DNA from: a virus | IMG/VR virus record: IMGVR_UViG_3300043464_000342 | Location: 1 to 62,176 of that record | Length of the DNA stretch: 62,176 nt | Strand: one strand, 5' to 3' | Shown: one piece after another, positions 1 to 62,176 of the stretch | Position numbering within the stretch: the first letter of the stretch is position 1 | Layout of the letters: each line of letters opens with the position of its first letter | The notes under the pieces: generated by a model | Databases searched by the model: none | What the model was told of the DNA's origin: nothing | What the model saw: only the letters and a program-made list of their open reading frames with translations | Made by a program: the position numbers and the translations under genes

Positions 1-96
1 TTCTTAGTATCAATCCCGTTAGCCATTACAATTTATATTTTATTACACTCAATATTTTTAATCAAATCAATATGCAAAAAAATCATTATCAGATGA
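1..96 (+). CDS. C-terminal part of a small membrane protein (split by the circle junction)
   Basis: This is the end of the 52-residue ORF that starts at 61987 at the other end of the window. The stop codon TGA is at 94-96 and overlaps the next ORF, which may start at 72 or at 93 (ATGA overlap). It is partial only because of where the circle was opened. Confidence 0.6.
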   Translation, partial: FLVSIPLAITIYILLHSIFLIKSICKKIIIR

Positions 97-127
97 GCGA
101 GAGTGCGTCAGCACAAATCGAGATTGA
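1..127. repeat. Terminal direct repeat, left copy (circle overlap)
   Basis: These 127 bases are repeated exactly at 62050-62176. A 127-nt identical overlap equals a common maximum assembly k-mer, so the simplest reading is a circularly closed contig of 62,049 bp and not a biological terminal repeat. Genes read across the junction. Confidence 0.95.
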
Positions 128-386
128 CTACCTCAGAGATGAGGTAGCAAAGTTAAAGGAGCAATTAAAAGATGAGAAGGTGGCACGTGAGTTGCTCAGA
201 AAGAAAGGGTTCTATGTCGAGACTCTATGGAGCCTTGACGATGTCACGGCTAATTATGTTTGCTCACAGGAACAGGCACACAGGGTGCTTGAGTTGGCAT
301 TAAAGAACGAGGCCACTATGGAGCAAGTATGGTGGGCAATTGACGATGCGGCTGAATCATTAGAAATCAAATCAAATCAAAACTAA
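72..386 (+). CDS. Hypothetical coiled-coil protein, 104 aa
   Basis: I do not recognise the family. Residues 18-45 are charged and heptad-like (a probable coiled coil), followed by a helical C-terminal half. The start at 72 fits the AATCAAATCAA leader used across this genome. A second start at 93 would overlap the upstream stop as ATGA, so seven residues are uncertain. It is the first of four close-packed small early genes up to 1199. Confidence 0.65.
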   Translation: MQKNHYQMSESASAQIEIDYLRDEVAKLKEQLKDEKVARELLRKKGFYVETLWSLDDVTANYVCSQEQAHRVLELALKNEATMEQVWWAIDDAAESLEIKSNQN

Positions 387-387
387 T

Positions 388-609
388 ATGGAAAATGTAA
401 TCAATGCTACGCCAAAGGCTACGTTCTACCTGAACGAATTGGCATCGGAACTAACGGCACTTATCATCGACAAGAAGTATGAGAATACGGGAGTCGTAAC
501 AATGAGAGCAAAGAATAACATTATGACTTATGTTGGACATATTCAATATGAGTATGACACAATTTATGATGAGGTATTTGAATATTTAACACGCAATCAA
601 ATCAAATAA
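388..609 (+). CDS. Hypothetical protein, 73 aa
   Basis: Small soluble protein with no recognised motif. It starts 2 nt after the previous gene and its leader contains the AATCAAATCAA element inside the end of that gene. The next gene starts 2 nt downstream, so it is one cistron of an early operon of unknown function. Confidence 0.65.
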   Translation: MENVINATPKATFYLNELASELTALIIDKKYENTGVVTMRAKNNIMTYVGHIQYEYDTIYDEVFEYLTRNQIK

Positions 610-610
610 T

Positions 611-1009
611 ATGGAAATGAAAATCACTCAGGAAGTAAGCAGAGAAATCTTAGAAGATATCTTTGTAACAGCATTGGAAGGTGGTAGTAACTATTGGTAC
701 TACTTGCCTGACAATTCAGTTGAAGCAATCAGGAAGGCGGTACCTAAAAAGGAAGACCCATATTTGAGCACGGCAATCCTGAAAGCAATCTTAGACCACG
801 ATGTAAAGGTTGCAATAAATGACGCAGAAAACGAAGAAGAAGTAATTGGAGTTATTACTCGAAGCACTATGCAAGGAAGGTTACAGTTACTTGCAGATAG
901 CAAAGAAAATAAATGGGCTTTGGAAAGACATATCAGGGAGCAAGGTGATGCGGGTTCAGCAGATATAGTATTCCAATACCTAACAATGGGGGAGGTAGTT
1001 TATGGATAA
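611..1009 (+). CDS. Hypothetical protein, 132 aa
   Basis: Unrecognised mainly helical acidic protein without membrane segments. Its leader again carries AATCAAATCAAAT. It overlaps the next gene by 8 nt, suggesting translational coupling. Position between small early genes suggests an accessory or host-takeover role, which is inference only. Confidence 0.65.
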   Translation: MEMKITQEVSREILEDIFVTALEGGSNYWYYLPDNSVEAIRKAVPKKEDPYLSTAILKAILDHDVKVAINDAENEEEVIGVITRSTMQGRLQLLADSKENKWALERHIREQGDAGSADIVFQYLTMGEVVYG

Positions 1010-1199
1010 GCAAGAAACATTAATCGATAGACTGAGGATGTTGCAAGAGCAAGCGTCTTCATTAATTCAGGAGTTGGAAGCCAATCCAAACTTTCCTGAT
1101 GGGCATATCATTACAAAAGAGTCTTGGGACAACGCAGACAAAATCATCCACGATGGGTTTGTCTATGTGAAGTACACTGACCTATTGTTTTATAAATAA
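1002..1199 (+). CDS. Hypothetical protein, 65 aa
   Basis: Short protein with an N-terminal helical stretch of about 25 residues and a C-terminal aromatic-rich end. The start overlaps the upstream gene. No family recognised. It is the last gene before a promoter-like intergenic gap. Confidence 0.6.
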   Translation: MDKQETLIDRLRMLQEQASSLIQELEANPNFPDGHIITKESWDNADKIIHDGFVYVKYTDLLFYK

Positions 1200-1206
1200 A
1201 TTGTAC

Positions 1207-1253
1207 TATCTTTATACAAGAATTAATCAAATTAACGGGAGCCTTGTGCTCCC
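1207..1253 (+). promoter_or_regulatory. Promoter-like -7 box and leader hairpin
   Basis: TATCTTTA at 1207-1214 resembles the Bacteroidota -7 element TAnnTTTG, with TTGT-like bases about 20 nt upstream. Downstream a six-pair hairpin (GGGAGC at 1237-1242, GCTCCC at 1248-1253, loop CTTGT) lies just before the start at 1269. It lacks a U tract, so it may be a leader structure or a weak terminator. Confidence 0.4.
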
Positions 1254-1268
1254 ATAAAATCTAATCAA

Positions 1269-1511
1269 ATGAACGCTATACCAACATTAGAAGACTTTAG
1301 CAACACGGGACGATTCACAAGTAGAGAAGCATATCTTGAAAAAAATCCTGACGCAATACTCCACAAAGACTGCACTGACGTAGTTATGTACATTGGTGGA
1401 CATATCATTCAGGTATTGAAATCAGCCCAATTTATGGTGGACGAAGGATTTAAAAGTATATCATTAGACGAGGCAGAAGGATGGTTGTTTGTAAAAAAAA
1501 TTAGCAAATAA
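1269..1511 (+). CDS. Hypothetical protein, 80 aa
   Basis: Small protein with no recognised motif and no membrane segment. It is preceded by AATCTAATCAA directly before the ATG, the usual leader here. It stands alone between two promoter-like gaps, suggesting its own transcript. Confidence 0.65.
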   Translation: MNAIPTLEDFSNTGRFTSREAYLEKNPDAILHKDCTDVVMYIGGHIIQVLKSAQFMVDEGFKSISLDEAEGWLFVKKISK

Positions 1512-1536
1512 ATGAACTATGTATGAACATATTCAC

Positions 1537-1544
1537 TATATTTG
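1537..1544 (+). promoter_or_regulatory. Bacteroidota-type -7 element TATATTTG
   Basis: TATATTTG matches TAnnTTTG exactly and lies 21 nt before the start of the DnaA-like gene. No clear TTTG -33 box is visible, so this is a single-element call. Confidence 0.4.
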
Positions 1545-1564
1545 TTCTCAAATTAAATTAAGTT

Positions 1565-1867
1565 ATGAAGCACGATGTATTCAATCAATACGTAGAAAGG
1601 GTTGCCGACCTATTTGGTGTGGCAAAGGAAGATATATTCTCTAAGTCAAAGAAGAGAGAGTATGTAGATGCAAGGCACTTGGTTTACTATCTATGTGCTA
1701 AGAGACCAATGCAGATAACGTACATTCAAAAGTATATGAATGATGCGGGGTATAAAATCAAGCACTCCTCTATCATCCACGGCATCAGCTCAGTTGAGCA
1801 GAAGATAGCAGAAGACAAAGACTACGTGTCTATTGTCAAGGATGTAGAGAGAGCAGTTTTTATTTAG
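1565..1867 (+). CDS. DnaA domain IV-like DNA-binding protein
   Basis: The 100-residue protein resembles the C-terminal DNA-binding domain of DnaA alone. It has the initial V..LFGV...DIFSKSKKR helix region, a conserved YVDARHLVYYL segment (DnaA: aRqiamyL) and the KHSSIIHGI motif (DnaA: H-S-T-V signature). There is no AAA+ domain. It stands just upstream of the recombination pair, so it may mark a viral origin, compete with host DnaA at DnaA boxes, or act as a repressor. Family resemblance is clear; the role is inference. A second, divergent copy lies at 11004-11516. Confidence 0.75.
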   Translation: MKHDVFNQYVERVADLFGVAKEDIFSKSKKREYVDARHLVYYLCAKRPMQITYIQKYMNDAGYKIKHSSIIHGISSVEQKIAEDKDYVSIVKDVERAVFI

Positions 1868-1902
1868 TCTAATTAATCAATAATCAAATCAAATCTAATC
1901 AA

Positions 1903-2547
1903 ATGGAAAACCAAAAAACAGTTTTCGAAAGGCTATCCGCCATCAATGTGAACGACCACGTTGAAAAGAAAAGTAATCTGACGTATTTATCTTGGGCTTG
2001 GGCTTGGTCAGAAACAAAGAGAGCGTGCCCTGACGCTACGTACAAAATCGGGGAGACTACCTATGACGATGCACTTGGGTTTATGTGCCACACTACCGTG
2101 ACCATCGAAGATGAAACGCTTGAGATGTGGTTGCCGGTGATGGATGGTGCGAACAAGTCAATGAAGAAGACAGCTTACACTTATAGCACACGCTATGGTG
2201 ACAAGACAGTCGAGGCAGCTACAACTTTCGACATTAACAAAACTATTATGCGTTGCTTAGTTAAGAACTTAGCGATGTTTGGGTTGGGGATTTATATCTA
2301 TGCCGGTGAGGATTTACCTGAGGGAGACTCTACGTCTACAAAAGTTGAGGCTCCTAAGAAGACAGCTCCGGCAGTAGGTGATGGCTTGGTTGACTTAAAG
2401 AAAGGTACTGACAATTGGGATGCGGTTGTGAAATATGTAACCACTAACAAGGCTTTAGGCATTGAGAAGATTGGTGCTCAGTTAGTACGTAAGTACAAAG
2501 TTAGTCCGGCATTGAAGAAAGAAATCGCTAACCTTATAAACTCATAA
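1903..2547 (+). CDS. Sak-type single-strand annealing protein
   Basis: The 214-residue protein matches the Sak/DUF1071 family of phage recombinases, which anneal complementary ssDNA during recombination-dependent replication. Recognisable features are the NLTYLSWAWAW segment near residues 26-36, the following KMGETTYDD-like region, and the conserved ...TIMRCLVKNLAMFGLGIYIYAGEDLP block near residues 110-145. A variable linker precedes a helical C-terminal tail. It is followed 2 nt later by a RecE-like nuclease, the usual exonuclease-annealase pair. Confidence 0.85.
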   Translation: MENQKTVFERLSAINVNDHVEKKSNLTYLSWAWAWSETKRACPDATYKIGETTYDDALGFMCHTTVTIEDETLEMWLPVMDGANKSMKKTAYTYSTRYGDKTVEAATTFDINKTIMRCLVKNLAMFGLGIYIYAGEDLPEGDSTSTKVEAPKKTAPAVGDGLVDLKKGTDNWDAVVKYVTTNKALGIEKIGAQLVRKYKVSPALKKEIANLINS

Positions 2548-2549
2548 TA

Positions 2550-3290
2550 ATGGCAAACATAGATGTTATATCAGTACTACGTGATGACAACGAGTACTAC
2601 AATGGTATTGGCAAACAATACCTATCCAATTCAGACATAGGCATATTGCTTAGTAATCCTCAAGACTTTGGTAAGACACGTGAAGATAACAAAGCGTTTA
2701 TGGATGGCAGATACTTTCACCAATTAATCTTGGAGCCTGAGAAGGCGAAGGCTATGCCATTTGTAGATGTTAGCACACGTACTACCAAAGAATACAAAGC
2801 ATTCTGCGAAGAGAACAACTTACCTTTTTGTATGCTAAGGAAGGAGCAAGACGAGATTCAAAACCTTGTGAACATTATCAACGGGAACATTGCGTTTTAT
2901 GATGAGATTTATAAAGCCGGTAATCAGTACGAGACTCCGGCAGTTGCTGAGATTCAAGGTATGATGTGGAAAGGGAAGGCTGATATTGTCACTGACAATG
3001 CGGTGATTGACCTTAAGACTACAAGTGATATTCATAAGTTCAAGTACAGCGCTAAGTCATATAACTATGATAGTCAGTGCTACATTTATCAGGAACTATT
3101 TGGCAAGCCATTAGTGTTCTACGTGATTGATAAAGGTACCGGAGTTTTAGGTATCTTTAGACCAACGGAGGACTTTGTAAAAGGTGGCGAAGCTAAGGTG
3201 GGTAAAGCGATTGAGGTGTATAATAAATACTTTAGCGCTAAACCAACAGATGATATAGTGAACTATTACATTGACGAGTACTTGTTATAA
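2550..3290 (+). CDS. PD-(D/E)XK exonuclease, RecE/Cas4-like
   Basis: The 246-residue protein shows the PD-(D/E)XK nuclease core: a GKADIV strand with its metal-binding Asp, the VIDLKTT strand (D-x-K) and a downstream QxxxY helix (DSQCYIYQ). The N-terminal half includes FMDGRYFHQLILEPE, typical of RecE-like phage exonucleases. Such enzymes degrade one strand of dsDNA to give the 3' overhangs used by the annealase encoded directly upstream. Length is normal for the compact phage form. Confidence 0.85.
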   Translation: MANIDVISVLRDDNEYYNGIGKQYLSNSDIGILLSNPQDFGKTREDNKAFMDGRYFHQLILEPEKAKAMPFVDVSTRTTKEYKAFCEENNLPFCMLRKEQDEIQNLVNIINGNIAFYDEIYKAGNQYETPAVAEIQGMMWKGKADIVTDNAVIDLKTTSDIHKFKYSAKSYNYDSQCYIYQELFGKPLVFYVIDKGTGVLGIFRPTEDFVKGGEAKVGKAIEVYNKYFSAKPTDDIVNYYIDEYLL

Positions 3291-3312
3291 AATTTGCATT
3301 CCCCCAATGCGA

Positions 3313-3328
3313 GTGTCTTCAAAGACAC
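3313..3328 (+). repeat. 16-bp palindrome GTGTCTTCAAAGACAC, copy 1
   Basis: Exact copy of the recurrent palindrome, 22 nt after the nuclease stop codon and 5 nt before the tRNA-like gene. As RNA it can form a 6-pair stem closed by UCAA. Other copies are at 8596, 18433 (variant), 32608, 39680, 52358, 56866, 58635, 60601 and 61773. Confidence 0.85.
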
Positions 3329-3332
3329 AGGC

Positions 3333-3413
3333 AGTCAGGAGTCGTTGCGGTAAACGAAAGCTGAGATTAAAGACCTCAGTCTGCTCTTGTAGGTTCGAGT
3401 CCTACCCTGACTA
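3333..3413 (+). tRNA. tRNA-like gene with irregular anticodon arm
   Basis: A seven-pair acceptor stem (AGTCAGG at 3333-3339, CCTGACT at 3406-3412, discriminator A), a four-pair D stem (TCGT/ACGA) with GG in its loop, and a five-pair T arm (GTAGG, loop TTCGAGT, CCTAC) are visible. The anticodon stem CTGAG/CTCAG encloses a nine-base loop ATTAAAGAC; centring it gives AAA, but the frame is uncertain. No CCA is encoded (CAA follows). At 81 nt it is longer than a normal class I tRNA. It may be a functional unusual tRNA or a decayed one. Confidence 0.65.
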
Positions 3414-3431
3414 CAACTAACTATTAGCTTA

Positions 3432-3469
3432 GCCTCAGAGGTTAATGGTTGGTATAAATAGACTGAGGC
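3432..3469 (+). promoter_or_regulatory. Leader hairpin before the SSB-like gene
   Basis: GCCTCAG at 3432-3438 pairs with CTGAGGC at 3463-3469 around a 24-nt loop, ending 19 nt before the start at 3489. The same CTGAG/CTCAG sequence forms the anticodon stem of the tRNA-like gene just upstream, so the two could form alternative pairings. A role in translational control is inference. Confidence 0.35.
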
Positions 3470-3488
3470 AACAAATAAATTTAGAACG

Positions 3489-3803
3489 ATGGCAAACGAA
3501 GAAAAAATCTTTGCAGACGGATTCTCATTCAAGAGAAACGAAAAGGCACCTGACTTTGTAGTTGGGAGATTATCAATGAAAGTAGATGAAGCGGTAGCGT
3601 TCATCAGACAGCACGAGAAAGGTGGATGGGTAAACCTTAACATAAAGACTGCACGTAGTGGCAATCATTATGTTGAGTTGGATACCTATGAGCCGACTGC
3701 TCACAGTGGTATGAAACCACAATCAGAGACAGTTGCTACTCCGAAACAAAAAGCACCTCAACCTCAGGTAGCTGATGAAGAAGAAGAGGTACTTCCATTT
3801 TAA
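3489..3803 (+). CDS. Probable single-stranded DNA-binding protein
   Basis: The 104-residue protein has a compact beta-rich N-terminal part (residues 1-65) and a flexible Pro/Gln-rich linker that ends in the acidic tip DEEEEVLPF. Such an acidic, hydrophobic-ended tail is the protein-interaction tip of SSB-type proteins. I do not see a standard OB-fold signature, so the call rests on the tail and on position between the recombinase pair and the primase-helicase. Confidence 0.55.
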   Translation: MANEEKIFADGFSFKRNEKAPDFVVGRLSMKVDEAVAFIRQHEKGGWVNLNIKTARSGNHYVELDTYEPTAHSGMKPQSETVATPKQKAPQPQVADEEEEVLPF

Positions 3804-3831
3804 AATTGACACCAATTTAGAAACAAGAATT

Positions 3832-3858
3832 GGGGGAGTGAAAACTTCCCCTTTTTTT
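3832..3858 (+). terminator. Rho-independent terminator
   Basis: An eight-pair stem (GGGGGAGT/ACTTCCCC, one G-U) with a GAAA tetraloop is followed by seven T residues. It closes the transcript after the SSB-like gene. Confidence 0.85.
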
Positions 3859-3878
3859 ACCTCTAATGCGTGACGAAA

Positions 3879-4027
3879 ATGTCGATGTGTTTTCCCTATA
3901 TTCTCTATATGTGTTTTTCTATTCTTATTATTTTTTTAAATTATATTCTGAATAAAAAATTGACATAATCGACATTAATACTAATAATCAAATAGTTAGA
4001 TACTTAAAACCGACATAAAACCGACAT
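3879..4027 (+). promoter_or_regulatory. CGACAT repeat region upstream of the primase (operator or origin)
   Basis: This AT-rich gap has an inverted ATGTCGA (3879-3885), TTGACAT (3960-3966), TCGACAT (3969-3975) and two CCGACAT copies (4010-4016, 4021-4027) exactly 11 bp apart, just before the ATG at 4031. The order and spacer sequence (TAATAATCAA, AGTTAGA, then the doublet) are shared with 56120-56205. The helical phasing suggests a cooperatively binding protein: initiator iterons or a repressor operator. Confidence 0.6.
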
Positions 4028-4030
4028 ACA

Positions 4031-6454
4031 ATGGTACATAATGTGACGATATTCCAAAATATTAGAGATACTGACACGCCATTCTTCCGAGATGTACACG
4101 TTATACTCGAGAGAATTAAGGACGGAGCCGGTGCTACTAAGGATTTGGTTAAGAAGATACGCTTAGAGAAGCGTAAACCTGAGAGGCAAGAACTAAAGAA
4201 GCAATTGCCGGCAATATGTTTCAGTGGTACATTCAACAAGAGGACAGACGCATCATTGATTGAGCATTCAGGATTGATATGTTTGGACTTCGATGGATAT
4301 ACAAAGCAGAAAGAGTTATTGCAAGACAAAGAGAATTTATCAAAGAATAAGTATGTGTTCTCTGTATTCATTTCCCCTTCGGGTAATGGGCTGAAAGTTT
4401 TGGTGAAGATTCCGGCAGATGCAGAGAACCATACAATGTACTTTAATTCATTAGAAAAGTACTTTAATTCGACTTACTTCGATAAGACGAGCAAGAACCT
4501 CAGTAGAGTTTGTTACGAGTCATATGACCCTCTAATTGCGATTAATGAGAATAGTAGTATTTGGGATGTGATTGAGGAACCTGAGTACACTGAGGTAAGT
4601 AAGACAAGAGACAAGGCAACAATTCCTATTACGGATGAGAATAAAATTGTGGAGATACTTGTAAAGTGGTGGGAGAAAAAATATCCTATGCACGAGGGAC
4701 AGCGTAATCAGAATGCGTATGTACTTGCGATGGCGTTCAATGACTTTGGTATTAACAAGAGCCTTGCATCGTATGTACTCAATCAGTTTGCGTCAGATGA
4801 CTTTACGCTTAGGGAGATTGGAACGACCATCGACTCTGCGTATAGACATACTGCGAACTTCGGCACCAAGTACTACGAGGATGAAGAGCGTATTAATACC
4901 ATTAAAGCAAAGCTAAGACGTGGTGTATCAAAAAAAGAGATTCGCATCCAACTGCAGGACTCCAATTTGGACAGCGATACTATCGAGTCTGTACTAAATA
5001 AGGTTGAGGAAGAGAATGCGATGCAGACATTTTGGGACAGGAACGACAGGGGAGTCATCAAGGTTGTGCACGTACAGTTCAAACAGTTCTTAGAAGACAA
5101 TGGATTCTATAAGTACTGCCCTGAGGGTGGTAAGAATTATATATTCGTAAAGGTTACCAATAACTTGATTGACCATACGAGTGAGAAAGAGATTAAGGAC
5201 TTCGTGCTTACGCACTTGTTGGAGTTAGATGACATTGGTGTGTACAATTACTTCGCTGACAATACGAGATTCTTCAAGGAAGAGTTCTTGTCATTGCTAT
5301 CAACGATTGAGATTTACTTCATTGCTGATAACAAAGATTCATCGTACTTGTACTATAAGAATTGTGCGATTAAGATTAGCAAAGAAGGTGTGACAACGCT
5401 CGACTACTTGGACTTGGGAGGGTACGTGTGGAAAGACCACGTGATAGATAGGAACTTCAACCTATGTAGTGTGACTGAAAGGTGTGACTTCAAAAAGTTT
5501 GTGAGCAATATCAATGGCGGTGACCCAAGCAGAGTTAAGGCGATGGAGAGTACGATTGGATTCTTGCTACACGGATATAAGAACCTATCATTTTGTCCGG
5601 CTGTGATTCTAAATGATGAGGTGATTAGTGATAACCCTGAGGGTGGAACCGGTAAGGGTCTACTGATGAGTGCGCTAAGTAAGATGAAAAAATTAGTGGT
5701 GATTGATGGCAAGTCATTTGCTTTCGAGCGTAGCTTCGCTTATCAGTTGGTGTCAGCAGATACGCAGATACTTTGTTTTGATGATGTGAGAAAGCATTTT
5801 GACTTCGAGCGTTTGTTCTCAGTTGTTACTGAGGGTCTGACACTCGAGAAGAAAAATAAGGACGCCATCAAGATACCATTCAGTAGGTCTCCAAAGATTG
5901 CCATCACTACGAACTATGCAATTAAGGGTGCGGGTAATTCATTTGCGAGAAGAAAGTGGGAGTTGGAACTTCATCAGTACTACAATAAGGAGTACACTCC
6001 GCTTGATGAATTTGGTAAGTTGATGTTTGGTGATTGGAATGACGATGATTGGTGTGAGTTTGACAACTATATGATTGGTTGCTTAACGAACTATTTAAAG
6101 ACGGGACTTGTGAAGAGCAAGTTTGTGAACCTTAAGATTCGTCAGTTGTCAGCAGAGACTTGCCACGAGTTTATTGAGTGGTGTGGTCTTGTAGATACGC
6201 ATCATAACAGAGAGGTAATGTTGCAACCGGATGTTAGGCTTTATAAGAACGAGTTGTATGCTAACTTTGTGGATGAGTATCCTGACTACGGGCCTCGAGG
6301 TAGAATGAGTATAAGCAGAACCAAGTTCTACAAATGGCTTATTGCTTATGGTATTTACAAGGAAGGAGTGATGCCACAAGAGGATAGAGACCAACAAGGT
6401 AGATGGATAATAATTAAAAGCAAACCTGAGGGACTTGAAGAAGCACCTTTTTAA
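4031..6454 (+). CDS. Primase-helicase: VirE_N/BT4734-like domain plus SF3-like ATPase
   Basis: The 807-residue protein starts with a VirE N-terminal/BT4734-like domain (about residues 1-190, with ICLDFDGY and FISPSGNGLKVLVKI), a primase-like module common in Bacteroidota elements. After a middle helical region, the C-terminal part is a D5/SF3-type ATPase: Walker A GGTGKG near residue 538, Walker B ILCFDDV near 580, and a likely arginine-finger segment FARRKWEL near 636. It should prime and unwind viral DNA for the host polymerase. The CGACAT repeats lie directly before its start, so it may regulate itself or be recruited there. Confidence 0.85.
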   Translation: MVHNVTIFQNIRDTDTPFFRDVHVILERIKDGAGATKDLVKKIRLEKRKPERQELKKQLPAICFSGTFNKRTDASLIEHSGLICLDFDGYTKQKELLQDKENLSKNKYVFSVFISPSGNGLKVLVKIPADAENHTMYFNSLEKYFNSTYFDKTSKNLSRVCYESYDPLIAINENSSIWDVIEEPEYTEVSKTRDKATIPITDENKIVEILVKWWEKKYPMHEGQRNQNAYVLAMAFNDFGINKSLASYVLNQFASDDFTLREIGTTIDSAYRHTANFGTKYYEDEERINTIKAKLRRGVSKKEIRIQLQDSNLDSDTIESVLNKVEEENAMQTFWDRNDRGVIKVVHVQFKQFLEDNGFYKYCPEGGKNYIFVKVTNNLIDHTSEKEIKDFVLTHLLELDDIGVYNYFADNTRFFKEEFLSLLSTIEIYFIADNKDSSYLYYKNCAIKISKEGVTTLDYLDLGGYVWKDHVIDRNFNLCSVTERCDFKKFVSNINGGDPSRVKAMESTIGFLLHGYKNLSFCPAVILNDEVISDNPEGGTGKGLLMSALSKMKKLVVIDGKSFAFERSFAYQLVSADTQILCFDDVRKHFDFERLFSVVTEGLTLEKKNKDAIKIPFSRSPKIAITTNYAIKGAGNSFARRKWELELHQYYNKEYTPLDEFGKLMFGDWNDDDWCEFDNYMIGCLTNYLKTGLVKSKFVNLKIRQLSAETCHEFIEWCGLVDTHHNREVMLQPDVRLYKNELYANFVDEYPDYGPRGRMSISRTKFYKWLIAYGIYKEGVMPQEDRDQQGRWIIIKSKPEGLEEAPF

Positions 6455-6463
6455 AATTAAATT

Positions 6464-7084
6464 ATGAAACTAAATTCAAGCATACCAAGTTTTAAAGCAA
6501 TGGTAAAGAAATCTTACTTTACTAAAGATGAGAAAGATAGCAATGAATACTACAATGTTTACGTATTTGGTATTCAGTCTTGCGGGGGTAAGATACTTAC
6601 CTTTCACGTTATGACGGACTCGGGAATGCTAAGGAGCAGAGTACCGCTATCAGAGATATATACCAAAGTACCAACAAATGACATACCATTTAACTATAAG
6701 CAGTTATGGGATTGCTTTAGTGAGAACGTGGCCGTTGTTGAATACGACTTCTTAGCGTTTCATAGATGTCAAGTTGTGCTAAGAGATGGCACTAAGGTAT
6801 GGGCTACCTATATATTGACAGTGGATTGGTTTAACAATCCTTATAGTGATGAGCCGTCTGACTATAAATGTGGGCATATCTTGGAGGCAGATGATGGGTA
6901 CCTACTTTGTATGCCTAACAATAGAATCTTTTGGAAAGACTCTAACTTTGTGACAAAGCAATTGCCTGAAGATTTAAAGCAGTTTAAGGTAGATACCGAA
7001 CTTCATTCTGTAGAAAATCAATCAGACAGATGGGTAGCTGAGGATACCAATTCATTTTATTACGACATAATAAAAAGCAAATGA
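6464..7084 (+). CDS. Conserved phage protein of unknown function, 206 aa
   Basis: A beta-rich protein with many Trp, Tyr and Cys residues. It begins 9 nt after the primase-helicase and overlaps the next gene by 4 nt (ATGA). I recognise no catalytic motif or membrane segment. Location in the replication operon suggests a replication accessory or nucleic-acid-binding role, but the sequence alone does not show it. Confidence 0.7.
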   Translation: MKLNSSIPSFKAMVKKSYFTKDEKDSNEYYNVYVFGIQSCGGKILTFHVMTDSGMLRSRVPLSEIYTKVPTNDIPFNYKQLWDCFSENVAVVEYDFLAFHRCQVVLRDGTKVWATYILTVDWFNNPYSDEPSDYKCGHILEADDGYLLCMPNNRIFWKDSNFVTKQLPEDLKQFKVDTELHSVENQSDRWVAEDTNSFYYDIIKSK

Positions 7085-7416
7085 CACAAGAACAAACAAT
7101 TCACGTAGGGATAGTTAATTCATTTAACTTAATTACTGAACGAAATAGTTTTGAGGAGATAGTTGAATCAGACTTAAGTCTATTTGCTCACAACCCTAAC
7201 ACAGACCCATCCATTGAGGTGATTAACTTTATGATAGACTACTTCAAGTCTTACGAGATGTTTGAAAATTGTGTAGAGTTGATGCAATATCTTGGCGAAA
7301 ATTATGACGATAATGGCGTGTTTATACATAAAGAGTGTGAATGTCAATTGCCATTGATAACAGAATATAGCGAAAAGATGTATTGCGGAACCTGTAATCA
7401 ACGATTAAAAAAATGA
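7081..7416 (+). CDS. Hypothetical protein with C-terminal zinc-binding cysteines
   Basis: 111 residues. The C-terminal 30 residues have CEC and CGTC clusters separated by 19 residues (C-x-C...C-x2-C), consistent with a small zinc ribbon. The N-terminal part is helical. It is joined to both neighbours by ATGA overlaps and so is probably co-translated with the SF2 helicase downstream. Confidence 0.65.
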   Translation: MTQEQTIHVGIVNSFNLITERNSFEEIVESDLSLFAHNPNTDPSIEVINFMIDYFKSYEMFENCVELMQYLGENYDDNGVFIHKECECQLPLITEYSEKMYCGTCNQRLKK

Positions 7417-8873
7417 CAAACATAATAGATAAGACGTCAGGTGCCACAAACAAATCAATGTGGGACTATTGCGAAGCGCTCAAGCGTGTGATACTGCAGA
7501 AGACAGAGGTTAAGGTTGGTAGAGGCAAGAACATTGAGACCCTTGAGATGTACAAATACAAGAACAATGCTGAGACTGTTGAGAAAATTCTCAATAGCTG
7601 CGAGCATTATAAAAAATTACACGAGATGGAAAGTGCGCAAGAATTTAACTATAGAGACTATCAGATAGAGATTATCGAGAAGGGTTATCAGATACTTTCC
7701 AAGTATAGCTTCTTGTATTTGGCAATGGAGGTTCGTACCGGCAAGACCTTGACAAGTCTTGGTATAGCTGAGCGTGTGCACGCAAAGAATGTACTATTTA
7801 TTACCAAGAAGAAGGCTCTGAGTAGTATATCCGATGACTACTCAACGCTTAGCCCTTCATATAATATGCAAGTAATCAACTACGAAAGCCTACACACCGT
7901 AATGGATGAGCAGAGATGGGACTTGATTATCTGTGATGAGGCACACGGGATGGGTGCATTCCCCAAACCAAGTGGCCGAGCAGAGTTAGTGTCTGAGGTT
8001 ATAAGAAGATGTAAGCCAAAGGTGATATTGCTATCAGGTACACCAACACCTGAGTCGTATTCTCAGATGTACCATCAGGTCTATGCCATACCGAACAATC
8101 CATTTAAGGAGTTTAAAAACTTCTACCGCTTCTGCGATAAGTATGTAGCAGTCAAGCAGCGTAAGATTAATGGACTACTTGTAAAAGATTATAGCAATGG
8201 CTTAGAGACCATCCTCAAGGAGATGGAGCCGTACACTATTAACTACACACAGCAAGAGGCAGGCTTTATGACAGAGACCACAGAGGAGATACTTGAGGTA
8301 GAGATGAAGGAGTCTACCTATAAACTTATCAAAAAGTTAAAGAAGGACTTAGTTGTAGAGGGTAAAGAAGAGTTAATTTTAGCAGACACACCGGTTAAGT
8401 TGATGATGAAGGTGCATCAGTTGTGCAGTGGAACGATTAAGTTTGAGAGTGGAAGCTCAATGATACTCGACCTTAGCAAGGCTGAGTTCATCAAAGAGCA
8501 GTTTGATGGGTGCAAGATTGGAATCTTCTACAAATTTAAAGAAGAGTACAATGCACTCAAACAAGTATTTGGCGATGACTTAACCTCTGAGTTAAGTGTC
8601 TTTGAAGACACCGGTAAATCTATAGCTTTACAAATCGTATCCGGACGTGAAGGTATCTCTTTACAAAAAGCAGAGTACTTGGTTTACTATAACATAGACT
8701 TCAGTGCTACGAGTTATTGGCAGAGCAAAGACCGAATGACCACAAAGGAACGCCTCGAGAATCAAGTGTATTGGATTTTTGCAAAGGGTGGTATTGAATA
8801 TGACATCTATAAGGCCGTTACAAAGAAGAAAGACTACACACTAAAACATTTCGAGAAGACGTTAATAGAATAA
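7413..8873 (+). CDS. SF2 (SNF2/DEAH-like) DNA helicase
   Basis: The 486-residue protein carries the superfamily 2 motifs in order: a Q/I region YRDYQIEII, Walker A VRTGKT near residue 109, DEAH near 175, SGTP near 207, and a degenerate motif VI YWQSKDRMT near 436, following a GREGISL motif V. The compact two-domain form resembles phage DEXH helicases that act in recombination-dependent replication or fork reversal. It carries one exact GTGTCTTTGAAGACAC palindrome in its coding sequence (8596-8611). Confidence 0.85.
   Translation: MTNIIDKTSGATNKSMWDYCEALKRVILQKTEVKVGRGKNIETLEMYKYKNNAETVEKILNSCEHYKKLHEMESAQEFNYRDYQIEIIEKGYQILSKYSFLYLAMEVRTGKTLTSLGIAERVHAKNVLFITKKKALSSISDDYSTLSPSYNMQVINYESLHTVMDEQRWDLIICDEAHGMGAFPKPSGRAELVSEVIRRCKPKVILLSGTPTPESYSQMYHQVYAIPNNPFKEFKNFYRFCDKYVAVKQRKINGLLVKDYSNGLETILKEMEPYTINYTQQEAGFMTETTEEILEVEMKESTYKLIKKLKKDLVVEGKEELILADTPVKLMMKVHQLCSGTIKFESGSSMILDLSKAEFIKEQFDGCKIGIFYKFKEEYNALKQVFGDDLTSELSVFEDTGKSIALQIVSGREGISLQKAEYLVYYNIDFSATSYWQSKDRMTTKERLENQVYWIFAKGGIEYDIYKAVTKKKDYTLKHFEKTLIE
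8596..8611 (-). repeat. 16-bp palindrome copy 2 (inside helicase)
   Basis: Read on the minus strand this is GTGTCTTCAAAGACAC. It encodes residues VFEDT of the helicase. It is the only exact copy whose CA core lies on the strand opposite to local transcription. Confidence 0.8.
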
Positions 8874-8889
8874 ATACTAATTTTGTAAT

Positions 8890-9861
8890 ATGAGAATAAA
8901 AAACCAATTGGGCATAGAATACTTGGAAAAATTCCCTTCTATAAGTAAAAGTTCAATAGCTGCAAAACTATACAACGACAATGCTCACATATTTTCAAAT
9001 GTAGAAGATGCAAGAACAACTTTAAGAAGATTGACAGGAGCTAATAAAGAATTTTCGTCAAAGAAAATTAATATACCACACACACCTGACTTACCTCCTT
9101 CTATTATGAAGAACAGGGAGTTTGTTGATTTGCCAATTAGTAGCAATAAGATTTTATGGTTAAGTGATATTCATATTCCTAATCAAGATAATGATGCACT
9201 TAATTTAGCAATTGAATATGGAGTTAAAAATAAAATAAATTGCATTGTATTAGGAGGGGACTTGTTGGACAACACACCTTTTACTAATCACGATGCGCCA
9301 CCTCCATCAGCAAATGATGTAATAGATTGGTTTGAATATTGTCAAATATTCTTAAGCCATTTAAGAACTAAGTTTCCTAAGGCGCATATTGTTTGGATAG
9401 AGGGAAATCACGATAATTGGTATGTTAGATATTTAATGAAGAAAGCACCAATGCTTTTTAATGATGAATATTTTAGACTACCACAAAGGCTTGACCTTAA
9501 AAAATATAATGTAGATTTTTACGAACAGCATATTGTAGTTCGTGCGGGTAAGCTACATATGTTACACGGTCACACAATTGTAAGAGGATTTATGGCACCG
9601 GTCAATGCTGCACGTGGAGTATTTATGAGAGCAAAGAGTTCAATGATTATAGGACACGTTCACGCTACCTCAAATCATTCAGAGACCAATATAAAAGAGG
9701 AGCCTATATCTTGTTGGAGCACAGGATGTCTTTGTACACTTGCTCCGGATTATGACCCTCATAATACCAAACATAACTTAGGATTTGCGCATATATTAGT
9801 GGAAGATAATGGAGAGTTTGAAGTGATTAACAAAAGAATAATCAACAATAAAATACACTAA
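8890..9861 (+). CDS. Calcineurin-like metallophosphoesterase
   Basis: 323 residues. The metal-binding motifs of the family are complete and in order: SDIH near 93, GGD near 123, GNHD near 171, HGH near 226 and GHVH near 254. The first 80 residues form a helical, possibly DNA-binding extension (SISKSSIAAKLYND). Phage relatives act as nucleases or phosphodiesterases; with the helicase directly upstream a role in DNA processing is likely. It starts 16 nt after the helicase. Confidence 0.85.
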   Translation: MRIKNQLGIEYLEKFPSISKSSIAAKLYNDNAHIFSNVEDARTTLRRLTGANKEFSSKKINIPHTPDLPPSIMKNREFVDLPISSNKILWLSDIHIPNQDNDALNLAIEYGVKNKINCIVLGGDLLDNTPFTNHDAPPPSANDVIDWFEYCQIFLSHLRTKFPKAHIVWIEGNHDNWYVRYLMKKAPMLFNDEYFRLPQRLDLKKYNVDFYEQHIVVRAGKLHMLHGHTIVRGFMAPVNAARGVFMRAKSSMIIGHVHATSNHSETNIKEEPISCWSTGCLCTLAPDYDPHNTKHNLGFAHILVEDNGEFEVINKRIINNKIH

Positions 9862-9864
9862 CAA

Positions 9865-10296
9865 ATGCTAAGGGTGAAAAAAATATTCAGCTTTGGTAGG
9901 GTTATTAATGATGACCTATACCATCGTGTACAGATGATGGACAGGAATATTTTTTCAGGATGCAATGATGAGTTCCAAACAAACAGAGAGTGGTGGGTAT
10001 TCTTAGATGATAAAGGAAGTATTGGAGCATATTGTGGGTCGATATATGCAGAAGGGATTTGTATATTTATCAGGGCTTGGGTTAAAAAATCCTATAGAGG
10101 AAAAGGAATCCAAAAGAAATTGATAAGCACAAGACTAAGAGCAGCAAAACAAAAAAATTACAAAGTAGCTATAACTTATACTACTCCTAATAACTATCCA
10201 AGTGTAAATAACTTGATAGGAAAAGGCTTTAAGTTTTACTTTCCTGAGTACGCTTATGGAGGTAAAGAGATGTTATATTGGTCAAAGCAGTTGTAA
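9865..10296 (+). CDS. GNAT-family N-acetyltransferase
   Basis: 143 residues with the acetyl-CoA-binding motif A of the GNAT fold (VKKSYRGKGIQKKLI, R/Q-x-x-G-x-G/I type) near residues 72-86 and a C-terminal V...IGKGFKF beta-strand region. The substrate cannot be told. It begins 3 nt after the phosphoesterase and ends the operon before a 162-nt regulatory gap. Confidence 0.8.
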   Translation: MLRVKKIFSFGRVINDDLYHRVQMMDRNIFSGCNDEFQTNREWWVFLDDKGSIGAYCGSIYAEGICIFIRAWVKKSYRGKGIQKKLISTRLRAAKQKNYKVAITYTTPNNYPSVNNLIGKGFKFYFPEYAYGGKEMLYWSKQL

Positions 10297-10458
10297 ATAT
10301 GCGCATATATCCGTATTTATGCGCATTCATACACTTATTCGTACGATAATGTGTCATAAAACGCACTTTTTGACACATATTTGTCCCATATAAGTCAAAT
10401 TAATGGTTTATAATTTTAAAAAAGGTAGTAGTATTACTACCAATTATATAAAAAACTT
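10297..10458 (+). promoter_or_regulatory. Regulatory gap with nested inverted repeats
   Basis: Two ATGCGCAT palindromes (10299-10306 and 10319-10326) lie 20 bp apart. They are followed by ATGTGTCA (10349-10356) and its inverse TGACACAT (10371-10378), and by GGTAGTAGTATTACTACC at 10424-10441 next to the start at 10459. The set looks like a control region with operators. No clear terminator or -7 element is visible. Confidence 0.45.
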
Positions 10459-10794
10459 ATGATAAAATGTATTTGTATAGACGATAAGAATCGTCCAAGT
10501 AAAGTGCCTGAATCTAAATGGGTCAAAAAAGGGCAAGAGTACACTGTTATTTTTACCTTAATAGTTCTCCCACAGAAAACTTTAGCAGTTCAGTTAGATG
10601 AGATTGACCTCGATGAAAGCTGTATGCCTTATTCTTTTTTCTTAGCCAATAGGTTTTTATTTAGACAAGAAGATATGGGTAAGTTGATTGACTTTATTGA
10701 AGAGTGTACCGAAATTAATATGTCAATCCAAGAGTTATTAAAACAAACAAATGAAAGAGCAACAAGTACAAGCCAAGAAAATCAAGGAGCTTGA
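10459..10794 (+). CDS. Conserved hypothetical phage protein, 111 aa
   Basis: The N-terminus (MIKCICIDDKNRP...ESKWVKKGQEYTV) is of a type often seen in Bacteroidota phages next to replication nucleases; its function is unknown. The fold looks like a small beta-barrel followed by a C-terminal helix. The last 44 nt overlap the VRR-NUC gene. Confidence 0.65.
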   Translation: MIKCICIDDKNRPSKVPESKWVKKGQEYTVIFTLIVLPQKTLAVQLDEIDLDESCMPYSFFLANRFLFRQEDMGKLIDFIEECTEINMSIQELLKQTNERATSTSQENQGA

Positions 10795-11038
10795 GGCTCA
10801 GGGATACTACGTTATCAAACTTACAATGACAAATAAGAATGGGATACCTGACTTACTTGCCATACCAAGAGATAGTGACGTAGTATTTATTGAAGTGAAA
10901 GCAACAAACGGTAAACTATCTAAGCTGCAAGAGTATAGATTAAAAGAACTACAAAACCACGGAGTAAAGGTGGAAGTATATAAAGAACCTAAAACAGAAG
11001 AAGATGCAAGGCCGAAAAGAAATAGAAGAGTTGATTGA
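10751..11038 (+). CDS. VRR-NUC domain nuclease
   Basis: 95 residues forming a stand-alone VRR-NUC (PD-(D/E)XK) domain: GIPDLLAI with the catalytic Asp, VVFIEVKATNGKLS with the E-x-K pair, then KLQEYRLKELQNHGVKVEV. Small phage VRR-NUC proteins cut branched DNA structures. It overlaps both neighbours, which suggests coupled translation in the replication/recombination operon. Confidence 0.85.
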   Translation: MKEQQVQAKKIKELEAQGYYVIKLTMTNKNGIPDLLAIPRDSDVVFIEVKATNGKLSKLQEYRLKELQNHGVKVEVYKEPKTEEDARPKRNRRVD

Positions 11039-11516
11039 TATTATTAAGAACGTTATGAACGTAGATATAACCAAGAAGACCAATGAAAGAATATATGTAG
11101 ATGGCAGAATGATATTCTCAAAGATACTAAATGACAGAGGTTATGGCATAGCCATATTGGGTAGAGCGCTTAAAAAACACCATTCAAGTATCATCCATTA
11201 TAGGACTTCAGCCAATGATTTATTGGATACCAATGAGTTATTTGCTCAGAAATACTTTGCCTGTAAGGATAAATTTATGTCAGATAAGGAAGATGTATTC
11301 AAAATATCAAACAAAGAACAGCTACTTAATCAAATAGATGCACTAATTTTGGATAGAAACGCCTTATTAAAAGAAGTTCAAAAGTATAGAAGACTTAAGA
11401 ATATAGTTGAGTATGTAGATAAAAGAACACCAAATGGCAAAGAGTCTCTTGTACTTAGAAAAATTAACTTAATGTTTAATGGAATAACCGACTATGACAG
11501 AGAACTTGAATGGTGA
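11004..11516 (+). CDS. DnaA domain IV-like protein with C-terminal extension
   Basis: 170 residues. Residues 28-70 carry a DnaA domain IV-like pattern: a RIYVDGRMIFSKIL helix followed by ILGRALKKHHSSIIHY, where the HSSIIH motif matches the DNA-binding signature of DnaA and of the 100-aa protein at 1565-1867. Residues 75-170 form a separate helical, partly coiled-coil region. It is a likely DNA-binding initiator or regulator; there is no ATPase domain. Confidence 0.65.
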   Translation: MQGRKEIEELIDIIKNVMNVDITKKTNERIYVDGRMIFSKILNDRGYGIAILGRALKKHHSSIIHYRTSANDLLDTNELFAQKYFACKDKFMSDKEDVFKISNKEQLLNQIDALILDRNALLKEVQKYRRLKNIVEYVDKRTPNGKESLVLRKINLMFNGITDYDRELEW

Positions 11517-11688
11517 AAACGCTCGAGCTGAGCGTATAGCCTTTAGAATTAATGAACATCACTTGCTATTGGCAAATATCTACGAAACTCTTGTGGACAG
11601 GGACTTTGTGCCTGCGGAAAAGGACATAAGAAATCTTATTATAGACCTTAGATTAATATTAAAATCATTAGAAGACGATGACTTTTGA
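11494..11688 (+). CDS. Hypothetical protein, 64 aa
   Basis: Small helical protein, overlapping the genes on both sides by 23 and 11 nt. No family recognised. Close coupling to the DnaA-like and nuclease-like genes suggests a shared complex or pathway. Confidence 0.6.
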   Translation: MTENLNGENARAERIAFRINEHHLLLANIYETLVDRDFVPAEKDIRNLIIDLRLILKSLEDDDF

Positions 11689-12091
11689 AACAGAGGTAGA
11701 CTTAATCAGAGAGAAGAAAGCAATTGAATTATTCGTAAGCATCTTCGGAGGCTCATACAAAAAACTTGACCCACACGATATAGACTATAAGGTATTTGAT
11801 AAAGACAAGAATCTAATAGCATATGCAGAGGTTAAGGGTCGTATTAGAACAATGAAAACAGCATACCCCCTACCATTATCAGCAAAAAAGTTAGTTAAGT
11901 TAATCGACAAACGATTAGCGCCCGTATTAATATGGGCGTGTGAGGACGGTATCATCTATGGCAAAGCCAATAAACTACAAGGAGAAATCAAATGGGGAGG
12001 TCGTCCTCCCCGTGATGGTTCATTTAATGATGCTGAGATGATGGTCTACTTTGATAAGCAGAAAGAACTTAAGTACATCAGGTACGTTTAA
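11678..12091 (+). CDS. PD-(D/E)XK-type nuclease-like protein
   Basis: 137 residues. HDIDYKVFDKDKNLIAYAEVKGR carries a D followed by an E-V-K triad, the core of the PD-(D/E)XK fold, with an N-terminal helix (EKKAIELFV) as in resolvase-like members. The family may include Holliday-junction resolvases or end-processing nucleases. It is the last plus-strand gene; its stop codon directly abuts the stop of the convergent giant gene. Confidence 0.65.
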   Translation: MTFETEVDLIREKKAIELFVSIFGGSYKKLDPHDIDYKVFDKDKNLIAYAEVKGRIRTMKTAYPLPLSAKKLVKLIDKRLAPVLIWACEDGIIYGKANKLQGEIKWGGRPPRDGSFNDAEMMVYFDKQKELKYIRYV

Positions 12092-15000
12092 TTACTGACC
12101 AAATTTTGATGTTCCAAATCCTCCTTTACTTTTACCTTTACTTCCTCCAAATCCTGACGAACCAAATCCTTTTTTAGATTTAGGAGTGTAGTCGTACATC
12201 TCATCTTTAATTGCTCTTTCTACACTATCCTTCTCTCTCTTAATTAATTTTTCCGCTTGTTTTGCATCATAGTCAGGAGCTTCAGGGCCGAATGTTCTAT
12301 ACCAAAGGTCGTAATCGTAACGCTTCATATCCTCTTGGTTTTGGAATCCTTGAAGTTTTTGAGCTTCAGCTTGCTTTTTATCACCTGCAGTTCTTTCAGC
12401 ATTCTCAAGGTCTTTGTAAAGGTCTTTCATTACAGCTTTACGAATGTCTTTGTATAAAGGAACAAAACCTGCGTTACCTAATATCTCAAGAGGCATACGA
12501 ACATTAAGTTCTTTCTCTCTTCTTGCAATAGCATCTTCTTTTGTTTTTTCAGACTCTAATGCTTTACGAGTAATGAAGTCAGCAGTTTTTAATGCCGGAC
12601 CAAATGCACCACCCATATTTAATAAGAAGTCAGATAAGTCTCTTTGTCTACCCTTTTGTTCAGCAGGAACAATTGAATATTGAATAGCATCTTTATACGG
12701 GTCGTAATCTCCTTCTCTTAGGAAGTCGAGATAGTTTTCATTAACTCTTTCTAATCCATAGTTAACCATCATCTTAGTAGCGTTACCAAAGTCACGACCT
12801 AATGTAAGTGAAGTGAACGCAGAGGTAAATGCCTGACCAAGTTTTTGCATAAATGATTTTTCAGTTTCTTCTTCCTCATCATCAAAGAATAATCCCATAA
12901 GACCTGCACCCATCATTTGAGTTAACAGCGTATAGACAATCATACGTGTTGTAACCGCTCCAAGTAATGCGGCTCCTTGCTTCTTATCCAATGAACCATT
13001 ACCCATCGCTGCATTGATAGCTGTACGTGCTGTAACAAATTCAAATATTAAGAATCGAGTCATAAAATTGTTAAAGTTATTGAACGCTCTAAGTGTTGCA
13101 CTTTGATTAGGCTTAGTAGTTCCTTTAAGGATACCCATAAATGCATTATCAGTAGCACCCGTCATTACAGACCTTTCGTCTGCTAATGTTTTGGCTTTAT
13201 CAATAGCTTCTTTATTATCTTGCATATAAGCCTCATCATTCGCTGCAATCTTTTCAAAGTCTACCTCTTTGCCTGTAATATTTTTGAACTGATTAGCAAA
13301 AGAACCAAACCACATTGGACGCATAATTGCCTTATCCGGTGTAGATATTAAAGCGTCAGCTTGTAATTCAATAAGATTTGTATATTTTTTACCTGATAAA
13401 TTCCAAATTTGCTGAATCTTATTAGCTACAGTATTTTTAGCTTTGCCACCTTTAATACCACTTGCTTGATTTAATATTGAAGTATCAATTAATTTTCCTG
13501 ATAAAGTATCAGTAGGGAATATTCTATTTGTTTGTTTACTATTTACGTTCTCCATTACAAGAGGCGCATCAGTAGACATAATAATTCCTTTATACTTAAC
13601 TCCTTCTGTAAATGCTTTTGGGTCAGAGATTAAAGCAAATCCAATGTTTGAACTTAACTCAGATATAAACCTTCCTGTACCTGCAAGTATCGCACGGTAT
13701 CCTTGTTTATTAATATAATCAATTACGTCATCAGCAATTGATGTGCTTACATAAGTATTAGTAAGTAAGTTTTCAATAGCTTCTTCAAATGCACTATTAA
13801 TAGCATTGATAATTTCTCTTTTTTCTTTTGGTATTCTACCCTCTTGCTCTAAGTTAGCAACTGTTTGGTTGATTGTCTTACGAGCTGTACGGATTGGCTC
13901 AGTCAAGTTATAATCCATCAACACAAACTTAGCACCACGTTGAGCACTTGCGAATACGTCAAAGTTTAATGGAGACACCTTACCTGTTCTTGCTATCAAA
14001 GATTTTGCTTTTGTAGATGGTCTCATTGAGTCGTTATACTCAGTGATAAATGCACTACCTGCAGTCAAATCATTAGGCTGATGCTCGTGTAGTACGTTTA
14101 AGTGAACGTAGTTATTTAGTGGACTTATTCTATCACCACGAATAATTGCTGCAGTGTATTCAGCTTTCTCTCTTAAAGATTCGTTTACACCACGAATGTC
14201 TTTAATGGCATCTTTCTCAGCTTGATTAAATGAATTATATAACTTTTCATTATCAATATTTCCATCAGCATCTGAATACTGATTAAGTATGTCTTGTAAC
14301 ATCTCAGCTTCACGCTCAGCAAACTGAGATTTGCCTGCATCAATATGTTTAATAGTAGCTTTTAAATAATTAGCAGCAGGATTTACTTCCTTGTTTCCTT
14401 TGTTAGATTCAAATTCAAGTTGAATCATATACGTCATCATCTTAAACTTAGACATCAATGTTTTATTAGGGTCAAGTTTAAATGACTTTGCTACTTTCTC
14501 TTCAGCCTTTTCTAAAATATTCTGAACCTTCTTAAGTTCTGCACTAAACTTAGCTTCGCCTTCTGCAGCTTTATTTAATATTGAATTAAATATATCCTTT
14601 GTCTTAAAGTCTCCAAATAATTGGTCTATATTAAACAATGGATTTCTTCTAATCATTTCAAAAATAGCACCCTTCTTTGTAATTAATGACTTTGCTCTTG
14701 AATATAATCCTGACAATGGAGCAACCTTAGATTTTTTTATAGCAGAGGTTAATACCTTTCCATTATTGATTGCATTCATTTTCTCAACCATCAACTGCGT
14801 ATAGTGAGGCAGGTAGTTATTATTGATATTACCGATAACCTTAAGTAAATTTTTTAACTCAGTATTAGTTAAGCCATCTACTGCATCAGTTTTAATAAGT
14901 CTACTCAACTCTTTAGCCAAATCTCTTTCATCTTTAGTAGAAAGTTCAGAGCCATCAACAATAGATTTCTTTACTGCATCAGTTAATTCTTTTCTTTCCT

Positions 15001-18000
15001 CTGCTAATTCATTTTCAGTAAGTTCAGTTTCTTCAACTTGAGGAGCAATATCATCCTTATACTTACGCATAGTCTCTGCTTCCTTCTCGTCAATCTCTTT
15101 CTCGTCAAGCATCTTCTTAACAGATGCTGCGTAATCTAACTCATCATCTTTAAATACTTTATTTTCAGAAGCATTGAATCTGTCAGCTAACTCATCAGCT
15201 TTTGACTGCTCGTTGTCAATCTCATTAAGTATGGCTTCGACATCTTTAGTAACTGCAGACTTCTCATCAAGTGTAAGGACTGCTTGTCTTGCACCAAACA
15301 TATCAACCAATTCTAAGTAACGACCAAGGTAATCATTAGGTATAAGTGTTGGGTTAATAGAAAATAATCTATTCAATGGCCCTACTAATCCATCAGCGAT
15401 ACCAATCTTGGTAACGATGTTCTTCTTAGCCATCTTTAACTTGCTCTTAGCTACATCAATCTTGTCAGCATACTCTGCGTTTGCAAACACCTTAGCCATA
15501 TAGTCAACAAAGTTTGATACTGAAATCTCGTTCAGCATATTCACCTTGCCAAATCTTGATACAATATTAGCTGCTTGGATAGATGTAATCTTTCCTTTTG
15601 AAGCCATCTCTCTAATGTCCTTAGCCAATTCCTTAGCTGCATCTCTTGACAAGTCTCTGATTTGCTTGATGACAAGCATCTTCTCTTCTCTTGAGATATT
15701 GGTAATGTCTTTTAATGCACCAAGCACACGTCCAATTGACACTGCACGCTTAGGCGCAGCACCCATTTTAGTTCTTGCCTCACGTTCCATTATCTTCTTC
15801 TGAGCATCATTGGCATTTTTATACACCTCTGAATTTCTAATAAACGTATCTAAGTTAGATACTATCTTAGCATCAGCTATACCTCTTGATTTTTGACGAG
15901 CAATTAGTTCATCAGCCTTTGTCATTAATGCATCGTATTGCGCCTGAATAGGAGCAATTTGACTAACAGCATTAATGCCATCAATCACGTCACGGCTGTT
16001 TACATTATTATCTTTAGCAACTCTTTTGATGGCTTCTTGTAATGTAACACCTGCATCAACCAATGCTTTAATTGCTTTAAGAATGGTCTTCATTATAGGC
16101 AATGCTATATTTACACCAAGATTCTCTTTCTCAAACTTGTCAATGTCTTTAATTACTTTATCAAGACCTGACTGAATCTTTTGAAGCGTTGTCTTATCAT
16201 TAGGGTCTAACGCAAGTAAATCATCCAATGCACCTGTTACTTGCTCTTCCACCGTAGGCTCAGCCTTTGCTTTAGCTTTAGCTTTCTTAGCTTCTACTTT
16301 AGCCTTTTCTTTTGCTTTTTTCTTTTGCTCTTTAGTAAATTCTTTCTTCTTAATCTTATTATAACTATCAGCAACTGCTTGCTTAGCTTCTCCTAATGTT
16401 TCAAATCCATCAAAGCCAATCTCATTACCATCAATATCTTCTGCGGTAAATGAGAACATTTTATCTTCATCAGTAAGTTTTGTTATTGTTCCAATAGGGT
16501 CACCATCTGCATTACGTGCTTCAACAGTAAGTGATGAGATGTATGTTACAGTTCTTCCGCTTTCAGTTTCTTTTTCATCTTCAAGATAATCAATGGCATT
16601 GTCCTTAGTGAACGCATCAGTCTTAACTTCAGACGCTTGCACAGGAACAAACTGCTCTTCTTCTTCTATTACAAGAGTAGCTTTTGCTTGAACAGGCTTA
16701 TAGTCTATTAAAGATTGCGGAGCCTTACCATTATTACCTACATCCCATTGTGACTTATCAGCAGCATCTACATTGTTTTTAAATGCTTCTACATCATTCA
16801 TAAAGGATTCGGCAAGTGTAGAATTTGGATTAGTAAATGCATCATAGTATAGGTCGCTTAATCTTGCTGCCTCATCTCTTAAATTCTCATCTACATTAGT
16901 ATCTCTTTGAATCTCATAGAAATAATGGCCAAGTCCATCAGGTATATTCCAACCAAGACGAGCACGTACTGCATCTAACTTTTGTTTAGCTGTAGCTTTT
17001 TGTTTCTCATCTCCGGTAAATCCTTTTAAGCCATCTTTAGCTAAATAGGCTTCATTGGTAATCACTTGAACTTCTGCGATTGTACCATTAGATGTACGAA
17101 TTTCAATAAGTCTTTTTGGATAACCTAAGTCTGTAGTCTCGGTAATTCTTCTTAATTCTTTGTCGCCCGGATATTTCTCATCAATTGTTTTAAATACTTT
17201 ATCAGCATTAGCTTCAGTATCTACTACAATATTTACACGTGCGCCATCACCAAGTTTTTCGGTGAATGCATTATACCATCTGATAGCTTTAACAGATGCA
17301 CGTTCAGGACGTTTAATTGGGAATGGGGATATGGATGCGTCAACTTCAGCAATGGCATCTTGTGCAATGCCTTCTACTTCGGCCTTAGCGTCTTCGTAAA
17401 GTTTTTTATTTGTTTCAAATGTACGCTGCACTGCAGGCTGTACTACTTTATTTAACTCGTTAAATCGAGTTTGTTCTTCAGGAGATAACTTTTTTCCTTC
17501 TTTTTGTAAATCAATTTCTTTTTGACGCAAGTCAGCAAGTTCAACTGCAAGTGCTTCTACTTTTGTGGTTGATTCTTTGAACGATTTAAGAACGTCACTT
17601 CTATCGAATTGTCTTGTTGGGTCTGAGGTTCCTTCATTTTTTGCTCCTTGGTAAGAAGATTTTTTGATTCTAACCGTTGGTTTAACTTTGACATCAGGTC
17701 CGAGTACATCAGCCGTTGCTTTTTCGGCTGCGATTGACTTTGAGTCAAGGTCTCTTGTTCGTTCTTCATATTGTTCATCTTCTGTTAAATTTTGTTGGTC
17801 AGTATCTTCAAAGAATTTAATTATAGATACTTTAATCTCGTTATTATTAATGTTGAATGCCTCAACACCATTCTTTTCAAGTTCAACTGACAGGTCTGTA
17901 ACTTGTTCGTCAGTTATTGGTTCATCAAAGGTATAAATAATTTGTGGATAATGCATCAAATTATTTTCATCAAATTCAGTAAGAGGTATATCTCTCTTTC

Positions 18001-20722
18001 CACTAAACACATCTGACTCATATTCAGAGTCTGTTTCTAATATGAATGCATCTTGAGAATACTTCTCAGCAAAGTCAAATAATAACTTGCTAACTGCTTC
18101 AGTATTAGCTTGTGGACTAATTGATAGAATCATATTAAATGATGGCTCAAATGAACCATTCCATAAGCCACGCTTAGGGTCGCTAAACTTAACAGCTACA
18201 CCATCAACTTTTGCTACTTCATCAATAATATCTTGCTTAGCATCGTTTAATATTTGATTTTCAGCTTCCTTTATCTTAGCAAGAACTTTAGGGTCTTTCT
18301 TTTTAGCGTATTGCTTAACAAACTTGTCATAGTTCAATGACAACTTCTTAATCCTTTTAGTTACAGGCGTAGCTTCACGTACTGTAGCCGGAGTAATTAA
18401 TACAGATATATCTCTAACTAACTTAGGAGCTTGTGTCTTTAAAGACACTGCGGGTTCGCTTGCTGCTTTTAAAATTTCTTTTGGAACTTCTAACTTAACA
18501 CCGTTAAAATCAGCACTTTCAATTATATCTTTTGCTTCATTAGCTGTCATTAATCCATCTTCTATTGCTTTTTGATATTTGCCATCATATAAAGCATCTC
18601 TTATTGCAATAGAATTTTCAACATTAGCAAGTACTTTGTCTTTCCCTTCTATAATTGATTTTGCTATCCTATGATATCCGTCAGCAATTTTAAACTTACC
18701 ACCTTCGCTTCTTGCAACTGATGGTAATCCTTCAGATTTAGGTTCTTTTCCTTCGTTAACTCTATCAATTGCTTCTTTCAAACTCATATCACCACCATCT
18801 CTTGTATCTTCTATGTCTGAAACATTGATTTCACGTTCCCCATTTTTAAACATCCACTCATTTACTTCTTGCGTCCCGCCTTCAGGAGTGACTTCTTCGG
18901 TCCTTGTGGTAACGACTTGAGGTCCTTGGTCTCCTTCGACCACTTGCTGCAATCCCACTTCGGGTTGTTCTGTGCGTAGCACGCCTTCATCTGTTGTTTG
19001 TTTTTGAATGGCATCTTGTTCTGATTTTATAGTTTCTACTACAGCCTCTTCTTGAAGCTGATTCTCTTGAATATTTTTAATCTGCCCTCTGATAGCGGCA
19101 GCTTTATCTTTACCTGTCTGAGTAGTATTACCCTCTAACTTTTTAAGTTGTTTTTCTAATTCAGTAATAGCATTAAGACTTGGCTCGTTAAGTTCAGGAT
19201 TTCCTTGTTTTACTTGCTCTTTAATTGAGTCTGTTACAATTATATCTTGTATTTTAAATTCACGACCTTCATAATCATTTTTAATTTCAATCTTAGTCTT
19301 AGCTAAGTCTTTAGGATTCATAGTATTTATCAACTCATCAACTTGTTGAGCTGTAACATTATCTCCATTTACTTTATAAGTTGGCTTAGCAAGTCTTGCT
19401 TGAACAGTAGACCTTATACCACCCGGTAATTCTGCAAGACCTTCTAATGCAATCTCAGACACATCCATCTCTTGACCTATAGCACCTCTTGCCGCAGCCT
19501 CACCTAATGAGCCACCAACAGCTTCTATACCTGCACCCGTACCAACTGCTCTTGTTACAGCGCCTTTTGTAGCAGCACCTGTTGCTGATTTAGCTGCAGA
19601 TTTGCTTAGTACTTTAGCGCCTACACTTGATGCAAGTTTTCCTGTTAATGCATCAGCAGTACCAATAATAAGACCTCTTGCAACAGCCTTGTTTCTTATG
19701 TTAGTGTATTTCTCAGGGTCTTCAAGGATAGCTTTTACGTTATCCCTTGTCATTTCTTTACCCTTTAATTCTTCTGTAAGTAATTCTCCAAATGTGCTTC
19801 CTGATTCAAGTACACTACTTGCTAAACCAAAAGCATATGGCATTGCTGCAGTCGCTCCTGCAATAGCTCCGGGTATAGCACCGACACCTCCTGCGGCTGC
19901 ACCTGTAGCTGCACCATATGCAGTACCTGCACCAACAGCAGCACCACCTGCTAATAATGCATCTCTATTTGTTGCTAATCCAACAAGTGAACTTGTTATT
20001 AATTCAGGTAAAACAGTTGGATTGGTAACTAATCCTTTTATTACACCAAAAAAACCTTTACCTTCTTTTTCGTAAATTTTTTGATATTCTTGCATTTCTG
20101 CACTTGGCTTCATAGCCTGTACATTTTTATTGGCAGCAATAAATTTATCAATTTGCTCCATTGAGGGCTTGGTTCCCTGTAATAATAAACTGCCTGATTC
20201 TTCTGAAGACTTAGCACCTTTATAACCTGATGCTGCTGCACGAGCTATATCATCAACAAAATCTCCTACACCGATAGGTGAAAACGTATCAATACCTCTT
20301 AATACGTTACCAAATGCTCCTGTAAAATAATCTTCTTCTGTAGGTTCTTCAACAACTCTCTTTGCTTTAGGAATATTTATAGCTTGTTCTCTTGTAATAT
20401 TTTTTAATGGCGTAGTTTCAAACTTAGGAAGCTGAAATTGTGATGCCAAAAAAATATCTTCCGATGGTAATGCCAAAGGAGTTTGTATTTTTTTTTTAGA
20501 AACATCTTGCTGTCCACTAATTCCAAATTCAGGGAACTTTGAAAACAACTCATCTTCATTTGTATATCTTCCACTATTTGCAGTAGCTACAAAATCTTTT
20601 AAAGCGTTAATATTATATCCTTGTAATTCAGGAAACTTAGATATTAAAGTAGCTTCATCAGGATATTTCCCACTATTTGCAGTAGCTACAAAATCTTTTA
20701 ACGCTTGTTTTAAATCCGGCAT
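12092..20722 (-). CDS. Giant polyvalent internal-virion (ejection) protein, 2876 aa
   Basis: The largest gene. In order: two copies of a ~29-residue motif (1-31, 38-66; ALKDFVATANSG...KFPE); a Gly/Ala-rich, possibly membrane-active region (about 225-440); a ParB-like domain with KFKIADGYHRIAKSIIEG (about 625-700); a RelA/SpoT-like domain (about 1125-1290, ending IAEVQVITNE...GHYFYEIQRD); a Lys/Ala-rich coil near 1460-1495; long helical regions; a hydrophobic stretch near 2583-2615; and a Gly/Lys/Ser-rich tail. Size, domain mixture and place beside the tail genes fit a polyvalent protein injected with the DNA. Domain functions are inferred and key residues look partly degenerate. Confidence 0.75.
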   Translation of the reverse strand: MPDLKQALKDFVATANSGKYPDEATLISKFPELQGYNINALKDFVATANSGRYTNEDELFSKFPEFGISGQQDVSKKKIQTPLALPSEDIFLASQFQLPKFETTPLKNITREQAINIPKAKRVVEEPTEEDYFTGAFGNVLRGIDTFSPIGVGDFVDDIARAAASGYKGAKSSEESGSLLLQGTKPSMEQIDKFIAANKNVQAMKPSAEMQEYQKIYEKEGKGFFGVIKGLVTNPTVLPELITSSLVGLATNRDALLAGGAAVGAGTAYGAATGAAAGGVGAIPGAIAGATAAMPYAFGLASSVLESGSTFGELLTEELKGKEMTRDNVKAILEDPEKYTNIRNKAVARGLIIGTADALTGKLASSVGAKVLSKSAAKSATGAATKGAVTRAVGTGAGIEAVGGSLGEAAARGAIGQEMDVSEIALEGLAELPGGIRSTVQARLAKPTYKVNGDNVTAQQVDELINTMNPKDLAKTKIEIKNDYEGREFKIQDIIVTDSIKEQVKQGNPELNEPSLNAITELEKQLKKLEGNTTQTGKDKAAAIRGQIKNIQENQLQEEAVVETIKSEQDAIQKQTTDEGVLRTEQPEVGLQQVVEGDQGPQVVTTRTEEVTPEGGTQEVNEWMFKNGEREINVSDIEDTRDGGDMSLKEAIDRVNEGKEPKSEGLPSVARSEGGKFKIADGYHRIAKSIIEGKDKVLANVENSIAIRDALYDGKYQKAIEDGLMTANEAKDIIESADFNGVKLEVPKEILKAASEPAVSLKTQAPKLVRDISVLITPATVREATPVTKRIKKLSLNYDKFVKQYAKKKDPKVLAKIKEAENQILNDAKQDIIDEVAKVDGVAVKFSDPKRGLWNGSFEPSFNMILSISPQANTEAVSKLLFDFAEKYSQDAFILETDSEYESDVFSGKRDIPLTEFDENNLMHYPQIIYTFDEPITDEQVTDLSVELEKNGVEAFNINNNEIKVSIIKFFEDTDQQNLTEDEQYEERTRDLDSKSIAAEKATADVLGPDVKVKPTVRIKKSSYQGAKNEGTSDPTRQFDRSDVLKSFKESTTKVEALAVELADLRQKEIDLQKEGKKLSPEEQTRFNELNKVVQPAVQRTFETNKKLYEDAKAEVEGIAQDAIAEVDASISPFPIKRPERASVKAIRWYNAFTEKLGDGARVNIVVDTEANADKVFKTIDEKYPGDKELRRITETTDLGYPKRLIEIRTSNGTIAEVQVITNEAYLAKDGLKGFTGDEKQKATAKQKLDAVRARLGWNIPDGLGHYFYEIQRDTNVDENLRDEAARLSDLYYDAFTNPNSTLAESFMNDVEAFKNNVDAADKSQWDVGNNGKAPQSLIDYKPVQAKATLVIEEEEQFVPVQASEVKTDAFTKDNAIDYLEDEKETESGRTVTYISSLTVEARNADGDPIGTITKLTDEDKMFSFTAEDIDGNEIGFDGFETLGEAKQAVADSYNKIKKKEFTKEQKKKAKEKAKVEAKKAKAKAKAEPTVEEQVTGALDDLLALDPNDKTTLQKIQSGLDKVIKDIDKFEKENLGVNIALPIMKTILKAIKALVDAGVTLQEAIKRVAKDNNVNSRDVIDGINAVSQIAPIQAQYDALMTKADELIARQKSRGIADAKIVSNLDTFIRNSEVYKNANDAQKKIMEREARTKMGAAPKRAVSIGRVLGALKDITNISREEKMLVIKQIRDLSRDAAKELAKDIREMASKGKITSIQAANIVSRFGKVNMLNEISVSNFVDYMAKVFANAEYADKIDVAKSKLKMAKKNIVTKIGIADGLVGPLNRLFSINPTLIPNDYLGRYLELVDMFGARQAVLTLDEKSAVTKDVEAILNEIDNEQSKADELADRFNASENKVFKDDELDYAASVKKMLDEKEIDEKEAETMRKYKDDIAPQVEETELTENELAEERKELTDAVKKSIVDGSELSTKDERDLAKELSRLIKTDAVDGLTNTELKNLLKVIGNINNNYLPHYTQLMVEKMNAINNGKVLTSAIKKSKVAPLSGLYSRAKSLITKKGAIFEMIRRNPLFNIDQLFGDFKTKDIFNSILNKAAEGEAKFSAELKKVQNILEKAEEKVAKSFKLDPNKTLMSKFKMMTYMIQLEFESNKGNKEVNPAANYLKATIKHIDAGKSQFAEREAEMLQDILNQYSDADGNIDNEKLYNSFNQAEKDAIKDIRGVNESLREKAEYTAAIIRGDRISPLNNYVHLNVLHEHQPNDLTAGSAFITEYNDSMRPSTKAKSLIARTGKVSPLNFDVFASAQRGAKFVLMDYNLTEPIRTARKTINQTVANLEQEGRIPKEKREIINAINSAFEEAIENLLTNTYVSTSIADDVIDYINKQGYRAILAGTGRFISELSSNIGFALISDPKAFTEGVKYKGIIMSTDAPLVMENVNSKQTNRIFPTDTLSGKLIDTSILNQASGIKGGKAKNTVANKIQQIWNLSGKKYTNLIELQADALISTPDKAIMRPMWFGSFANQFKNITGKEVDFEKIAANDEAYMQDNKEAIDKAKTLADERSVMTGATDNAFMGILKGTTKPNQSATLRAFNNFNNFMTRFLIFEFVTARTAINAAMGNGSLDKKQGAALLGAVTTRMIVYTLLTQMMGAGLMGLFFDDEEEETEKSFMQKLGQAFTSAFTSLTLGRDFGNATKMMVNYGLERVNENYLDFLREGDYDPYKDAIQYSIVPAEQKGRQRDLSDFLLNMGGAFGPALKTADFITRKALESEKTKEDAIARREKELNVRMPLEILGNAGFVPLYKDIRKAVMKDLYKDLENAERTAGDKKQAEAQKLQGFQNQEDMKRYDYDLWYRTFGPEAPDYDAKQAEKLIKREKDSVERAIKDEMYDYTPKSKKGFGSSGFGGSKGKSKGGFGTSKFGQ
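18433..18448. repeat. 16-bp palindrome, variant copy (TTTAAA centre)
   Basis: GTGTCTTTAAAGACAC is a perfect palindrome differing by one base from the other nine copies. It lies inside the giant ejection-protein gene. Confidence 0.7.
20600..20722 (-). repeat. Tandem N-terminal motif repeat in the giant protein
   Basis: Two coding repeats about 105 bp apart each encode LKDFVATANSG(K/R)Y followed by KFPE(L/F); the DNA of the core is identical in both copies. The placement at the very N-terminus suggests a docking or packaging tag. Confidence 0.7.
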
Positions 20723-20743
20723 AATTAATTATTTTATTTTGTT

Positions 20744-22525
20744 CTACCTAACATTACCACCTGTAATACCTCCACCACCTGTAGGAGCGCCATTAACTCT
20801 TATAAATTGTTCAAGGTTTGCCTTTTCTACTGCAGCCTCAGATTTATTTGAGTTTGCATTATAAGTAAACCTTTGACCATTTGGAGCAATAACTTCAACG
20901 TCATTTCCAAAAACTCCACCTATATCGGTTACTTTAAAAGTAGGACCCAATATATTTTGCAATGATTGACTTGATTTCTTTGACTTTATATTAAATAATT
21001 CAGGCATTACATTTACTACAGGAGCAGTAGGTGTTTCTCCTGCTCTTATAGATTTAACTGTTCTCCATTCTTCAGGTTTTAATGAACCATACGTGGTACC
21101 ACCACCACCTGCTCTTACTGCTTTTTCTCTATCTACTACACCGTGAAGTTCAACTCCTGTACCTGAAAAATCAAATAAACTAATTGGTTTACCTGCAGCA
21201 TCTAACATTGATATTGTTCTATTCTTTTTACCATCTGCATAAGAGAGTTTAACAAGACCCGGAGTACTTACATCAATGCCAAGTAACCCTTGCGCCTGAG
21301 CACTTGGAGTACCCAATAATATATCTGCTGCTGCTTTTTTCTCAGCAGCCGTTTTACCTGTATATAATTGATTCCAAGCACCTGCTGCTGCTGCTTCATT
21401 TTTCTTCTCTTTACCTGCTTCATACTGCCATTGTTGTGGTTGAGGACCATAAGGTTGGTATCCTGTCATCTTAATATTTTTCTCATTATCCAATCTTGAT
21501 AACAACTGAGTTCTAACCCAATCCTTAGCTTCTTTTAATTGAGTCTTATAATTAGCTCCATCAGTATCTATTATAGGCAATCCTGTAGATTGATTAATCT
21601 TAATTAATATCTTGCTCTTATCTTTAGCAGCCTCCTCTTTATCATAAGTGAATGATTCTTGACCATATGTACCTACATTCTCTGTTAATACCGAAGTGAT
21701 ATTATATGGATTAGCAAAGTATGAATTTATCTGTTGGTCTATAGCATTATTTGCATTTTTAACAATAGCTTTTACAGTAGGGTCAGTAGATGCTTCATTT
21801 TCTTTTAAGCCCATAAGCTCAGTTACGGTACCTTCTTTTGTAGTAGTAGCTGCAGTAAATAAAGTATTCTTTATCTCACCCATATTTTTCACCGTGTTAT
21901 TAATGGCTGCATCAGCATCCCAAGTAGGAATATCTGCTAATATTTTGCCCTTTAATACATTTACGGGAGCTACATCTTGAGTCAACTCCATCACTCCTGT
22001 ATCAGGATTAGGTCTCATTATACCAACATTTACCACACCCGTTGATGGGTCAATGATAGCTTTAGATTTTGAGAAATCAGCAAATCCTTCTATTGATGCC
22101 ATATTAGCACCTGTTAACGCCTGAAGTTTACCACTTTGGATACCCTCCATTTTAGTCTTATAATTTTCTTGATATAACTTTTGTAATTCAAACAGTGTGT
22201 TTGTACCATCTACATAGTTCTGTCTTCTATATGTATAATCTTGTAGCTTCATTTGACCTGACTTTAATAGTCGGTTGTCAATCATCTGCTGCTCCATCAT
22301 TGAATGCGCATAATCATTTGTAAACTTATTGGCATCCTGATACTGTCCCTGTGGTGCGTTCTGTAATACGTTTTGAAATTCACGTGTAGCTTGGTCGATG
22401 TCAGCTTTCTTTTTATTACGAATCTCCACCTCTTGTTTAAGCATATCAGATATGCCTTTGCCGACTTCAGCCCAATTGACCTGACTATCTGCGTTTCGTT
22501 CTGCGTATTTATAATATGTAGCCAT
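20744..22525 (-). CDS. Internal virion protein, 593 aa
   Basis: A Gln/Lys-rich, largely helical protein; the first 180 residues are strongly amphipathic (VGKGISDMLKQEVEIRNKKKADID...), followed by a mixed region with a Gly-rich C-terminus (GGGGITGGNVR). Its place between the giant ejection protein and a small Ala/Gln-rich protein parallels the trio of internal core proteins in T7-like phages. No enzymatic motif was recognised. Confidence 0.65.
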   Translation of the reverse strand: MATYYKYAERNADSQVNWAEVGKGISDMLKQEVEIRNKKKADIDQATREFQNVLQNAPQGQYQDANKFTNDYAHSMMEQQMIDNRLLKSGQMKLQDYTYRRQNYVDGTNTLFELQKLYQENYKTKMEGIQSGKLQALTGANMASIEGFADFSKSKAIIDPSTGVVNVGIMRPNPDTGVMELTQDVAPVNVLKGKILADIPTWDADAAINNTVKNMGEIKNTLFTAATTTKEGTVTELMGLKENEASTDPTVKAIVKNANNAIDQQINSYFANPYNITSVLTENVGTYGQESFTYDKEEAAKDKSKILIKINQSTGLPIIDTDGANYKTQLKEAKDWVRTQLLSRLDNEKNIKMTGYQPYGPQPQQWQYEAGKEKKNEAAAAGAWNQLYTGKTAAEKKAAADILLGTPSAQAQGLLGIDVSTPGLVKLSYADGKKNRTISMLDAAGKPISLFDFSGTGVELHGVVDREKAVRAGGGGTTYGSLKPEEWRTVKSIRAGETPTAPVVNVMPELFNIKSKKSSQSLQNILGPTFKVTDIGGVFGNDVEVIAPNGQRFTYNANSNKSEAAVEKANLEQFIRVNGAPTGGGGITGGNVR

Positions 22526-22551
22526 AATGTTATTCGGTTTCTTTTTTATTA

Positions 22552-23250
22552 TTAACTACCACCTAATCCGGGTACATTAAAAGGATTTGTTATAAATGGA
22601 CTTGCATTTGCAAACGGATTCGTATCCTGTGGCAATGCAAATCTATCAGGTCTAACTGAGAGAGGATTTCCTAATGCATCTGTATTTTGCTTAGAAAATA
22701 AAGGAACAAAGTTACTAATACCTTGTTGTGCAATACTTTGAATGCCTTGCATAGCTTGTTGAGTAGCTTGAGCTTCTAATTGTTGAGCGTCTCTTGCAGC
22801 TTTTTGTGCACCTGCAACTTCTTCTAAATCTAAATTATACCCAAGACCTGCTAAACGAGCTTCTTCTGTAGCAGCTAATTTTTGAAGGTTCATCAAGTCT
22901 TGACCCATTGCTGTTCTTATCCCTGCTTGTCCTTGTTGCTGTGCCATTTGAATACGTCCTGCTGTTGCAGCCGCACCTCTTTCGCTCTCTACTCCTGCTT
23001 GAATAGCTTGAGCACCTTGAGAAAGCAATGCTTCCCTTTCTAATTCATATGGTTCTTTTTGGATAGCTAAGTTCTCATAGAAGTTTACCTCAAGTTTTTT
23101 TCTTGCTTCTGCCATAGCTTGTTCAGCATCTTTCTCAGCTTGACGCTGTGCTTGCCTCTGCTTCCCTGCTTGTGCAAAAGACATACCTGTAGTACCTGCT
23201 GATAGTGCTAAACTACCTAATGCTATTGCTGTTGTTGTTGCGACTGCCAT
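22552..23250 (-). CDS. Internal virion/ejection protein, 232 aa
   Basis: The N-terminus is hydrophobic (ALGSLALSAGTTGMSFAQAG, a possible membrane segment), followed by a long Ala/Gln/Glu helix to about residue 170 and a Pro/Asn-rich C-terminus. This is the layout of small ejected core proteins of short-tailed phages. It starts 2 nt after the GNAT-like gene ends on this strand, within the virion operon. Confidence 0.65.
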   Translation of the reverse strand: MAVATTTAIALGSLALSAGTTGMSFAQAGKQRQAQRQAEKDAEQAMAEARKKLEVNFYENLAIQKEPYELEREALLSQGAQAIQAGVESERGAAATAGRIQMAQQQGQAGIRTAMGQDLMNLQKLAATEEARLAGLGYNLDLEEVAGAQKAARDAQQLEAQATQQAMQGIQSIAQQGISNFVPLFSKQNTDALGNPLSVRPDRFALPQDTNPFANASPFITNPFNVPGLGGS

Positions 23251-23251
23251 A

Positions 23252-23662
23252 TTATAATATTTTTATCATCTCGTTTGTATAAGAATCTCCTTTGATGTAT
23301 CCAAGTTCTTCGTACATTCCTATAAGACTTTCATTTTTAATTAATGCGTAACTATATTTACTTCCTGATTTTTTACAAATCTCTGTCAACGCTGACACCA
23401 ATAACTTAATGGCGTCTCTTCTTTGTAGCTTGTTGGTATATTCCTTGTTCGATATTATCCAATCTACCCAAGCTACTTTGGAATTAGTCAGATACATAAA
23501 GCCGGCACATATAGGCGTATCACCATCATAAACTATGATACCACCCTTGCCATCGTTAGGAAGGAAATCTCTTTTAGGAGGTTCCCATCCCCACTGTTTC
23601 CACCATCCTACGAGAATATCATCGTAATCGGTTTCGCTCAGTTCTTTTATGATTAAATCCAT
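23252..23662 (-). CDS. GNAT-like acetyltransferase of the tail region, 136 aa
   Basis: The protein has GNAT-like features: a central GGIIVYDGDTPICAGFMYL strand pair, a helix with QRRDAIKLLV, and a C-terminal LIKNESLIGMYEELGYIKG that resembles GNAT motif B. The acetyl-CoA loop is less typical than in the protein at 9865. Related proteins occur in the same place, between tail hub and core proteins, in other Bacteroidota phages; the target is unknown. A promoter-like box lies just upstream. Confidence 0.6.
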   Translation of the reverse strand: MDLIIKELSETDYDDILVGWWKQWGWEPPKRDFLPNDGKGGIIVYDGDTPICAGFMYLTNSKVAWVDWIISNKEYTNKLQRRDAIKLLVSALTEICKKSGSKYSYALIKNESLIGMYEELGYIKGDSYTNEMIKIL

Positions 23663-23669
23663 ATTCTTA

Positions 23670-23677
23670 CAAAGATA
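23670..23677 (-). promoter_or_regulatory. -7 promoter element TATCTTTG (minus strand)
   Basis: TATCTTTG on the minus strand matches TAnnTTTG and lies 8 nt before the start of the 136-aa gene. The leader would be extremely short, and no clear -33 box is visible. Confidence 0.35.
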
Positions 23678-23683
23678 TTAAAT

Positions 23684-24487
23684 TTAAGGAAAACTTTTCA
23701 TAACTTCTGTCTGAACAACAAACAGTTCAACCTTATCTGTAGACGAGTTTTCGATATTAAATGTACAATAGTGTCCAAGTACCCCGTGAGACTCCGCAAC
23801 CGAGTTCTTAATATACAAGAAAAAGGCATTTTGTATAGGTATAGGAGTGGTTCCCGGGATTGTGGTATTAATCGTTAATTGGTTAACAGCATTAGGCAAA
23901 TCTACTGTAATAGCCGTTACCTTACCGCATAATACCGGAGTGGTATAAGGAGGCACTGAGAAATATAAAAGGTCTCCAATACTAATAATGCTACCTATTT
24001 CTATATTAATTGCAAACTTAACCACATTACCGCCTGTCACTTGACTACTTCTTCCAATACCATTTACGCTTCTTAAAGCAAGCTCGCCAACAGAGTTATT
24101 TCTAACAAATGCAAAAAACGAAGCCTCTTTCTTCTCAAACCAATTGGCATCAATAAATCCTGAATATTGCAAGTCAGTCTCTAAAGTAACACCCCATTTA
24201 GCGTCTCCCTCTAAGTTAATGGTCTTAAATAGTTTATTCTCAAGTGGTGCTGCATTAAATACGCTTTGTACTGTTGATGGAGTATAAGCTGCTGCAGCAT
24301 CTCCAATCTTTACAAACCAAGGCGCATAGAAAGTGTTTCTATTCTCATTTACATTATGTCTGTATAAATCACCCCCCTTAAAAGTATAGAAATAGTTGTT
24401 CATTCCTATCATCCATTCAGGAATAAAGGAGTAAAAGGATACCCACCCGTTGACCATATTGCTATACGATAATGTATAATTTGCCAT
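23684..24487 (-). CDS. Tail protein, 267 aa (crAss-like type)
   Basis: The N-terminus (YSNMVNGWVSFYSFIPEWMIGMNNYFYTF...LYRHN) is a conserved signature of a tail/muzzle-associated protein in crAss-like and other Bacteroidota short-tailed phages. The rest is beta-rich. It lies downstream of the large tail hub gene. The exact place in the tail cannot be fixed from sequence. Confidence 0.7.
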   Translation of the reverse strand: MANYTLSYSNMVNGWVSFYSFIPEWMIGMNNYFYTFKGGDLYRHNVNENRNTFYAPWFVKIGDAAAAYTPSTVQSVFNAAPLENKLFKTINLEGDAKWGVTLETDLQYSGFIDANWFEKKEASFFAFVRNNSVGELALRSVNGIGRSSQVTGGNVVKFAINIEIGSIISIGDLLYFSVPPYTTPVLCGKVTAITVDLPNAVNQLTINTTIPGTTPIPIQNAFFLYIKNSVAESHGVLGHYCTFNIENSSTDKVELFVVQTEVMKSFP

Positions 24488-24499
24488 AGTTTATTTATT

Positions 24500-25009
24500 T
24501 TAGATTGGACATAAAGGCAACATCGGCCAAAACGATTGATGTGTTAATGAAGTGCTATATGTTGCTATTATTGTACCTCCCGAATTTCTCAATTCCAATG
24601 TAAAATAAACCGGAGTAGCCGAGCCACTTGGTTCAAAATACAATAATTCTCCCGTAGGTGGCGTTGAATCAGATACCGTAACTGTTGCTGTACTTGAAGG
24701 CGTTCCTGTAGTTCGTGTTATATAAGAACCTGCAGGAGCATTAGTTGTATTGATTGTGTATCTTACTGAACAAGCTGCATTGTCATTACAATTATTTTGC
24801 CTACAAAGAGGAGAACCTAACGAAATACTTACTTCGCAAGAAGGACATTCTTGTTGTGGTAATAATGTACAATCTACCTGCTCTCTTACTATTACACCAT
24901 TAGAATAGAATCCATCAGGCGCACATTCAGTCAAAGCATCATCCGTGAATACTGCTGTTGCAGACCCAAGGGATGGTGCGTTTAAATAGTATGATGAACT
25001 TGTTGCCAT
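24500..25009 (-). CDS. Tail-associated protein with duplicated Cys-rich C-terminal domain, 169 aa
   Basis: Residues 1-58 form a unique N-terminal part (ending CSCE-type cysteines). Residues 59-169 are nearly identical to the last 109 residues of the 1613-aa tail protein encoded just upstream on this strand (CRQNNCNDNAACSVRY ... SFWPMLPLC). The domain has a Cys cluster and an Ig-like beta pattern (SATVTVSDSTPPTG). A surface-exposed, possibly receptor-contacting role is inference. Confidence 0.75.
   Translation of the reverse strand: MATSSSYYLNAPSLGSATAVFTDDALTECAPDGFYSNGVIVREQVDCTLLPQQECPSCEVSISLGSPLCRQNNCNDNAACSVRYTINTTNAPAGSYITRTTGTPSSTATVTVSDSTPPTGELLYFEPSGSATPVYFTLELRNSGGTIIATYSTSLTHQSFWPMLPLCPI
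24503..24835 (-). repeat. Duplicated tail domain, copy in the 169-aa protein
   Basis: Encodes 111 residues that align almost without gaps to the C-terminal domain of the neighbouring 1613-aa protein (25030-25356). Confidence 0.85.
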
Positions 25010-25026
25010 TTATTTTTTATTTAAAA

Positions 25027-28000
25027 TTAGCACAATGGTAGCATTGGCCAAAATGATTGATGAGTTAATGATGTATTTGATGTAGCTATTATGGTTCCAC
25101 CTGAGTCCCTTAGTTCAAGGGTAAAATAAACAGGAGTCGCTGAACCACTTGGCTCGTAATATAATACTTGACCCGTAGGCGGAGTTGAGTCACTTATAGT
25201 AACCGTTGCCGAACTTGATGGGAATCCTGTAGTAAGCGTTATATAAGAACCTGCCGGTGCATCAGTGGTATTAATACCATATCTTACCGAGCAAGCCGCA
25301 TTGTCATTACAGTTGTTCTGTCTACAAGTAGGAGCACCTAATGAAATAGTTGGTGAAAAACAGTTAGACTGACACTCTTCTAAAGTGGCATAAGGTCCAC
25401 TTCCATCACCCGGGTCTACGCAATCCCCGCTTTCGCAGTTATAAGACTCTACAGCAAGGTCACAATCACAACAAACATCTTCTATGCTTACGGCAGAATA
25501 GCACAATGTAGTGGCTACAGCAGCCCTAAAATCCCATATTAGATACAAGTTATTCTCTAATGCAGGCACAGTAAACTCAGCATAGTTATTTGCACCGCCT
25601 CCTTGATTTGGAGTCGCTGTAGTTGCTACTGTTAATAAAGCATTAATATCAGTGGTATTATTTGCATAAATAGTATCCGACATTAAGTACTTAAACTTAT
25701 CTGTTGCAGGGTTAAATACAAATGTATCAGTAGCAAATTGGTTAGAAATTAATCTAACTGTACTACCTGAAGGAGGGAAAGCTCCTGTTCCTACAAAGTC
25801 AGTTGTAACATTATATCTTGACACAAGAGGATTATCAGTACCTGATGCAAAAGTCACAAGACTTGACTGCAATGGTGACACGTATGCTCCATCTACATAT
25901 CTATATTGAGTATGAATGGTATCCCCTGAATCATAGTCATTGGTTAAAACCACTTGAATAATAGTAAGAGCAACAGCATTTGTACAATTTGCAAGTACAT
26001 TTAGTGTTATATTTCCAATGTAATTAATAGTAATAGTAGCTACTTCCACAGCTACATTATTCTTATCAAAAGTTAATGTGCCACCTGTATTTACAAATCC
26101 TGTAGTTTCTGTAACTCCATCATATTCTACTACTATCTCAAATTCAGCGCCTGTGCTTATAGCTGCAACGCTGTAATCAATATCAGTTATTCCAACAGTA
26201 GGTCCCAAATCAACACAAAACTGAGTAGACTTCTCTTCAGCAAGAGGTGTTGTCAAACTAAAAGTCTGAGAGATACCACACTGCAAACACTGAGGATTAT
26301 CAGGCAAGTTTATTTCATTGCTTGACAATACATATTCATTCATATACGGGTCAAATCCTCCTATCTTTTGAGTATTGAAAGACTCATTAAAGGTATCTCT
26401 AAACCACGTTCTCATATTCATCTCAGATACAACTATTAATTCTTCCTTAGCATATGAAGCGCCTTGTTTTAATTGAATAACAGCGCCACGCTTAACATCA
26501 GTAAAGTATCTATCATATCCCCATTGAACATAACTTTCAGGGTTAAAGCTAATACCATACTTTTCAACACGAGCGATTTGCGTACCTAATACCTCAGGAA
26601 CAGATGCTATAACTCCACCACTTGTGGAATCAGAAATCAAGTTCTTGCTTGCTAAAACGTACGAAATTTTATCTTCTTGTAATAAAAGAATATCTGTTTC
26701 TCTGCCATCCATTATATAAATAGCTCCAAAAGAAGGCTCACAAACCTTATAGTTAATTAAACCTAAGTTAAATTCATTTAGTTTGTTTACGTTTGACTCA
26801 GCGCTATATACTCCACTATATGTAATATCAGAAAATCTATCTGCTGCCTTATAGTCTTGAGCTGATACGCTTGTAACTCTGTTGCCAAGACTAAATGAGT
26901 TACCTACTATTGAGTCTCTAATCTTATAACTTTCTGCTCCGTTACCAAAAGCAAAGCAGTTAAAGAACTTAGTGTCAACAATAGCAGGCGTTCCTGATGT
27001 AATATCTTGGTCTTGTATATTTCCTAAATGATTGCCATCTACTATAGCAAATGACATTTCATTTTCAAAAAACACATCAGGTAATGCCTCAGATGGTTGA
27101 GTTTCAAATATTAAATTCTTATCAGAACGAAATACCGTTATGTTAACTTCAACAGTAGATGCTCTTGCATTTGGAAAATTCAAACCTGTACAAGGTAAAG
27201 TTCCTGTTACCATCAATTGTAATTGATTGGTAGAAGTGTTTCTATAAAATCTATAATAATTTGTACATATATTTGTTGATATATCACCTGCAGTATTAGT
27301 AATTGATGTAATAAACTCATTATCAGGGATACATTGACCTCCTCCCGCATATCTTATACCATCATTTAAAAATTGAGCTATATCTTCCCCAACAAACCAA
27401 TCATACATATTATCATATGAGTTTGCTGATACAAATGTTTTTTCTAATAAATTTCTTCTTTCTTCACAATCATTTCCAACTCCTCCTCTTGATTGTCTAA
27501 TATACATTACAATTCTACTTCCTGCAGGCACATCATAATCTACCCAAGCAGAAGTAGCTGAGTCATATCTATTCATTGGATAAAAAAGAATAGGATAAGT
27601 TCCTCCTCTTGGAGAGGTAACCGTAATTTTTCCCGGTGCTATAACAGCTAATTCATCCTGAACAATACTAAAACTATTAGGATTAATTTTCATATAAACT
27701 CCCGCAGGAATTGGTATAAATACGTCAGGGTCTAATTCACTTGGTATCTCTATAAAATTTGATGTCTGAGATGATTTTTCAAGCACAGTTGCATACACAC
27801 AAGAAGTGGTAGCACCATTTGAGTCAGCCTTTACAATTAATCTATCACCTGCCTCTACCTTACGTGCATTCTCGCCTTCAAGTAAGAAGTAAGCATTATT
27901 TGTTAATGGGTCTTCAAAGAATATAGTACAATAAATTGTCTCATAATTTTCTTCATCAGGCTTGATAACAAACTTATATCTTGTCGCCCAAACAGGCGGT

Positions 28001-29868
28001 AATTGAGTTGGAGGTATTGTTACTTGAATAGAGTTCTTATTAGCAGACAATCCACAAGGGATATGCTCTGTATTATTAGGACTTACAAGTGCAGTTGTTG
28101 CTCTATTAAAATCATCCATATATACAATGCCAATCTCATAGTCACGATTGCTATGTAAACTTTGTGTATTTGCAATTTCTTGGAATGTAGCCTGAGCAAA
28201 TGTCACTTCGTAATATTCATATACTGTCTGAGTAGGTGTAGTTAGATTATTAACATAACGCATAGCAGGCAATTGAAGACCAATCTCACTGCTACCCGGA
28301 CTTGTAATAATATTAATTCCTTGACCAACTGCACTTACACCACTTCCACTTTTTATTAAAGCATCTAAGTTATTTGGTATAGCGCAATTAAATGCATCTG
28401 TAAAAGTTGTACCATTACAAGCATTTGCAATAAGTTGAATATTAGCTGCAGTACCAACTGCGTTTTGAAACTCAACACTTGTAGCTAAATCATATACTGA
28501 CGCATAATTAGTAGACAAGAAAAATGCAAAGTTTAATCTAACTATATCTGTTGTCTCAGTTGGGAATGGAACTTGGCCTGTAAATTCAGAATGCGTTAAG
28601 CTAACATCTAAATTAATTGAAGAACCTGAAACTAAATTTTGACCTGCTAAATCAAACGTAACAACTGCATTAGCAATTGTCACACTTCCGTTGATTGAGT
28701 AATTACCTGAATCAACACCATCAGCAATACTTGTATTGCCTATAGGCGTTGATATTAAATCAGTTGTGTATTCAAATTTAACAGGAGCACCATATTGGTC
28801 TATTAAATCATAACCCTCTACATAGTTGCCATACATCAATCTATTGCCCATAATAGTCTGAGCCTTTGCAAATCTTGGTACATTATCGTACAATCTAAGC
28901 AATTCTGCTTCTGACAATACAGTAAATATTTTACTATTAGTAAAAGTATATTGATACTCAGTATCATTTGCAAGTCCTAAATTAGACTTGTCAAGTTTCT
29001 CAATTACCTTAATAATATTACCATCTGCAGTTTTAAACAATAAATCTAAACCAACTACAAGCGAACTGCCTGAGTTATAAGTGATTATAGCAGAGTTACA
29101 AAAGTTAGTCATACCATCGTTCAAAAAACTTTCAGTACTAAAGCTAAAAGGATTAGGAACAAAAGCAGGTTGAGACCATTGAGAAGTAGCGCTATACTCT
29201 CCATCTATATATCTATATCTATATGCAAAGCATATAAATCTTGTATTTAAAAAATTCTCTTGACCGTTAGTCACAATAGGCTCAACCTTCGGTGATTCTA
29301 CCGGTGGCTTCTTGATAACAAGCAAAGACTCTGCTGTGATTTGGTCTATGTTTCCAATTGGATTAGGATAGTTCCTTTTGATGTTTATACATCTCGGAGC
29401 ATTGTAATCATCAGTAAAGAACAATAAATCAATTAATATATCAATGCCCGTAACTAAATAACTTGGATTAAAATTCAATGTAGTATTAACACCTCCACCA
29501 TCATCAATAGAGATAACGTGATAGGTTAATATATTTGTATAGACATTAAAAGAAACAATCAAGTCAAGTTTTCCTGTGTCTCCTTCTGAGAAATTTGGGT
29601 CGTGTATAAGCCAATAAATAGTCTCATTAGCACTATCTTGCAATGCACCAATACATCTTGCAGATGAACTAAGCGGAGTTCCGTCAATATACGCCAATGA
29701 AGTAAGAGGTATATTACCTTTTGTGTTTTCAATAACCCCCATCTCTGAGTTCTCTGTAGAACCCATTCTAATATTCATAGCATCAATATACTCTCCTTCA
29801 GGTAATAGGCGTTGGTCTATAACCTTGTTCATCTTACCTGCCGTAAAGTTCCTCGTGAATTTTGCCAT
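25027..29868 (-). CDS. Large tail hub/stabilisation protein, 1613 aa
   Basis: The N-terminus (FTAGKMNKVIDQRLLPEGEYIDAMNIRMGS...GVIENTKGN) is typical of the large beta-propeller tail (muzzle/stabilisation) protein in Bacteroidota short-tailed phages. The protein is beta-rich throughout, with Cys clusters after about residue 1260 (CLQCG) and CCDCD near 1475. The final 109 residues are the domain duplicated in the 169-aa protein downstream. It probably forms the outer tail below the ring proteins encoded by the next two upstream genes. Confidence 0.75.
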   Translation of the reverse strand: MAKFTRNFTAGKMNKVIDQRLLPEGEYIDAMNIRMGSTENSEMGVIENTKGNIPLTSLAYIDGTPLSSSARCIGALQDSANETIYWLIHDPNFSEGDTGKLDLIVSFNVYTNILTYHVISIDDGGGVNTTLNFNPSYLVTGIDILIDLLFFTDDYNAPRCINIKRNYPNPIGNIDQITAESLLVIKKPPVESPKVEPIVTNGQENFLNTRFICFAYRYRYIDGEYSATSQWSQPAFVPNPFSFSTESFLNDGMTNFCNSAIITYNSGSSLVVGLDLLFKTADGNIIKVIEKLDKSNLGLANDTEYQYTFTNSKIFTVLSEAELLRLYDNVPRFAKAQTIMGNRLMYGNYVEGYDLIDQYGAPVKFEYTTDLISTPIGNTSIADGVDSGNYSINGSVTIANAVVTFDLAGQNLVSGSSINLDVSLTHSEFTGQVPFPTETTDIVRLNFAFFLSTNYASVYDLATSVEFQNAVGTAANIQLIANACNGTTFTDAFNCAIPNNLDALIKSGSGVSAVGQGINIITSPGSSEIGLQLPAMRYVNNLTTPTQTVYEYYEVTFAQATFQEIANTQSLHSNRDYEIGIVYMDDFNRATTALVSPNNTEHIPCGLSANKNSIQVTIPPTQLPPVWATRYKFVIKPDEENYETIYCTIFFEDPLTNNAYFLLEGENARKVEAGDRLIVKADSNGATTSCVYATVLEKSSQTSNFIEIPSELDPDVFIPIPAGVYMKINPNSFSIVQDELAVIAPGKITVTSPRGGTYPILFYPMNRYDSATSAWVDYDVPAGSRIVMYIRQSRGGVGNDCEERRNLLEKTFVSANSYDNMYDWFVGEDIAQFLNDGIRYAGGGQCIPDNEFITSITNTAGDISTNICTNYYRFYRNTSTNQLQLMVTGTLPCTGLNFPNARASTVEVNITVFRSDKNLIFETQPSEALPDVFFENEMSFAIVDGNHLGNIQDQDITSGTPAIVDTKFFNCFAFGNGAESYKIRDSIVGNSFSLGNRVTSVSAQDYKAADRFSDITYSGVYSAESNVNKLNEFNLGLINYKVCEPSFGAIYIMDGRETDILLLQEDKISYVLASKNLISDSTSGGVIASVPEVLGTQIARVEKYGISFNPESYVQWGYDRYFTDVKRGAVIQLKQGASYAKEELIVVSEMNMRTWFRDTFNESFNTQKIGGFDPYMNEYVLSSNEINLPDNPQCLQCGISQTFSLTTPLAEEKSTQFCVDLGPTVGITDIDYSVAAISTGAEFEIVVEYDGVTETTGFVNTGGTLTFDKNNVAVEVATITINYIGNITLNVLANCTNAVALTIIQVVLTNDYDSGDTIHTQYRYVDGAYVSPLQSSLVTFASGTDNPLVSRYNVTTDFVGTGAFPPSGSTVRLISNQFATDTFVFNPATDKFKYLMSDTIYANNTTDINALLTVATTATPNQGGGANNYAEFTVPALENNLYLIWDFRAAVATTLCYSAVSIEDVCCDCDLAVESYNCESGDCVDPGDGSGPYATLEECQSNCFSPTISLGAPTCRQNNCNDNAACSVRYGINTTDAPAGSYITLTTGFPSSSATVTISDSTPPTGQVLYYEPSGSATPVYFTLELRDSGGTIIATSNTSLTHQSFWPMLPLC
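25030..25356 (-). repeat. Duplicated tail domain, copy at the end of the 1613-aa protein
   Basis: Encodes the last 109 residues. The two copies differ by scattered substitutions, so the duplication is not very recent. Confidence 0.85.
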
Positions 29869-29869
29869 T

Positions 29870-30793
29870 TTATTTTATTTGCTTGTCCAATCCTCTTAAG
29901 TTCATCAAGAGTCTGCCCGGATGAATATTGCTAATTCTTATTTTTGCATTGCTTAACAACGCTCTTCTTTTCTTACGTGCACGAGCAACGATATACTCTT
30001 GAACACCAAGTTTAGAACTTAGTATTTCATATTCAATTGCGGCATAAATATATGCCTCAAATAACTTATTCACCGTAATCAAAGAATTGTCTCCGCCTTC
30101 CATACCATCAGAAACATATTCAAGAATACAAGACTGACCTGACATTGACGAGTCAAAGTTAATCACTCCTGCTTTTCTATCAATATTAAATGTAGGATTA
30201 AAATTAGCTGTCTCTGTATTTAATCCATAAGCAGTTCCAATGTTGCCTTCAAAATACCACATTCCATCATAGTTCCAACCTAATTCACCATTAAATTGAT
30301 TCCCTTGATTTAAGTAGATACTCTTTTTAGTCTTAGTCAATCTATCAAAGTCTATGTTTGAATACTGAGGACTTAATGCATTTCCATCTTGGTCAAATAA
30401 AATACGACCTGTATTGTCTTGCAAGTACGCTTTAGATGAAAGCGTTTGAATATTCTCAGACAATGGACGTAACCATCCGTCTTTATATAATGAAACACGT
30501 ACCCAATTCACATAATCAGAAGGTAATATATATCTCAACATATCAGGAACCGTAAGCTCCAATACCTTAATTTCTTTAAATGCATCATAATTCAACTCCT
30601 GAATAGCACGCTTAGCGTGAAATAATACTTTATAACGCTCCTCATTGTTAACCAATGAATGGTTTCCTGAGTACATCAGTAAAAAATTATTTACAATGTC
30701 TTGTAAACTAACATATTGATACGACCCCCAATTGGCGTCCTCGGGAGTAACACCCCCATTCTCGTAGTATTGATACTGTGATATATATGCCAT
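29870..30793 (-). CDS. Ring/head-tail connector protein 2, 307 aa
   Basis: Mixed alpha/beta protein with N-terminal helices around YVSLQDIVNNFLLMY, a LRYILPSDYVNWVRV strand region and a C-terminal helical end with basic RARKKRRALL. This matches the tail-ring family found between the 312-aa protein and the tail hub in crAss-like and related phages. It follows its neighbour after 10 nt. Confidence 0.65.
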   Translation of the reverse strand: MAYISQYQYYENGGVTPEDANWGSYQYVSLQDIVNNFLLMYSGNHSLVNNEERYKVLFHAKRAIQELNYDAFKEIKVLELTVPDMLRYILPSDYVNWVRVSLYKDGWLRPLSENIQTLSSKAYLQDNTGRILFDQDGNALSPQYSNIDFDRLTKTKKSIYLNQGNQFNGELGWNYDGMWYFEGNIGTAYGLNTETANFNPTFNIDRKAGVINFDSSMSGQSCILEYVSDGMEGGDNSLITVNKLFEAYIYAAIEYEILSSKLGVQEYIVARARKKRRALLSNAKIRISNIHPGRLLMNLRGLDKQIK

Positions 30794-30803
30794 ATCTTAT
30801 TTT

Positions 30804-31742
30804 TTATGGGTTATTTTCTTGTTGCTCCTTGGTCATACTGAATTGTGTAACCTGCGTTTCACGAATAGATATACCACAATATTGAAGAATCCTTGTAACT
30901 AATTTATATTCATCTTCAAGAGGAAGCTCAAAATCTTGATAGTCAGACTGTGATTGGTCAAATATAGGCTCACCGTTACTAAGCGTTATGTATGTCCATT
31001 TAGGCACCTTAGGGAACCTGAAGTAAGTAGCTTGAACCTGACCCTTGTTGCTTATTGTAGCAGGATATATAGTCAAATCAGTGCCTTGTACAGTATATGA
31101 AGGATATTGAATTGTAGGCGGAGTTAAGTTAGAATTATTAAGAAGTGTCATATTTGAATTAATAACCTTCTCAGCTTGTACAACAGTTGCAGATGAGAAT
31201 ATACTATAAGCATTTCCTGCTGCTAAAAATATATTTGAATCCAACTGAATTGCTGTATTACTTAACACTGATACAACCGTGGATACTAAATTTGTAGTTA
31301 AATTTGTTACCACATCTCCTGCTGACAAATTATTGGTAGTAAAAGATGCAGTACTATCAACTAATTGACCACTTACAACTGCTGTGTTAGTGCCTGTCTT
31401 TAGGCTTATAGGCTTACACTCAACATCTAATATCATATAAGAATAATATCCCGTTGTAGTAGGAGTAGGTACCGAGAATCTATTAGCTGAAATTTTAGAT
31501 AAATAGTCTTTTCTTAAAAAAGATTCTAATGTCTCAGCAATTGGCTGTTCCATATCGGCATAATTAACGCCTGCGGTACGAGCATTTTCTAAATTTATAA
31601 CAGTATTGTAACTGCTAAAATACTCCTCAAAGATTTCCATTTGCGCATTTTGAGCATACAAATTAAAATCAGAAGGAGAGATGTATCCGTAGTTATTCTT
31701 ATTCAGTACAGACAACACCGTATTTCTTACTGAGTTTATCAT
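30804..31742 (-). CDS. Ring/head-tail connector protein 1 with inserted beta domain, 312 aa
   Basis: The N-terminal helical region (MINSVRNTVLSVLNKNNYGYISPSDFNLYAQNAQ) is a recognisable signature of a ring protein in Bacteroidota short-tailed phages. Residues about 115-190 form an inserted Thr/Val/Ser-rich beta domain (GTNTAVVSGQLVDST ... GNAYSIF) which is homologous to the centre of the 163-aa protein at 51581-52072. The gene has its own upstream promoter after a terminator. Confidence 0.7.
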   Translation of the reverse strand: MINSVRNTVLSVLNKNNYGYISPSDFNLYAQNAQMEIFEEYFSSYNTVINLENARTAGVNYADMEQPIAETLESFLRKDYLSKISANRFSVPTPTTTGYYSYMILDVECKPISLKTGTNTAVVSGQLVDSTASFTTNNLSAGDVVTNLTTNLVSTVVSVLSNTAIQLDSNIFLAAGNAYSIFSSATVVQAEKVINSNMTLLNNSNLTPPTIQYPSYTVQGTDLTIYPATISNKGQVQATYFRFPKVPKWTYITLSNGEPIFDQSQSDYQDFELPLEDEYKLVTRILQYCGISIRETQVTQFSMTKEQQENNP

Positions 31743-31756
31743 TACTTCTTTTTTTA

Positions 31757-31764
31757 CAAATATA
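31757..31764 (-). promoter_or_regulatory. -7 promoter element TATATTTG before the ring protein gene
   Basis: TATATTTG on the minus strand, 15 nt before the start codon at 31742 and directly after the terminator at 31768-31799. It would restart transcription for the ring and tail genes. Confidence 0.5.
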
Positions 31765-31767
31765 CAT

Positions 31768-31799
31768 AAAAAAAAAGAGGGTACAATAAGTACCCTCTT
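31768..31799 (-). terminator. Rho-independent terminator
   Basis: On the minus strand a ten-pair stem (AAGAGGGTAC/GTACCCTCTT) with a five-base loop runs into a T-rich tract. It ends the transcript of the 247-aa gene. Confidence 0.85.
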
Positions 31800-31827
31800 C
31801 TAACCAATAATCAATAATCAAAACCTA

Positions 31828-32571
31828 TTATGCCAAAGTCGCTTCTAACATTTTTAAGGAATCAATACCTTCATCACTTTGCAAGAAGTGGGCTACCATC
31901 TCATAAGGGTCTTCTCCGAATGGAACAGATAACATCTTCTTTTTGTTGGTTGCGGTATTAAACCATACCTCTTTCTCGCCATTCCTTAATACCAATAACT
32001 TGTTTTCAAAGAATAAACGAACTTTAGCCTGAAACTTTAATTCAGGGTCATTTAATATATTTAAGAACTCTTTAGGGTCTCTTTTAGCAAATACCAATAT
32101 GTCACGCTTTAACTCAGCAGTAGACACGGTAGATGGGTCTTTCCCAAACATTACCCTTGTAAGGGTTTCAATTTGGTCAAGTGATAACTGACGAGCTTCA
32201 ATTAAAGCCTCAACTTCTAAGTTTAAGTCTTCTACCTCAGCAGCAGCGTCTTTTTCTTTATCTACTTCAGCAAATATGGTACCATTTAATGGATGGTAAT
32301 GTAAGAATTGCTGTAATACAGGGTTGTTTTTTGGAACTCTTAAGAAGCCATCTTCAAAGATAATTGGCTCTATAATTGCATTTCCATCTTGTTCGTCCTC
32401 AAATGGGGACTGTTGATTCGTTGAATATCTCAATGCACGATTGACATTGTTCTTCTCGTCAAACCACATTAGTGGGAATCGAGGGTGGTTTCTTGATGCT
32501 AACGTATATGATAGCGGATTTCCTATTTTCAACTTGTAGACTTTGTCTACAGGTGTTGTACCTTTTGCCAT
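31828..32571 (-). CDS. Virion-module protein of unknown role, 247 aa
   Basis: It has a beta-rich N-terminal part (about 1-110), a helical middle (AEVEDLNLEVEALIEARQLSLDQIETL) and a C-terminal part ending in helices. It stands between the capsid gene and the ring proteins, each side bounded by a terminator, so it is a single-gene transcript. Homologues sit in this position in crAss-like and related phages. The role may be head completion or scaffold-like, but that is not shown by the sequence. Confidence 0.65.
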   Translation of the reverse strand: MAKGTTPVDKVYKLKIGNPLSYTLASRNHPRFPLMWFDEKNNVNRALRYSTNQQSPFEDEQDGNAIIEPIIFEDGFLRVPKNNPVLQQFLHYHPLNGTIFAEVDKEKDAAAEVEDLNLEVEALIEARQLSLDQIETLTRVMFGKDPSTVSTAELKRDILVFAKRDPKEFLNILNDPELKFQAKVRLFFENKLLVLRNGEKEVWFNTATNKKKMLSVPFGEDPYEMVAHFLQSDEGIDSLKMLEATLA

Positions 32572-32595
32572 TTTGTATTTAATTTAATTAGATTT

Positions 32596-32629
32596 AAAAA
32601 AGGGAGAGTGTCTTTGAAGACACCCTCCC
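32596..32629 (-). terminator. Terminator built on the GTGTCTTCAAAGACAC palindrome
   Basis: The palindrome copy at 32608-32623 is extended by GGGAG/CTCCC and followed on the minus strand by a run of six T residues. It forms a strong terminator directly after the capsid gene. It shows that the palindrome can serve as the core of an RNA hairpin. Confidence 0.8.
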
Positions 32630-32646
32630 GGTATATTTACTACCTA

Positions 32647-34065
32647 TTATCCATAACGGAACAATACGAAGTTGTTTGCACCCAAAGTACATACGCAACG
32701 CTCAGACAAGAAGTTTACCTCCATTGCATCCAAGTCGCTTGTGGCAGCACCACCGGCAGAACCTGTAATCCAAGTCTTGTATCTTCTATCTTCTGCTTCA
32801 GAAGCACGGTATCTTACGTGTAAGAAAGGACGCTTAGCGTTCTTACCCATAATTTGGTCGTACACTGAAGTAGAACCTGCAGGAACCATCAAACCTGTGA
32901 TAGTACCTGTTGCAGTACCTGCTGTAGTGTTTAAACCACCACGCATAGTTGGGTCATTTAAGTATTTCCAATCAGACTTGTAGAAGTCATAACCTCTACG
33001 GAATCCTGTGAAACCTAAGTTTAACGCCATATCAACATCGTTATCGAAAAGACCGAATGAAGCTGACTGAGCAACACCACCTGAAGTGTAGCCGTTCAAT
33101 GTAGCTAACATATTGTCAATATCGAAACTTAATCCACGATTTACGAATACTACGTTCTCTTCGATAGCACCTTGCTTATCTAAACGAGAAACGATAGAAT
33201 CCCAATCAGATAAAGTTGTTGGAGTACCACCACCCCATACGTTACCACGGCTGTTTACTACGTAGAAGATACCCTCAGAACCAATGTAACCTGCAGTTGC
33301 CGCACCTGAAGATGCTGCAGCAGGAACTGCTTCAATCATTGAAGTCTCTAAGTAATCTTCAAAACGTAAACGAGTCTCGTGCTCTGATTTCAAATACCAC
33401 AAGTAACCTGTAGCACCGTTCTCAGTAGTAACTTCAACCCATCCAATCTGAGCCATATCTGAACCATTAACCGCATACTTATCTTTGATGATAATAGGGT
33501 TGTTAGAGTAGATATCATCTTCAGATTCTAAAGAACCAATCATTCCGTTAGTTCCTTTCTTAAACTCAGAACCGTAAATGAATACAGTACATTGAGTAGA
33601 AACTGCAAATGCTTGACCTGCAGTCTCGTAGTAAGCTACTGTGAAAGTAGTTGCTGAAGGAACTGCTGTTACGATAGCCTTGTTGAAAACACCTGATGCA
33701 TTGTTCTGAATCATAACTGTTTGTCCAACACGGATAGCGATGTAAGTTACACCACTATCAGCTACAGTGAAAGTTGCGGTTGCCGCACCTGCTGCTGCTG
33801 CTGAAGTAATATTAGTGTACTTAATGTGTAAACGTCCTTGTTCTGCCCATTTAACTTGGTCTGAATTAGACGGCATCTCTGCTCCTACCATACGTAAGAA
33901 AGATGCAATTGTTCTGTTACCATAACGCTCAAATTCCTTCTCATAAGTATCAGGAAGATACTGATTCAAGAAATTAAAGTTGGTAATGTAGTTAGTTTGT
34001 AAGGCTACCTGCTCAGCACTCGGCTGCAACGCAAAGGTAGGGTTACTTAATAATGAACCTGCCAT
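32647..34065 (-). CDS. Major capsid protein, HK97 fold
   Basis: 472 residues. Position after scaffold, portal and terminase genes, length and sequence type (YEKEFERYGNRTIASFLRMVGAEMPSNSDQVKWAEQGRLHIKY) match major capsid proteins of crAss-like and related Bacteroidota podoviruses. An inserted beta-rich domain lies about residues 85-170. Own terminator downstream suggests strong, separate expression. Confidence 0.8.
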   Translation of the reverse strand: MAGSLLSNPTFALQPSAEQVALQTNYITNFNFLNQYLPDTYEKEFERYGNRTIASFLRMVGAEMPSNSDQVKWAEQGRLHIKYTNITSAAAAGAATATFTVADSGVTYIAIRVGQTVMIQNNASGVFNKAIVTAVPSATTFTVAYYETAGQAFAVSTQCTVFIYGSEFKKGTNGMIGSLESEDDIYSNNPIIIKDKYAVNGSDMAQIGWVEVTTENGATGYLWYLKSEHETRLRFEDYLETSMIEAVPAAASSGAATAGYIGSEGIFYVVNSRGNVWGGGTPTTLSDWDSIVSRLDKQGAIEENVVFVNRGLSFDIDNMLATLNGYTSGGVAQSASFGLFDNDVDMALNLGFTGFRRGYDFYKSDWKYLNDPTMRGGLNTTAGTATGTITGLMVPAGSTSVYDQIMGKNAKRPFLHVRYRASEAEDRRYKTWITGSAGGAATSDLDAMEVNFLSERCVCTLGANNFVLFRYG

Positions 34066-34084
34066 TTTAATTAATTTTTAATGT

Positions 34085-35176
34085 TTATATTTTTTTTATG
34101 CTGCGAATTTTCAGGTTTCGTCCTGAATCAGGGTTTATCGCTTTCACCTGCATTCCATCTGTAGCCTTTCCTACTTCAGGAGCTTTGCGCTCAGACATAT
34201 TGATGTTCTTGATTTTACGAGTAACATCATCTGTGGCGTCAGCTAATCCTTGTTCGTAGAAGTACTTAGCAAACTTTTCAGGATGCATTGCTATTGCCAA
34301 AGACCTATGATAACCTGATGCGTCTTTCATTAAACCTTGGTCATCCAAAAACTTGTTTATAAAGTTTTGTGGTGTTGCTTGGTTCTTTTTCAACTCATTG
34401 GCGTCTCCCGGAGCAAACGTGAACTTCTTGTCATTAACACTGAACTCAAAACCTTTGAACTCTCCGTTAAAAACTTCGTTCGTCTTTTGGTCAAACCATT
34501 GACGCTTACGATTGTTCTCCTCTTCTATGGTCTTTGCCTGTTGGGTATATTGCTTATAGCTTTCGTACACTTCTTTTTCTGCATCCGGAACAAATCCCAT
34601 TCTTGACTCAAGCGGCATTTTATATTGTTCCTTTTGGGAATTGAAGTATTTCTTGGCTTCAGCAAGAACTTTCTTCTTTGCGATTTTTGCCTTTTTAACG
34701 GTTGACTCATCGTCTAACTCAACGTCAAACTTATACTCATCCATTAATGTCTCAATGTCATCACTATCAAGACCTTCCTGTGTGGAAGCAAGGTATTCTT
34801 TAAGAAGTTGGTCAGGGTCCATTGCTTCAAAGTCCTTTGATAATTTAACAAAGTCTTCAAAACCACGTCCTGTCTCCTTCTTGTATTTCATAAAAGCAGC
34901 TACATCTTCAGGTAGTTGCTCAGCTTCTTTACGCTCAGCCACTAAATCATCTAATGAATTAATCTGCTTATTGTATCTTTTGCCAATATATGAAAGAACA
35001 TCTTCGTCTTTTAATTCAACCTCGTTTACTTGTGGCTCAGCATTATTTTCTTGCAGCTCCTCTTCTTGGTTGTTTTCTTGATTTAACGACTCTTCGTGTT
35101 TCTCAAGTAATTGTTGTTCTACTTCTTGAACACTCTTTGGTTCAATTACGTCTAACGCTCTAACTTTTAATTCCAT
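34085..35176 (-). CDS. Scaffold-like capsid assembly protein, 363 aa
   Basis: A highly charged protein: Glu-rich N-terminal coil (residues 15-60), helical middle and basic C-terminal end (SGRNLKIRSIKKI). It stands between portal and major capsid protein, the usual place of a scaffolding protein. The leader has the AATCAAATC element. No protease motif was seen. Confidence 0.7.
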   Translation of the reverse strand: MELKVRALDVIEPKSVQEVEQQLLEKHEESLNQENNQEEELQENNAEPQVNEVELKDEDVLSYIGKRYNKQINSLDDLVAERKEAEQLPEDVAAFMKYKKETGRGFEDFVKLSKDFEAMDPDQLLKEYLASTQEGLDSDDIETLMDEYKFDVELDDESTVKKAKIAKKKVLAEAKKYFNSQKEQYKMPLESRMGFVPDAEKEVYESYKQYTQQAKTIEEENNRKRQWFDQKTNEVFNGEFKGFEFSVNDKKFTFAPGDANELKKNQATPQNFINKFLDDQGLMKDASGYHRSLAIAMHPEKFAKYFYEQGLADATDDVTRKIKNINMSERKAPEVGKATDGMQVKAINPDSGRNLKIRSIKKI

Positions 35177-35222
35177 TTGATTTGATTTAATTTATACAAA
35201 AATAGATAAAAATTTCGACATT

Positions 35223-37658
35223 TTATCGAGGTTCAAATTCCGCTAAGTCAAATCCATCTAAGCTATCCTCGTTTGATTCAAAGCTCATAGGAGGAAGATT
35301 GTTCTTTCTTTGATTAATTAACTTAGATTGCTCGGTGTTTTGTTGACTAATTCTTTGCGATTTTAAATCCTCTTTCATCTTATCTCTATCAGTAATTTCT
35401 TTTGATTCAATACCCTTAAGTTGCATATTGTAGTCAAACTCTTCTCTCATTAATTGAGATTTTAATTTGGCTTCAGCTTCAGTTCTTTGAATTTCAAAAG
35501 CAACTTCAGCTTGTTTAATTTGCATCTTAGACCTTGTCTCCATTTCAATTTTCTGCATTGCCACCTGTCCTGCCAACTCCTGAGACTTCAATTGTTGTTG
35601 AGAAATCATTGCTTGCTGTTGCATTTGCATTTTCTCTTTTTGCTCTTGAGTCTTAATACGCTTCATCTTTAATAACTGATTAGCTAACTTAAGATTGCGA
35701 ATCTCACGAATGTCAATTGCATCCTCAAGGTTAATGTCACCTTTAGATAATGCCATTTGGATATTAGCTTCAAGCTGTGCTTTTTGCTCTTCATCAGGAG
35801 AAATCTCAATAAATATACCAAAGTCATAGATATAAAGGTCCTTAATATCATTTAAGATAGATACGTTGTACTTTCCAATTTGATTAGCAAACTCTTCTTT
35901 AAAGTCAGAATATTGAAGAATGTCACCTACTCTATAGGTTAATGCCTCAGCTAATGAACGATAAATGTACAAAGAAGCGTCAAGGATGTGTCTTGTCGCT
36001 GTATTTGAATTTAATGCAGCCAATTTCTGTAACCCAACCAATGAGTTAGGGTCAGGATTTGAACCATCTCTTGCTTCATTAAGACCGGTCACAGACCTAA
36101 TCATATCGATGTAATGGTTCATATTGGTAATAAGCATTTGAGTTTTAGCTGCACCTGAGCTTGAATTAAGCTGAGTAATAGGCACTCTTGCATTATTAAA
36201 CTCACCATCTTGAGTATAGCTTCTACCAATTACACTACCTGTTTGGAAGTATAATCTTAAAGCATCCTCAGGATTATATGCATTACCCGTTCCTAAGTCA
36301 ATCTCATTCAGACCATCAGCATCAATAAAGACACCATCAGGTACAGTACGAGCAATAACTTGTTGTAATTTTAAATGCGTGATTTGAATCAAATCAGCAA
36401 ATGGTATCATTCTTCTACATAATGACTCAATAACGCCCTTATACATACGAGGTGCACAAGCAACGTAGTTTGGTAAAGCGTGTTGAGAAGCTGACTTAGG
36501 ACGAACCATATTCTCAGACATCTTCCACTGCAATAAGATATTGGTACCCATTACCATAATACCTTCATACCAAACATCAATAGTCTTTTCTATTTTTTCA
36601 AAGTTGCCTTCCTCCATCATTTCAACAGGAGGATTAAAAGTCTCATCTTTTTCAATAACACGAGAGCCACCGCCTTCAAGTCTCTTCTTCTTATAAACCA
36701 CCTTTTTAGATGTTTTATAGTTAAAGTACATTAAAGTACAAGTGTCTTTATTAAATAAACTGTTCTCATAGAACTGAGCCACGTTATAATAATCATACCA
36801 CGCTTGGCTATATTGAGTTATCTCTTGTAAATCTTCTTTTGTAAGACTTTGGTCAATCTTCATTAATTCCATAATAGGAAGAGTCTTAATCTCTCCCCAA
36901 TAGAAACAATCTTTAAAGAATGGGTCTTCAGTATAGCTATACACAATATTAGCAGGGTCAACATATGAAACCTCAACACCTGTCCCTAATAAGAACTCGT
37001 GTTTAGCTACACCAATACCTACAACAGCAATGTCATAGTCTATTCTTTTTCTAATATCGTCATAGTGATTCTCATCAAATATAGTATTGATTGCTTCTTC
37101 TTCTGCAATCTCAATAGCAGGCTTATACTTAAGCTGCATATATAATGATAATTCTTCGTCAGTTTCAGGAAGCTCCTCAGGGTCCATCATAAAAGTATCA
37201 ACGCCTGTCTTCTCTTTGATGGTGCTTAATATATCTTTTGATACCATCTGAGCCTCAATCATATCTTGATACTTGCTTCTCTTAGCTTGAGACATTGCAT
37301 CTTGTGCATAGGTCTTAACTTTAAAAAGTCTATCAGACATACCATTTACAACAATGTCAATGAATTTAGGAAGGATAGGAACCGGTGTCCAATCTAAGTT
37401 TAAATGAGACAAATCACCATCAATAGCAATTTCATTTTTATATTTTGCAATAGACTGTTCTCCACGTGCATACAATCGTAATCTACGGAAATCTCTCCAT
37501 TGGCTATAGTATCTACAGGCGTTTCCATCTTTACGAAACCATTCATATTGGATGGCCTGACCCACTTGTAAACCAAATGTGTCAGATGCCTTTTCTGCGT
37601 CAGTAGCTAACTGACTTGGAAAGGACACACTATTTATTTCGATTGCTACATTTTTCAT
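35223..37658 (-). CDS. Portal protein, 811 aa
   Basis: Size, place after the large terminase and the sequence of the core (IVYSYTEDPFFKDCFYWGEI; MIPFADLIQITHLKLQQVIARTVPDGVFIDADGLNEI; TGLNEARDGSNPDPNS) identify a portal of the crAss-like/T7-like long type. The last 170 residues are a Gln/Met/Lys-rich coiled coil that would form the barrel or contact packaged material. ATGA overlap with terminase. Confidence 0.8.
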   Translation of the reverse strand: MKNVAIEINSVSFPSQLATDAEKASDTFGLQVGQAIQYEWFRKDGNACRYYSQWRDFRRLRLYARGEQSIAKYKNEIAIDGDLSHLNLDWTPVPILPKFIDIVVNGMSDRLFKVKTYAQDAMSQAKRSKYQDMIEAQMVSKDILSTIKEKTGVDTFMMDPEELPETDEELSLYMQLKYKPAIEIAEEEAINTIFDENHYDDIRKRIDYDIAVVGIGVAKHEFLLGTGVEVSYVDPANIVYSYTEDPFFKDCFYWGEIKTLPIMELMKIDQSLTKEDLQEITQYSQAWYDYYNVAQFYENSLFNKDTCTLMYFNYKTSKKVVYKKKRLEGGGSRVIEKDETFNPPVEMMEEGNFEKIEKTIDVWYEGIMVMGTNILLQWKMSENMVRPKSASQHALPNYVACAPRMYKGVIESLCRRMIPFADLIQITHLKLQQVIARTVPDGVFIDADGLNEIDLGTGNAYNPEDALRLYFQTGSVIGRSYTQDGEFNNARVPITQLNSSSGAAKTQMLITNMNHYIDMIRSVTGLNEARDGSNPDPNSLVGLQKLAALNSNTATRHILDASLYIYRSLAEALTYRVGDILQYSDFKEEFANQIGKYNVSILNDIKDLYIYDFGIFIEISPDEEQKAQLEANIQMALSKGDINLEDAIDIREIRNLKLANQLLKMKRIKTQEQKEKMQMQQQAMISQQQLKSQELAGQVAMQKIEMETRSKMQIKQAEVAFEIQRTEAEAKLKSQLMREEFDYNMQLKGIESKEITDRDKMKEDLKSQRISQQNTEQSKLINQRKNNLPPMSFESNEDSLDGFDLAEFEPR

Positions 37659-39904
37659 CTAATCAATTGACTTGTTTTTCCTTCATTGCTATATTTAGCG
37701 AAGTTAATAATTAATTTCGATTCTTTTTTCTCAGGCACATACAAATGCTTCTGATTGGCCATTATACATAAACCCGAGCTAATAGAGGCGTCAAACTTTG
37801 TTCTATCGTTGATGTCAAACTTTGCCCAATCCTCAAGTGTTCTTGTGAATGGCATTGTCCCCATCTCCTCAGGGTCTCTGTATTTCCCTTCTAAATCTAA
37901 TCCAACAAACTTCTCTATATACGACTCAATGGCAGAAGCGTGCGCTTGCTTAACATCTTCTGATGAGTTTGGAATACCTCCTAACTCACGCTCAGTCTTA
38001 GTTAATTTAGCCATCTGCTTATCAGGTCTATTAATAGAAAAGCCTCTATATCCCCTATTTTTAATATGATATAAAAGTCTTGGTTTATTATTCTCCACTA
38101 AGATAGGCATTCCGTAGAATATACAAGCCATCAAGACCTCTTCAAAGAATATCTCTGCCGTCTGTGGACGAGCAACATACTCCAAGAAAAACTCATTCAC
38201 AGGCGCATCGTCCATATGAAACTTAGTCATACCGTGTAATGCACCATTAGAACCACGTCCACCTACTACGGCTGATATATCATATGAGTCACAACCAAAT
38301 GAACCAAGATGCTCATTGCCGGGATATTTAATCCCATTGCGTATGTGCACATTGTTTTGCATATGCTTTGGTGGTGCCCAACTAATAAGAAATCTACCAC
38401 GTGTATCGGGTGTCCATATTACTTCAGTATCTCTTATGCCATCTCTCCAAGAGAATGACCCACGAGTTAAATAATGCTCTTTAATCATTGAGTCATTGTA
38501 ATCAATCTGCTGATATAACTTAGTTAAATTAAATAATGATTGTTTGCTCTCATCTCTAAATGCGTGAGACTCAGTTCTTGGAAACTGACGATAGAACTCG
38601 TTCAGTGCATCAGCGTCACTTTTTAAAGAGTCAACCTCAGCTTCCCAATAGTCAATGGCTCCGTTTTTAATCCAATTGCCATCAACGCCCATTAAAGGCT
38701 CTTCAGGCTTACGGAATACAGGATGACCATATCTATCAATAAAGCCTTCCATATTCCATTCCATAGGGATAAATATGGCATATAGGCCACTTTTAGTCTG
38801 TCCGTTGGCATTTCTGTTCTTTACATTAGACTGCTCGTAAATATCTTTAAAGTTTTGCCCTCCACGTGATAAGGCATTTGAGGTAGAGCCCATCATACAC
38901 TTGCCGATAATCTTACTACCTAATCTTAAACAAGTTTTAGTTACACGCCAATTCTCTTTAATGTTCACAGGGTTAGTCCACTTACCACTCTCATCGTGTG
39001 CTAAGAATAATAGCTTCTCTCCATCATAAGAGTTGTCATCTGTATTCTTCCAATCTATTGTAGTATCAAGTCCGTCAATCTCATTGTCATCGGACTCGTA
39101 CATATTTTTCTTAGTAATCTTTGCAGCAGGAACTCTAAAGGCCAATTCGGTCTTTGGCTTGTCCATACCATCCATAATCGGTTTAAAAAAGAATGGGAGT
39201 CTGCTATTAATAGGCACAACCTTATCGGTGAACATCTTTTTAGCATCAGCACCCGTCTTAGACAAGATACCTATACGTGCATCACGTGCGAGGGTGCCTA
39301 TATTCACACACTCTGAAGATGACATAAAGGAGAATCCTGAACGTCTAATCTTAAGATAGACCATTCCAAATGACCTTGGGTCAGCACGACAAGCCTCCCA
39401 AAATATCCAATAGATTCTATTAGCTTCACGAAAATCAGGATAACCCACGTCAATACTCGACCATTGTAGGTACATATAGTGAGAGCCCGTGATATAGGTT
39501 TTGACTCCGTTATTCATAAACCAAAAACCTTGCTCACGATAGTCAAACTCTTTCTCGATATAGTCTACCCACCTGTCTTTAAACTCTTTTGGCTTTTGAT
39601 TCCATTGAAATATGGATTGTATTTTAGCTAACTCACGTGGAAGGTCTTGACGCTCCCAATACTGTTCAGCCTTAGTGGAGTGTCTTTGAAGACACTTATC
39701 AGGAGTTAGAGGAAGTGCTATGCGCAATCCTTCTATCTCTATTATATCCCCTATTTGTCCTGTTTTTGAAATAACAACAACGTCATATTGGTCGTTGTAT
39801 CCATATAGCCACGACCTCACTCTATTCTTATTAGATATGACGGCTGCCGGTATGTAATCTACAAGTACACGGCACAGACTATTGTTTTGACCTTCTTTCT
39901 GCAA
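37655..39904 (-). CDS. Terminase large subunit
   Basis: 749 residues. The ATPase has a degenerate Walker A KIRRSGFS near residue 186 and Walker B LLFLAHDES near 298. The RNase H-like nuclease has acidic residues in GCDSYD near 538 and in VENNKPRLLYHI near 604, followed by an ISSGLCIMANQ region. It packages DNA through the portal. It overlaps its neighbours by 26 nt upstream and 4 nt downstream, and holds one palindrome copy. Confidence 0.85.
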   Translation of the reverse strand: MQKEGQNNSLCRVLVDYIPAAVISNKNRVRSWLYGYNDQYDVVVISKTGQIGDIIEIEGLRIALPLTPDKCLQRHSTKAEQYWERQDLPRELAKIQSIFQWNQKPKEFKDRWVDYIEKEFDYREQGFWFMNNGVKTYITGSHYMYLQWSSIDVGYPDFREANRIYWIFWEACRADPRSFGMVYLKIRRSGFSFMSSSECVNIGTLARDARIGILSKTGADAKKMFTDKVVPINSRLPFFFKPIMDGMDKPKTELAFRVPAAKITKKNMYESDDNEIDGLDTTIDWKNTDDNSYDGEKLLFLAHDESGKWTNPVNIKENWRVTKTCLRLGSKIIGKCMMGSTSNALSRGGQNFKDIYEQSNVKNRNANGQTKSGLYAIFIPMEWNMEGFIDRYGHPVFRKPEEPLMGVDGNWIKNGAIDYWEAEVDSLKSDADALNEFYRQFPRTESHAFRDESKQSLFNLTKLYQQIDYNDSMIKEHYLTRGSFSWRDGIRDTEVIWTPDTRGRFLISWAPPKHMQNNVHIRNGIKYPGNEHLGSFGCDSYDISAVVGGRGSNGALHGMTKFHMDDAPVNEFFLEYVARPQTAEIFFEEVLMACIFYGMPILVENNKPRLLYHIKNRGYRGFSINRPDKQMAKLTKTERELGGIPNSSEDVKQAHASAIESYIEKFVGLDLEGKYRDPEEMGTMPFTRTLEDWAKFDINDRTKFDASISSGLCIMANQKHLYVPEKKESKLIINFAKYSNEGKTSQLIR
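39680..39695 (-). repeat. 16-bp palindrome copy inside the terminase gene
   Basis: On the coding (minus) strand it reads GTGTCTTCAAAGACAC and encodes residues near KCLQRHST, in the first 80 codons. Confidence 0.8.
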
Positions 39905-40172
39905 ATCCTTGTTTTGTATCTGTTTTACTTATTCCTTTGTCTGCAGAGTCAAGATTTTCTTTCTCCGCTTCTATTCTACTTAATATTTCAAAGGCGTCAA
40001 ATATAGCTAACTTCTTAGCTGCTGCTGCATTCTTCATCTTGTCTGCAGATACGTCACCATTATCCGATTCGGTATTGATAATATCTTCCTCTGCTACCTT
40101 AACAAGATGATTGACAGCTTTATATCCTGCCTCTATAATTCTTAATTTTATTGCTTTTGTATCACTGCTCAT
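39879..40172 (-). CDS. Possible terminase small subunit, 97 aa
   Basis: A small helical protein (LRIIEAGYKAVNHLVKVAEEDII; AAAKKLAIFDAFEILSRIEAEKEN) encoded directly upstream of the large terminase with a 26-nt overlap. Size and place fit a small terminase subunit, but no helix-turn-helix is evident, so the call is positional. Confidence 0.5.
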   Translation of the reverse strand: MSSDTKAIKLRIIEAGYKAVNHLVKVAEEDIINTESDNGDVSADKMKNAAAAKKLAIFDAFEILSRIEAEKENLDSADKGISKTDTKQGFAERRSKQ

Positions 40173-40732
40173 AACTTCATTGTTATTTGGTGGTCATACA
40201 TCCTATATAACTTCTCATTGTCTACGGTAAACTCATACTCACTATCAGGGCTAAAACATATCATATCCCCTTCTTTTATGCCACGCTCAAGTAAATACTC
40301 GTTAGGATACTTCATTATGCCCATTAGAGGCTCTTCAGAAAACGGCTTCTTAATGTAGCTTTCAGTAACCCCCATAGGCTTGACAAAGCAAAATCTATCA
40401 TAAGCGTTCCACGTGGAACCTTTTTTATACATAAAGAATTGTTCGGTTTCAATAAAAAACAGGTCATCTTTAAAGAATGACTTACCGCTTTTTTGCCTAC
40501 CACGCATATCGTTATAGAACTTAAATACGTTATGATGTACAAGTAGTATGTCTCCGGGTTTAATGGGTCCGTTGTAGCCCAATGGTAGTTCAACGACTTC
40601 TGCAAATCGGTTGGAAAACTTATGGTCTTCCTCAGAGGTGCTGACAATAAAGTCAATGCCTCCTATCTCTTTTGTATTATCGTACCTTTTTCCATTAACC
40701 GGCTTGGCTATGAAATAGAATGGCGACCTCAT
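40169..40732 (-). CDS. Possible GroES-like beta-barrel protein, 187 aa
   Basis: Two segments resemble the strands of co-chaperonins: GPIKPGDILLVHHNVFKFYND and, at the C-terminus, GIKEGDMICFSPDSEYEFTVDNEKLYRMYDHQITM (compare GDxVlF...ev...yliir..dIl). A clear GroES is encoded at 53896, so this may be a divergent relative used in capsid assembly. It is first in the packaging run with ATGA/TAATG couplings. A parS-like palindrome lies inside it. Confidence 0.45.
   Translation of the reverse strand: MRSPFYFIAKPVNGKRYDNTKEIGGIDFIVSTSEEDHKFSNRFAEVVELPLGYNGPIKPGDILLVHHNVFKFYNDMRGRQKSGKSFFKDDLFFIETEQFFMYKKGSTWNAYDRFCFVKPMGVTESYIKKPFSEEPLMGIMKYPNEYLLERGIKEGDMICFSPDSEYEFTVDNEKLYRMYDHQITMKL
40406..40419. 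promoter_or_regulatory. parS-like palindrome GTTCCACGTGGAAC
   Basis: Perfect 14-bp palindrome matching the core of bacterial parS sites (GTTnCACGTGnAAC). A second, 16-bp site is at 54172-54187. No ParA or full ParB is encoded in the genome, so any binding protein would come from the host. Confidence 0.55.
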
Positions 40733-40959
40733 TAGATGTTGATGTTATATTCAATGGATACGGGGATGGCAGAGGTAAACTCTTTCCAAAGCACTACTTC
40801 TGCCTTCTCGTTTATAATGTAAATCTGAATAGATTCTTTCTCAGGATTAATCCTAATTAGATGAATCTCGTTGCTATCATTAAGGATTTTCTGCCCTACA
40901 ATATAGTGCATAGCACCACCCTTGTAATCAGGCCCTATTGATATTTTACGAATGTCCAT
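40732..40959 (-). CDS. Hypothetical protein, 75 aa
   Basis: Beta-rich small protein of unknown function. Start and stop overlap with its neighbours as TAATG, so it is translationally coupled in the packaging run. Confidence 0.65.
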   Translation of the reverse strand: MDIRKISIGPDYKGGAMHYIVGQKILNDSNEIHLIRINPEKESIQIYIINEKAEVVLWKEFTSAIPVSIEYNINI

Positions 40960-41360
40960 TATAATTCCTCCTCAGCTTCTTTTTCATTAAATGTAATGCC
41001 ACTTGTCCACTGTTCAAGGAAAATAAGATTCTCTAAACCTTGTGGGTTAATAACCTCAATAGGTTTAAACTCAAATTCTTTTTCATTTAAAGTCTCAATA
41101 TCCTTACTTAGTTTTTTAACACCTTCTTTATTGAACTTGTATTCTCCTTTCTCGTCTGTCAAAAGGATTCCTTTATCGTCAGTTGCAGCATTATCCAAAC
41201 GCAGTTCTTCACGTTGCTTATTGTATTCCTCGTGAAAAGGCTTAACTTTCTCATACAATTTGAATAATTTTTTTTGAACTTTGGTTTCCTGACTACCAAG
41301 AACGGCATTAATAGAAGCCACTAAAATGTTTAGGTCTTTGTACTTTTTTTTGTTTTCCAT
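40959..41360 (-). CDS. Hypothetical helical protein, 133 aa
   Basis: A charged, mostly helical protein (EKVKPFHEEYNKQREELRLDNAATD...). Its leader AATCTAATCAAATG is typical. It is the first gene of the packaging run and is preceded by the palindrome CGTACCTAAGGTACG. Function unknown. Confidence 0.65.
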   Translation of the reverse strand: MENKKKYKDLNILVASINAVLGSQETKVQKKLFKLYEKVKPFHEEYNKQREELRLDNAATDDKGILLTDEKGEYKFNKEGVKKLSKDIETLNEKEFEFKPIEVINPQGLENLIFLEQWTSGITFNEKEAEEEL

Positions 41361-41381
41361 TTGATTAGATTTTAATATTAA

Positions 41382-41396
41382 CGTACCTAAGGTACG
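41382..41396. promoter_or_regulatory. Palindrome before the packaging operon
   Basis: CGTACCTAAGGTACG has seven-base arms around one base. It lies 21 nt upstream of the start at 41360 and has no T tract, so an operator is more likely than a terminator. Confidence 0.35.
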
Positions 41397-41426
41397 CTAA
41401 TGTAAAAGTAATGAATAAATATTGAA

Positions 41427-41753
41427 CTAAGAAATAGTTTCTTCAACGATTGGTTCAGGCTCAGGTGTTGGTTCAGGTGTAGGCTCCGGAGGTACAGGAG
41501 GTACATAATCACCTGTGATTATAACATCAATTTCAGTAGCTACCCAATTATAAGCATAGTCATTTGTAGCCCAATTATCATAAACTTCGCCTGTCATTGT
41601 TAAGTTACCTTGTTGTAATTGACTTTGAGTATCAGTTAAAAGTGCATAGTAAAAAGTAGCTGAAGTACTTAAATTGTCATTAATACAATAAGCGTTAAGG
41701 ATTGTTGCCGTTCCTAAATTTAGTGGGAATACCACAGGTTCAATTGTTTTCAT
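41427..41753 (-). CDS. Fibre-associated protein with Pro/Glu repeat tail, 108 aa
   Basis: Beta-rich protein whose C-terminal part is a Pro-Glu-Pro repeat (VPPVPPEPTPEPTPEPEP). It lies downstream of the fibre and a 239-aa protein. Likely a small tail-tip or fibre accessory; no family recognised. Confidence 0.6.
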   Translation of the reverse strand: MKTIEPVVFPLNLGTATILNAYCINDNLSTSATFYYALLTDTQSQLQQGNLTMTGEVYDNWATNDYAYNWVATEIDVIITGDYVPPVPPEPTPEPTPEPEPIVEETIS

Positions 41754-41763
41754 TTTTATTTTA

Positions 41764-42483
41764 TTAAGGTTGTAAAAAAACTACTCTGTATGCAGGATAA
41801 CCCGGAAATCCATATTTTATAATAAGGTTATTAGATAAATCATAAACAAAAAATCTTATAAAATAAGTTCCATCAGCCCAAATAGTACTATTTAAAAAAT
41901 AATCATTATTATATACTCCATTTGTAGCCCATTCCAATGCTCCTGATGAATTATATATACCAACTTCTCTTACTTGATATCCCGGAGAAACTGTAAATGT
42001 AAAATTACTATCTAAGTATTGTGGACTAATAGGTCTTGGATATGTAGTTCCTGTATTATCAGGATAACAAATACCTACTTGTGATATAGAATAAACAAGA
42101 TATTGGTTATTTTGATATGAATTTTCCTGCATACAAAATCTTCCAACATAACCAAATGTGTTTTGAAGAATAGTTTGTGTAGAACCATCAGGAGCCAAAT
42201 AAGTAAAAAACGCACCTGTTGCTCCCGGAATAGATAATCTTGTTACATCATATAAATAAAAATTAGGTAAAGCACCTAATGCCGCACCTAATACGTCTTG
42301 GTATCTTGGACAGCGATTATTTGTGTAAGACTTAAATGGCTCAATGCTATTATCCATATAAAACCACTGATTCAAATCAGCTTTAGTCATAACTTCATTT
42401 GTACTTGAAGGTGCTGATGTAAGCGGATAAAGACCCATTATATTTGCATCTGAAAAAGTTATTAGTGCATTTGTGGTCCTCAT
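41764..42483 (-). CDS. Fibre-associated adhesin-like protein, 239 aa
   Basis: Tyr/Asn/Gly-rich, beta-rich protein with no enzyme motif. It overlaps the end of the large fibre gene by 1 nt and so is co-expressed. A host-contact function is inferred from place and composition only. Confidence 0.6.
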   Translation of the reverse strand: MRTTNALITFSDANIMGLYPLTSAPSSTNEVMTKADLNQWFYMDNSIEPFKSYTNNRCPRYQDVLGAALGALPNFYLYDVTRLSIPGATGAFFTYLAPDGSTQTILQNTFGYVGRFCMQENSYQNNQYLVYSISQVGICYPDNTGTTYPRPISPQYLDSNFTFTVSPGYQVREVGIYNSSGALEWATNGVYNNDYFLNSTIWADGTYFIRFFVYDLSNNLIIKYGFPGYPAYRVVFLQP

Positions 42484-45400
42484 TATGCTTCGTATTTTTG
42501 AAGTTTAAACTCTAATTCAGACACTTTGTTTTTAAGAATATCAATTTCGCTCTCTATTACTGATATCTTAGCAGTATGAACCTGAGAATATGACAAACCA
42601 AGGAAACCATCATTACCTTCTATAACTGCACTTGGTAATATTTCTTTTAAATCTTGTGCATAATAACCTAATTCTTGTTTGCCATTTTTAACATACATTC
42701 TTGCAACAACATTTTCAATTCCTTTTGGTTGTTTGTAATCTTTAACAATAATCTTTAATCTACTATCTGAAGTATCAAAGAAACCACCTGTTGAACGAAC
42801 AGTACCATTCACATCTAATTTATATCCTGCATCTGTTGTAGTATTTATAAGAATATTACCATTACTTGCAACCGCAAATCTTGTAGATGCTGCATTTGTA
42901 CTATAAATTTCAAAAGCCGAACTAATCAATATAGAAGCACCTATTCTATAATCCGAGTTTGCATCGTGAGTAGACTTAAAACGCATTGTAGCTTCATTCG
43001 AAGTAGTTTGGTTAATAAATATTCCATAATTACTTGAACCACTATAATCAATTTGAAATCTTGTAGCAGTAACCGCAGAAGTAGTATTTAATCCAATCCT
43101 TGTTCCATCATCGTATAAAACTCCATTTCCTAAAGATGTTCCACCTGTCCACTTAGAATGATATCCACTTGTTCCACTACCTGTAACACCACTTCCTCCA
43201 CCACCTCCAATAGTAGTACCATTTATTTGAAATACTCCATTAATGTTTACATTACCATTTACTTGTAATGCACCACCACCACTAATTCCACCTGTATTTA
43301 TGAATACATTTCCAACACCATTTATTGTCATTCTTTCTACTAAAGATTGACTTGTATTAGCTGTAAAAAAATGCAAAGCACCGCTATTTCCTGTATCCCA
43401 ATCTCCGTGTATTCTACTTGTATTATATACTCCCGCATAATTAACTCTAAAAGTTAATGCAGAACCATATCCTGAAGTGTTTTCATTATACAATGTTACT
43501 CCACCTGAATTATCTGCTGCATTTCTTGCAATAGTTAATTTATCATTTGGACTACTTGTTCCGATTGCCGTATTTCCATTACTACCTATAACAAATCTAT
43601 AAGCACTTGCGGCATTATCATAAATAAGTAAATTATTAGAAGCTCCTGATTGTGAGTTCCAAATCTGCATTGAATTTGCATCATTAGAATTTCCTAATAT
43701 TAATAAACTGCCTGAACCTATTGTTAAATTACTTGTAAACCTTCCTGTTCCATTAATATCTAATTTATATCCTGCATCTGTTGTTGTATTTAATAATAAA
43801 TTTCCATCAACACTAAATCTTGCTTTGTTTGCTCCGTTTGTTCTAAAAATTAATGGATGATTAGACTGTGTTCCTACAATACCTGCAGAATTAGAATTAT
43901 CTGCATCTAAAAATATATGAATACCACCCGAGTAAACAGATATAAAATTATCAGTAGTATTTGGACCTTCTACTCTAAGCACTTCAGCACCAACAGAAGA
44001 AAAAAATCTACCTTTAGCACTAACATCAAGTTTGTATCCTCCGTCTGTAAGAGTACCTATAAGTACATTACCACCTCCTGTAATGTTTAATCTTGGTAAA
44101 TCATTTGTAAATAAATGTAAAAATCTATTTTTATCTGTACCAAAACTTACTGAATAAGGTTGTGAATTTGAAGGAATAATAGAACCACCTACAGAACTAT
44201 CAACTCCAATAATCATACGACCACTTGTATTGGTCATATCTGCATATTGATAATCAGTACCCCTTCCTGTTGCATTAAATACTGCTGAAGCCGTTGCACC
44301 AATTACTGAACTAAAAGTTTTAGTACCACTAATTGTTTGAGTAGTATCAAGAGTAACATAAGTATTAGAATCAACAGAACCATCTGCTTTTAAAAATTGT
44401 AAAGATGTCCCTCCACTTTTAATTAAAGAAGACGCAGTAATACTTGAAGTAAATGTAGCAGCACCATTAGCTTCAATTTTAAATCTTTTTGCAAGTGTAC
44501 CTCCAACAATTGTTCTAAATTCTATTTCACTTGTATTTGGTGCTGAGCTTTCAGCAAATATTTGAACTGCTTTAGTAGCTGATTGATAAAAGTTTATTGA
44601 ATTACCATATCCAAGAGTACCACTATTTGTTAAATCTAATCCACTATTACTATTATTTACATTTACACTAAAGTTAGCAGTTGTTCCAACTAAAGCACCT
44701 GTTAAAGTACCACCTGCTAATGGAAGATAATTACCTAAAGCAGATGCTAAAGCGTAAGTATTAGTATCTAAAGCAAAAGTTCCCGACGCAGTCATTTTTA
44801 CAAAAGAAGTAGACGCAAAAGTTAAAGCTGCTAAAGAAGTTAAATTAGTAGAACCTGCTTGCTTATTATTAAATGTATTCCAATCAGTGCTTGACAAAAA
44901 TCCATTACTTGCTGTACCTGATTGAGTGATACTTATAGCACCTGTAGTATTGTTATACTGAATAGGAGCTGTACCACTTAATGACGCTAATGTTATAAAC
45001 GATGCACCATTAGTTAATTGGCTTGTATTAGTTGGTATAGTAATAACACCTGTAGTGCTATTGTAAGCACCACTACCTGCAGTAAAACTTAAAGCTGCAC
45101 GTGCTCTACTATCTAAATAATATTGATTAGTAACTCCTTCAGGAATATTGTCAGTTGTTAAGCTAACAGCACCTGTCTGTCCATTTACACTTACTACAGC
45201 GTCTGTATTATCTACCTGCTGCCAAGCTGTACCATCAAATATTGCCCAATCCCCTACGAACCAATCTGTGATTCCATCAAGGTTTGTTGTACCTGCAACA
45301 CTTACAATATAGTAATATCCTCTTACGCCAACTCCACTTGCTAACGCAGGTGTATTAGTAGAAGCATTCCAAGTACCTTGATAAATTGTACTACCAATCA

Positions 45401-48380
45401 AACCATTGATTTGATTCTGTAGCTTACCAAATGCTGTAAGCATTGTGTCAGTCGCTTGAACTGTTCCTCCTGTTATATTAACTCCCGTAAGAACCTTTCC
45501 TGTTACTGAAGCATTATTTAAAGTAACTGCAGCAGCACCCGGACCCGTTGCTGTAGCCTCACCCGTTAAACTTGTAATATAATTACCTGCCGCTTGTTTA
45601 TTATTAAAAGTAGTCCAATCAGTTGAACTTAAATATCCATCCTGACTACCACTTGATTGTTGAATTGTAATGTTTGGCGTAGAACCACCGCTTGATGCTA
45701 ATGGACTACTTGCAGTAACGCTACCTACTTTAGTATTAAATGTTGACCAATCAGCAGCGCTTAATGCACCACGATTGGCAGCACTTGCTGTAGGTACGTT
45801 CAATGTAATTACAGGAGTTGTAGTACTATTTACAACAGTTGAACTTAAATCTGTTCCTGTTGTACCTAATGTCAATGCAGCTACTGATGTAACTGTACCA
45901 ACAAATTGGTCTGTATATTGTGGAATATTAAGTGTAGCACCTACTAAAGTAGCAGCACCACTTGTTCCTGTTGTTGTTAATGTTAAAGCGTTTTGCTTAG
46001 CATTAAAAGTACTCCAATCAGTTGAACTTAACTTACCTGTATTTGCAGCCGAAGCCACAGGTAAATTAAAAGTATGTGTATCTACAAGTGAATTTATATT
46101 AAAGTCAGTTCCGCTTGTTCCTGTGGTTAAGTTTTGTACTTGTGCAGTCAACCCATTTATTGCAGTGATTCCTGTTGTAAAGGTTGTTATAACTTGACAC
46201 AAATGACTATTTTCAGTATGTAAAGTAATTGTTCTACCTGCCGTTGTTACATAAATACGAACTGCTAATCTATCCGTTAATGTTAAAGCTGTTTGAGGAA
46301 CAGCTAAAGCATTAAAGTAAGCCTCTATACTTGTTCCGTCATTAATTAATTTAGGGCTTGCACTATTAGATGCTATTAAAGTAAAAACAACACCATCATA
46401 TTTATATAGTTCAATATAGAATGTAGGAGAACCACCACCTGAACTTGCATTAAAATATGTTTCAAAATTCCAATTACCTGCAGGGATTTGTAATAAAGCA
46501 GGGTCATTAACATCTGTTAAAAAAGATGCTATATAACCATTCGTACTTCTTGAAAAATCTGTACCCGCACCTATTACAGGTACTTTATTCATTTCATAAT
46601 AAGTAACACCGCCTATTGTACCTTGATTAATTGAACCATTCAAATAATAAGATACAGAAGCACCACCACCGCCACCACCTGTTGGCAAAACAGCTAAAGT
46701 ACCATCACCTCTAACATACTGAGAAGCATTACCTGCTCCTGTTATTGCAATCGTTCCATTGGCAGTCAATGGACTATTAGCGACATTAAATGCACTTGGC
46801 ATAGATACACCTACCGAAGTAAGTCCTAAGTCAGTCCAAGAAGCCGTAATCGTTCCTGCGTCTTGCTGAGTTAATGTTAATGTTTTTGTTCCTGTACCTG
46901 TAACTGCAGCACTAATAATACTATCATTATATGCAGTATCCCAATTGCCTGAATTGTCAGTAATATATGTAATAGTTCCGGCAGTAGACTTAACTAATCC
47001 GGTTCCACCTAAATAATTTTGCTTACCATTAAAAGTAGTCCAATCGGTACTGCTTAAGTAACCATTTTGACTACTATTTGCGACTTGAATACTAAATACC
47101 CCTGTAACATTATCATATCCTAAAGGAGATGTAGCACTTAAAGCTAATCTTGCTCTGCTATTTAAGAAATATAAATTTGTTGTACCCTCAGGGATATTGT
47201 CAGTTGTAAGACTTACCGCTCCTGTAAACCCATTTACTGAACTAACTGACTCAGTATTGTCTACTTTTTGCCAAACACTTTCGCTAAATATAGCCCAATC
47301 ACCAACTTGCCAATCAGTAATACCATTTAAGTTGGTATTACCTGCTACATTTACAACATAATAATGACCTTGTACACCCACGCTACTTGTTAAAGTAGGA
47401 GTATTAGTACTTGCATTCCATACCCCTTGGTATTGAACGCCACCTACTAATGCGTTAATTTGACTTTGAGTTTTTCCAAATGCAGTTAATATGCTATCAG
47501 AAGCATTGATTGTTCCTGCTGTTGGATTAAATCCTGTAAGCACTTTACCTATTACAGCAGCATTGCTAACTGTAGCAGTTGCCGAACCCGGTCCACTTGC
47601 TGTTACTTCACCTGTTAATGCAGTAATATAATTGCCTGCATTTTGCTTGCCATTAAATGTAACCCAATCAGATGAACTTAAAAATCCACTTTGACTTCCG
47701 TTTGCTTGCTGAATGCTAAATACACCTGTTGCACTATTAAATAATAATGGTGATGTTGCAGAGTAAACAGGTAATGCTACCCATTTAACGCCTGTAACTG
47801 TGCTTGATAGCACAGTACCTGCTGCTCCTACAGAAGCATCTCCATCTGTAATAGTACCATCAATTGTAATATTGGTATTAATTGTTGCAGTATCTGTATC
47901 AACATCTAACGCTTCAAGACCTGCATCTAATATAATACCTGTAGTAGAAGTATTACCTTCTTCTAATACTTGTTGTAAATTAGGAGTAAAAATTGGAGGA
48001 AGGGTAACCCATTCTACAAATTCTCCTGTGCTTGTAAGTACTTGACCCGCTAATCCAATTGAATCCTCTGAATCAAATAAGCCACCTTGAATATGAGTAT
48101 CTCCTACAAAATAGCTATTTAAAAAATTTGCGGTATCTGTTACCTCAAGATTGGTAGTAGTAATGGTACCAATTAAGTTAATATCTTGCGTAGCTGTATT
48201 GCCATAATCTAAAACACCCTGCAAGTTATTTGCGGGTATGACAGGAAGAAATACATCTAACAATTCTTGCAGCGTAAAGTTATACGTTACGTCTTCTATT
48301 TCACCACCAACGCTTGTACCAATTAGCTTGTCGGCCAATTTAGGTACGGGAGCGACTTCGTATGTACTAATCTTTGACAT
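42483..48380 (-). CDS. Tail fibre with C-terminal S74 self-cleaving chaperone, 1965 aa
   Basis: The N-terminal ~55 residues (YEVAPVPKLADKLIGTSVGG...TYNFTLQELLDVF) form an attachment module also found in the 88-aa protein just upstream. The body consists of Thr/Ser/Asn-rich repeats with many YLSSTDWTTFNNKQ-like segments and an approximately 180-residue unit present twice. The C-terminus is an intramolecular chaperone (S74) with the Ser-Lys dyad in SDSRLK; the catalytic Ser is residue 1871, so cleavage would release 95 residues, which contain a coiled coil. It likely trimerises and binds the host surface. Confidence 0.85.
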   Translation of the reverse strand: MSKISTYEVAPVPKLADKLIGTSVGGEIEDVTYNFTLQELLDVFLPVIPANNLQGVLDYGNTATQDINLIGTITTTNLEVTDTANFLNSYFVGDTHIQGGLFDSEDSIGLAGQVLTSTGEFVEWVTLPPIFTPNLQQVLEEGNTSTTGIILDAGLEALDVDTDTATINTNITIDGTITDGDASVGAAGTVLSSTVTGVKWVALPVYSATSPLLFNSATGVFSIQQANGSQSGFLSSSDWVTFNGKQNAGNYITALTGEVTASGPGSATATVSNAAVIGKVLTGFNPTAGTINASDSILTAFGKTQSQINALVGGVQYQGVWNASTNTPTLTSSVGVQGHYYVVNVAGNTNLNGITDWQVGDWAIFSESVWQKVDNTESVSSVNGFTGAVSLTTDNIPEGTTNLYFLNSRARLALSATSPLGYDNVTGVFSIQVANSSQNGYLSSTDWTTFNGKQNYLGGTGLVKSTAGTITYITDNSGNWDTAYNDSIISAAVTGTGTKTLTLTQQDAGTITASWTDLGLTSVGVSMPSAFNVANSPLTANGTIAITGAGNASQYVRGDGTLAVLPTGGGGGGASVSYYLNGSINQGTIGGVTYYEMNKVPVIGAGTDFSRSTNGYIASFLTDVNDPALLQIPAGNWNFETYFNASSGGGSPTFYIELYKYDGVVFTLIASNSASPKLINDGTSIEAYFNALAVPQTALTLTDRLAVRIYVTTAGRTITLHTENSHLCQVITTFTTGITAINGLTAQVQNLTTGTSGTDFNINSLVDTHTFNLPVASAANTGKLSSTDWSTFNAKQNALTLTTTGTSGAATLVGATLNIPQYTDQFVGTVTSVAALTLGTTGTDLSSTVVNSTTTPVITLNVPTASAANRGALSAADWSTFNTKVGSVTASSPLASSGGSTPNITIQQSSGSQDGYLSSTDWTTFNNKQAAGNYITSLTGEATATGPGAAAVTLNNASVTGKVLTGVNITGGTVQATDTMLTAFGKLQNQINGLIGSTIYQGTWNASTNTPALASGVGVRGYYYIVSVAGTTNLDGITDWFVGDWAIFDGTAWQQVDNTDAVVSVNGQTGAVSLTTDNIPEGVTNQYYLDSRARAALSFTAGSGAYNSTTGVITIPTNTSQLTNGASFITLASLSGTAPIQYNNTTGAISITQSGTASNGFLSSTDWNTFNNKQAGSTNLTSLAALTFASTSFVKMTASGTFALDTNTYALASALGNYLPLAGGTLTGALVGTTANFSVNVNNSNSGLDLTNSGTLGYGNSINFYQSATKAVQIFAESSAPNTSEIEFRTIVGGTLAKRFKIEANGAATFTSSITASSLIKSGGTSLQFLKADGSVDSNTYVTLDTTQTISGTKTFSSVIGATASAVFNATGRGTDYQYADMTNTSGRMIIGVDSSVGGSIIPSNSQPYSVSFGTDKNRFLHLFTNDLPRLNITGGGNVLIGTLTDGGYKLDVSAKGRFFSSVGAEVLRVEGPNTTDNFISVYSGGIHIFLDADNSNSAGIVGTQSNHPLIFRTNGANKARFSVDGNLLLNTTTDAGYKLDINGTGRFTSNLTIGSGSLLILGNSNDANSMQIWNSQSGASNNLLIYDNAASAYRFVIGSNGNTAIGTSSPNDKLTIARNAADNSGGVTLYNENTSGYGSALTFRVNYAGVYNTSRIHGDWDTGNSGALHFFTANTSQSLVERMTINGVGNVFINTGGISGGGALQVNGNVNINGVFQINGTTIGGGGGSGVTGSGTSGYHSKWTGGTSLGNGVLYDDGTRIGLNTTSAVTATRFQIDYSGSSNYGIFINQTTSNEATMRFKSTHDANSDYRIGASILISSAFEIYSTNAASTRFAVASNGNILINTTTDAGYKLDVNGTVRSTGGFFDTSDSRLKIIVKDYKQPKGIENVVARMYVKNGKQELGYYAQDLKEILPSAVIEGNDGFLGLSYSQVHTAKISVIESEIDILKNKVSELEFKLQKYEA
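45110..45640 (-). repeat. Internal fibre repeat unit, copy 2 (approximate ends)
   Basis: Encodes a unit of about 180 residues running from GYLSSTDWTTFNNKQ through TGKVLTG, TAFGKLQNQIN, GDWAIFDGTAWQQVDNT to TTDNIPEGVTNQYYLDSRAR. It corresponds to copy 1 at about 47150-47690. Confidence 0.75.
47150..47690 (-). repeat. Internal fibre repeat unit, copy 1 (approximate ends)
   Basis: Encodes GFLSSSDWVTFNGKQ through TAFGKTQSQIN, GDWAIFSESVWQKVDNT to TTDNIPEGTTNLYFLNSRAR, clearly homologous to copy 2 but diverged. Confidence 0.75.
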
Positions 48381-48395
48381 CCGCTATAAAATTTT

Positions 48396-48662
48396 TTAAT
48401 GTACTACTTTCAAATAATCTCCTGTTCTATATAATTGACCTTCTGTTAACCCGGCTAATAAAGCTGCTGCATTATCTGCATACACAGGCACATCAGCAAT
48501 AACAATAGCCGGAGAATTAAAGTTTGCCTCAAATAAAGCTAACAAATCTGCCGGAGTAAAGTTATAGGTTGCATTTGCAGGTGCATTACCAACCCTTGTA
48601 CCTACAAGTTTATCATTTAACTGCGGTACAGCATTAGTAGGATACGAATTAATTTTTCCCAT
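48396..48662 (-). CDS. Small fibre-anchor-like protein, 88 aa
   Basis: Residues 1-50 (INSYPTNAVPQLNDKLVGTRVG...TYNFTPADLLALF) are homologous to the N-terminus of the 1965-aa fibre. The protein therefore looks like a free attachment module, with a short C-terminal part (EGQLYRTGDYLKVVH). It may occupy or modulate fibre-binding sites on the virion. It overlaps the upstream gene by 14 nt. Confidence 0.7.
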   Translation of the reverse strand: MGKINSYPTNAVPQLNDKLVGTRVGNAPANATYNFTPADLLALFEANFNSPAIVIADVPVYADNAAALLAGLTEGQLYRTGDYLKVVH

Positions 48663-48894
48663 TTTGCTTTTCTTTTTGAGTCACCTCTCCCGTTTGCATA
48701 TTAATTACTGAATCAGCACCATACTTTTCAATAAGAACTTTCTCATTGTTAGTAAAGGCTTCAATAATACTATGAGCCTGTTTGATTAACCCTTGTTTTT
48801 GCAATTCAAGTTCGCCAAGACCAATTTTAATCTTAGTGTACTCTGCTGAACCTGTCTTAATAAATTCTAATTCTTCTGCTGTTAAGTTTGCCAT
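48649..48894 (-). CDS. Hypothetical helical protein, 81 aa
   Basis: Two helices (LTAEELEFIKTGSAEYTKIKIGLGELELQKQGLIKQAHSII) suggest a small coiled-coil accessory. It is the first gene of the fibre operon, with a TATATTTG promoter element upstream. Confidence 0.65.
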   Translation of the reverse strand: MANLTAEELEFIKTGSAEYTKIKIGLGELELQKQGLIKQAHSIIEAFTNNEKVLIEKYGADSVINMQTGEVTQKEKQNGKN

Positions 48895-48917
48895 TTAATT
48901 TGATTTTTTAATTTGTA

Positions 48918-48925
48918 CAAATATA
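48918..48925 (-). promoter_or_regulatory. -7 promoter element TATATTTG of the fibre operon
   Basis: TATATTTG on the minus strand lies 24 nt before the start at 48894, in a short AT-rich gap after the spanin gene. It matches the Bacteroidota TAnnTTTG box. Confidence 0.55.
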
Positions 48926-48939
48926 GTAAATAAAAATTA

Positions 48940-49395
48940 TCATTTTCTTCCGAATCTCCATATAAGCCAAAGGGAAATAGGTATAAGCATTAGCCATATA
49001 TAAAATAGGTAGTTTGCTTTCTTGTCAACCTTCTTGTCAAAGACCTTAGATTTAACGTCTTTCTTGACTGAAACCTTATTCTCAACTGACTTAGAAACAG
49101 TTACCTTGGACGTATCCACTACTTGCTTGCGTGCCTTCTTTATCTTAATAGTGGCATTGTAATACTTCTTGTCCCCTATAATAATAGGTTTAGCTGTATC
49201 AATAGGTACTATCTCAACTTCTTCAGTCTCCTCATTAATAGAAATAGCGTTCTGCTGAACAGAAACGCTATCTTTCTTTTCGACAGCCGTGCTGTCGATA
49301 TATGTTTGAACCTCCGTCTTAGTCACCATTACCTTTCTTGAGGCACAAGAGAATAGTAAGGAACTAACCAACAATAATGTAAGATACTTCCTCAT
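48940..49395 (-). CDS. Unimolecular spanin (u-spanin) candidate
   Basis: 151 residues. It has a lipoprotein signal peptide (MRKYLTLLLVSSLLFSC, lipid-modified Cys17) for outer-membrane anchoring, a periplasmic domain rich in Lys and Val with beta and coil character, and a single C-terminal transmembrane helix (about 130-147, YLFYIWLMLIPISLWLIW) followed by a short basic tail. One molecule with both anchors is the u-spanin layout that fuses inner and outer membranes at lysis. It directly follows the endolysin gene. Confidence 0.75.
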   Translation of the reverse strand: MRKYLTLLLVSSLLFSCASRKVMVTKTEVQTYIDSTAVEKKDSVSVQQNAISINEETEEVEIVPIDTAKPIIIGDKKYYNATIKIKKARKQVVDTSKVTVSKSVENKVSVKKDVKSKVFDKKVDKKANYLFYIWLMLIPISLWLIWRFGRK

Positions 49396-49401
49396 ATATT
49401 A

Positions 49402-49908
49402 TTAGATTAATACAAAGCCATTCTTGTCAACTTTGCCTGCTTTATGTAATGATTGTAATTCTGCAATAGACTTACCAAGTGTTTTTTGAAAGTGAGGAGC
49501 GTCTACGAATTTCCAATCACCACCCCACTCATAGCCATATCTTTTAAAAATAGCTACAATTTCTTGCCAATCACTCTTGCCATCACCATCAAAGTCAGTC
49601 TTCAAGTCCCAACTTGCAGCCTCAAAAGTACCATTCTTATCTTTGTCTACTAAAAGCACAATGTCAATAGCTAAGCCATAGTTATGGTAAGACTGACCGC
49701 CTTTAGCTTTAGTAACAATAGCACCCGGCTTTGTTCTTCCTTGAGCAAACAATCCGTCCTGCTCAGCAAATGTTCTAAGCGTATAAGCAAAACGACAAGC
49801 TGCTGTGCCTGTTAAAGCTGCAACAATCTCATCATACATAGTTAACGCTTCATCTCTTAACTTAGGGTGGAGCAATTGGATTCGCTCTAATGTTTTTTCG
49901 TCTTTCAT
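49402..49908 (-). CDS. Endolysin, M15-family peptidase
   Basis: 168 residues. The zinc-binding motif SYHNYGLAIDI supplies His75 and Asp82, and PHF supplies His139, all in proper order for M15 (VanY/L-Ala-D-Glu type) peptidases that cut peptide cross-links in peptidoglycan. Between them DFDGDGKSDWQE (about 105-116) looks like an EF-hand calcium loop. No signal peptide, so export would need a holin. The holin candidate overlaps upstream by 1 nt. Confidence 0.9.
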   Translation of the reverse strand: MKDEKTLERIQLLHPKLRDEALTMYDEIVAALTGTAACRFAYTLRTFAEQDGLFAQGRTKPGAIVTKAKGGQSYHNYGLAIDIVLLVDKDKNGTFEAASWDLKTDFDGDGKSDWQEIVAIFKRYGYEWGGDWKFVDAPHFQKTLGKSIAELQSLHKAGKVDKNGFVLI

Positions 49909-50174
49909 TATTCTTCTTTTTTAGTTTCGGTTTCTTTAAATCCTTTAATTAATCCTGTTACTGACTCAATGGTAGTAAGCCCTAATGCTACAGCACTAAG
50001 AGCGAATGTTGCCCACACAAGTGAATCAGCCGGAGCAAACTCCCCGTGTGTCTTTGAATTGTCATATAGGGTGTAAAAAAGAGCAAACGCTCCTATTATA
50101 CCTACTAATCTTTTGCTTGACGTTCCACTTTCTGAGGAAAAAAACCCTCCTAACCAACCAAATATCTTCTTCAT
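49908..50174 (-). CDS. Holin candidate with two membrane segments, 88 aa
   Basis: Two hydrophobic segments (about 23-38 RLVGIIGAFALFYTLY and 52-70 LVWATFALSAVALGLTTIE) are followed by a charged C-terminal tail ending in KETETKKEE. It lies immediately upstream of the endolysin. Size and layout fit a class II-like holin. Confidence 0.7.
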   Translation of the reverse strand: MKKIFGWLGGFFSSESGTSSKRLVGIIGAFALFYTLYDNSKTHGEFAPADSLVWATFALSAVALGLTTIESVTGLIKGFKETETKKEE

Positions 50175-50175
50175 A

Positions 50176-50577
50176 TTAATTATTTATTGTAAAAAACTGA
50201 ACTACTATTACCAAAATTAACGCCATTTTTTGAATAAAATCCCATCCATCATCGTGATATTTATATTTAATTGGCATATTTAATCTCTCCTCATATCTTA
50301 AACGATACTCATTTGCCTTTAATGTCAGTACGTTTTTAGTACTATCACTTGCTATTAAAATAGAATCATTTACTTTAATGCTACTATCAACTAACTTCTT
50401 CAAAGAATCTATTCTATTCTTATTAATCTCGTATGATTTATTTATTTGCTCTCCTTGCTTTATTGTCATCAAAATAACAGAGTCATTGCCTATCTTCTTA
50501 ATAATTGGATATTGGCAATAACTTGAATTTATTATTAGTGTCAGCAATAGCAGAGTCAGAGTTAGCCTTAAATACAT
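50176..50577 (-). CDS. Secreted protein with C-terminal membrane anchor, spanin-like, 133 aa
   Basis: An N-terminal signal peptide ends around SSYCQ (a poor lipobox, so lipidation is uncertain). A helical periplasmic region (KQGEQINKSYEINKNRIDSLKKLVDSS) leads to a C-terminal transmembrane segment (MALILVIVVQFF). The same arrangement as the u-spanin makes a second spanin-like protein possible. The start lies 80 nt inside the upstream lipoprotein gene in another frame, reminiscent of Rz/Rz1. Confidence 0.6.
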   Translation of the reverse strand: MYLRLTLTLLLLTLIINSSYCQYPIIKKIGNDSVILMTIKQGEQINKSYEINKNRIDSLKKLVDSSIKVNDSILIASDSTKNVLTLKANEYRLRYEERLNMPIKYKYHDDGWDFIQKMALILVIVVQFFTINN

Positions 50578-50818
50578 TTAATTCTACTTTTAAATTGAAT
50601 ACTTCTTCTTTTAAATCAACAATCTTATTGACTGTCTGAGTCACAATAGCGCTTTCTTTTTTAGCAGCAGCAGCTTGTGCTTGAGTAGTTAACTTGTTTT
50701 GATTGTCTACATTTTGCATCATCTTCTCAAACTCCATCTCCTTCTTTTGCTCTTCACTTACATTCTGAGTCATAGCTTGGCAAGATGTCAACACAATCAT
50801 AAATATTAAATACCTCAT
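50498..50818 (-). CDS. Small lipoprotein, o-spanin-like, 106 aa
   Basis: MRYLIFMIVLTSCQ is a lipoprotein signal with lipobox LTSC (Cys13). The mature part is an Ala/Gln/Lys coiled coil without a second membrane segment. It overlaps the upstream membrane-protein gene by ATGA and the downstream spanin-like gene by 80 nt. It could pair with either as an outer-membrane spanin subunit. Confidence 0.6.
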   Translation of the reverse strand: MRYLIFMIVLTSCQAMTQNVSEEQKKEMEFEKMMQNVDNQNKLTTQAQAAAAKKESAIVTQTVNKIVDLKEEVFNLKVELNVFKANSDSAIADTNNKFKLLPISNY

Positions 50819-51135
50819 TTTATTTCTTGTATTTTACCTAACTGCACAAGCGTACTTAACTTAGTGCTTGTAACAGCCTTTAATGAATCACTTCTTCTTA
50901 AAGCATCACTAACTACATCAACTCTATTCTCTAATTTTTCAATCCTAATGTTTTGAGAAACACCTTGCTCTTTGAATGTTGTCTTGATGTCTATGTATAA
51001 ATACCCAATAGCCATAAGGACAATAAACAAAGTAGCCACAACGGGATTCTTGCTAAACTCTTTAAATGTCACAGGCAACTTTAGGTTGTCTGTAGCAGTG
51101 TCTGTTATTTTATCACCTATTGATTTCTTTGCCAT
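50815..51135 (-). CDS. Single-pass membrane protein with coiled coil, 106 aa
   Basis: The start at 51135 (MAKKSIGDKITD) is chosen over an upstream in-frame extension because that extension covers the 43-aa gene at 51146. It has a membrane segment VVATLFIVLMAIGYLYI (about 32-48) and a C-terminal coiled coil. In the lysis cluster it may be an inner-membrane spanin subunit or an antiholin/holin accessory. Confidence 0.6.
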   Translation of the reverse strand: MAKKSIGDKITDTATDNLKLPVTFKEFSKNPVVATLFIVLMAIGYLYIDIKTTFKEQGVSQNIRIEKLENRVDVVSDALRRSDSLKAVTSTKLSTLVQLGKIQEIK

Positions 51136-51145
51136 TGTATTTATT

Positions 51146-51277
51146 TTATTTTCCTTGACCCCTATAAGGTTTCTTATACAACTTACTATTCTTGTTTGTA
51201 CTTGTTTTGCTTTTAGCAGCAACACCTCTTGTCTTTGACTTCTTTACATAAGAAGTACTGTTTGTAATTTTTGCCAT
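51146..51277 (-). CDS. Basic microprotein, 43 aa
   Basis: An ORF of 43 codons starts in a TAATG overlap with the previous stop codon. The product is strongly basic (MAKITNSTSYVKKSKTRG...KLYKKPYRGQGK). Coupled translation and filling of an otherwise 142-nt gap support it as real. Likely nucleic-acid binding or a virion component; not recognised. Confidence 0.6.
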   Translation of the reverse strand: MAKITNSTSYVKKSKTRGVAAKSKTSTNKNSKLYKKPYRGQGK

Positions 51278-51570
51278 TACTTTTTAACTATAAATTCAGT
51301 GATAACTTTTAATGCACCTAATCCAACCAATGTAACCAACGCATAGAAGTAAGACTTATACTTTTTAAGTTCTGCCTTAACATCACCTAATTCTTTCTTT
51401 ACTTCTTTAAACTCGCTTATCAAACCATTTGAATCTTTATCTATAGGGTTACCGGCCAAAAGAGTGTAGACATCTTTTAACATAGTCTTCATCTCAGCCA
51501 TATTGCCCTTAATGGACTCTAATTCTTCTGCCATAATATCAAGTCTATTATTTTCTTGGTTGTTCATCAT
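51277..51570 (-). CDS. XhlA-like coiled-coil/membrane protein, 97 aa
   Basis: The likely start is the ATG at 51570 (MMNNQENN), since the longer frame needs TTG. A coiled coil (residues 5-70) is followed by a C-terminal membrane helix (YFYALVTLVGLGALKVI) and a short basic end. That is the layout of hemolysin XhlA-like proteins associated with holins. Confidence 0.6.
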   Translation of the reverse strand: MMNNQENNRLDIMAEELESIKGNMAEMKTMLKDVYTLLAGNPIDKDSNGLISEFKEVKKELGDVKAELKKYKSYFYALVTLVGLGALKVITEFIVKK

Positions 51571-51580
51571 AACAATCAAA

Positions 51581-52072
51581 TTACCAAAGTGCGTTAATAA
51601 GAGTTGCTGTTGTACCGCTACCGCTTGAGTGAACCTTTACTACCTGAACAGGTAATACGGTTCCAACAGGAACAGCAGTAAATGTAACTATATCTTGACC
51701 AATGGTTGTAACTCTTACGTTACCTGCACCACCTACATACAAGAAACATCCCGGATTTCCATTAGAAGTCTGAGGACTTGCTTGATAGATAGTATATACT
51801 TTACCACTTGCAGCAAAAATATCTGCATTTAATACAATCACAGTTGCGCTTGTTACAGATACAACAGTTGCAGCACTACCATCAGTTGTATTATACACAA
51901 TATCACCTGTCTTTACATTCAAATTAATAAAGTTACCTGTTGTGTTTACCAATTGATTAGCAACAGCACTTGTATTAGTACCTGAGCTAATAAGAGCAGG
52001 GTATGGCACGTTTGCGTTGTCCGTAGGGATAACAGTTAATGCTCTTGAAAATGTTGTTTTAAAAACTGACAT
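51581..52072 (-). CDS. Beta-rich virion protein with domain shared with the ring protein, 163 aa
   Basis: The first 25 residues form an arm (SVFKTTFSRALTVIPTDNANVPY). Residues about 29-98 match the inserted domain of ring protein 1 (GTNT..V..QLV..T..F....GD.V...T...TVVSV...I.L...IF.A.G..Y.I). The C-terminal part is Gly/Ser/Val-rich. It may decorate the head or tail; role inferred from the shared domain. Confidence 0.65.
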   Translation of the reverse strand: MSVFKTTFSRALTVIPTDNANVPYPALISSGTNTSAVANQLVNTTGNFINLNVKTGDIVYNTTDGSAATVVSVTSATVIVLNADIFAASGKVYTIYQASPQTSNGNPGCFLYVGGAGNVRVTTIGQDIVTFTAVPVGTVLPVQVVKVHSSGSGTTATLINALW

Positions 52073-52077
52073 ATTTT

Positions 52078-52251
52078 TTATTTTTTATCTTGATAAGGAA
52101 ATGCTCTATTTAATGCGTCTCTGCGTTGCTTGCAACCACAATCTTTACCTGCTGCTTTCGCTACAGTCTCTACTACCTTCTTAATGCCGGTAACAGTTGT
52201 GATTTTTTCAATGGTATCGCCAAGACCTTTACTTTTTTGTTGCTGTTGCAT
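52078..52251 (-). CDS. Small Cys-motif protein, 57 aa
   Basis: A 57-codon ORF with the AATCTAATCAAATG leader. An amphipathic helix is followed by DCGCKQRRDALNRAFPY, a CGCxxRxxxLNxxFP motif that recurs in small phage proteins. Cys-x-Cys may bind metal. It fills the gap between two genes. Function unknown. Confidence 0.65.
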   Translation of the reverse strand: MQQQQKSKGLGDTIEKITTVTGIKKVVETVAKAAGKDCGCKQRRDALNRAFPYQDKK

Positions 52252-52262
52252 TTGATTAGATT

Positions 52263-52601
52263 TTAAATATTTGAAACCCTTCTACCCATACCAACTCTTG
52301 ACTTCTCAGCTTTCTTAGAGGCAAGTTTAGAAGGACTTATTTCCGATTTTGTTTTCGGTGTCTTTGAAGACACTCTTCTTGTTGGCCTGCAATATTCATT
52401 GCTACCACCTGCACCACAGGCTTTACCACTCTTGGTATCCTGCCACTTCTCTTTCTCCCATCTTTTCAAACTACTACCTGCTTCAGTCTTTCTCACAACA
52501 CCTGACCCCTTTCGACATTTAGCAATGGCTTGTGAAGCCCTTGCCGATGGAAAGACATCGTACGATGCTTTAACTTTTCTATAACAGGCGTCCTTTGGCA
52601 T
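52263..52601 (-). CDS. Cys/Lys-rich virion-type small protein, 112 aa
   Basis: It opens with MPKDACYRKVKASYDVFPSARASQAIAKCRK, a widespread phage and large-virus motif (DACYxKVKxxYxxxPSxxASxAxxKCRK) of unknown function. The remainder is basic and Ser-rich. It contains a palindrome copy at 52358-52373. A nucleic-acid-binding or packaged protein is plausible. Confidence 0.7.
   Translation of the reverse strand: MPKDACYRKVKASYDVFPSARASQAIAKCRKGSGVVRKTEAGSSLKRWEKEKWQDTKSGKACGAGGSNEYCRPTRRVSSKTPKTKSEISPSKLASKKAEKSRVGMGRRVSNI
52358..52373 (-). repeat. 16-bp palindrome copy inside the 112-aa gene
   Basis: Reads GTGTCTTCAAAGACAC on the coding strand and encodes part of VSSKTP. Exact copy. Confidence 0.8.
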
Positions 52602-52602
52602 A

Positions 52603-52722
52603 TTATTTCTTTTTCTTAGGAATTACTCCCTTAGCAATTAATATGTCTTTCTTTGTTACTTTACCATCTCCACTTACGTCAGGGAAACTTTTCTTTGCTA
52701 CTTTTTTAACAACTTTTTTCAT
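52603..52722 (-). CDS. Dockerin/EF-hand-like microprotein, 39 aa
   Basis: The ORF starts in a TAATG overlap with the previous stop. Its product has a basic N-terminus, one calcium-loop motif FPDVSGDGKVTKKDILIAKG (D-x-S-x-D-G-x-V-T-x-x-D) and a Lys-rich end. Similar single-loop microproteins are common in marine phages. Function unknown. Confidence 0.65.
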   Translation of the reverse strand: MKKVVKKVAKKSFPDVSGDGKVTKKDILIAKGVIPKKKK

Positions 52723-53012
52723 TAGTATTTTCCTTTACGATTTTTAGGACTGCTTGCAGTTGAACCGCCTTTGCCTGCCCATAAATTTTTACACGCCCAA
52801 TATCTTGGTGTTAACTTGTCATTTGCTGTGTCGCAACTATGTCTTGCTCTAAAACTCTTACGAGCTGCAGCAGAATAGTTATGACCATAACCTTTTGCTC
52901 CAAAGTGGAGGAGTTTTTCCTCCCCTCCGGAACAGGCTTTAACCATTCTTTTCTTTCCCGGTCTATCCGAAGCAGTAGGACGGTTACATTGCATTTTTGA
53001 CTTGTCGGCCAT
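52722..53012 (-). CDS. Cys/Arg-rich small protein, 96 aa
   Basis: It carries KSFRARHSCDTANDKLTPRYWACKNLW, a conserved phage motif with Arg, His and Cys that may bind metal or nucleic acid, and a basic C-terminus. It belongs to the same cluster of Cys-rich basic small proteins as the 112-aa gene and precedes the calcium-loop microprotein. Confidence 0.7.
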   Translation of the reverse strand: MADKSKMQCNRPTASDRPGKKRMVKACSGGEEKLLHFGAKGYGHNYSAAARKSFRARHSCDTANDKLTPRYWACKNLWAGKGGSTASSPKNRKGKY

Positions 53013-53017
53013 CGTAA

Positions 53018-53188
53018 TTAGTTTCTAAAATCACGTCTTGCGTGACCCGGATACTGAACTACTTTCTTTGGTTCAGGCATTGCATATGCATCTTTAGGAG
53101 CTGCTGCTTTTTTTATTTCAGCAATCGCCTCTTCTGATATTTGCACATCATCCTGAAGTAACTCATCAATTAATTTTGACTTTGCCAT
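53018..53188 (-). CDS. Small hypothetical protein, 56 aa
   Basis: A 56-codon ORF in the gap between two coupled genes (5 nt and 6 nt spacing). The product MAKSKLIDELLQDDVQISEEAIAEI... is helical with a C-terminal YPGHARRDFRN motif. Its start sequence MAK is shared with other genes of this run. Confidence 0.6.
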   Translation of the reverse strand: MAKSKLIDELLQDDVQISEEAIAEIKKAAAPKDAYAMPEPKKVVQYPGHARRDFRN

Positions 53189-53194
53189 AATTTT

Positions 53195-53380
53195 TTACTT
53201 TGCTTTTTTAACTAATTTTTTAGCTACACCTGCAGCTTTTACAGCAATCTTAGCGCCTTTAGAAGGAACACCACCTGCCATAGCTAATGCTTTGCCTTTT
53301 AATGCGTTCTTGATTTGCGGTCCACCACCTGAAGGCATTTTCATTCTTGATGATGCCGGTAAATTTGGAGTTGATTTCAT
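53195..53380 (-). CDS. Basic Ala/Gly/Lys-rich protein, 61 aa
   Basis: Highly basic with an Ala/Lys helical C-terminal half (GAKIAVKAAGVAKKLVKKAK). It may condense DNA or act on membranes; not assignable. It is the first gene of the late minus-strand run and has a TAnnTTTG promoter element upstream. Confidence 0.6.
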   Translation of the reverse strand: MKSTPNLPASSRMKMPSGGGPQIKNALKGKALAMAGGVPSKGAKIAVKAAGVAKKLVKKAK

Positions 53381-53401
53381 CTTTTTAGTTTTTAATTTTA
53401 A

Positions 53402-53422
53402 TAACTTTGTAATACAAATGTA
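53402..53422. promoter_or_regulatory. Divergent -7 promoter elements
   Basis: Plus strand: TAACTTTG at 53402-53409, 28 nt before the regulator gene at 53438. Minus strand: TACATTTG at 53415-53422, 34 nt before the late gene at 53380. The two overlap region by region, so a regulator bound here could switch the late operon. Confidence 0.5.
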
Positions 53423-53437
53423 ATAAAATTTAATTAA

Positions 53438-53899
53438 ATGAAATCACACCCAACCGACTATCTAAAATTTTGGAGGGTCATCAGGTATTATGTTAAGTCA
53501 AAGCATAAATTAAGCCAAGCCGACCTCGACATCCTATTGTTCTTATACTCAGAAAGTTACTTTGGCAGAGAGCAATTTGAAGATTTTGCCGAGCTTGTTA
53601 GTTGGGACAAGTCAAGATTTGGAAGACTACTTAAGCAAGGATGGATTGAGCGTTTTAGAATGAGAGCAAAGAACAGGGCACTATACCAACTAAGTGATAA
53701 GTGCAAACGCCTTATTGTTGACATCTATAAAAAACTAAACGGGGAAGAAATCCCCGTTAGTAATTCGTATAACACAATGTTTTTAAAGAATGTGTCCTAT
53801 AACGATAAGGTCTATCGCAATATGATTCTTGAAATGAACGCATATAACAAAGCCAATAAGTATAGGTCACCAAAAGGTGAGAACAAAGAAGACGATTAA
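53438..53899 (+). CDS. Winged-helix (MarR-like) regulator, 153 aa
   Basis: Residues about 20-100 fit a MarR-type winged helix: KLSQADLDILLFLYSES, a recognition-helix region ELVSWDKSRFGRLLKQGWIERF and a wing with RALYQLSDKCKRLI. The C-terminal part is helical. It is the only plus-strand gene in the late half and is encoded divergently from the late operon, with overlapping promoters. A role in early/late switching is inferred. The end overlaps GroES by 4 nt. Confidence 0.65.
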   Translation: MKSHPTDYLKFWRVIRYYVKSKHKLSQADLDILLFLYSESYFGREQFEDFAELVSWDKSRFGRLLKQGWIERFRMRAKNRALYQLSDKCKRLIVDIYKKLNGEEIPVSNSYNTMFLKNVSYNDKVYRNMILEMNAYNKANKYRSPKGENKEDD

Positions 53900-54153
53900 A
53901 GCACCACCACCACGTCACGCTCTGAGATAATAGTATATTGCAAATCATCTATCAGCATCGTGAAGCTATGCGCCTTGTCATAGTACAACTCGTCACCTTC
54001 GTCAATAACACTTACGTCAGTGCCGGGTGCTATCACCGATGCACGCTTATATCTAAGCTGATTGGTATCCTCACCTGACAATATCAGACCGCTCTCAGTA
54101 GTTACTGTCTCTTGTATGTCTTTTACTACAATGTATTTGCCAATTGGTTTCAT
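53896..54153 (-). CDS. groES: GroES-like co-chaperonin
   Basis: 85 residues. The mobile-loop segment ETVTTESGLILSGED, followed by A.VIAPGTDV......GDELYYDK and the C-terminal strand YTIISERDVVVVL, fits Cpn10. It is shorter than the usual 95-100 residues. Encoded directly downstream of a GroEL gene; together they should assist folding of viral proteins such as the capsid. Confidence 0.85.
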   Translation of the reverse strand: MKPIGKYIVVKDIQETVTTESGLILSGEDTNQLRYKRASVIAPGTDVSVIDEGDELYYDKAHSFTMLIDDLQYTIISERDVVVVL

Positions 54154-54171
54154 AATTTAATTTAATTGTGA

Positions 54172-54187
54172 TGTTCCACGTGGAACA
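54172..54187. promoter_or_regulatory. parS-like palindrome TGTTCCACGTGGAACA
   Basis: A perfect 16-bp palindrome in the 35-nt gap between GroEL and GroES. It matches the bacterial parS pattern (TGTTnCACGTGnAACA), like the copy at 40406-40419. Confidence 0.6.
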
Positions 54188-54188
54188 T

Positions 54189-55805
54189 TTATTGCTGTTG
54201 CTCGTATGTACGAGCCATTGTGATAATTGCATTAGTGCTTAGGATTGTGACAGCTACGCTGACAGCATTTTGAAGCGCTGACCTTGTAACTTTTAACGGG
54301 TCAATAACACCCATCTCAATCAAGTCACCCATTTGACCGGTCTTAAGGTTGTACCCGTGACCAACAGGTGTACTATCCTTGTACACATCGCTTGGTTTAA
54401 GTCCTGCGTTAGCAAGTATTTGTTGGAATGGAGCCATAAGTGCATTACGAACAATGCTTAATGCAGCATCATACTCAGCACTATTACTTGATTCACCCAA
54501 CTCAGCACTCTCGTCAAGTAATGCCTTACCTGCTCCCGGTAAAATCCCTTCCTCAAGAGCCGACCTTACTGCACACACAGCGTCATCAACTCTGTCATAC
54601 AACTCTTTTTGCTCCAAGTCAGTCTGACCGCCCACAAAAATAACACCTATGCCACCCGTAAGTGACGCAATACGCTCCAATAAAAAGTCTTTGTCACCTT
54701 TCTTAGTCGCTTCTTTATGCGCATCCCATAACTGCTTAACTCTTTCCTCAACTAATTTCAGGTCAGCCTTAGCCTCACTACGAATAATAATTGTTTTGTC
54801 TTTGCTCACTATTACTTTAGCAGCGTGACCCAAGTCAGCATAGTTGATATGGCTGATGTCGTCACCCGTCTTCTCACTAAAGTATGTCGCTCCTACACTA
54901 ATGGCAATGTCTTGCATCAACTCGTGCTGCTTGTATCCAAAGTTAGGCGGAGGAACTGCAACTACTTTTAAGTTACCCTTAACTGAGTTAGCTGCAAGTG
55001 TGTTCACAACATTTGTATTACACGGAGAGATAATCAACAACTTCTTGCCCTCAGTAATAATTGGCTTCAATACATTCTCAATCTGAAGTATATTCGCTAT
55101 CTCCATATCAGCTACCAAAACCATCACGTCCTCAAACACACACTCGTCTTTCTTTTGGTCGTTGATAAACATCGGGCTTAAATACCCTCTGTCAAATTTC
55201 AAACCTTTAGTTGTCTCAGCATATGTCTCTGCCGTTTGGCTTCTTTCCACTGTGACAATACCCGTCTTACCCACGTCCTTATAAACCTCTGATATGATTC
55301 GTCCAATCTCTCTATCATTGTTAGCTGAGATAGCTGCCACATCTAATAGCATACTACTGCTGACCTTCTTAGCCTTACGCTTTAACTTGTCCACCACCTT
55401 GCTTGTTATGTCCACCATATGTCTCAGTACCTCAGTTCTGTTCATATCATCTTTGATATGCTCAAGTCCTCCAAGTACTAATCCCTCTGTCAAGACAATA
55501 GCCGTTGTCGTACCATCACCTGCTGAGGTTGCTGTCTTATCTGCTGCCTCTTTCATCATCTTAACTGCCAAGTTCTCACTTGGGTCAATCAAGTCAATTG
55601 ACTTAGCAACTGTGACACCATCCTTAGTAACTGTAATGCCGTGTGTGTGATGTGGACTTTCAATAAGCACAGTGTTACCACTTGGTCCGAGTGTTGACTT
55701 AACAGCCTTGGACATCTTGACAACGCCACTGATAAGTTTCTTTCTTCCATCCGAACCGAACTGCAAATCCTTGGGTGAGTACCCAATACCTGATGTTTCT
55801 ACCAT
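54189..55805 (-). CDS. groEL: GroEL chaperonin, phage-encoded
   Basis: 538 residues, close to the bacterial length. Recognisable: STLGPSGNTVLIE, the ATP-site segment TKDGVTVAKSI, and DGTTTAIVL near residues 100-110, plus the apical and C-terminal equatorial regions (GLKPSDVYKD...GHGYNLKTGQM). The C-terminus ends in Gln residues and lacks the Gly-Gly-Met tail. The leader AATCAAATCAAATGG is typical. Phage chaperonins of this kind are uncommon; it is likely used for large virion proteins. Confidence 0.9.
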   Translation of the reverse strand: MVETSGIGYSPKDLQFGSDGRKKLISGVVKMSKAVKSTLGPSGNTVLIESPHHTHGITVTKDGVTVAKSIDLIDPSENLAVKMMKEAADKTATSAGDGTTTAIVLTEGLVLGGLEHIKDDMNRTEVLRHMVDITSKVVDKLKRKAKKVSSSMLLDVAAISANNDREIGRIISEVYKDVGKTGIVTVERSQTAETYAETTKGLKFDRGYLSPMFINDQKKDECVFEDVMVLVADMEIANILQIENVLKPIITEGKKLLIISPCNTNVVNTLAANSVKGNLKVVAVPPPNFGYKQHELMQDIAISVGATYFSEKTGDDISHINYADLGHAAKVIVSKDKTIIIRSEAKADLKLVEERVKQLWDAHKEATKKGDKDFLLERIASLTGGIGVIFVGGQTDLEQKELYDRVDDAVCAVRSALEEGILPGAGKALLDESAELGESSNSAEYDAALSIVRNALMAPFQQILANAGLKPSDVYKDSTPVGHGYNLKTGQMGDLIEMGVIDPLKVTRSALQNAVSVAVTILSTNAIITMARTYEQQQ

Positions 55806-55831
55806 TTGATTTGATTTTTAATTGTATGGTA

Positions 55832-55839
55832 CAAATATA
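55832..55839 (-). promoter_or_regulatory. -7 promoter element TATATTTG of the groEL operon
   Basis: TATATTTG on the minus strand, 27 nt before the GroEL start. It follows a TTGAC-like sequence; no clear TTTG -33 box. Confidence 0.5.
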
Positions 55840-55921
55840 GTCAATACGTGGTATATTAAGTGGTATTTTGAAAATAAATTTATGCCATAAGGTAGATTGC
55901 ACCCGTTAGGGTGATAGGTCT

Positions 55922-56236
55922 ATGTCGGTTTTTGAAAGAATAATGTCGTTTTATGACGATTAAATGTCGGATATTAAAAAGTCGACATTGGCTGAAACGT
56001 AATGTAGTAAAGGGTTTACTATTATTTACAACACCTTCGTGTCGTAAATGCGAATAAAATTCCCCTATTCTTCTATATATATTCCCTCCTTTTATTATTT
56101 TTTTCCCATATTATTTTCTCTTAAAAATCGACATTTTCGACATTAAAAGAATAAAGTATTAATAATCAATAAGTTAGAAAAATAAAATCGACATAAAATC
56201 GACATAAAAACAGGATGAAAATGTCAATATTGACAT
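55922..56236. promoter_or_regulatory. CGACAT repeat region (iteron-like origin or operator)
   Basis: Three ATGTCG(G/T) copies lie exactly 21 bp apart (55922, 55943, 55964). TCGACAT copies follow at 55982, 56128, 56137, 56188 and 56199, the last two 11 bp apart, and a perfect ATGTCAATATTGACAT palindrome is at 56221-56236. Between them lies an AT-rich segment with a T-rich tract. The right half is homologous to 3900-4027. The 10.5-bp phasing is typical of initiator iterons or cooperative operators. The 500-nt gap has no gene. Confidence 0.6.
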
Positions 56237-56245
56237 TGATAGGTA

Positions 56246-56277
56246 TAAAAACAAAGAGAGCTCAATAATGAGCCCTC
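56246..56277 (-). terminator. Terminator after the 85-aa gene
   Basis: On the minus strand a nine-pair stem with one mismatch (around GAGCTC) and a four-base loop is followed by a T-rich tract. It isolates the 85-aa gene from the repeat region. Confidence 0.65.
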
Positions 56278-56306
56278 CTAATTTACCGAGTTGATTTACT
56301 TTAGGA

Positions 56307-56564
56307 CTAATCCATTTCCGGTCCTTCCATCATCTCAGTCTTAATGTTACCTAAGTAAACAGCCTCAGCCATCATCTGAACCTTCTCTGCTTTCTTAACT
56401 ACCTTCTTTAAATCAGCAGCTTGACGAATGCCGGTCATACCATCAGGACGATTGTTAATTAACATACCGTCACTAACATTCAAACCAAAGCCTGCACCCT
56501 TCTGTTGGTAGATGCTGTTTGATAAGTCTGCCTTGTAAACAGAATTTCCAAATTTTAATTTCAT
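56307..56564 (-). CDS. Hypothetical protein, 85 aa
   Basis: A Gly/Asn-rich N-terminal part (NSVYKADLSNSIYQQKGAGFGLNVSDGMLINNRPDG) precedes a Lys-rich helix and an acidic end. Not recognised. It is a single-gene transcript between the repeat region and a divergent promoter gap. Confidence 0.6.
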   Translation of the reverse strand: MKLKFGNSVYKADLSNSIYQQKGAGFGLNVSDGMLINNRPDGMTGIRQAADLKKVVKKAEKVQMMAEAVYLGNIKTEMMEGPEMD

Positions 56565-57055
56565 AATAATTGTTTTTGAAGTGTGAAATATTTCAGGGTA
56601 AAGATAAAACTTTTTCAGATACTCATAGTGTTTGGGCTATAGGGGGTTTTTGGCGATAGGACCCCCGACAGGAAATGACTTTTTTTTGACGGGTACGGGT
56701 ACACGTTTTAAACTTTCCTTGCTAATTTTTTAGCTTTTTAGTAGCGCCATCGATGGAAAGGAGCGCCTTAGTCCGCTCCTTTCCTTGCCCGTCCCTCGTA
56801 ATACGTACAACGAACCGCCTGAGACTTGCTTATTCGCTCCCGTCACCGCCATTGCACCGCCTTTTGTGTCTTCAAAGACACTAAACGAGAGAGAAAGGGA
56901 CAAGAGAGAGGCTTTAGACCCTCCTCCGTCTATTCATTGCATAAACTTTGTACATTATTCAGCGCCTTGAATAGCCTTATCCTATTGAGTTTCCACATAT
57001 CAAATAAAAAAAAGATTAAAAAAGTTTTGCAGTATCAAGTAATGAACTATATTTG
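56565..57055. promoter_or_regulatory. Intergenic control region with hairpins, palindrome and plus-strand promoter
   Basis: No convincing gene in 56565-57094. It holds a GGGGGT/ACCCCC hairpin (56642-56666), an 11-pair hairpin (56755-56765 with 56774-56784, loop CCTTAGTC), a palindrome copy at 56866-56881, and a good plus-strand promoter: TTTG at 57026-57029, 18 nt spacer, TATATTTG at 57048-57055. The latter should drive the early operon starting at 57095. Confidence 0.6.
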
Positions 57056-57094
57056 AGAAAGAATTAAACAATTAATAATCAAAATTTAAACACT

Positions 57095-57751
57095 ATGAGT
57101 CAATTACTAAGCATCGAAAGCAGTTTCCTGAATCTGCCGATAGTCAAGCAGAGCTTGAACTTGCAAGAAATTAGGAGCGTTCAACGTACCATCGTAAACG
57201 CTAAGAAGAAAAAGTTTGAACAAACTTTGGCCTTGAGTGAATTGGTAATTAAGGCGGTAACGTGGTTTCAATCAGAAGACGGCCAACGTGTATGCGCTGA
57301 AGAGGGCATCAGTTGGACGAATGAGGAGATTGGACAGAAAGTTTTTGGATGGCAAAAGTCTTTTTTCTACAAAGTAGTCAAGGCCGGTAAACTAAAGGTA
57401 GAACGTGAGGAAATAGTTGAGACGTTCGTGCTAAAGTGCAATGAGGCCGAGGCACGAGGTGAAGACCCGAATCGTTCACTTGAGGGATTATTGAAATTCG
57501 CTAAAGCGGTGGAATCAGGCGCTCAAGATGGTGGACAAGGCGAAAGCGAATTGGGTGACCCTGAAACAACGGGTGAGGCTCAAATTGAGACACGTGTTGA
57601 AACCATCCTAACATTCACGTACAAAAGTGAAGGCGGTAACGTATCAGTGCGCATCGATGCCGAGGGCAATGTGAAAACCACTAACAGCATCGAGCAAATT
57701 CGTGAGGCTATTTCGGTATTACAATTTTCAATCCAAAACCAAAATTCATAA
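57095..57751 (+). CDS. Putative DNA-binding early protein, 218 aa
   Basis: Mainly helical N-terminal two thirds with a helix-turn-helix-like segment (SWTNEEIGQKVFGWQKSFFYKVVKAGKL, about 73-100), then an acidic Gly/Glu-rich linker and a C-terminal beta/helix part (ILTFTYKSEGGNVSVRIDAEGNVKT). No known family recognised. First gene of the early operon that leads into the amidoligase, so it may regulate it or supply a substrate. Confidence 0.6.
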   Translation: MSQLLSIESSFLNLPIVKQSLNLQEIRSVQRTIVNAKKKKFEQTLALSELVIKAVTWFQSEDGQRVCAEEGISWTNEEIGQKVFGWQKSFFYKVVKAGKLKVEREEIVETFVLKCNEAEARGEDPNRSLEGLLKFAKAVESGAQDGGQGESELGDPETTGEAQIETRVETILTFTYKSEGGNVSVRIDAEGNVKTTNSIEQIREAISVLQFSIQNQNS

Positions 57752-57753
57752 CT

Positions 57754-58623
57754 ATGAGCGGAATTATCTACCAAACAACGGGTCAACGTGACCGAGCGGT
57801 GGTGCAAAGTTACCACCATAAACCGGCACCATTATTTTTGAACAAGACTAAGCACGTTGTTGACGTTGCCGGTCTTAAGAAAGCCGACCAACGTACGGCT
57901 ATCAAGTTCGAGGGTCAAGACATTGAGGCTAAATTCACCATTGGTTTCGAGGTTGAGAAAAACCAATTGCATCGTGGTGCGGTGCGTGAGTATGAATTGT
58001 TTTGCGGTTTCGAGCGTGATGGGTCTTGCGGTTACGAGGCGGTGACCCACGTGCTCCCATTGTTGCCGAGCGGTCAATGGCGCACTAAGGTCTATGATAT
58101 GATGCACAAGGCTGAAAAGATTATCGATGATAGATATTCGCCATCAGATAGACGTTGCGGTGGTCATATCACCATTGCGGTGGACGGGATGAGCGGTGAC
58201 CAATTGCGTGAGGCCGTTCGTAAAAATTGCGGTATCATTTACGCCTTATTCAAGAAACGCCTTACGAACCACTATTGCAGTTACAACAATCGTATGCAGT
58301 CTTACAACGAGTGCACCAATTGGCATACTAAGTACCAATTAGCGCTCGTTAAGGGTGGTTGTCTTGAGTTTAGGGTGCCAAGCCGTTTCGAGTCAGTAAA
58401 GCAAATGATGAGACGCTATGAGCTGTTTTACGAGGTAGTTAACGCATCAGTATCAGGCACGAGCCACGAGGCGCTCCTTAAGAAACTTAAGCCGGTTATC
58501 GTGTCAATGTACAACGGGGATACGGCAAAGGCTGACGAGGTGCTAAGACTTGCTAAACTATTCAGGACGTACATTCTGAAAGGTGAGGTGCATCAGGATA
58601 TTGCACAATACCTGACAAGGTAG
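57754..58623 (+). CDS. Amidoligase (COOH-NH2 ligase) family enzyme
   Basis: 289 residues. Conserved amidoligase elements in order: IGFEVEKNQ near residues 63-71 (metal-binding Glu residues), GFERDGSCGYEAVTHVLPL near 85-103, RCGGHITIAVDGMS near 134-147, and CLEFRVPSRFESVKQMMRRYE near 203-223. The fold is glutamine-synthetase/ATP-grasp-like and makes amide or isopeptide bonds. A GATase/GGCT fusion is encoded 2 kb downstream, so the two may form one pathway. Substrate unknown. The gene ends 7 nt before the first hairpin-ribozyme unit. Confidence 0.8.
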   Translation: MSGIIYQTTGQRDRAVVQSYHHKPAPLFLNKTKHVVDVAGLKKADQRTAIKFEGQDIEAKFTIGFEVEKNQLHRGAVREYELFCGFERDGSCGYEAVTHVLPLLPSGQWRTKVYDMMHKAEKIIDDRYSPSDRRCGGHITIAVDGMSGDQLREAVRKNCGIIYALFKKRLTNHYCSYNNRMQSYNECTNWHTKYQLALVKGGCLEFRVPSRFESVKQMMRRYELFYEVVNASVSGTSHEALLKKLKPVIVSMYNGDTAKADEVLRLAKLFRTYILKGEVHQDIAQYLTR

Positions 58624-58630
58624 CAACAAC

Positions 58631-58654
58631 GGGAGTGTCTTCAAAGACACTCCC
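58631..58654 (+). repeat. Palindrome hairpin before ribozyme 1
   Basis: The GTGTCTTCAAAGACAC copy at 58635-58650 is extended by GGGA/TCCC to an 11-pair stem. It ends exactly where ribozyme stem III starts. There is no U tract. Confidence 0.85.
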
Positions 58655-58705
58655 TCCGTAGCGGAGTGAGTGCTCCGCCTGACGAGGCCGAAAGGCCGAA
58701 ACGGA
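58655..58705 (+). ncRNA. Type III hammerhead ribozyme 1
   Basis: All core elements are present in 51 nt. Stem III TCCGT/ACGGA (58655-58659 with 58701-58705), cleavage after A58660 (GUA), stem I GCGGAG/CTCCGC with loop TGAGTG, core CTGACGA (58679-58685), stem II GGCC/GGCC with loop GAAA, core GAAA (58698-58701). The paired stems differ from those of ribozymes 2 and 3 but stay complementary. Cleavage would separate the amidoligase mRNA from the downstream genes. Confidence 0.9.
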
Positions 58706-58725
58706 AACCAATAAATCAAAATCAA

Positions 58726-58830
58726 ATGGGACAATCAATTACAATCTTAGAATTATTAGCTATCGGCTTAGTAACCATCGTGTTGTATGCCTTAGTTAAA
58801 ACTTTAGTTGAAACCTTTAAATCAAAGTAA
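58726..58830 (+). CDS. Small single-pass membrane protein, 34 aa
   Basis: MGQSITILELLAIGLVTIVLYALVKTLVETFKSK-type ORF: a hydrophobic helix (residues 8-26) followed by a basic end. The leader AATCAAAATCAAATG lies 20 nt after ribozyme 1. The next gene starts 1 nt after its stop. Function unknown. Confidence 0.55.
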   Translation: MGQSITILELLAIGLVTIVLYALVKTLVETFKSK

Positions 58831-58831
58831 G

Positions 58832-59449
58832 ATGAGAAAAATCACAAGGGAAATCGTGGACGCCTTTCAAAACAGCCGTTCACTTAAAATTGGCAACAGC
58901 CGTACGAATGGCGAGAGCCTATGGCTATTCGACAATAAGATAGCTGAAATCAGGAGAGATGGCTTATGGATAACCAATGCCGGTTGGGATAGCGCAACCA
59001 CAAAGGAGAGGCTGAATGGCTTATCAGGTGTCAATATCGTGCAACGTGGTGGGAGTTGGTACTTGAATGAAAGAAATTGGGATGGAGAATGGGTGAACGT
59101 GGATGCGTGGAATCAGGGAGCTGACTCAATCCCTGAGGGGAATGTTCAGGAGCCTGAGTTCGATGTCACGAGCGTATGGACGAATCAAGGGTACAGCAGA
59201 CCGGTGTATGCGGTTTATCGTACGTTATTGGAGGATGGGTTAAGAGCGGTGGAATACTTGCTAAACGGGGAAGGGATACCATCAAGAAGGATGGAGTCAG
59301 ATACTGAGGGAGTGTATCAACCTAACTACTTCATCGTGGTGCGTCCTCAAGATGTTCAAGCGAGTGCGAGTATTCTATCAGATTATTATCCGATTGAAGA
59401 AACGCCATCGTGTTGCTTAGCTAATTGTTTTTTTAGTGGGGATTATTAA
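58832..59449 (+). CDS. Hypothetical protein with DUF2007-like C-terminal domain, 205 aa
   Basis: The ATG at 58832 is the natural start; a longer frame needs TTG. Residues 1-100 are Trp/Asn/Gly-rich and beta-like. The C-terminal part (VYAVYRTLLEDGLRAVEYLLNGEGIPSRR...YFIVVRPQDVQASASIL) resembles DUF2007-like small signal domains. Ends in a Cys-rich SCCLANCF. Role unknown. It precedes ribozyme 2. Confidence 0.6.
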   Translation: MRKITREIVDAFQNSRSLKIGNSRTNGESLWLFDNKIAEIRRDGLWITNAGWDSATTKERLNGLSGVNIVQRGGSWYLNERNWDGEWVNVDAWNQGADSIPEGNVQEPEFDVTSVWTNQGYSRPVYAVYRTLLEDGLRAVEYLLNGEGIPSRRMESDTEGVYQPNYFIVVRPQDVQASASILSDYYPIEETPSCCLANCFFSGDY

Positions 59450-59450
59450 A

Positions 59451-59492
59451 AGTGGGGGTGTCGTGTGGACGCAATTGCGGACACGCCTCACT
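59451..59492 (+). repeat. Hairpin before ribozyme 2
   Basis: AGTGGGG/CCTCACT and GTGTC/GACAC stems with one bulge enclose a 17-nt loop containing CGCAATTGCG. It is a variant of the palindrome hairpins that precede the other two ribozymes and shares its last base with stem III. Confidence 0.65.
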
Positions 59493-59543
59493 CCGTCCCT
59501 GAGTGTGTTGCTCGGGCTGATGAGTCCTAAAGGACGAAACGGA
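59492..59543 (+). ncRNA. Type III hammerhead ribozyme 2
   Basis: 52 nt. Stem III TCCGT/ACGGA (59492-59496 with 59539-59543), cleavage after C59497 (GUC, the canonical triplet), stem I CCTGAG/CTCGGG (one G-U) with loop TGTGTTG, core CTGATGA (59517-59523), stem II GTCC/GGAC with loop TAAA, core GAAA (59536-59539). The downstream gene start at 59565 carries the usual A-rich leader. Confidence 0.92.
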
Positions 59544-59564
59544 AACCATTTTAATCAAATCAAG

Positions 59565-59855
59565 ATGACAAAAGACAGCCAACAAATTATGGAGGAGTTG
59601 TTCGTGGTGTACTACGAGCAATGTCCAACGGCACGAATCAAGTACGCAATCTATGACCCGACAAAAACACAAGGGCATATTGTATTGTTAGATGAGTGGA
59701 TGGAGATTATTTATTTTGCGGGAGCGGACTCGGTAAAGTTCACAATCGTGAGAGAGGATGAATGTTATTTCTTTGACAAGTACGTGGATGCGGTTAAGTA
59801 TTCAAGTATGCCCATTGATGAGTTCAACGAGTATGTTTTATCAATCACCCTTTAA
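59565..59855 (+). CDS. Hypothetical protein, 96 aa
   Basis: The start at 59565 follows AATCAAATCAAG; a longer frame from 59436 would cover the ribozyme and is rejected. Acidic mixed protein (MTKDSQQIMEELFVVYYEQ...), no motif. First gene after ribozyme 2. Confidence 0.6.
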   Translation: MTKDSQQIMEELFVVYYEQCPTARIKYAIYDPTKTQGHIVLLDEWMEIIYFAGADSVKFTIVREDECYFFDKYVDAVKYSSMPIDEFNEYVLSITL

Positions 59856-59866
59856 ATCTAATCAAG

Positions 59867-60067
59867 ATGACAAAAGAACAAATCACTGTTGCGCCTGAGA
59901 GAGAGCGCAATGAAATCATTCAGGATGTAATTGATAGGCTTATCTATCTACCTGATGAGAAGCTACAAGAGTACAAGCACTACCTTGACGTGCTCGTGTC
60001 GGTGTATCCAATCGATATGAAAGTTGAGGACGGAATCAGAATCTATCACGTAAAAAAATCAAAATGA
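59867..60067 (+). CDS. Hypothetical protein, 66 aa
   Basis: Helical protein (REEIIQDVIDRLIYLPDEKLQEYKHYLDVL-like region) of unknown function. The leader AATCTAATCAAGATG is shared with 61865. Overlaps the next start as ATGA. Confidence 0.6.
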   Translation: MTKEQITVAPERERNEIIQDVIDRLIYLPDEKLQEYKHYLDVLVSVYPIDMKVEDGIRIYHVKKSK

Positions 60068-60354
60068 CAAAAGCAAATGACCAATGGGCGTGTTCGATAT
60101 GTTCACGCCCACAAGGACGCCACGATATGTGGTTCGAGGATGACCTATGTGAAAGGTGCTACGAGAATCTACCAAGATGTAGAGGGTGTGGCACTAAGGA
60201 CACAAAAGAAATAGTTGAAAGCAGATGTGACGCCTATGGCTACGGCACCGGTGATTGGTGTGACAAGTGCTATGATAGTGACAAGTATCCGTATCGTAAG
60301 GATAGGTACTTCGACCCATCGTATGCCGGTGAGAGGTTAGAGGATGATTATTAA
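60064..60354 (+). CDS. Zinc-ribbon protein, 96 aa
   Basis: Four Cys pairs (CSIC, CERC, CRGC, CDKC, each C-x2-C) point to two treble or zinc-ribbon folds; the C-terminus is acidic and Tyr/Asp-rich. May bind nucleic acid or another protein. It is next to the amidotransferase fusion, which ends in similar ribbons. Confidence 0.7.
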   Translation: MTKANDQWACSICSRPQGRHDMWFEDDLCERCYENLPRCRGCGTKDTKEIVESRCDAYGYGTGDWCDKCYDSDKYPYRKDRYFDPSYAGERLEDDY

Positions 60355-60371
60355 TTCTAAATCAAATCAAT

Positions 60372-60533
60372 ATGGAAAGTCAGCACTATTTTCAAATCTT
60401 CTATGCAAATGTATTGGTCTTGTCGGTTGTTGCATACTCAAAGTATGAGGCGATTGACAAGGCGTGTCAAAAGTTAGGGGGTGAGTCCCCTAACTACGAT
60501 AGAAGAAAGTTCAGAGCCAAGAAGGTTTACTAA
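60372..60533 (+). CDS. Small hypothetical protein, 53 aa
   Basis: ORF with the AATCAAATCAATATG leader; product MESQHYFQIFYANVLVLSVV..., a beta/helix mix with basic end (RRKFRAKKVY). Not recognised. The last gene before the promoter at 60541. Confidence 0.55.
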   Translation: MESQHYFQIFYANVLVLSVVAYSKYEAIDKACQKLGGESPNYDRRKFRAKKVY

Positions 60534-60540
60534 AAATAAA

Positions 60541-60572
60541 TTTGGTAATGTCTAATTTATGTCGTATCTTCG
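60541..60572 (+). promoter_or_regulatory. Bacteroidota-type promoter for the amidotransferase gene
   Basis: TTTG at 60541-60544 and TATCTTCG at 60565-60572 are separated by 20 nt, close to the -33/-7 consensus. An ATGTCGT core like that of the 55.9-kb repeats lies inside the spacer. A palindrome copy follows at 60601. Confidence 0.6.
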
Positions 60573-60600
60573 TTCAAATCAAGTTCAATAATCGGGTTCT

Positions 60601-60616
60601 GTGTCTTCAAAGACAC
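60601..60616 (+). repeat. 16-bp palindrome copy before the amidotransferase gene
   Basis: Exact GTGTCTTCAAAGACAC, 24 nt before the ATG at 60640, in the leader after the promoter. No hammerhead core follows here. Confidence 0.8.
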
Positions 60617-60639
60617 TGCCCACAAATCAAATCAAGTCT

Positions 60640-61758
60640 ATGTGTGTAATTATTATCAAGCAGAAGGGTAAGAAAGTCCCTCAGGAGGTTGCAAAGACCT
60701 CCGCAAGAATCAATCCCCACGGGTTGGGGGTTGTGTGGTTAGATACGTTCGAGGTAACGTATCACAAATCAGCAGAGTACAAGGTACTCGATACAGCGAG
60801 GCCATTCATTGCTCACTTTAGATATGCGACCATTGGTGCTATCAACAAAGAGAACACGCATCCATTCAGATGCGGGAGCAATAAGAACGAGTGGTTGATG
60901 ATGAACGGGACGATAAGAGAGTTGGGCAACCACAAGAAAAGTGACTCAAAGGTATTGGCCGAGAACTTGGGTGAGATACCACGCCATCAGTGGAAGAAAG
61001 AGTTGGAGCGTTACGAGTGTAGGTTCGTGTCGGTTAACACGCACAGCAGAACGTATCAGATGTATAACAAAGAGTTATGGGTTCAGAGAGATGGGGTTTG
61101 GTATAGCAAGGACAACGTCCTTGAGGATAACCTGATAGCGGTGTATGGTACGTTGAAGAAGGGGTATAGTAACTACAACCATTACTTGACAAGTTCAAAG
61201 TATGTGGGTAAGGGTAAGACCAAAGACAAGTATCCCTTGGTAGTTAGTGGACTACCTTATTTGATTGAGGAGCGTGGACAAGGGTTCAATGTGGAGGTGG
61301 ATGTGTTCAAGGTGAGTGCGTCAGTACTTGCTAACTTGGATAGGTTGGAGGGTCACCCGACTTGGTATAGACGTAAGCAGATTGACATTCAGATGAAAGG
61401 CAAGGTGCTTAAGTGTTGGGTTTATTTCAACCTAAGAGAGAGGGCGAATGGTCAGACCTTGCATAGTACGTACACGCAAGCGCCAAACAGAGTTAAGTGG
61501 TACGAGGAGGAGGATGAGAAGGAGAGCGCAAAAGAGGTGAGTATATTTGCTAATATGGGTTACGAGGAGCCGAAGAGTGCGAGGCTGATAGATATTTTAG
61601 AGGATGAGTGTGACGATTGTGAGTTCGACATAACAAATGAGAAGCCCGTGTGTGTGAATTGCTTCCACGATTTGGAGCACGATATGTTTGCGAACTATCA
61701 TTGTAGCAGTTGCGATGAGTGGTTCAGTGAGTCCGATGTGATTATGTTCAGGAACTAA
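60640..61758 (+). CDS. Class II amidotransferase - GGCT (AIG2-like) - zinc-ribbon fusion, 372 aa
   Basis: The start at 60640 gives Met-Cys-Val, placing the N-terminal nucleophile Cys of a class II glutamine amidotransferase at residue 2 after Met removal. The Ntn-type domain covers about 1-155 (HFRYATIG, NGTIRELGNH). A gamma-glutamyl cyclotransferase-like domain follows (about 165-275): VYGTLKKG, FNVEVDVFKVS, LANLDRLEGHPTWYRRK. The C-terminal end has three zinc-type Cys pairs (CDDC, CVNC, CSSC). The pairing with the amidoligase fits a system that makes and removes gamma-glutamyl or amide links. Confidence 0.82.
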   Translation: MCVIIIKQKGKKVPQEVAKTSARINPHGLGVVWLDTFEVTYHKSAEYKVLDTARPFIAHFRYATIGAINKENTHPFRCGSNKNEWLMMNGTIRELGNHKKSDSKVLAENLGEIPRHQWKKELERYECRFVSVNTHSRTYQMYNKELWVQRDGVWYSKDNVLEDNLIAVYGTLKKGYSNYNHYLTSSKYVGKGKTKDKYPLVVSGLPYLIEERGQGFNVEVDVFKVSASVLANLDRLEGHPTWYRRKQIDIQMKGKVLKCWVYFNLRERANGQTLHSTYTQAPNRVKWYEEEDEKESAKEVSIFANMGYEEPKSARLIDILEDECDDCEFDITNEKPVCVNCFHDLEHDMFANYHCSSCDEWFSESDVIMFRN

Positions 61759-61767
61759 CCTGACTCA

Positions 61768-61793
61768 GGGTGGTGTCTTCAAAGACACTACCC
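61768..61793 (+). repeat. Palindrome hairpin before ribozyme 3
   Basis: The GTGTCTTCAAAGACAC copy at 61773-61788 is extended by GGGTG/TACCC to a 12-pair stem (one G-U), ending exactly before ribozyme stem III. Confidence 0.85.
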
Positions 61794-61844
61794 TCCGTAG
61801 TAGAGTGATTGCTCTACCTGATGAGCTCAAAAGAGCGAAACGGA
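61794..61844 (+). ncRNA. Type III hammerhead ribozyme 3
   Basis: 51 nt. Stem III TCCGT/ACGGA (61794-61798 with 61840-61844), cleavage after A61799 (GUA), stem I GTAGAG/CTCTAC with loop TGATTG, core CTGATGA (61818-61824), stem II GCTC/GAGC with loop AAAA, core GAAA (61837-61840). Loops I of the three ribozymes share a TG...TG pattern. Confidence 0.92.
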
Positions 61845-61864
61845 AATTATAAAATCTAATCAAG

Positions 61865-61990
61865 ATGACAAAGTATTTTTTTAGTGACGTGCTATTCGTA
61901 TTATTTTATACGTTAGTATTCGTATGTTGGGCATTCATTTTTGCCTATGGTATTATCCGATTAAATGAAAAGAAAAAAAACAAGCTATGA
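61865..61990 (+). CDS. Small single-pass membrane protein, 41 aa
   Basis: A hydrophobic helix (VLFVLFYTLVFVCWAFIFAYG) between a short N-terminus and a basic end (RLNEKKKNKL). The leader AATCTAATCAAG lies 21 nt after ribozyme 3. Overlaps the next start as ATGA. Confidence 0.6.
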   Translation: MTKYFFSDVLFVLFYTLVFVCWAFIFAYGIIRLNEKKKNKL

Positions 61991-62145
61991 GTAAAACCTA
62001 TCAAATCTTAATTGGAGCTATGCATTTTTGTGGGCAAGCGTTGTGGTTCTTCTTAGTATCAATCCCGTTAGCCATTACAATTTATATTTTATTACACTCA
62101 ATATTTTTAATCAAATCAATATGCAAAAAAATCATTATCAGATGA
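61987..62145 (+). CDS. Small membrane protein, 52 aa (crosses the circle junction)
   Basis: A membrane segment of about 25 residues (ALWFFLVSIPLAITIYILLHSIFLI) and a basic C-terminus (KSICKKIIIR). The stop coincides with 94-96 of the left end. Two adjacent membrane microproteins behind ribozyme 3 mirror the one behind ribozyme 1. Confidence 0.6.
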   Translation: MSKTYQILIGAMHFCGQALWFFLVSIPLAITIYILLHSIFLIKSICKKIIIR

Positions 62146-62176
62146 GCGAGAGTGCGTCAGCACAAATCGAGATTGA
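62050..62176. repeat. Terminal direct repeat, right copy
   Basis: Identical to bases 1-127; see the left copy. Confidence 0.95.

Follow-up and report, generated by a model that had tools for sequence, protein, structure and literature searches.

An early operon of a phage of aquatic bacteria, belonging to a podovirus family, holds three type III hammerhead ribozymes (HHR1 to HHR3), as judged from the agreement of sequence and predicted structure. They were found in the window, the whole stretch of 62,176 nucleotides analysed (IMG/VR record IMGVR_UViG_3300043464_000342). It is fairly probable that these ribozymes belong to exchangeable modules of a hairpin and a cutter, which would end an mRNA inside the operon without halting the polymerase. 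The features of the operon are listed below by window position.

2550..3290, + strand, PD-(D/E)XK nuclease-like gene (DUF3799)
3313..3328, + strand, hairpin GTGTCTTCAAAGACAC, 4 nt 5' of the tRNA-like element
3333..3412, + strand, tRNA-like element, proposed RNase P site (sequence and fold; no call by ARAGORN)
3832..3858, + strand, intrinsic terminator behind gene 3489-3803, the likely operon end
57026..57055, + strand, Bacteroidetes-type promoter-like match ahead of the operon
57095..57751, + strand, first gene of the early operon (slot table)
57754..58623, + strand, anchor gene of HHR1, without Pfam family; predicted glutamine-synthetase/YbdK-like (carboxylate-amine ligase) fold, middling scores
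58631..58654, + strand, hairpin 1, 10 bp, GGGAGTGTCTTCAAAGACACTCCC, adjoining HHR1 with no gap (read from the sequence; minimum-energy fold; shuffles)
58655..58705, + strand, HHR1, type III hammerhead, predicted cut after A58660 (RF00008, 40.1 bits; family model)
58832..59449, + strand, gene ahead of HHR2, N-terminal Kyano_Gp96 domain
59455..59494, + strand, hairpin 2, longer and imperfect, GTGTC/GACAC core at 59458-59484
59492..59543, + strand, HHR2, type III hammerhead, predicted cut after C59497 (RF00008, 41.4 bits; family model)
60541..60572, + strand, Bacteroidetes-type promoter-like match within the operon, ahead of 60640
60640..61758, + strand, anchor gene of HHR3, class II glutamine amidotransferase and GGACT domains
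61768..61793, + strand, hairpin 3, 11 bp, GGGTGGTGTCTTCAAAGACACTACCC, adjoining HHR3 (sequence, shuffles, fold)
61794..61844, + strand, HHR3, type III hammerhead, predicted cut after A61799 (RF00008, 37.2 bits; family model)

The promoter consensus has five matches in the window, on both strands. A terminator was scored at 20 of the 24 gene ends homologous to that of 3489-3803.

Results

Identification of the hammerheads

On rereading the sequence, the stems, cores, coordinates and cleavage residues were all found as the initial annotation gave them, as were the size of the copies (51-52 nt), their span within 3.2 kb and their location in one operon. All three contain the CUGANGA and GAA core, the A15.1-U16.1 pair and an NUH triplet (GUA, GUC and GUA, respectively). 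Stems I and II are closed by loops and the ends are open in stem III, which is UCCGU/ACGGA in every copy. A generic type III scan of the window returned exactly these three, and 100 Markov-1 simulations of the window gave four matches in total.

The Rfam covariance search proposed with the initial annotation matched RF00008 (Hammerhead_3) over its whole length to all three copies, with E-values of 4.5e-6, 2e-6 and 3e-5 for HHR1, HHR2 and HHR3 in a 9.2-kb search, but none of them reached the gathering score of 48.5, nor did any copy in 107 kb of searched relatives. Since full-length matches at these E-values show the motif, it is the curated cut-off that fails, not the motif. The viroid and satellite type III ribozymes of RF00008 share topology and core with the window copies, which differ by a shorter stem III and by scores of 37-41 bits, under the cut-off. 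The sTRSV ribozyme presumably resembles HHR2 closely. With a covariance model built on 53 seed sequences from the family, the window's three among them, these three score 69-71 bits.

The initial annotation had also drawn attention to stems that vary yet pair. This is borne out by the copies located behind homologues of 57754-58623, as stems I, II and III differ between many of these orthologues. Pairing across the family copies amounts to 98.4%, a value reached partly by construction because the copies came from a scan requiring the stems. Among 51 family copies, loop I is mainly of the UGNGU type and loop II mainly of the NAAA type while the stems differ, a pattern that would be expected if the two loops make contact. 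Loops of this small size could not accommodate a ligand domain. In 12 of the 51 copies, ten of which have U-U instead, the usual G-C pair 10.1-11.1 is missing, and cleavage may be slower in these.

HHR1 and HHR3 adopt the drawn structure in their minimum-energy folds. HHR2 does not, its stem III being invaded by hairpin 2. When hairpin, ribozyme and leader were folded together, all three stems were kept in 20 of 51 copies, tertiary contacts being outside the model.

Hammerheads in the phage family

Fifty records were surveyed: 31 from listed matches to a hammerhead pattern, 17 from listed matches to a 16-mer and two named phages. One to five hammerheads per genome are usual in the podovirus family (47 of the 50 records, most of them picked for hammerheads), and strong matches were present in 15 of the 17 records chosen by the 16-mer. 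Scans of family records gave no hammerhead in MW202828 and G034 and no strong type III match in G041; a type III scan of phi38:1 was empty. Comparison of the operon DNA with named phages yielded a single short match, to MW202828. The cultured elemo phages carry one hammerhead copy each, in a region matched at 99% or more in 68 records, RefSeq duplicates included. Among 23 fetched records, G033, G037, G025 and G047 stop 108 to 4818 bases short of their ends. The alignment of copies comprises 52 of 55, three near-duplicates having been omitted, and the elemo copy.

The core with a 5-bp stem III occurs at 56 places in the family genomes. Full stems I and II are also present at 29 of them, nine have a full stem I with a broken first stem II pair or an insertion, and 18 resemble chance. 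Among the matches listed for the core-and-stem-III pattern, at least 102 of which are distinct, 36 have strict pairing in stem I as well as stem II, 28 in stem I only, six in stem II only and 32 in neither, so that raw pattern matches include chance ones.

Placement at gene ends

All 51 type III copies found in 27 genomes are on the early strand. They lie 11-58 nt from the next ATG (median 22 nt), and the leader that follows them is mostly unpaired (18% paired on average). It is correct, as was initially annotated, that each window copy precedes a gene, but each equally follows one, and the tie to the end of the upstream gene is the stronger pattern. The proteins upstream of 49 copies form 14 clusters (of 20, 11, 4 and fewer members), and those downstream of the 51 copies form 37, the largest with 4; larger clusters upstream are favoured in any case by conservation, which is weaker in the small downstream genes. 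Hammerheads appear to be tied to the end of the upstream gene, the downstream gene being variable.

To build a slot table, the ends of homologues of 27 early genes were scored for cutters. The 24 regions with homologues of 57754-58623, selected solely by this gene and not by hammerhead, have 20 type III hammerheads, two tRNA-like elements, one intrinsic terminator and one bare palindrome. Behind the 24 homologues of 60640-61758 are 11 type III hammerheads, three tRNA-like elements and one terminator, with nine cutter-free ends, and behind those of 57095-57751 four type III and two type I hammerheads and one tRNA-like element, with 17 cutter-free ends. The cutter-free ends of these last two genes (9/24 and 17/24) weigh against the reading as modules. 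G025 and G040 each have one anchor slot occupied by an intrinsic terminator instead of the module. A cutter was seen at three of the remaining 24 early genes. Two type III and one type I hammerhead follow homologues of 58832-59449 (n = 7), a tRNA-like element follows one of nine of 59867-60067, and tRNA-like elements follow five of 25 of 2550-3290, the window's own included. The type I hammerhead of G047 was spotted by eye, having been missed by the type I scan; a type I match in G037, on the - strand within a gene, was counted as chance.

The product of the anchor gene 57754-58623 was first presumed to be an 'amidoligase', a label backed neither by Pfam nor by a profile search of PDB sequences. 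Its structure model (mean pLDDT 88) is predicted to have a glutamine-synthetase/YbdK-like (carboxylate-amine ligase) fold, with middling agreement (Foldseek E-value of 8e-5, TM-score of 0.34; VIA Z up to 9.1, r.m.s.d. of 4.0 over 188 residues).

Hairpins adjoining the hammerheads

A hairpin adjoining most copies was absent from the initial annotation. With a score of 6 or more, it was found on the 5' side of 61 of 73 distinct copies, compared with 10.0% of shuffles; one of 74 copies had been dropped for its short flank. Over whole genomes, it adjoins 41 of 51 type III copies, compared with 10.9% of shuffles. The ten copies without such a hairpin speak against the modules, as do the 390 of 898 + strand gene ends that lack a type III hammerhead and have a score-6 hairpin within 60 nt. 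The hairpin of the elemo copy scores 2.

Like intrinsic terminators, these are GC-rich hairpins behind a stop codon. The window's hairpins 1-3 were nevertheless rejected as terminators, since they are followed by UCCGU; the U-run is absent behind hairpins at hammerhead sites.

tRNA-like and mini-tRNA elements

The element at 3333-3412 consists of a 7-bp acceptor stem, a D-like arm, a middle arm with a 9-nt loop and a T-arm with a TTCGAGT loop. It agrees with a tRNA in the 7-bp acceptor stem and in the 5-bp T-arm, whose loop has the TTCRA form. As it was called by neither ARAGORN nor Rfam (best match tRNA-Sec with 24.9 bits for a cut-off of 47, E-value of 0.018, 801 nt searched), it was classed as tRNA-like and not as a tRNA. 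The element is a proposed RNase P site, with the cut predicted at the 5' end.

A scan of the family genomes for an acceptor stem plus T-arm gave 24 matches, compared with 3.25 expected. Seven are ordinary tRNAs (three found by ARAGORN, one annotated and three recognised by eye), and two, in G000 and G012, on the - strand within genes, were counted as chance. The other 15 are non-canonical and all on the + strand. A hairpin with a score of 6 or more precedes eight of these 15, compared with one of six ordinary tRNAs.

Some elements are reduced to an acceptor stem, an AATGGTT linker and a T-arm, about 40 nt in all; in the loci searched, these stayed below every Rfam gathering score. Minimal RNase P substrates consist of an acceptor plus T-arm helix. 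The mini tRNA-like elements, putative substrates, similarly stack 10-13 nt of the 3' strand (mode 12, the range being partly imposed by the scan), and differ in being natural, intergenic and phage-borne, with the AATGGTT linker. In the podovirus family, five of seven have a close upstream hairpin (score of 5 or more), compared with 1.2 expected. Outside it, among the matches listed, a hairpin is upstream of nine of 48, compared with 9% of shuffles; an upstream hairpin as a general feature of mini-tRNAs was set aside as weak outside the family.

Discussion

Proposed role of the modules

The module would be arranged as upstream stop codon, stable hairpin, hammerhead, leader of about 20 nt and next ATG. 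The polymerase would pass through, and the hammerhead would fold and cut after H17. The upstream mRNA would then end with the hairpin followed by the six nucleotides UCCGUH with a 2',3'-cyclic phosphate, and the downstream mRNA would start at stem I, bearing a 5'-OH. Both new ends are expected to resist exonucleases. The early transcript, running from about 57 kb across the end of the record to about 3.85 kb, would in this way be split into pieces that decay separately, presumably to the benefit of the phage. With read-through, cut and protected ends, the result would be a terminator-like 3' end within an operon whose transcription continues. The presence of what appear to be other cutters, or of ordinary terminators, at the same sites in relatives suggests that the cut trims the long message into capped pieces.

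A possible, if slightly doubtful, generalisation is a 'cut and cap' device in which a hairpin 5' of an interchangeable cutter makes operon-internal 3' ends, the cutter being swapped and the cut kept, with the mini-tRNA as a widespread phage RNA element. The cutters would be the type III hammerhead, the type I hammerhead with the hairpin as its stem III, and a tRNA-like element for the host RNase P.

Alternative explanations

The hairpin might instead be a folding aid that stacks on the 5-bp stem III, steadies a weak fold and shields it from the translated sequence, the protection of 3' ends being incidental. Most hairpin-bearing copies have zero gap to stem III, and the folds of HHR1 and HHR3 contain the two helices together; against this, the hairpin of HHR2 competes with stem III, and most of the family's mini tRNA-like elements, which need no help, are also preceded by hairpins. 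We judge this explanation rather unlikely. A role for the downstream gene, whose leader would be trimmed to a 5'-OH, hairpin-topped end that insulates translation like a natural RiboJ, is unlikely too. The tight distance to the ATG and the largely unpaired leader would fit, as would the elemo phage MT497074, where the sole strong hammerhead match (29242-29294, - strand) precedes the opening gene of the - strand block by 15 nt and has no adjoining hairpin; RiboJ boosts the expression of insulated genes (PMC6206723). However, it is the upstream gene that is constant, downstream genes being mostly unrelated between genomes, a hairpin 5' of the cut is unneeded for a role at the 5' end only, and G025 and G040 have terminators in the same position.

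Production of circular RNA, by excision of segments between hammerhead pairs and joining of their 5'-OH and 2',3'-cyclic ends with the aid of a common stem III, is very unlikely. The three window copies do share this stem, but stem III is common to 15 of 48 within-genome pairs, compared with 12.2 expected (p = 0.20), which is no excess. A view of the copies as functionless, whether selfish repeats or products of chance, is scarcely credible. So small a motif arises easily; yet 20 of 24 genomes have kept an orthologous copy behind the same gene despite changes in the stems, none of the 48 within-genome pairs has a common stem I, and all 51 copies are on one strand. The reading as operon-internal modules of hairpin and cutter is preferred.

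Relation to known ribozymes

RiboJ has a hammerhead beside a hairpin that is located downstream of the ribozyme, unlike the hairpin described here, which is upstream of the cut. RiboJ, a synthetic insulator (PMC6206723), resembles the present module in placing a self-cleaving ribozyme ahead of a leader and start codon.

The cluster of three copies, annotated as striking, is real, but clustered phage hammerheads were already published in 2011 (Perreault et al., PMC3088659). In the main text of that survey, several hammerheads flank genes of one transcript in prophages, as in the present phage, and processing into gene-length mRNAs is suggested; tandem arrays cleave in vitro, those of A. tumefaciens also in E. 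coli; and the role of phage hammerheads is left open. The identities of the adjacent genes are stated there not to be constant, in contrast to the constant upstream gene found here, and one filter removed N10.1-N11.1 mispairs of the kind noted above in 12 of 51 copies. Term searches of the same main text found no mention of RNase P, of a hairpin beside the ribozymes or of a tRNA-like element in their place. The setting seems to be new in its adjoining hairpin, early-strand placement, tie to the upstream gene and exchange with other elements.

Finding different cutters or plain terminators at the same gene ends offers a testable answer on what phage hammerheads do: they would make protected 3' ends of mRNAs within an operon. 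The elemo hammerhead can be mapped in the phage's laboratory host, Flavobacterium sp. BAL314, which is in culture. For synthetic operons, the layout of hairpin plus cutter provides a natural model of how to keep genes apart. The mini-tRNA element may represent a new class of RNase P substrate.

The GTGTC-N6-GACAC motif

The hairpins use a 16-bp core, GTGTC-N6-GACAC. A purely RNA repeat was rejected, as the core also occurs within genes with little stem extension. There its centre is inconstant (24 TG and 19 CA in + genes; 45 CA and 19 TG in - genes), so it resembles a DNA motif reused by hairpins. Counter to this, one orientation prevails in the gaps that separate co-directional genes, with 43 CA and 13 TG, as well as at hammerheads, with 19 and 5, respectively. 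These counts come from a crude gene caller and include homologous sites repeatedly. In the window, the same 16-mer is also found in a hairpin at 32608 on the - strand, where it is followed by TTTTTT.

Three hammerheads and their relatives

The 62-kb virus record used here encodes a phage terminase, a portal protein and GroEL. Its closest named relatives are podoviruses with hosts that are Flavobacteriia or unnamed. The terminase is 80% identical to that of MW202828 and 45% to that of Flavobacterium phage elemo; the portal is 34% identical to that of Cellulophaga phi38:1. A Crassvirus muzzle-protein domain (PF25731, E 3.9e-11) at 25027–29868 on the − strand hints at kinship with crAss-like phages. 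As proposed in the initial annotation, three full type III hammerheads are present. All are complete when the sequence is read, and they lie in the early operon:

58655–58705, + strand, HHR1
59492–59543, + strand, HHR2
61794–61844, + strand, HHR3

Rfam Hammerhead_3 matched each over its whole length (E 2e-6 to 3e-5), although below the curated cut-off. A generic type III scan of the window returned exactly these three sites, and four in 100 simulated windows. HHR2 is misfolded by minimum-energy folding alone. As the MW202828 genome is circular, and as HHR1, HHR2 and HHR3 are found at 62.4, 63.5 and 1.8 kb of the 64.1-kb record of G012 (a relative with 100% terminase identity), the early operon crosses the right end of the record into its left end.

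Three near-minimal copies within 3.2 kb, each before a gene, had been considered a striking arrangement. With a covariance model built from 53 copies, 47 of 50 family records showed strong matches (E 3.4e-11 or lower), 110 in all and 1 to 5 per record, in a sample biased toward genomes with hammerheads or the 16-mer GTGTC-N6-GACAC: 31 records were selected for the hammerhead pattern and 17 for the 16-mer only, 15 of the latter also having strong matches. The 27 whole or nearly whole genomes hold 51 strong matches (next best E 0.12), so that three per genome is ordinary in the family. A pattern scan of viral contigs found at least 119 stretches. Cultured elemo phages have one copy; the 321-base elemo region occurs in 68 records at 99% or more identity, some being RefSeq duplicates, with the best 60 of the 68 at 100%. 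All stems were kept in the minimum-energy fold of 20 of the 51 copies, and the 10.1–11.1 G-C pair is missing in 12. A U-U mismatch at this position marks a sub-lineage found 3′ of the amidotransferase-GGACT gene in five genomes (G001, G003, G004, G008 and G021) and retained across divergent phages. Clustered prophage hammerheads have already been described, with mRNA processing proposed (Perreault et al. 2011, PMC3088659).

Predicted cutters are exchanged at gene ends

Every one of the 51 copies is on the early strand, and an ATG follows at a distance of 11 to 58 nt (median 22). Proteins upstream of 49 copies form 14 clusters (largest 20, 11 and 4) versus 37 clusters downstream of the 51 copies (largest 4), small downstream genes also being faster-evolving; the conserved feature is thus the end of the upstream gene. 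The main anchor genes are 57754–58623, for which a structure model with middling scores points to a glutamine-synthetase-like ligase, and 60640–61758, which encodes an amidotransferase-GGACT fusion.

The ends of four early genes were inspected in 27 genomes, irrespective of hammerheads, and a slot table was compiled for 27 early genes across 26 genomes. Elements predicted to cut RNA (type III or type I hammerheads, tRNA-like elements) are termed cutters.

Table. Elements at the ends of early genes (window coordinates; number of homologues).
57754–58623 (24): 20 type III, 2 tRNA-like, 1 intrinsic terminator, 1 bare palindrome
60640–61758 (24): 11 type III, 3 tRNA-like, 1 terminator, 9 without cutter
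57095–57751 (24): 4 type III, 2 type I, 1 tRNA-like, 17 without cutter
58832–59449 (7): 2 type III, 1 type I
2550–3290 (25): 5 tRNA-like, including that of the window
59867–60067 (9): 1 tRNA-like

No cutter was found at the ends of the remaining 21 early genes of the slot table. An intrinsic terminator was scored after 3489–3803 in 20 of 24 cases, and is likely the operon end. In one genome (G047), the tRNA-like element following 60640–61758 has a terminator-like hairpin upstream. A separate type I scan gave 8 matches versus 0.25 expected, one being taken as chance; one more was found by eye. The type I hammerheads lie 13 to 23 nt upstream of an ATG (8/8), and those of G006 and G016 use a form of the lineage's own palindrome as stem III.

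A hairpin abuts most hammerheads

HHR1 and HHR3 are each preceded by a hairpin of 10 or 11 bp that extends to the very start of stem III, and hairpin and ribozyme co-fold in energy calculations. The hairpin score is at least 6 in 61 of 73 distinct hammerheads taken from many phages (10.0% of dinucleotide shuffles) and at least 8 in 45 (1.8%). An abutting hairpin scoring at least 6 is present at 41 of the 51 copies of the whole family genomes, versus 10.9% of shuffles, and the hairpin sequence varies among copies. A score-6 hairpin separates stop codon and hammerhead in 36 of 42 cases. Of 898 + strand gene ends that lack a type III copy, 390 also have such a hairpin within 60 nt. Where present, the hairpin is just 5′ of the predicted cut in all three layouts:

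Type III: hairpin, UCCGUH, cut
Type I: stem III hairpin, H, cut
tRNA-like: hairpin, 0 to 6 nt, cut before the acceptor

That the same gene ends are served by different cutters and by ordinary terminators suggests that these modules were selected for forming the 3′ end of the mRNA upstream. Differently from a terminator, a module would let transcription continue downstream. Alongside 3′-end formation, the cutter may act as a 5′ insulator for the downstream gene, which better fits the elemo copy, as this precedes the first gene of a block and has no hairpin; the hairpin may also help folding. Descriptions of a hairpin abutting phage hammerheads, of their exchange with tRNA-like elements, or of mini-tRNAs in phage operons were not found among the listed titles and abstract beginnings of open-licence papers, which is weak evidence of absence.

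tRNA-like elements

Larger tRNA-like elements include that of the window, four bases 3′ of a hairpin:

3313–3328, hairpin
3333–3412, tRNA-like element

Mini elements of about 40 nt number 7 in family genomes versus 0.5 expected, all on the early strand; in 5 of them, a hairpin scoring at least 5 lies a short distance upstream (1.2 expected). Such elements (acceptor stem, AATGGTT linker, T-arm) are widespread in many phages (contigs L328–L440), and most are followed by an ATG within 60 nt. In other phages, at least 6 acceptor pairs form in 37 of 96 pattern matches versus 2.9 expected with permuted flanks, and an upstream hairpin is rare (9/48; shuffles 9%). At gathering thresholds, Rfam 15 gave no match to any mini-tRNA copy of ten loci, nor to those of contig L279 at E 1 or lower; at this latter cut-off, one of the two tRNA-like elements of L291 matched tRNA (E 0.44). 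Phage contig L375, with a mini element, also carries a Pistol ribozyme (11373–11445, 68.2 bits).

A dispersed near-palindrome

The hairpin top is often the 16-bp near-palindrome GTGTC-N6-GACAC, itself scattered over family genomes. It occurs in 43 of 50 records, with 5 to 19 copies in 42 of those, and the backwards control pattern in one. With up to two mismatches, 0.02 matches are expected in the window, versus 10 sites:

3313, 8596, 18433, 32608, 39680, 52358, 56866, 58635, 60601, 61773

As it is placed family-wide inside as well as between genes, it probably has a DNA role too, possibly as a site where a phage protein acts as operator-bound regulator or roadblock. At 32608 (− strand), it tops an apparent intrinsic terminator (hairpin and TTTTTT) between two − strand genes. 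No hammerhead was found in MW202828 by covariance-model search and type I scan. Its early region contains 14 identical copies of GTGTCGTTAACGACAC, several of which immediately follow a stop codon, with an ATG about 20 nt further on.
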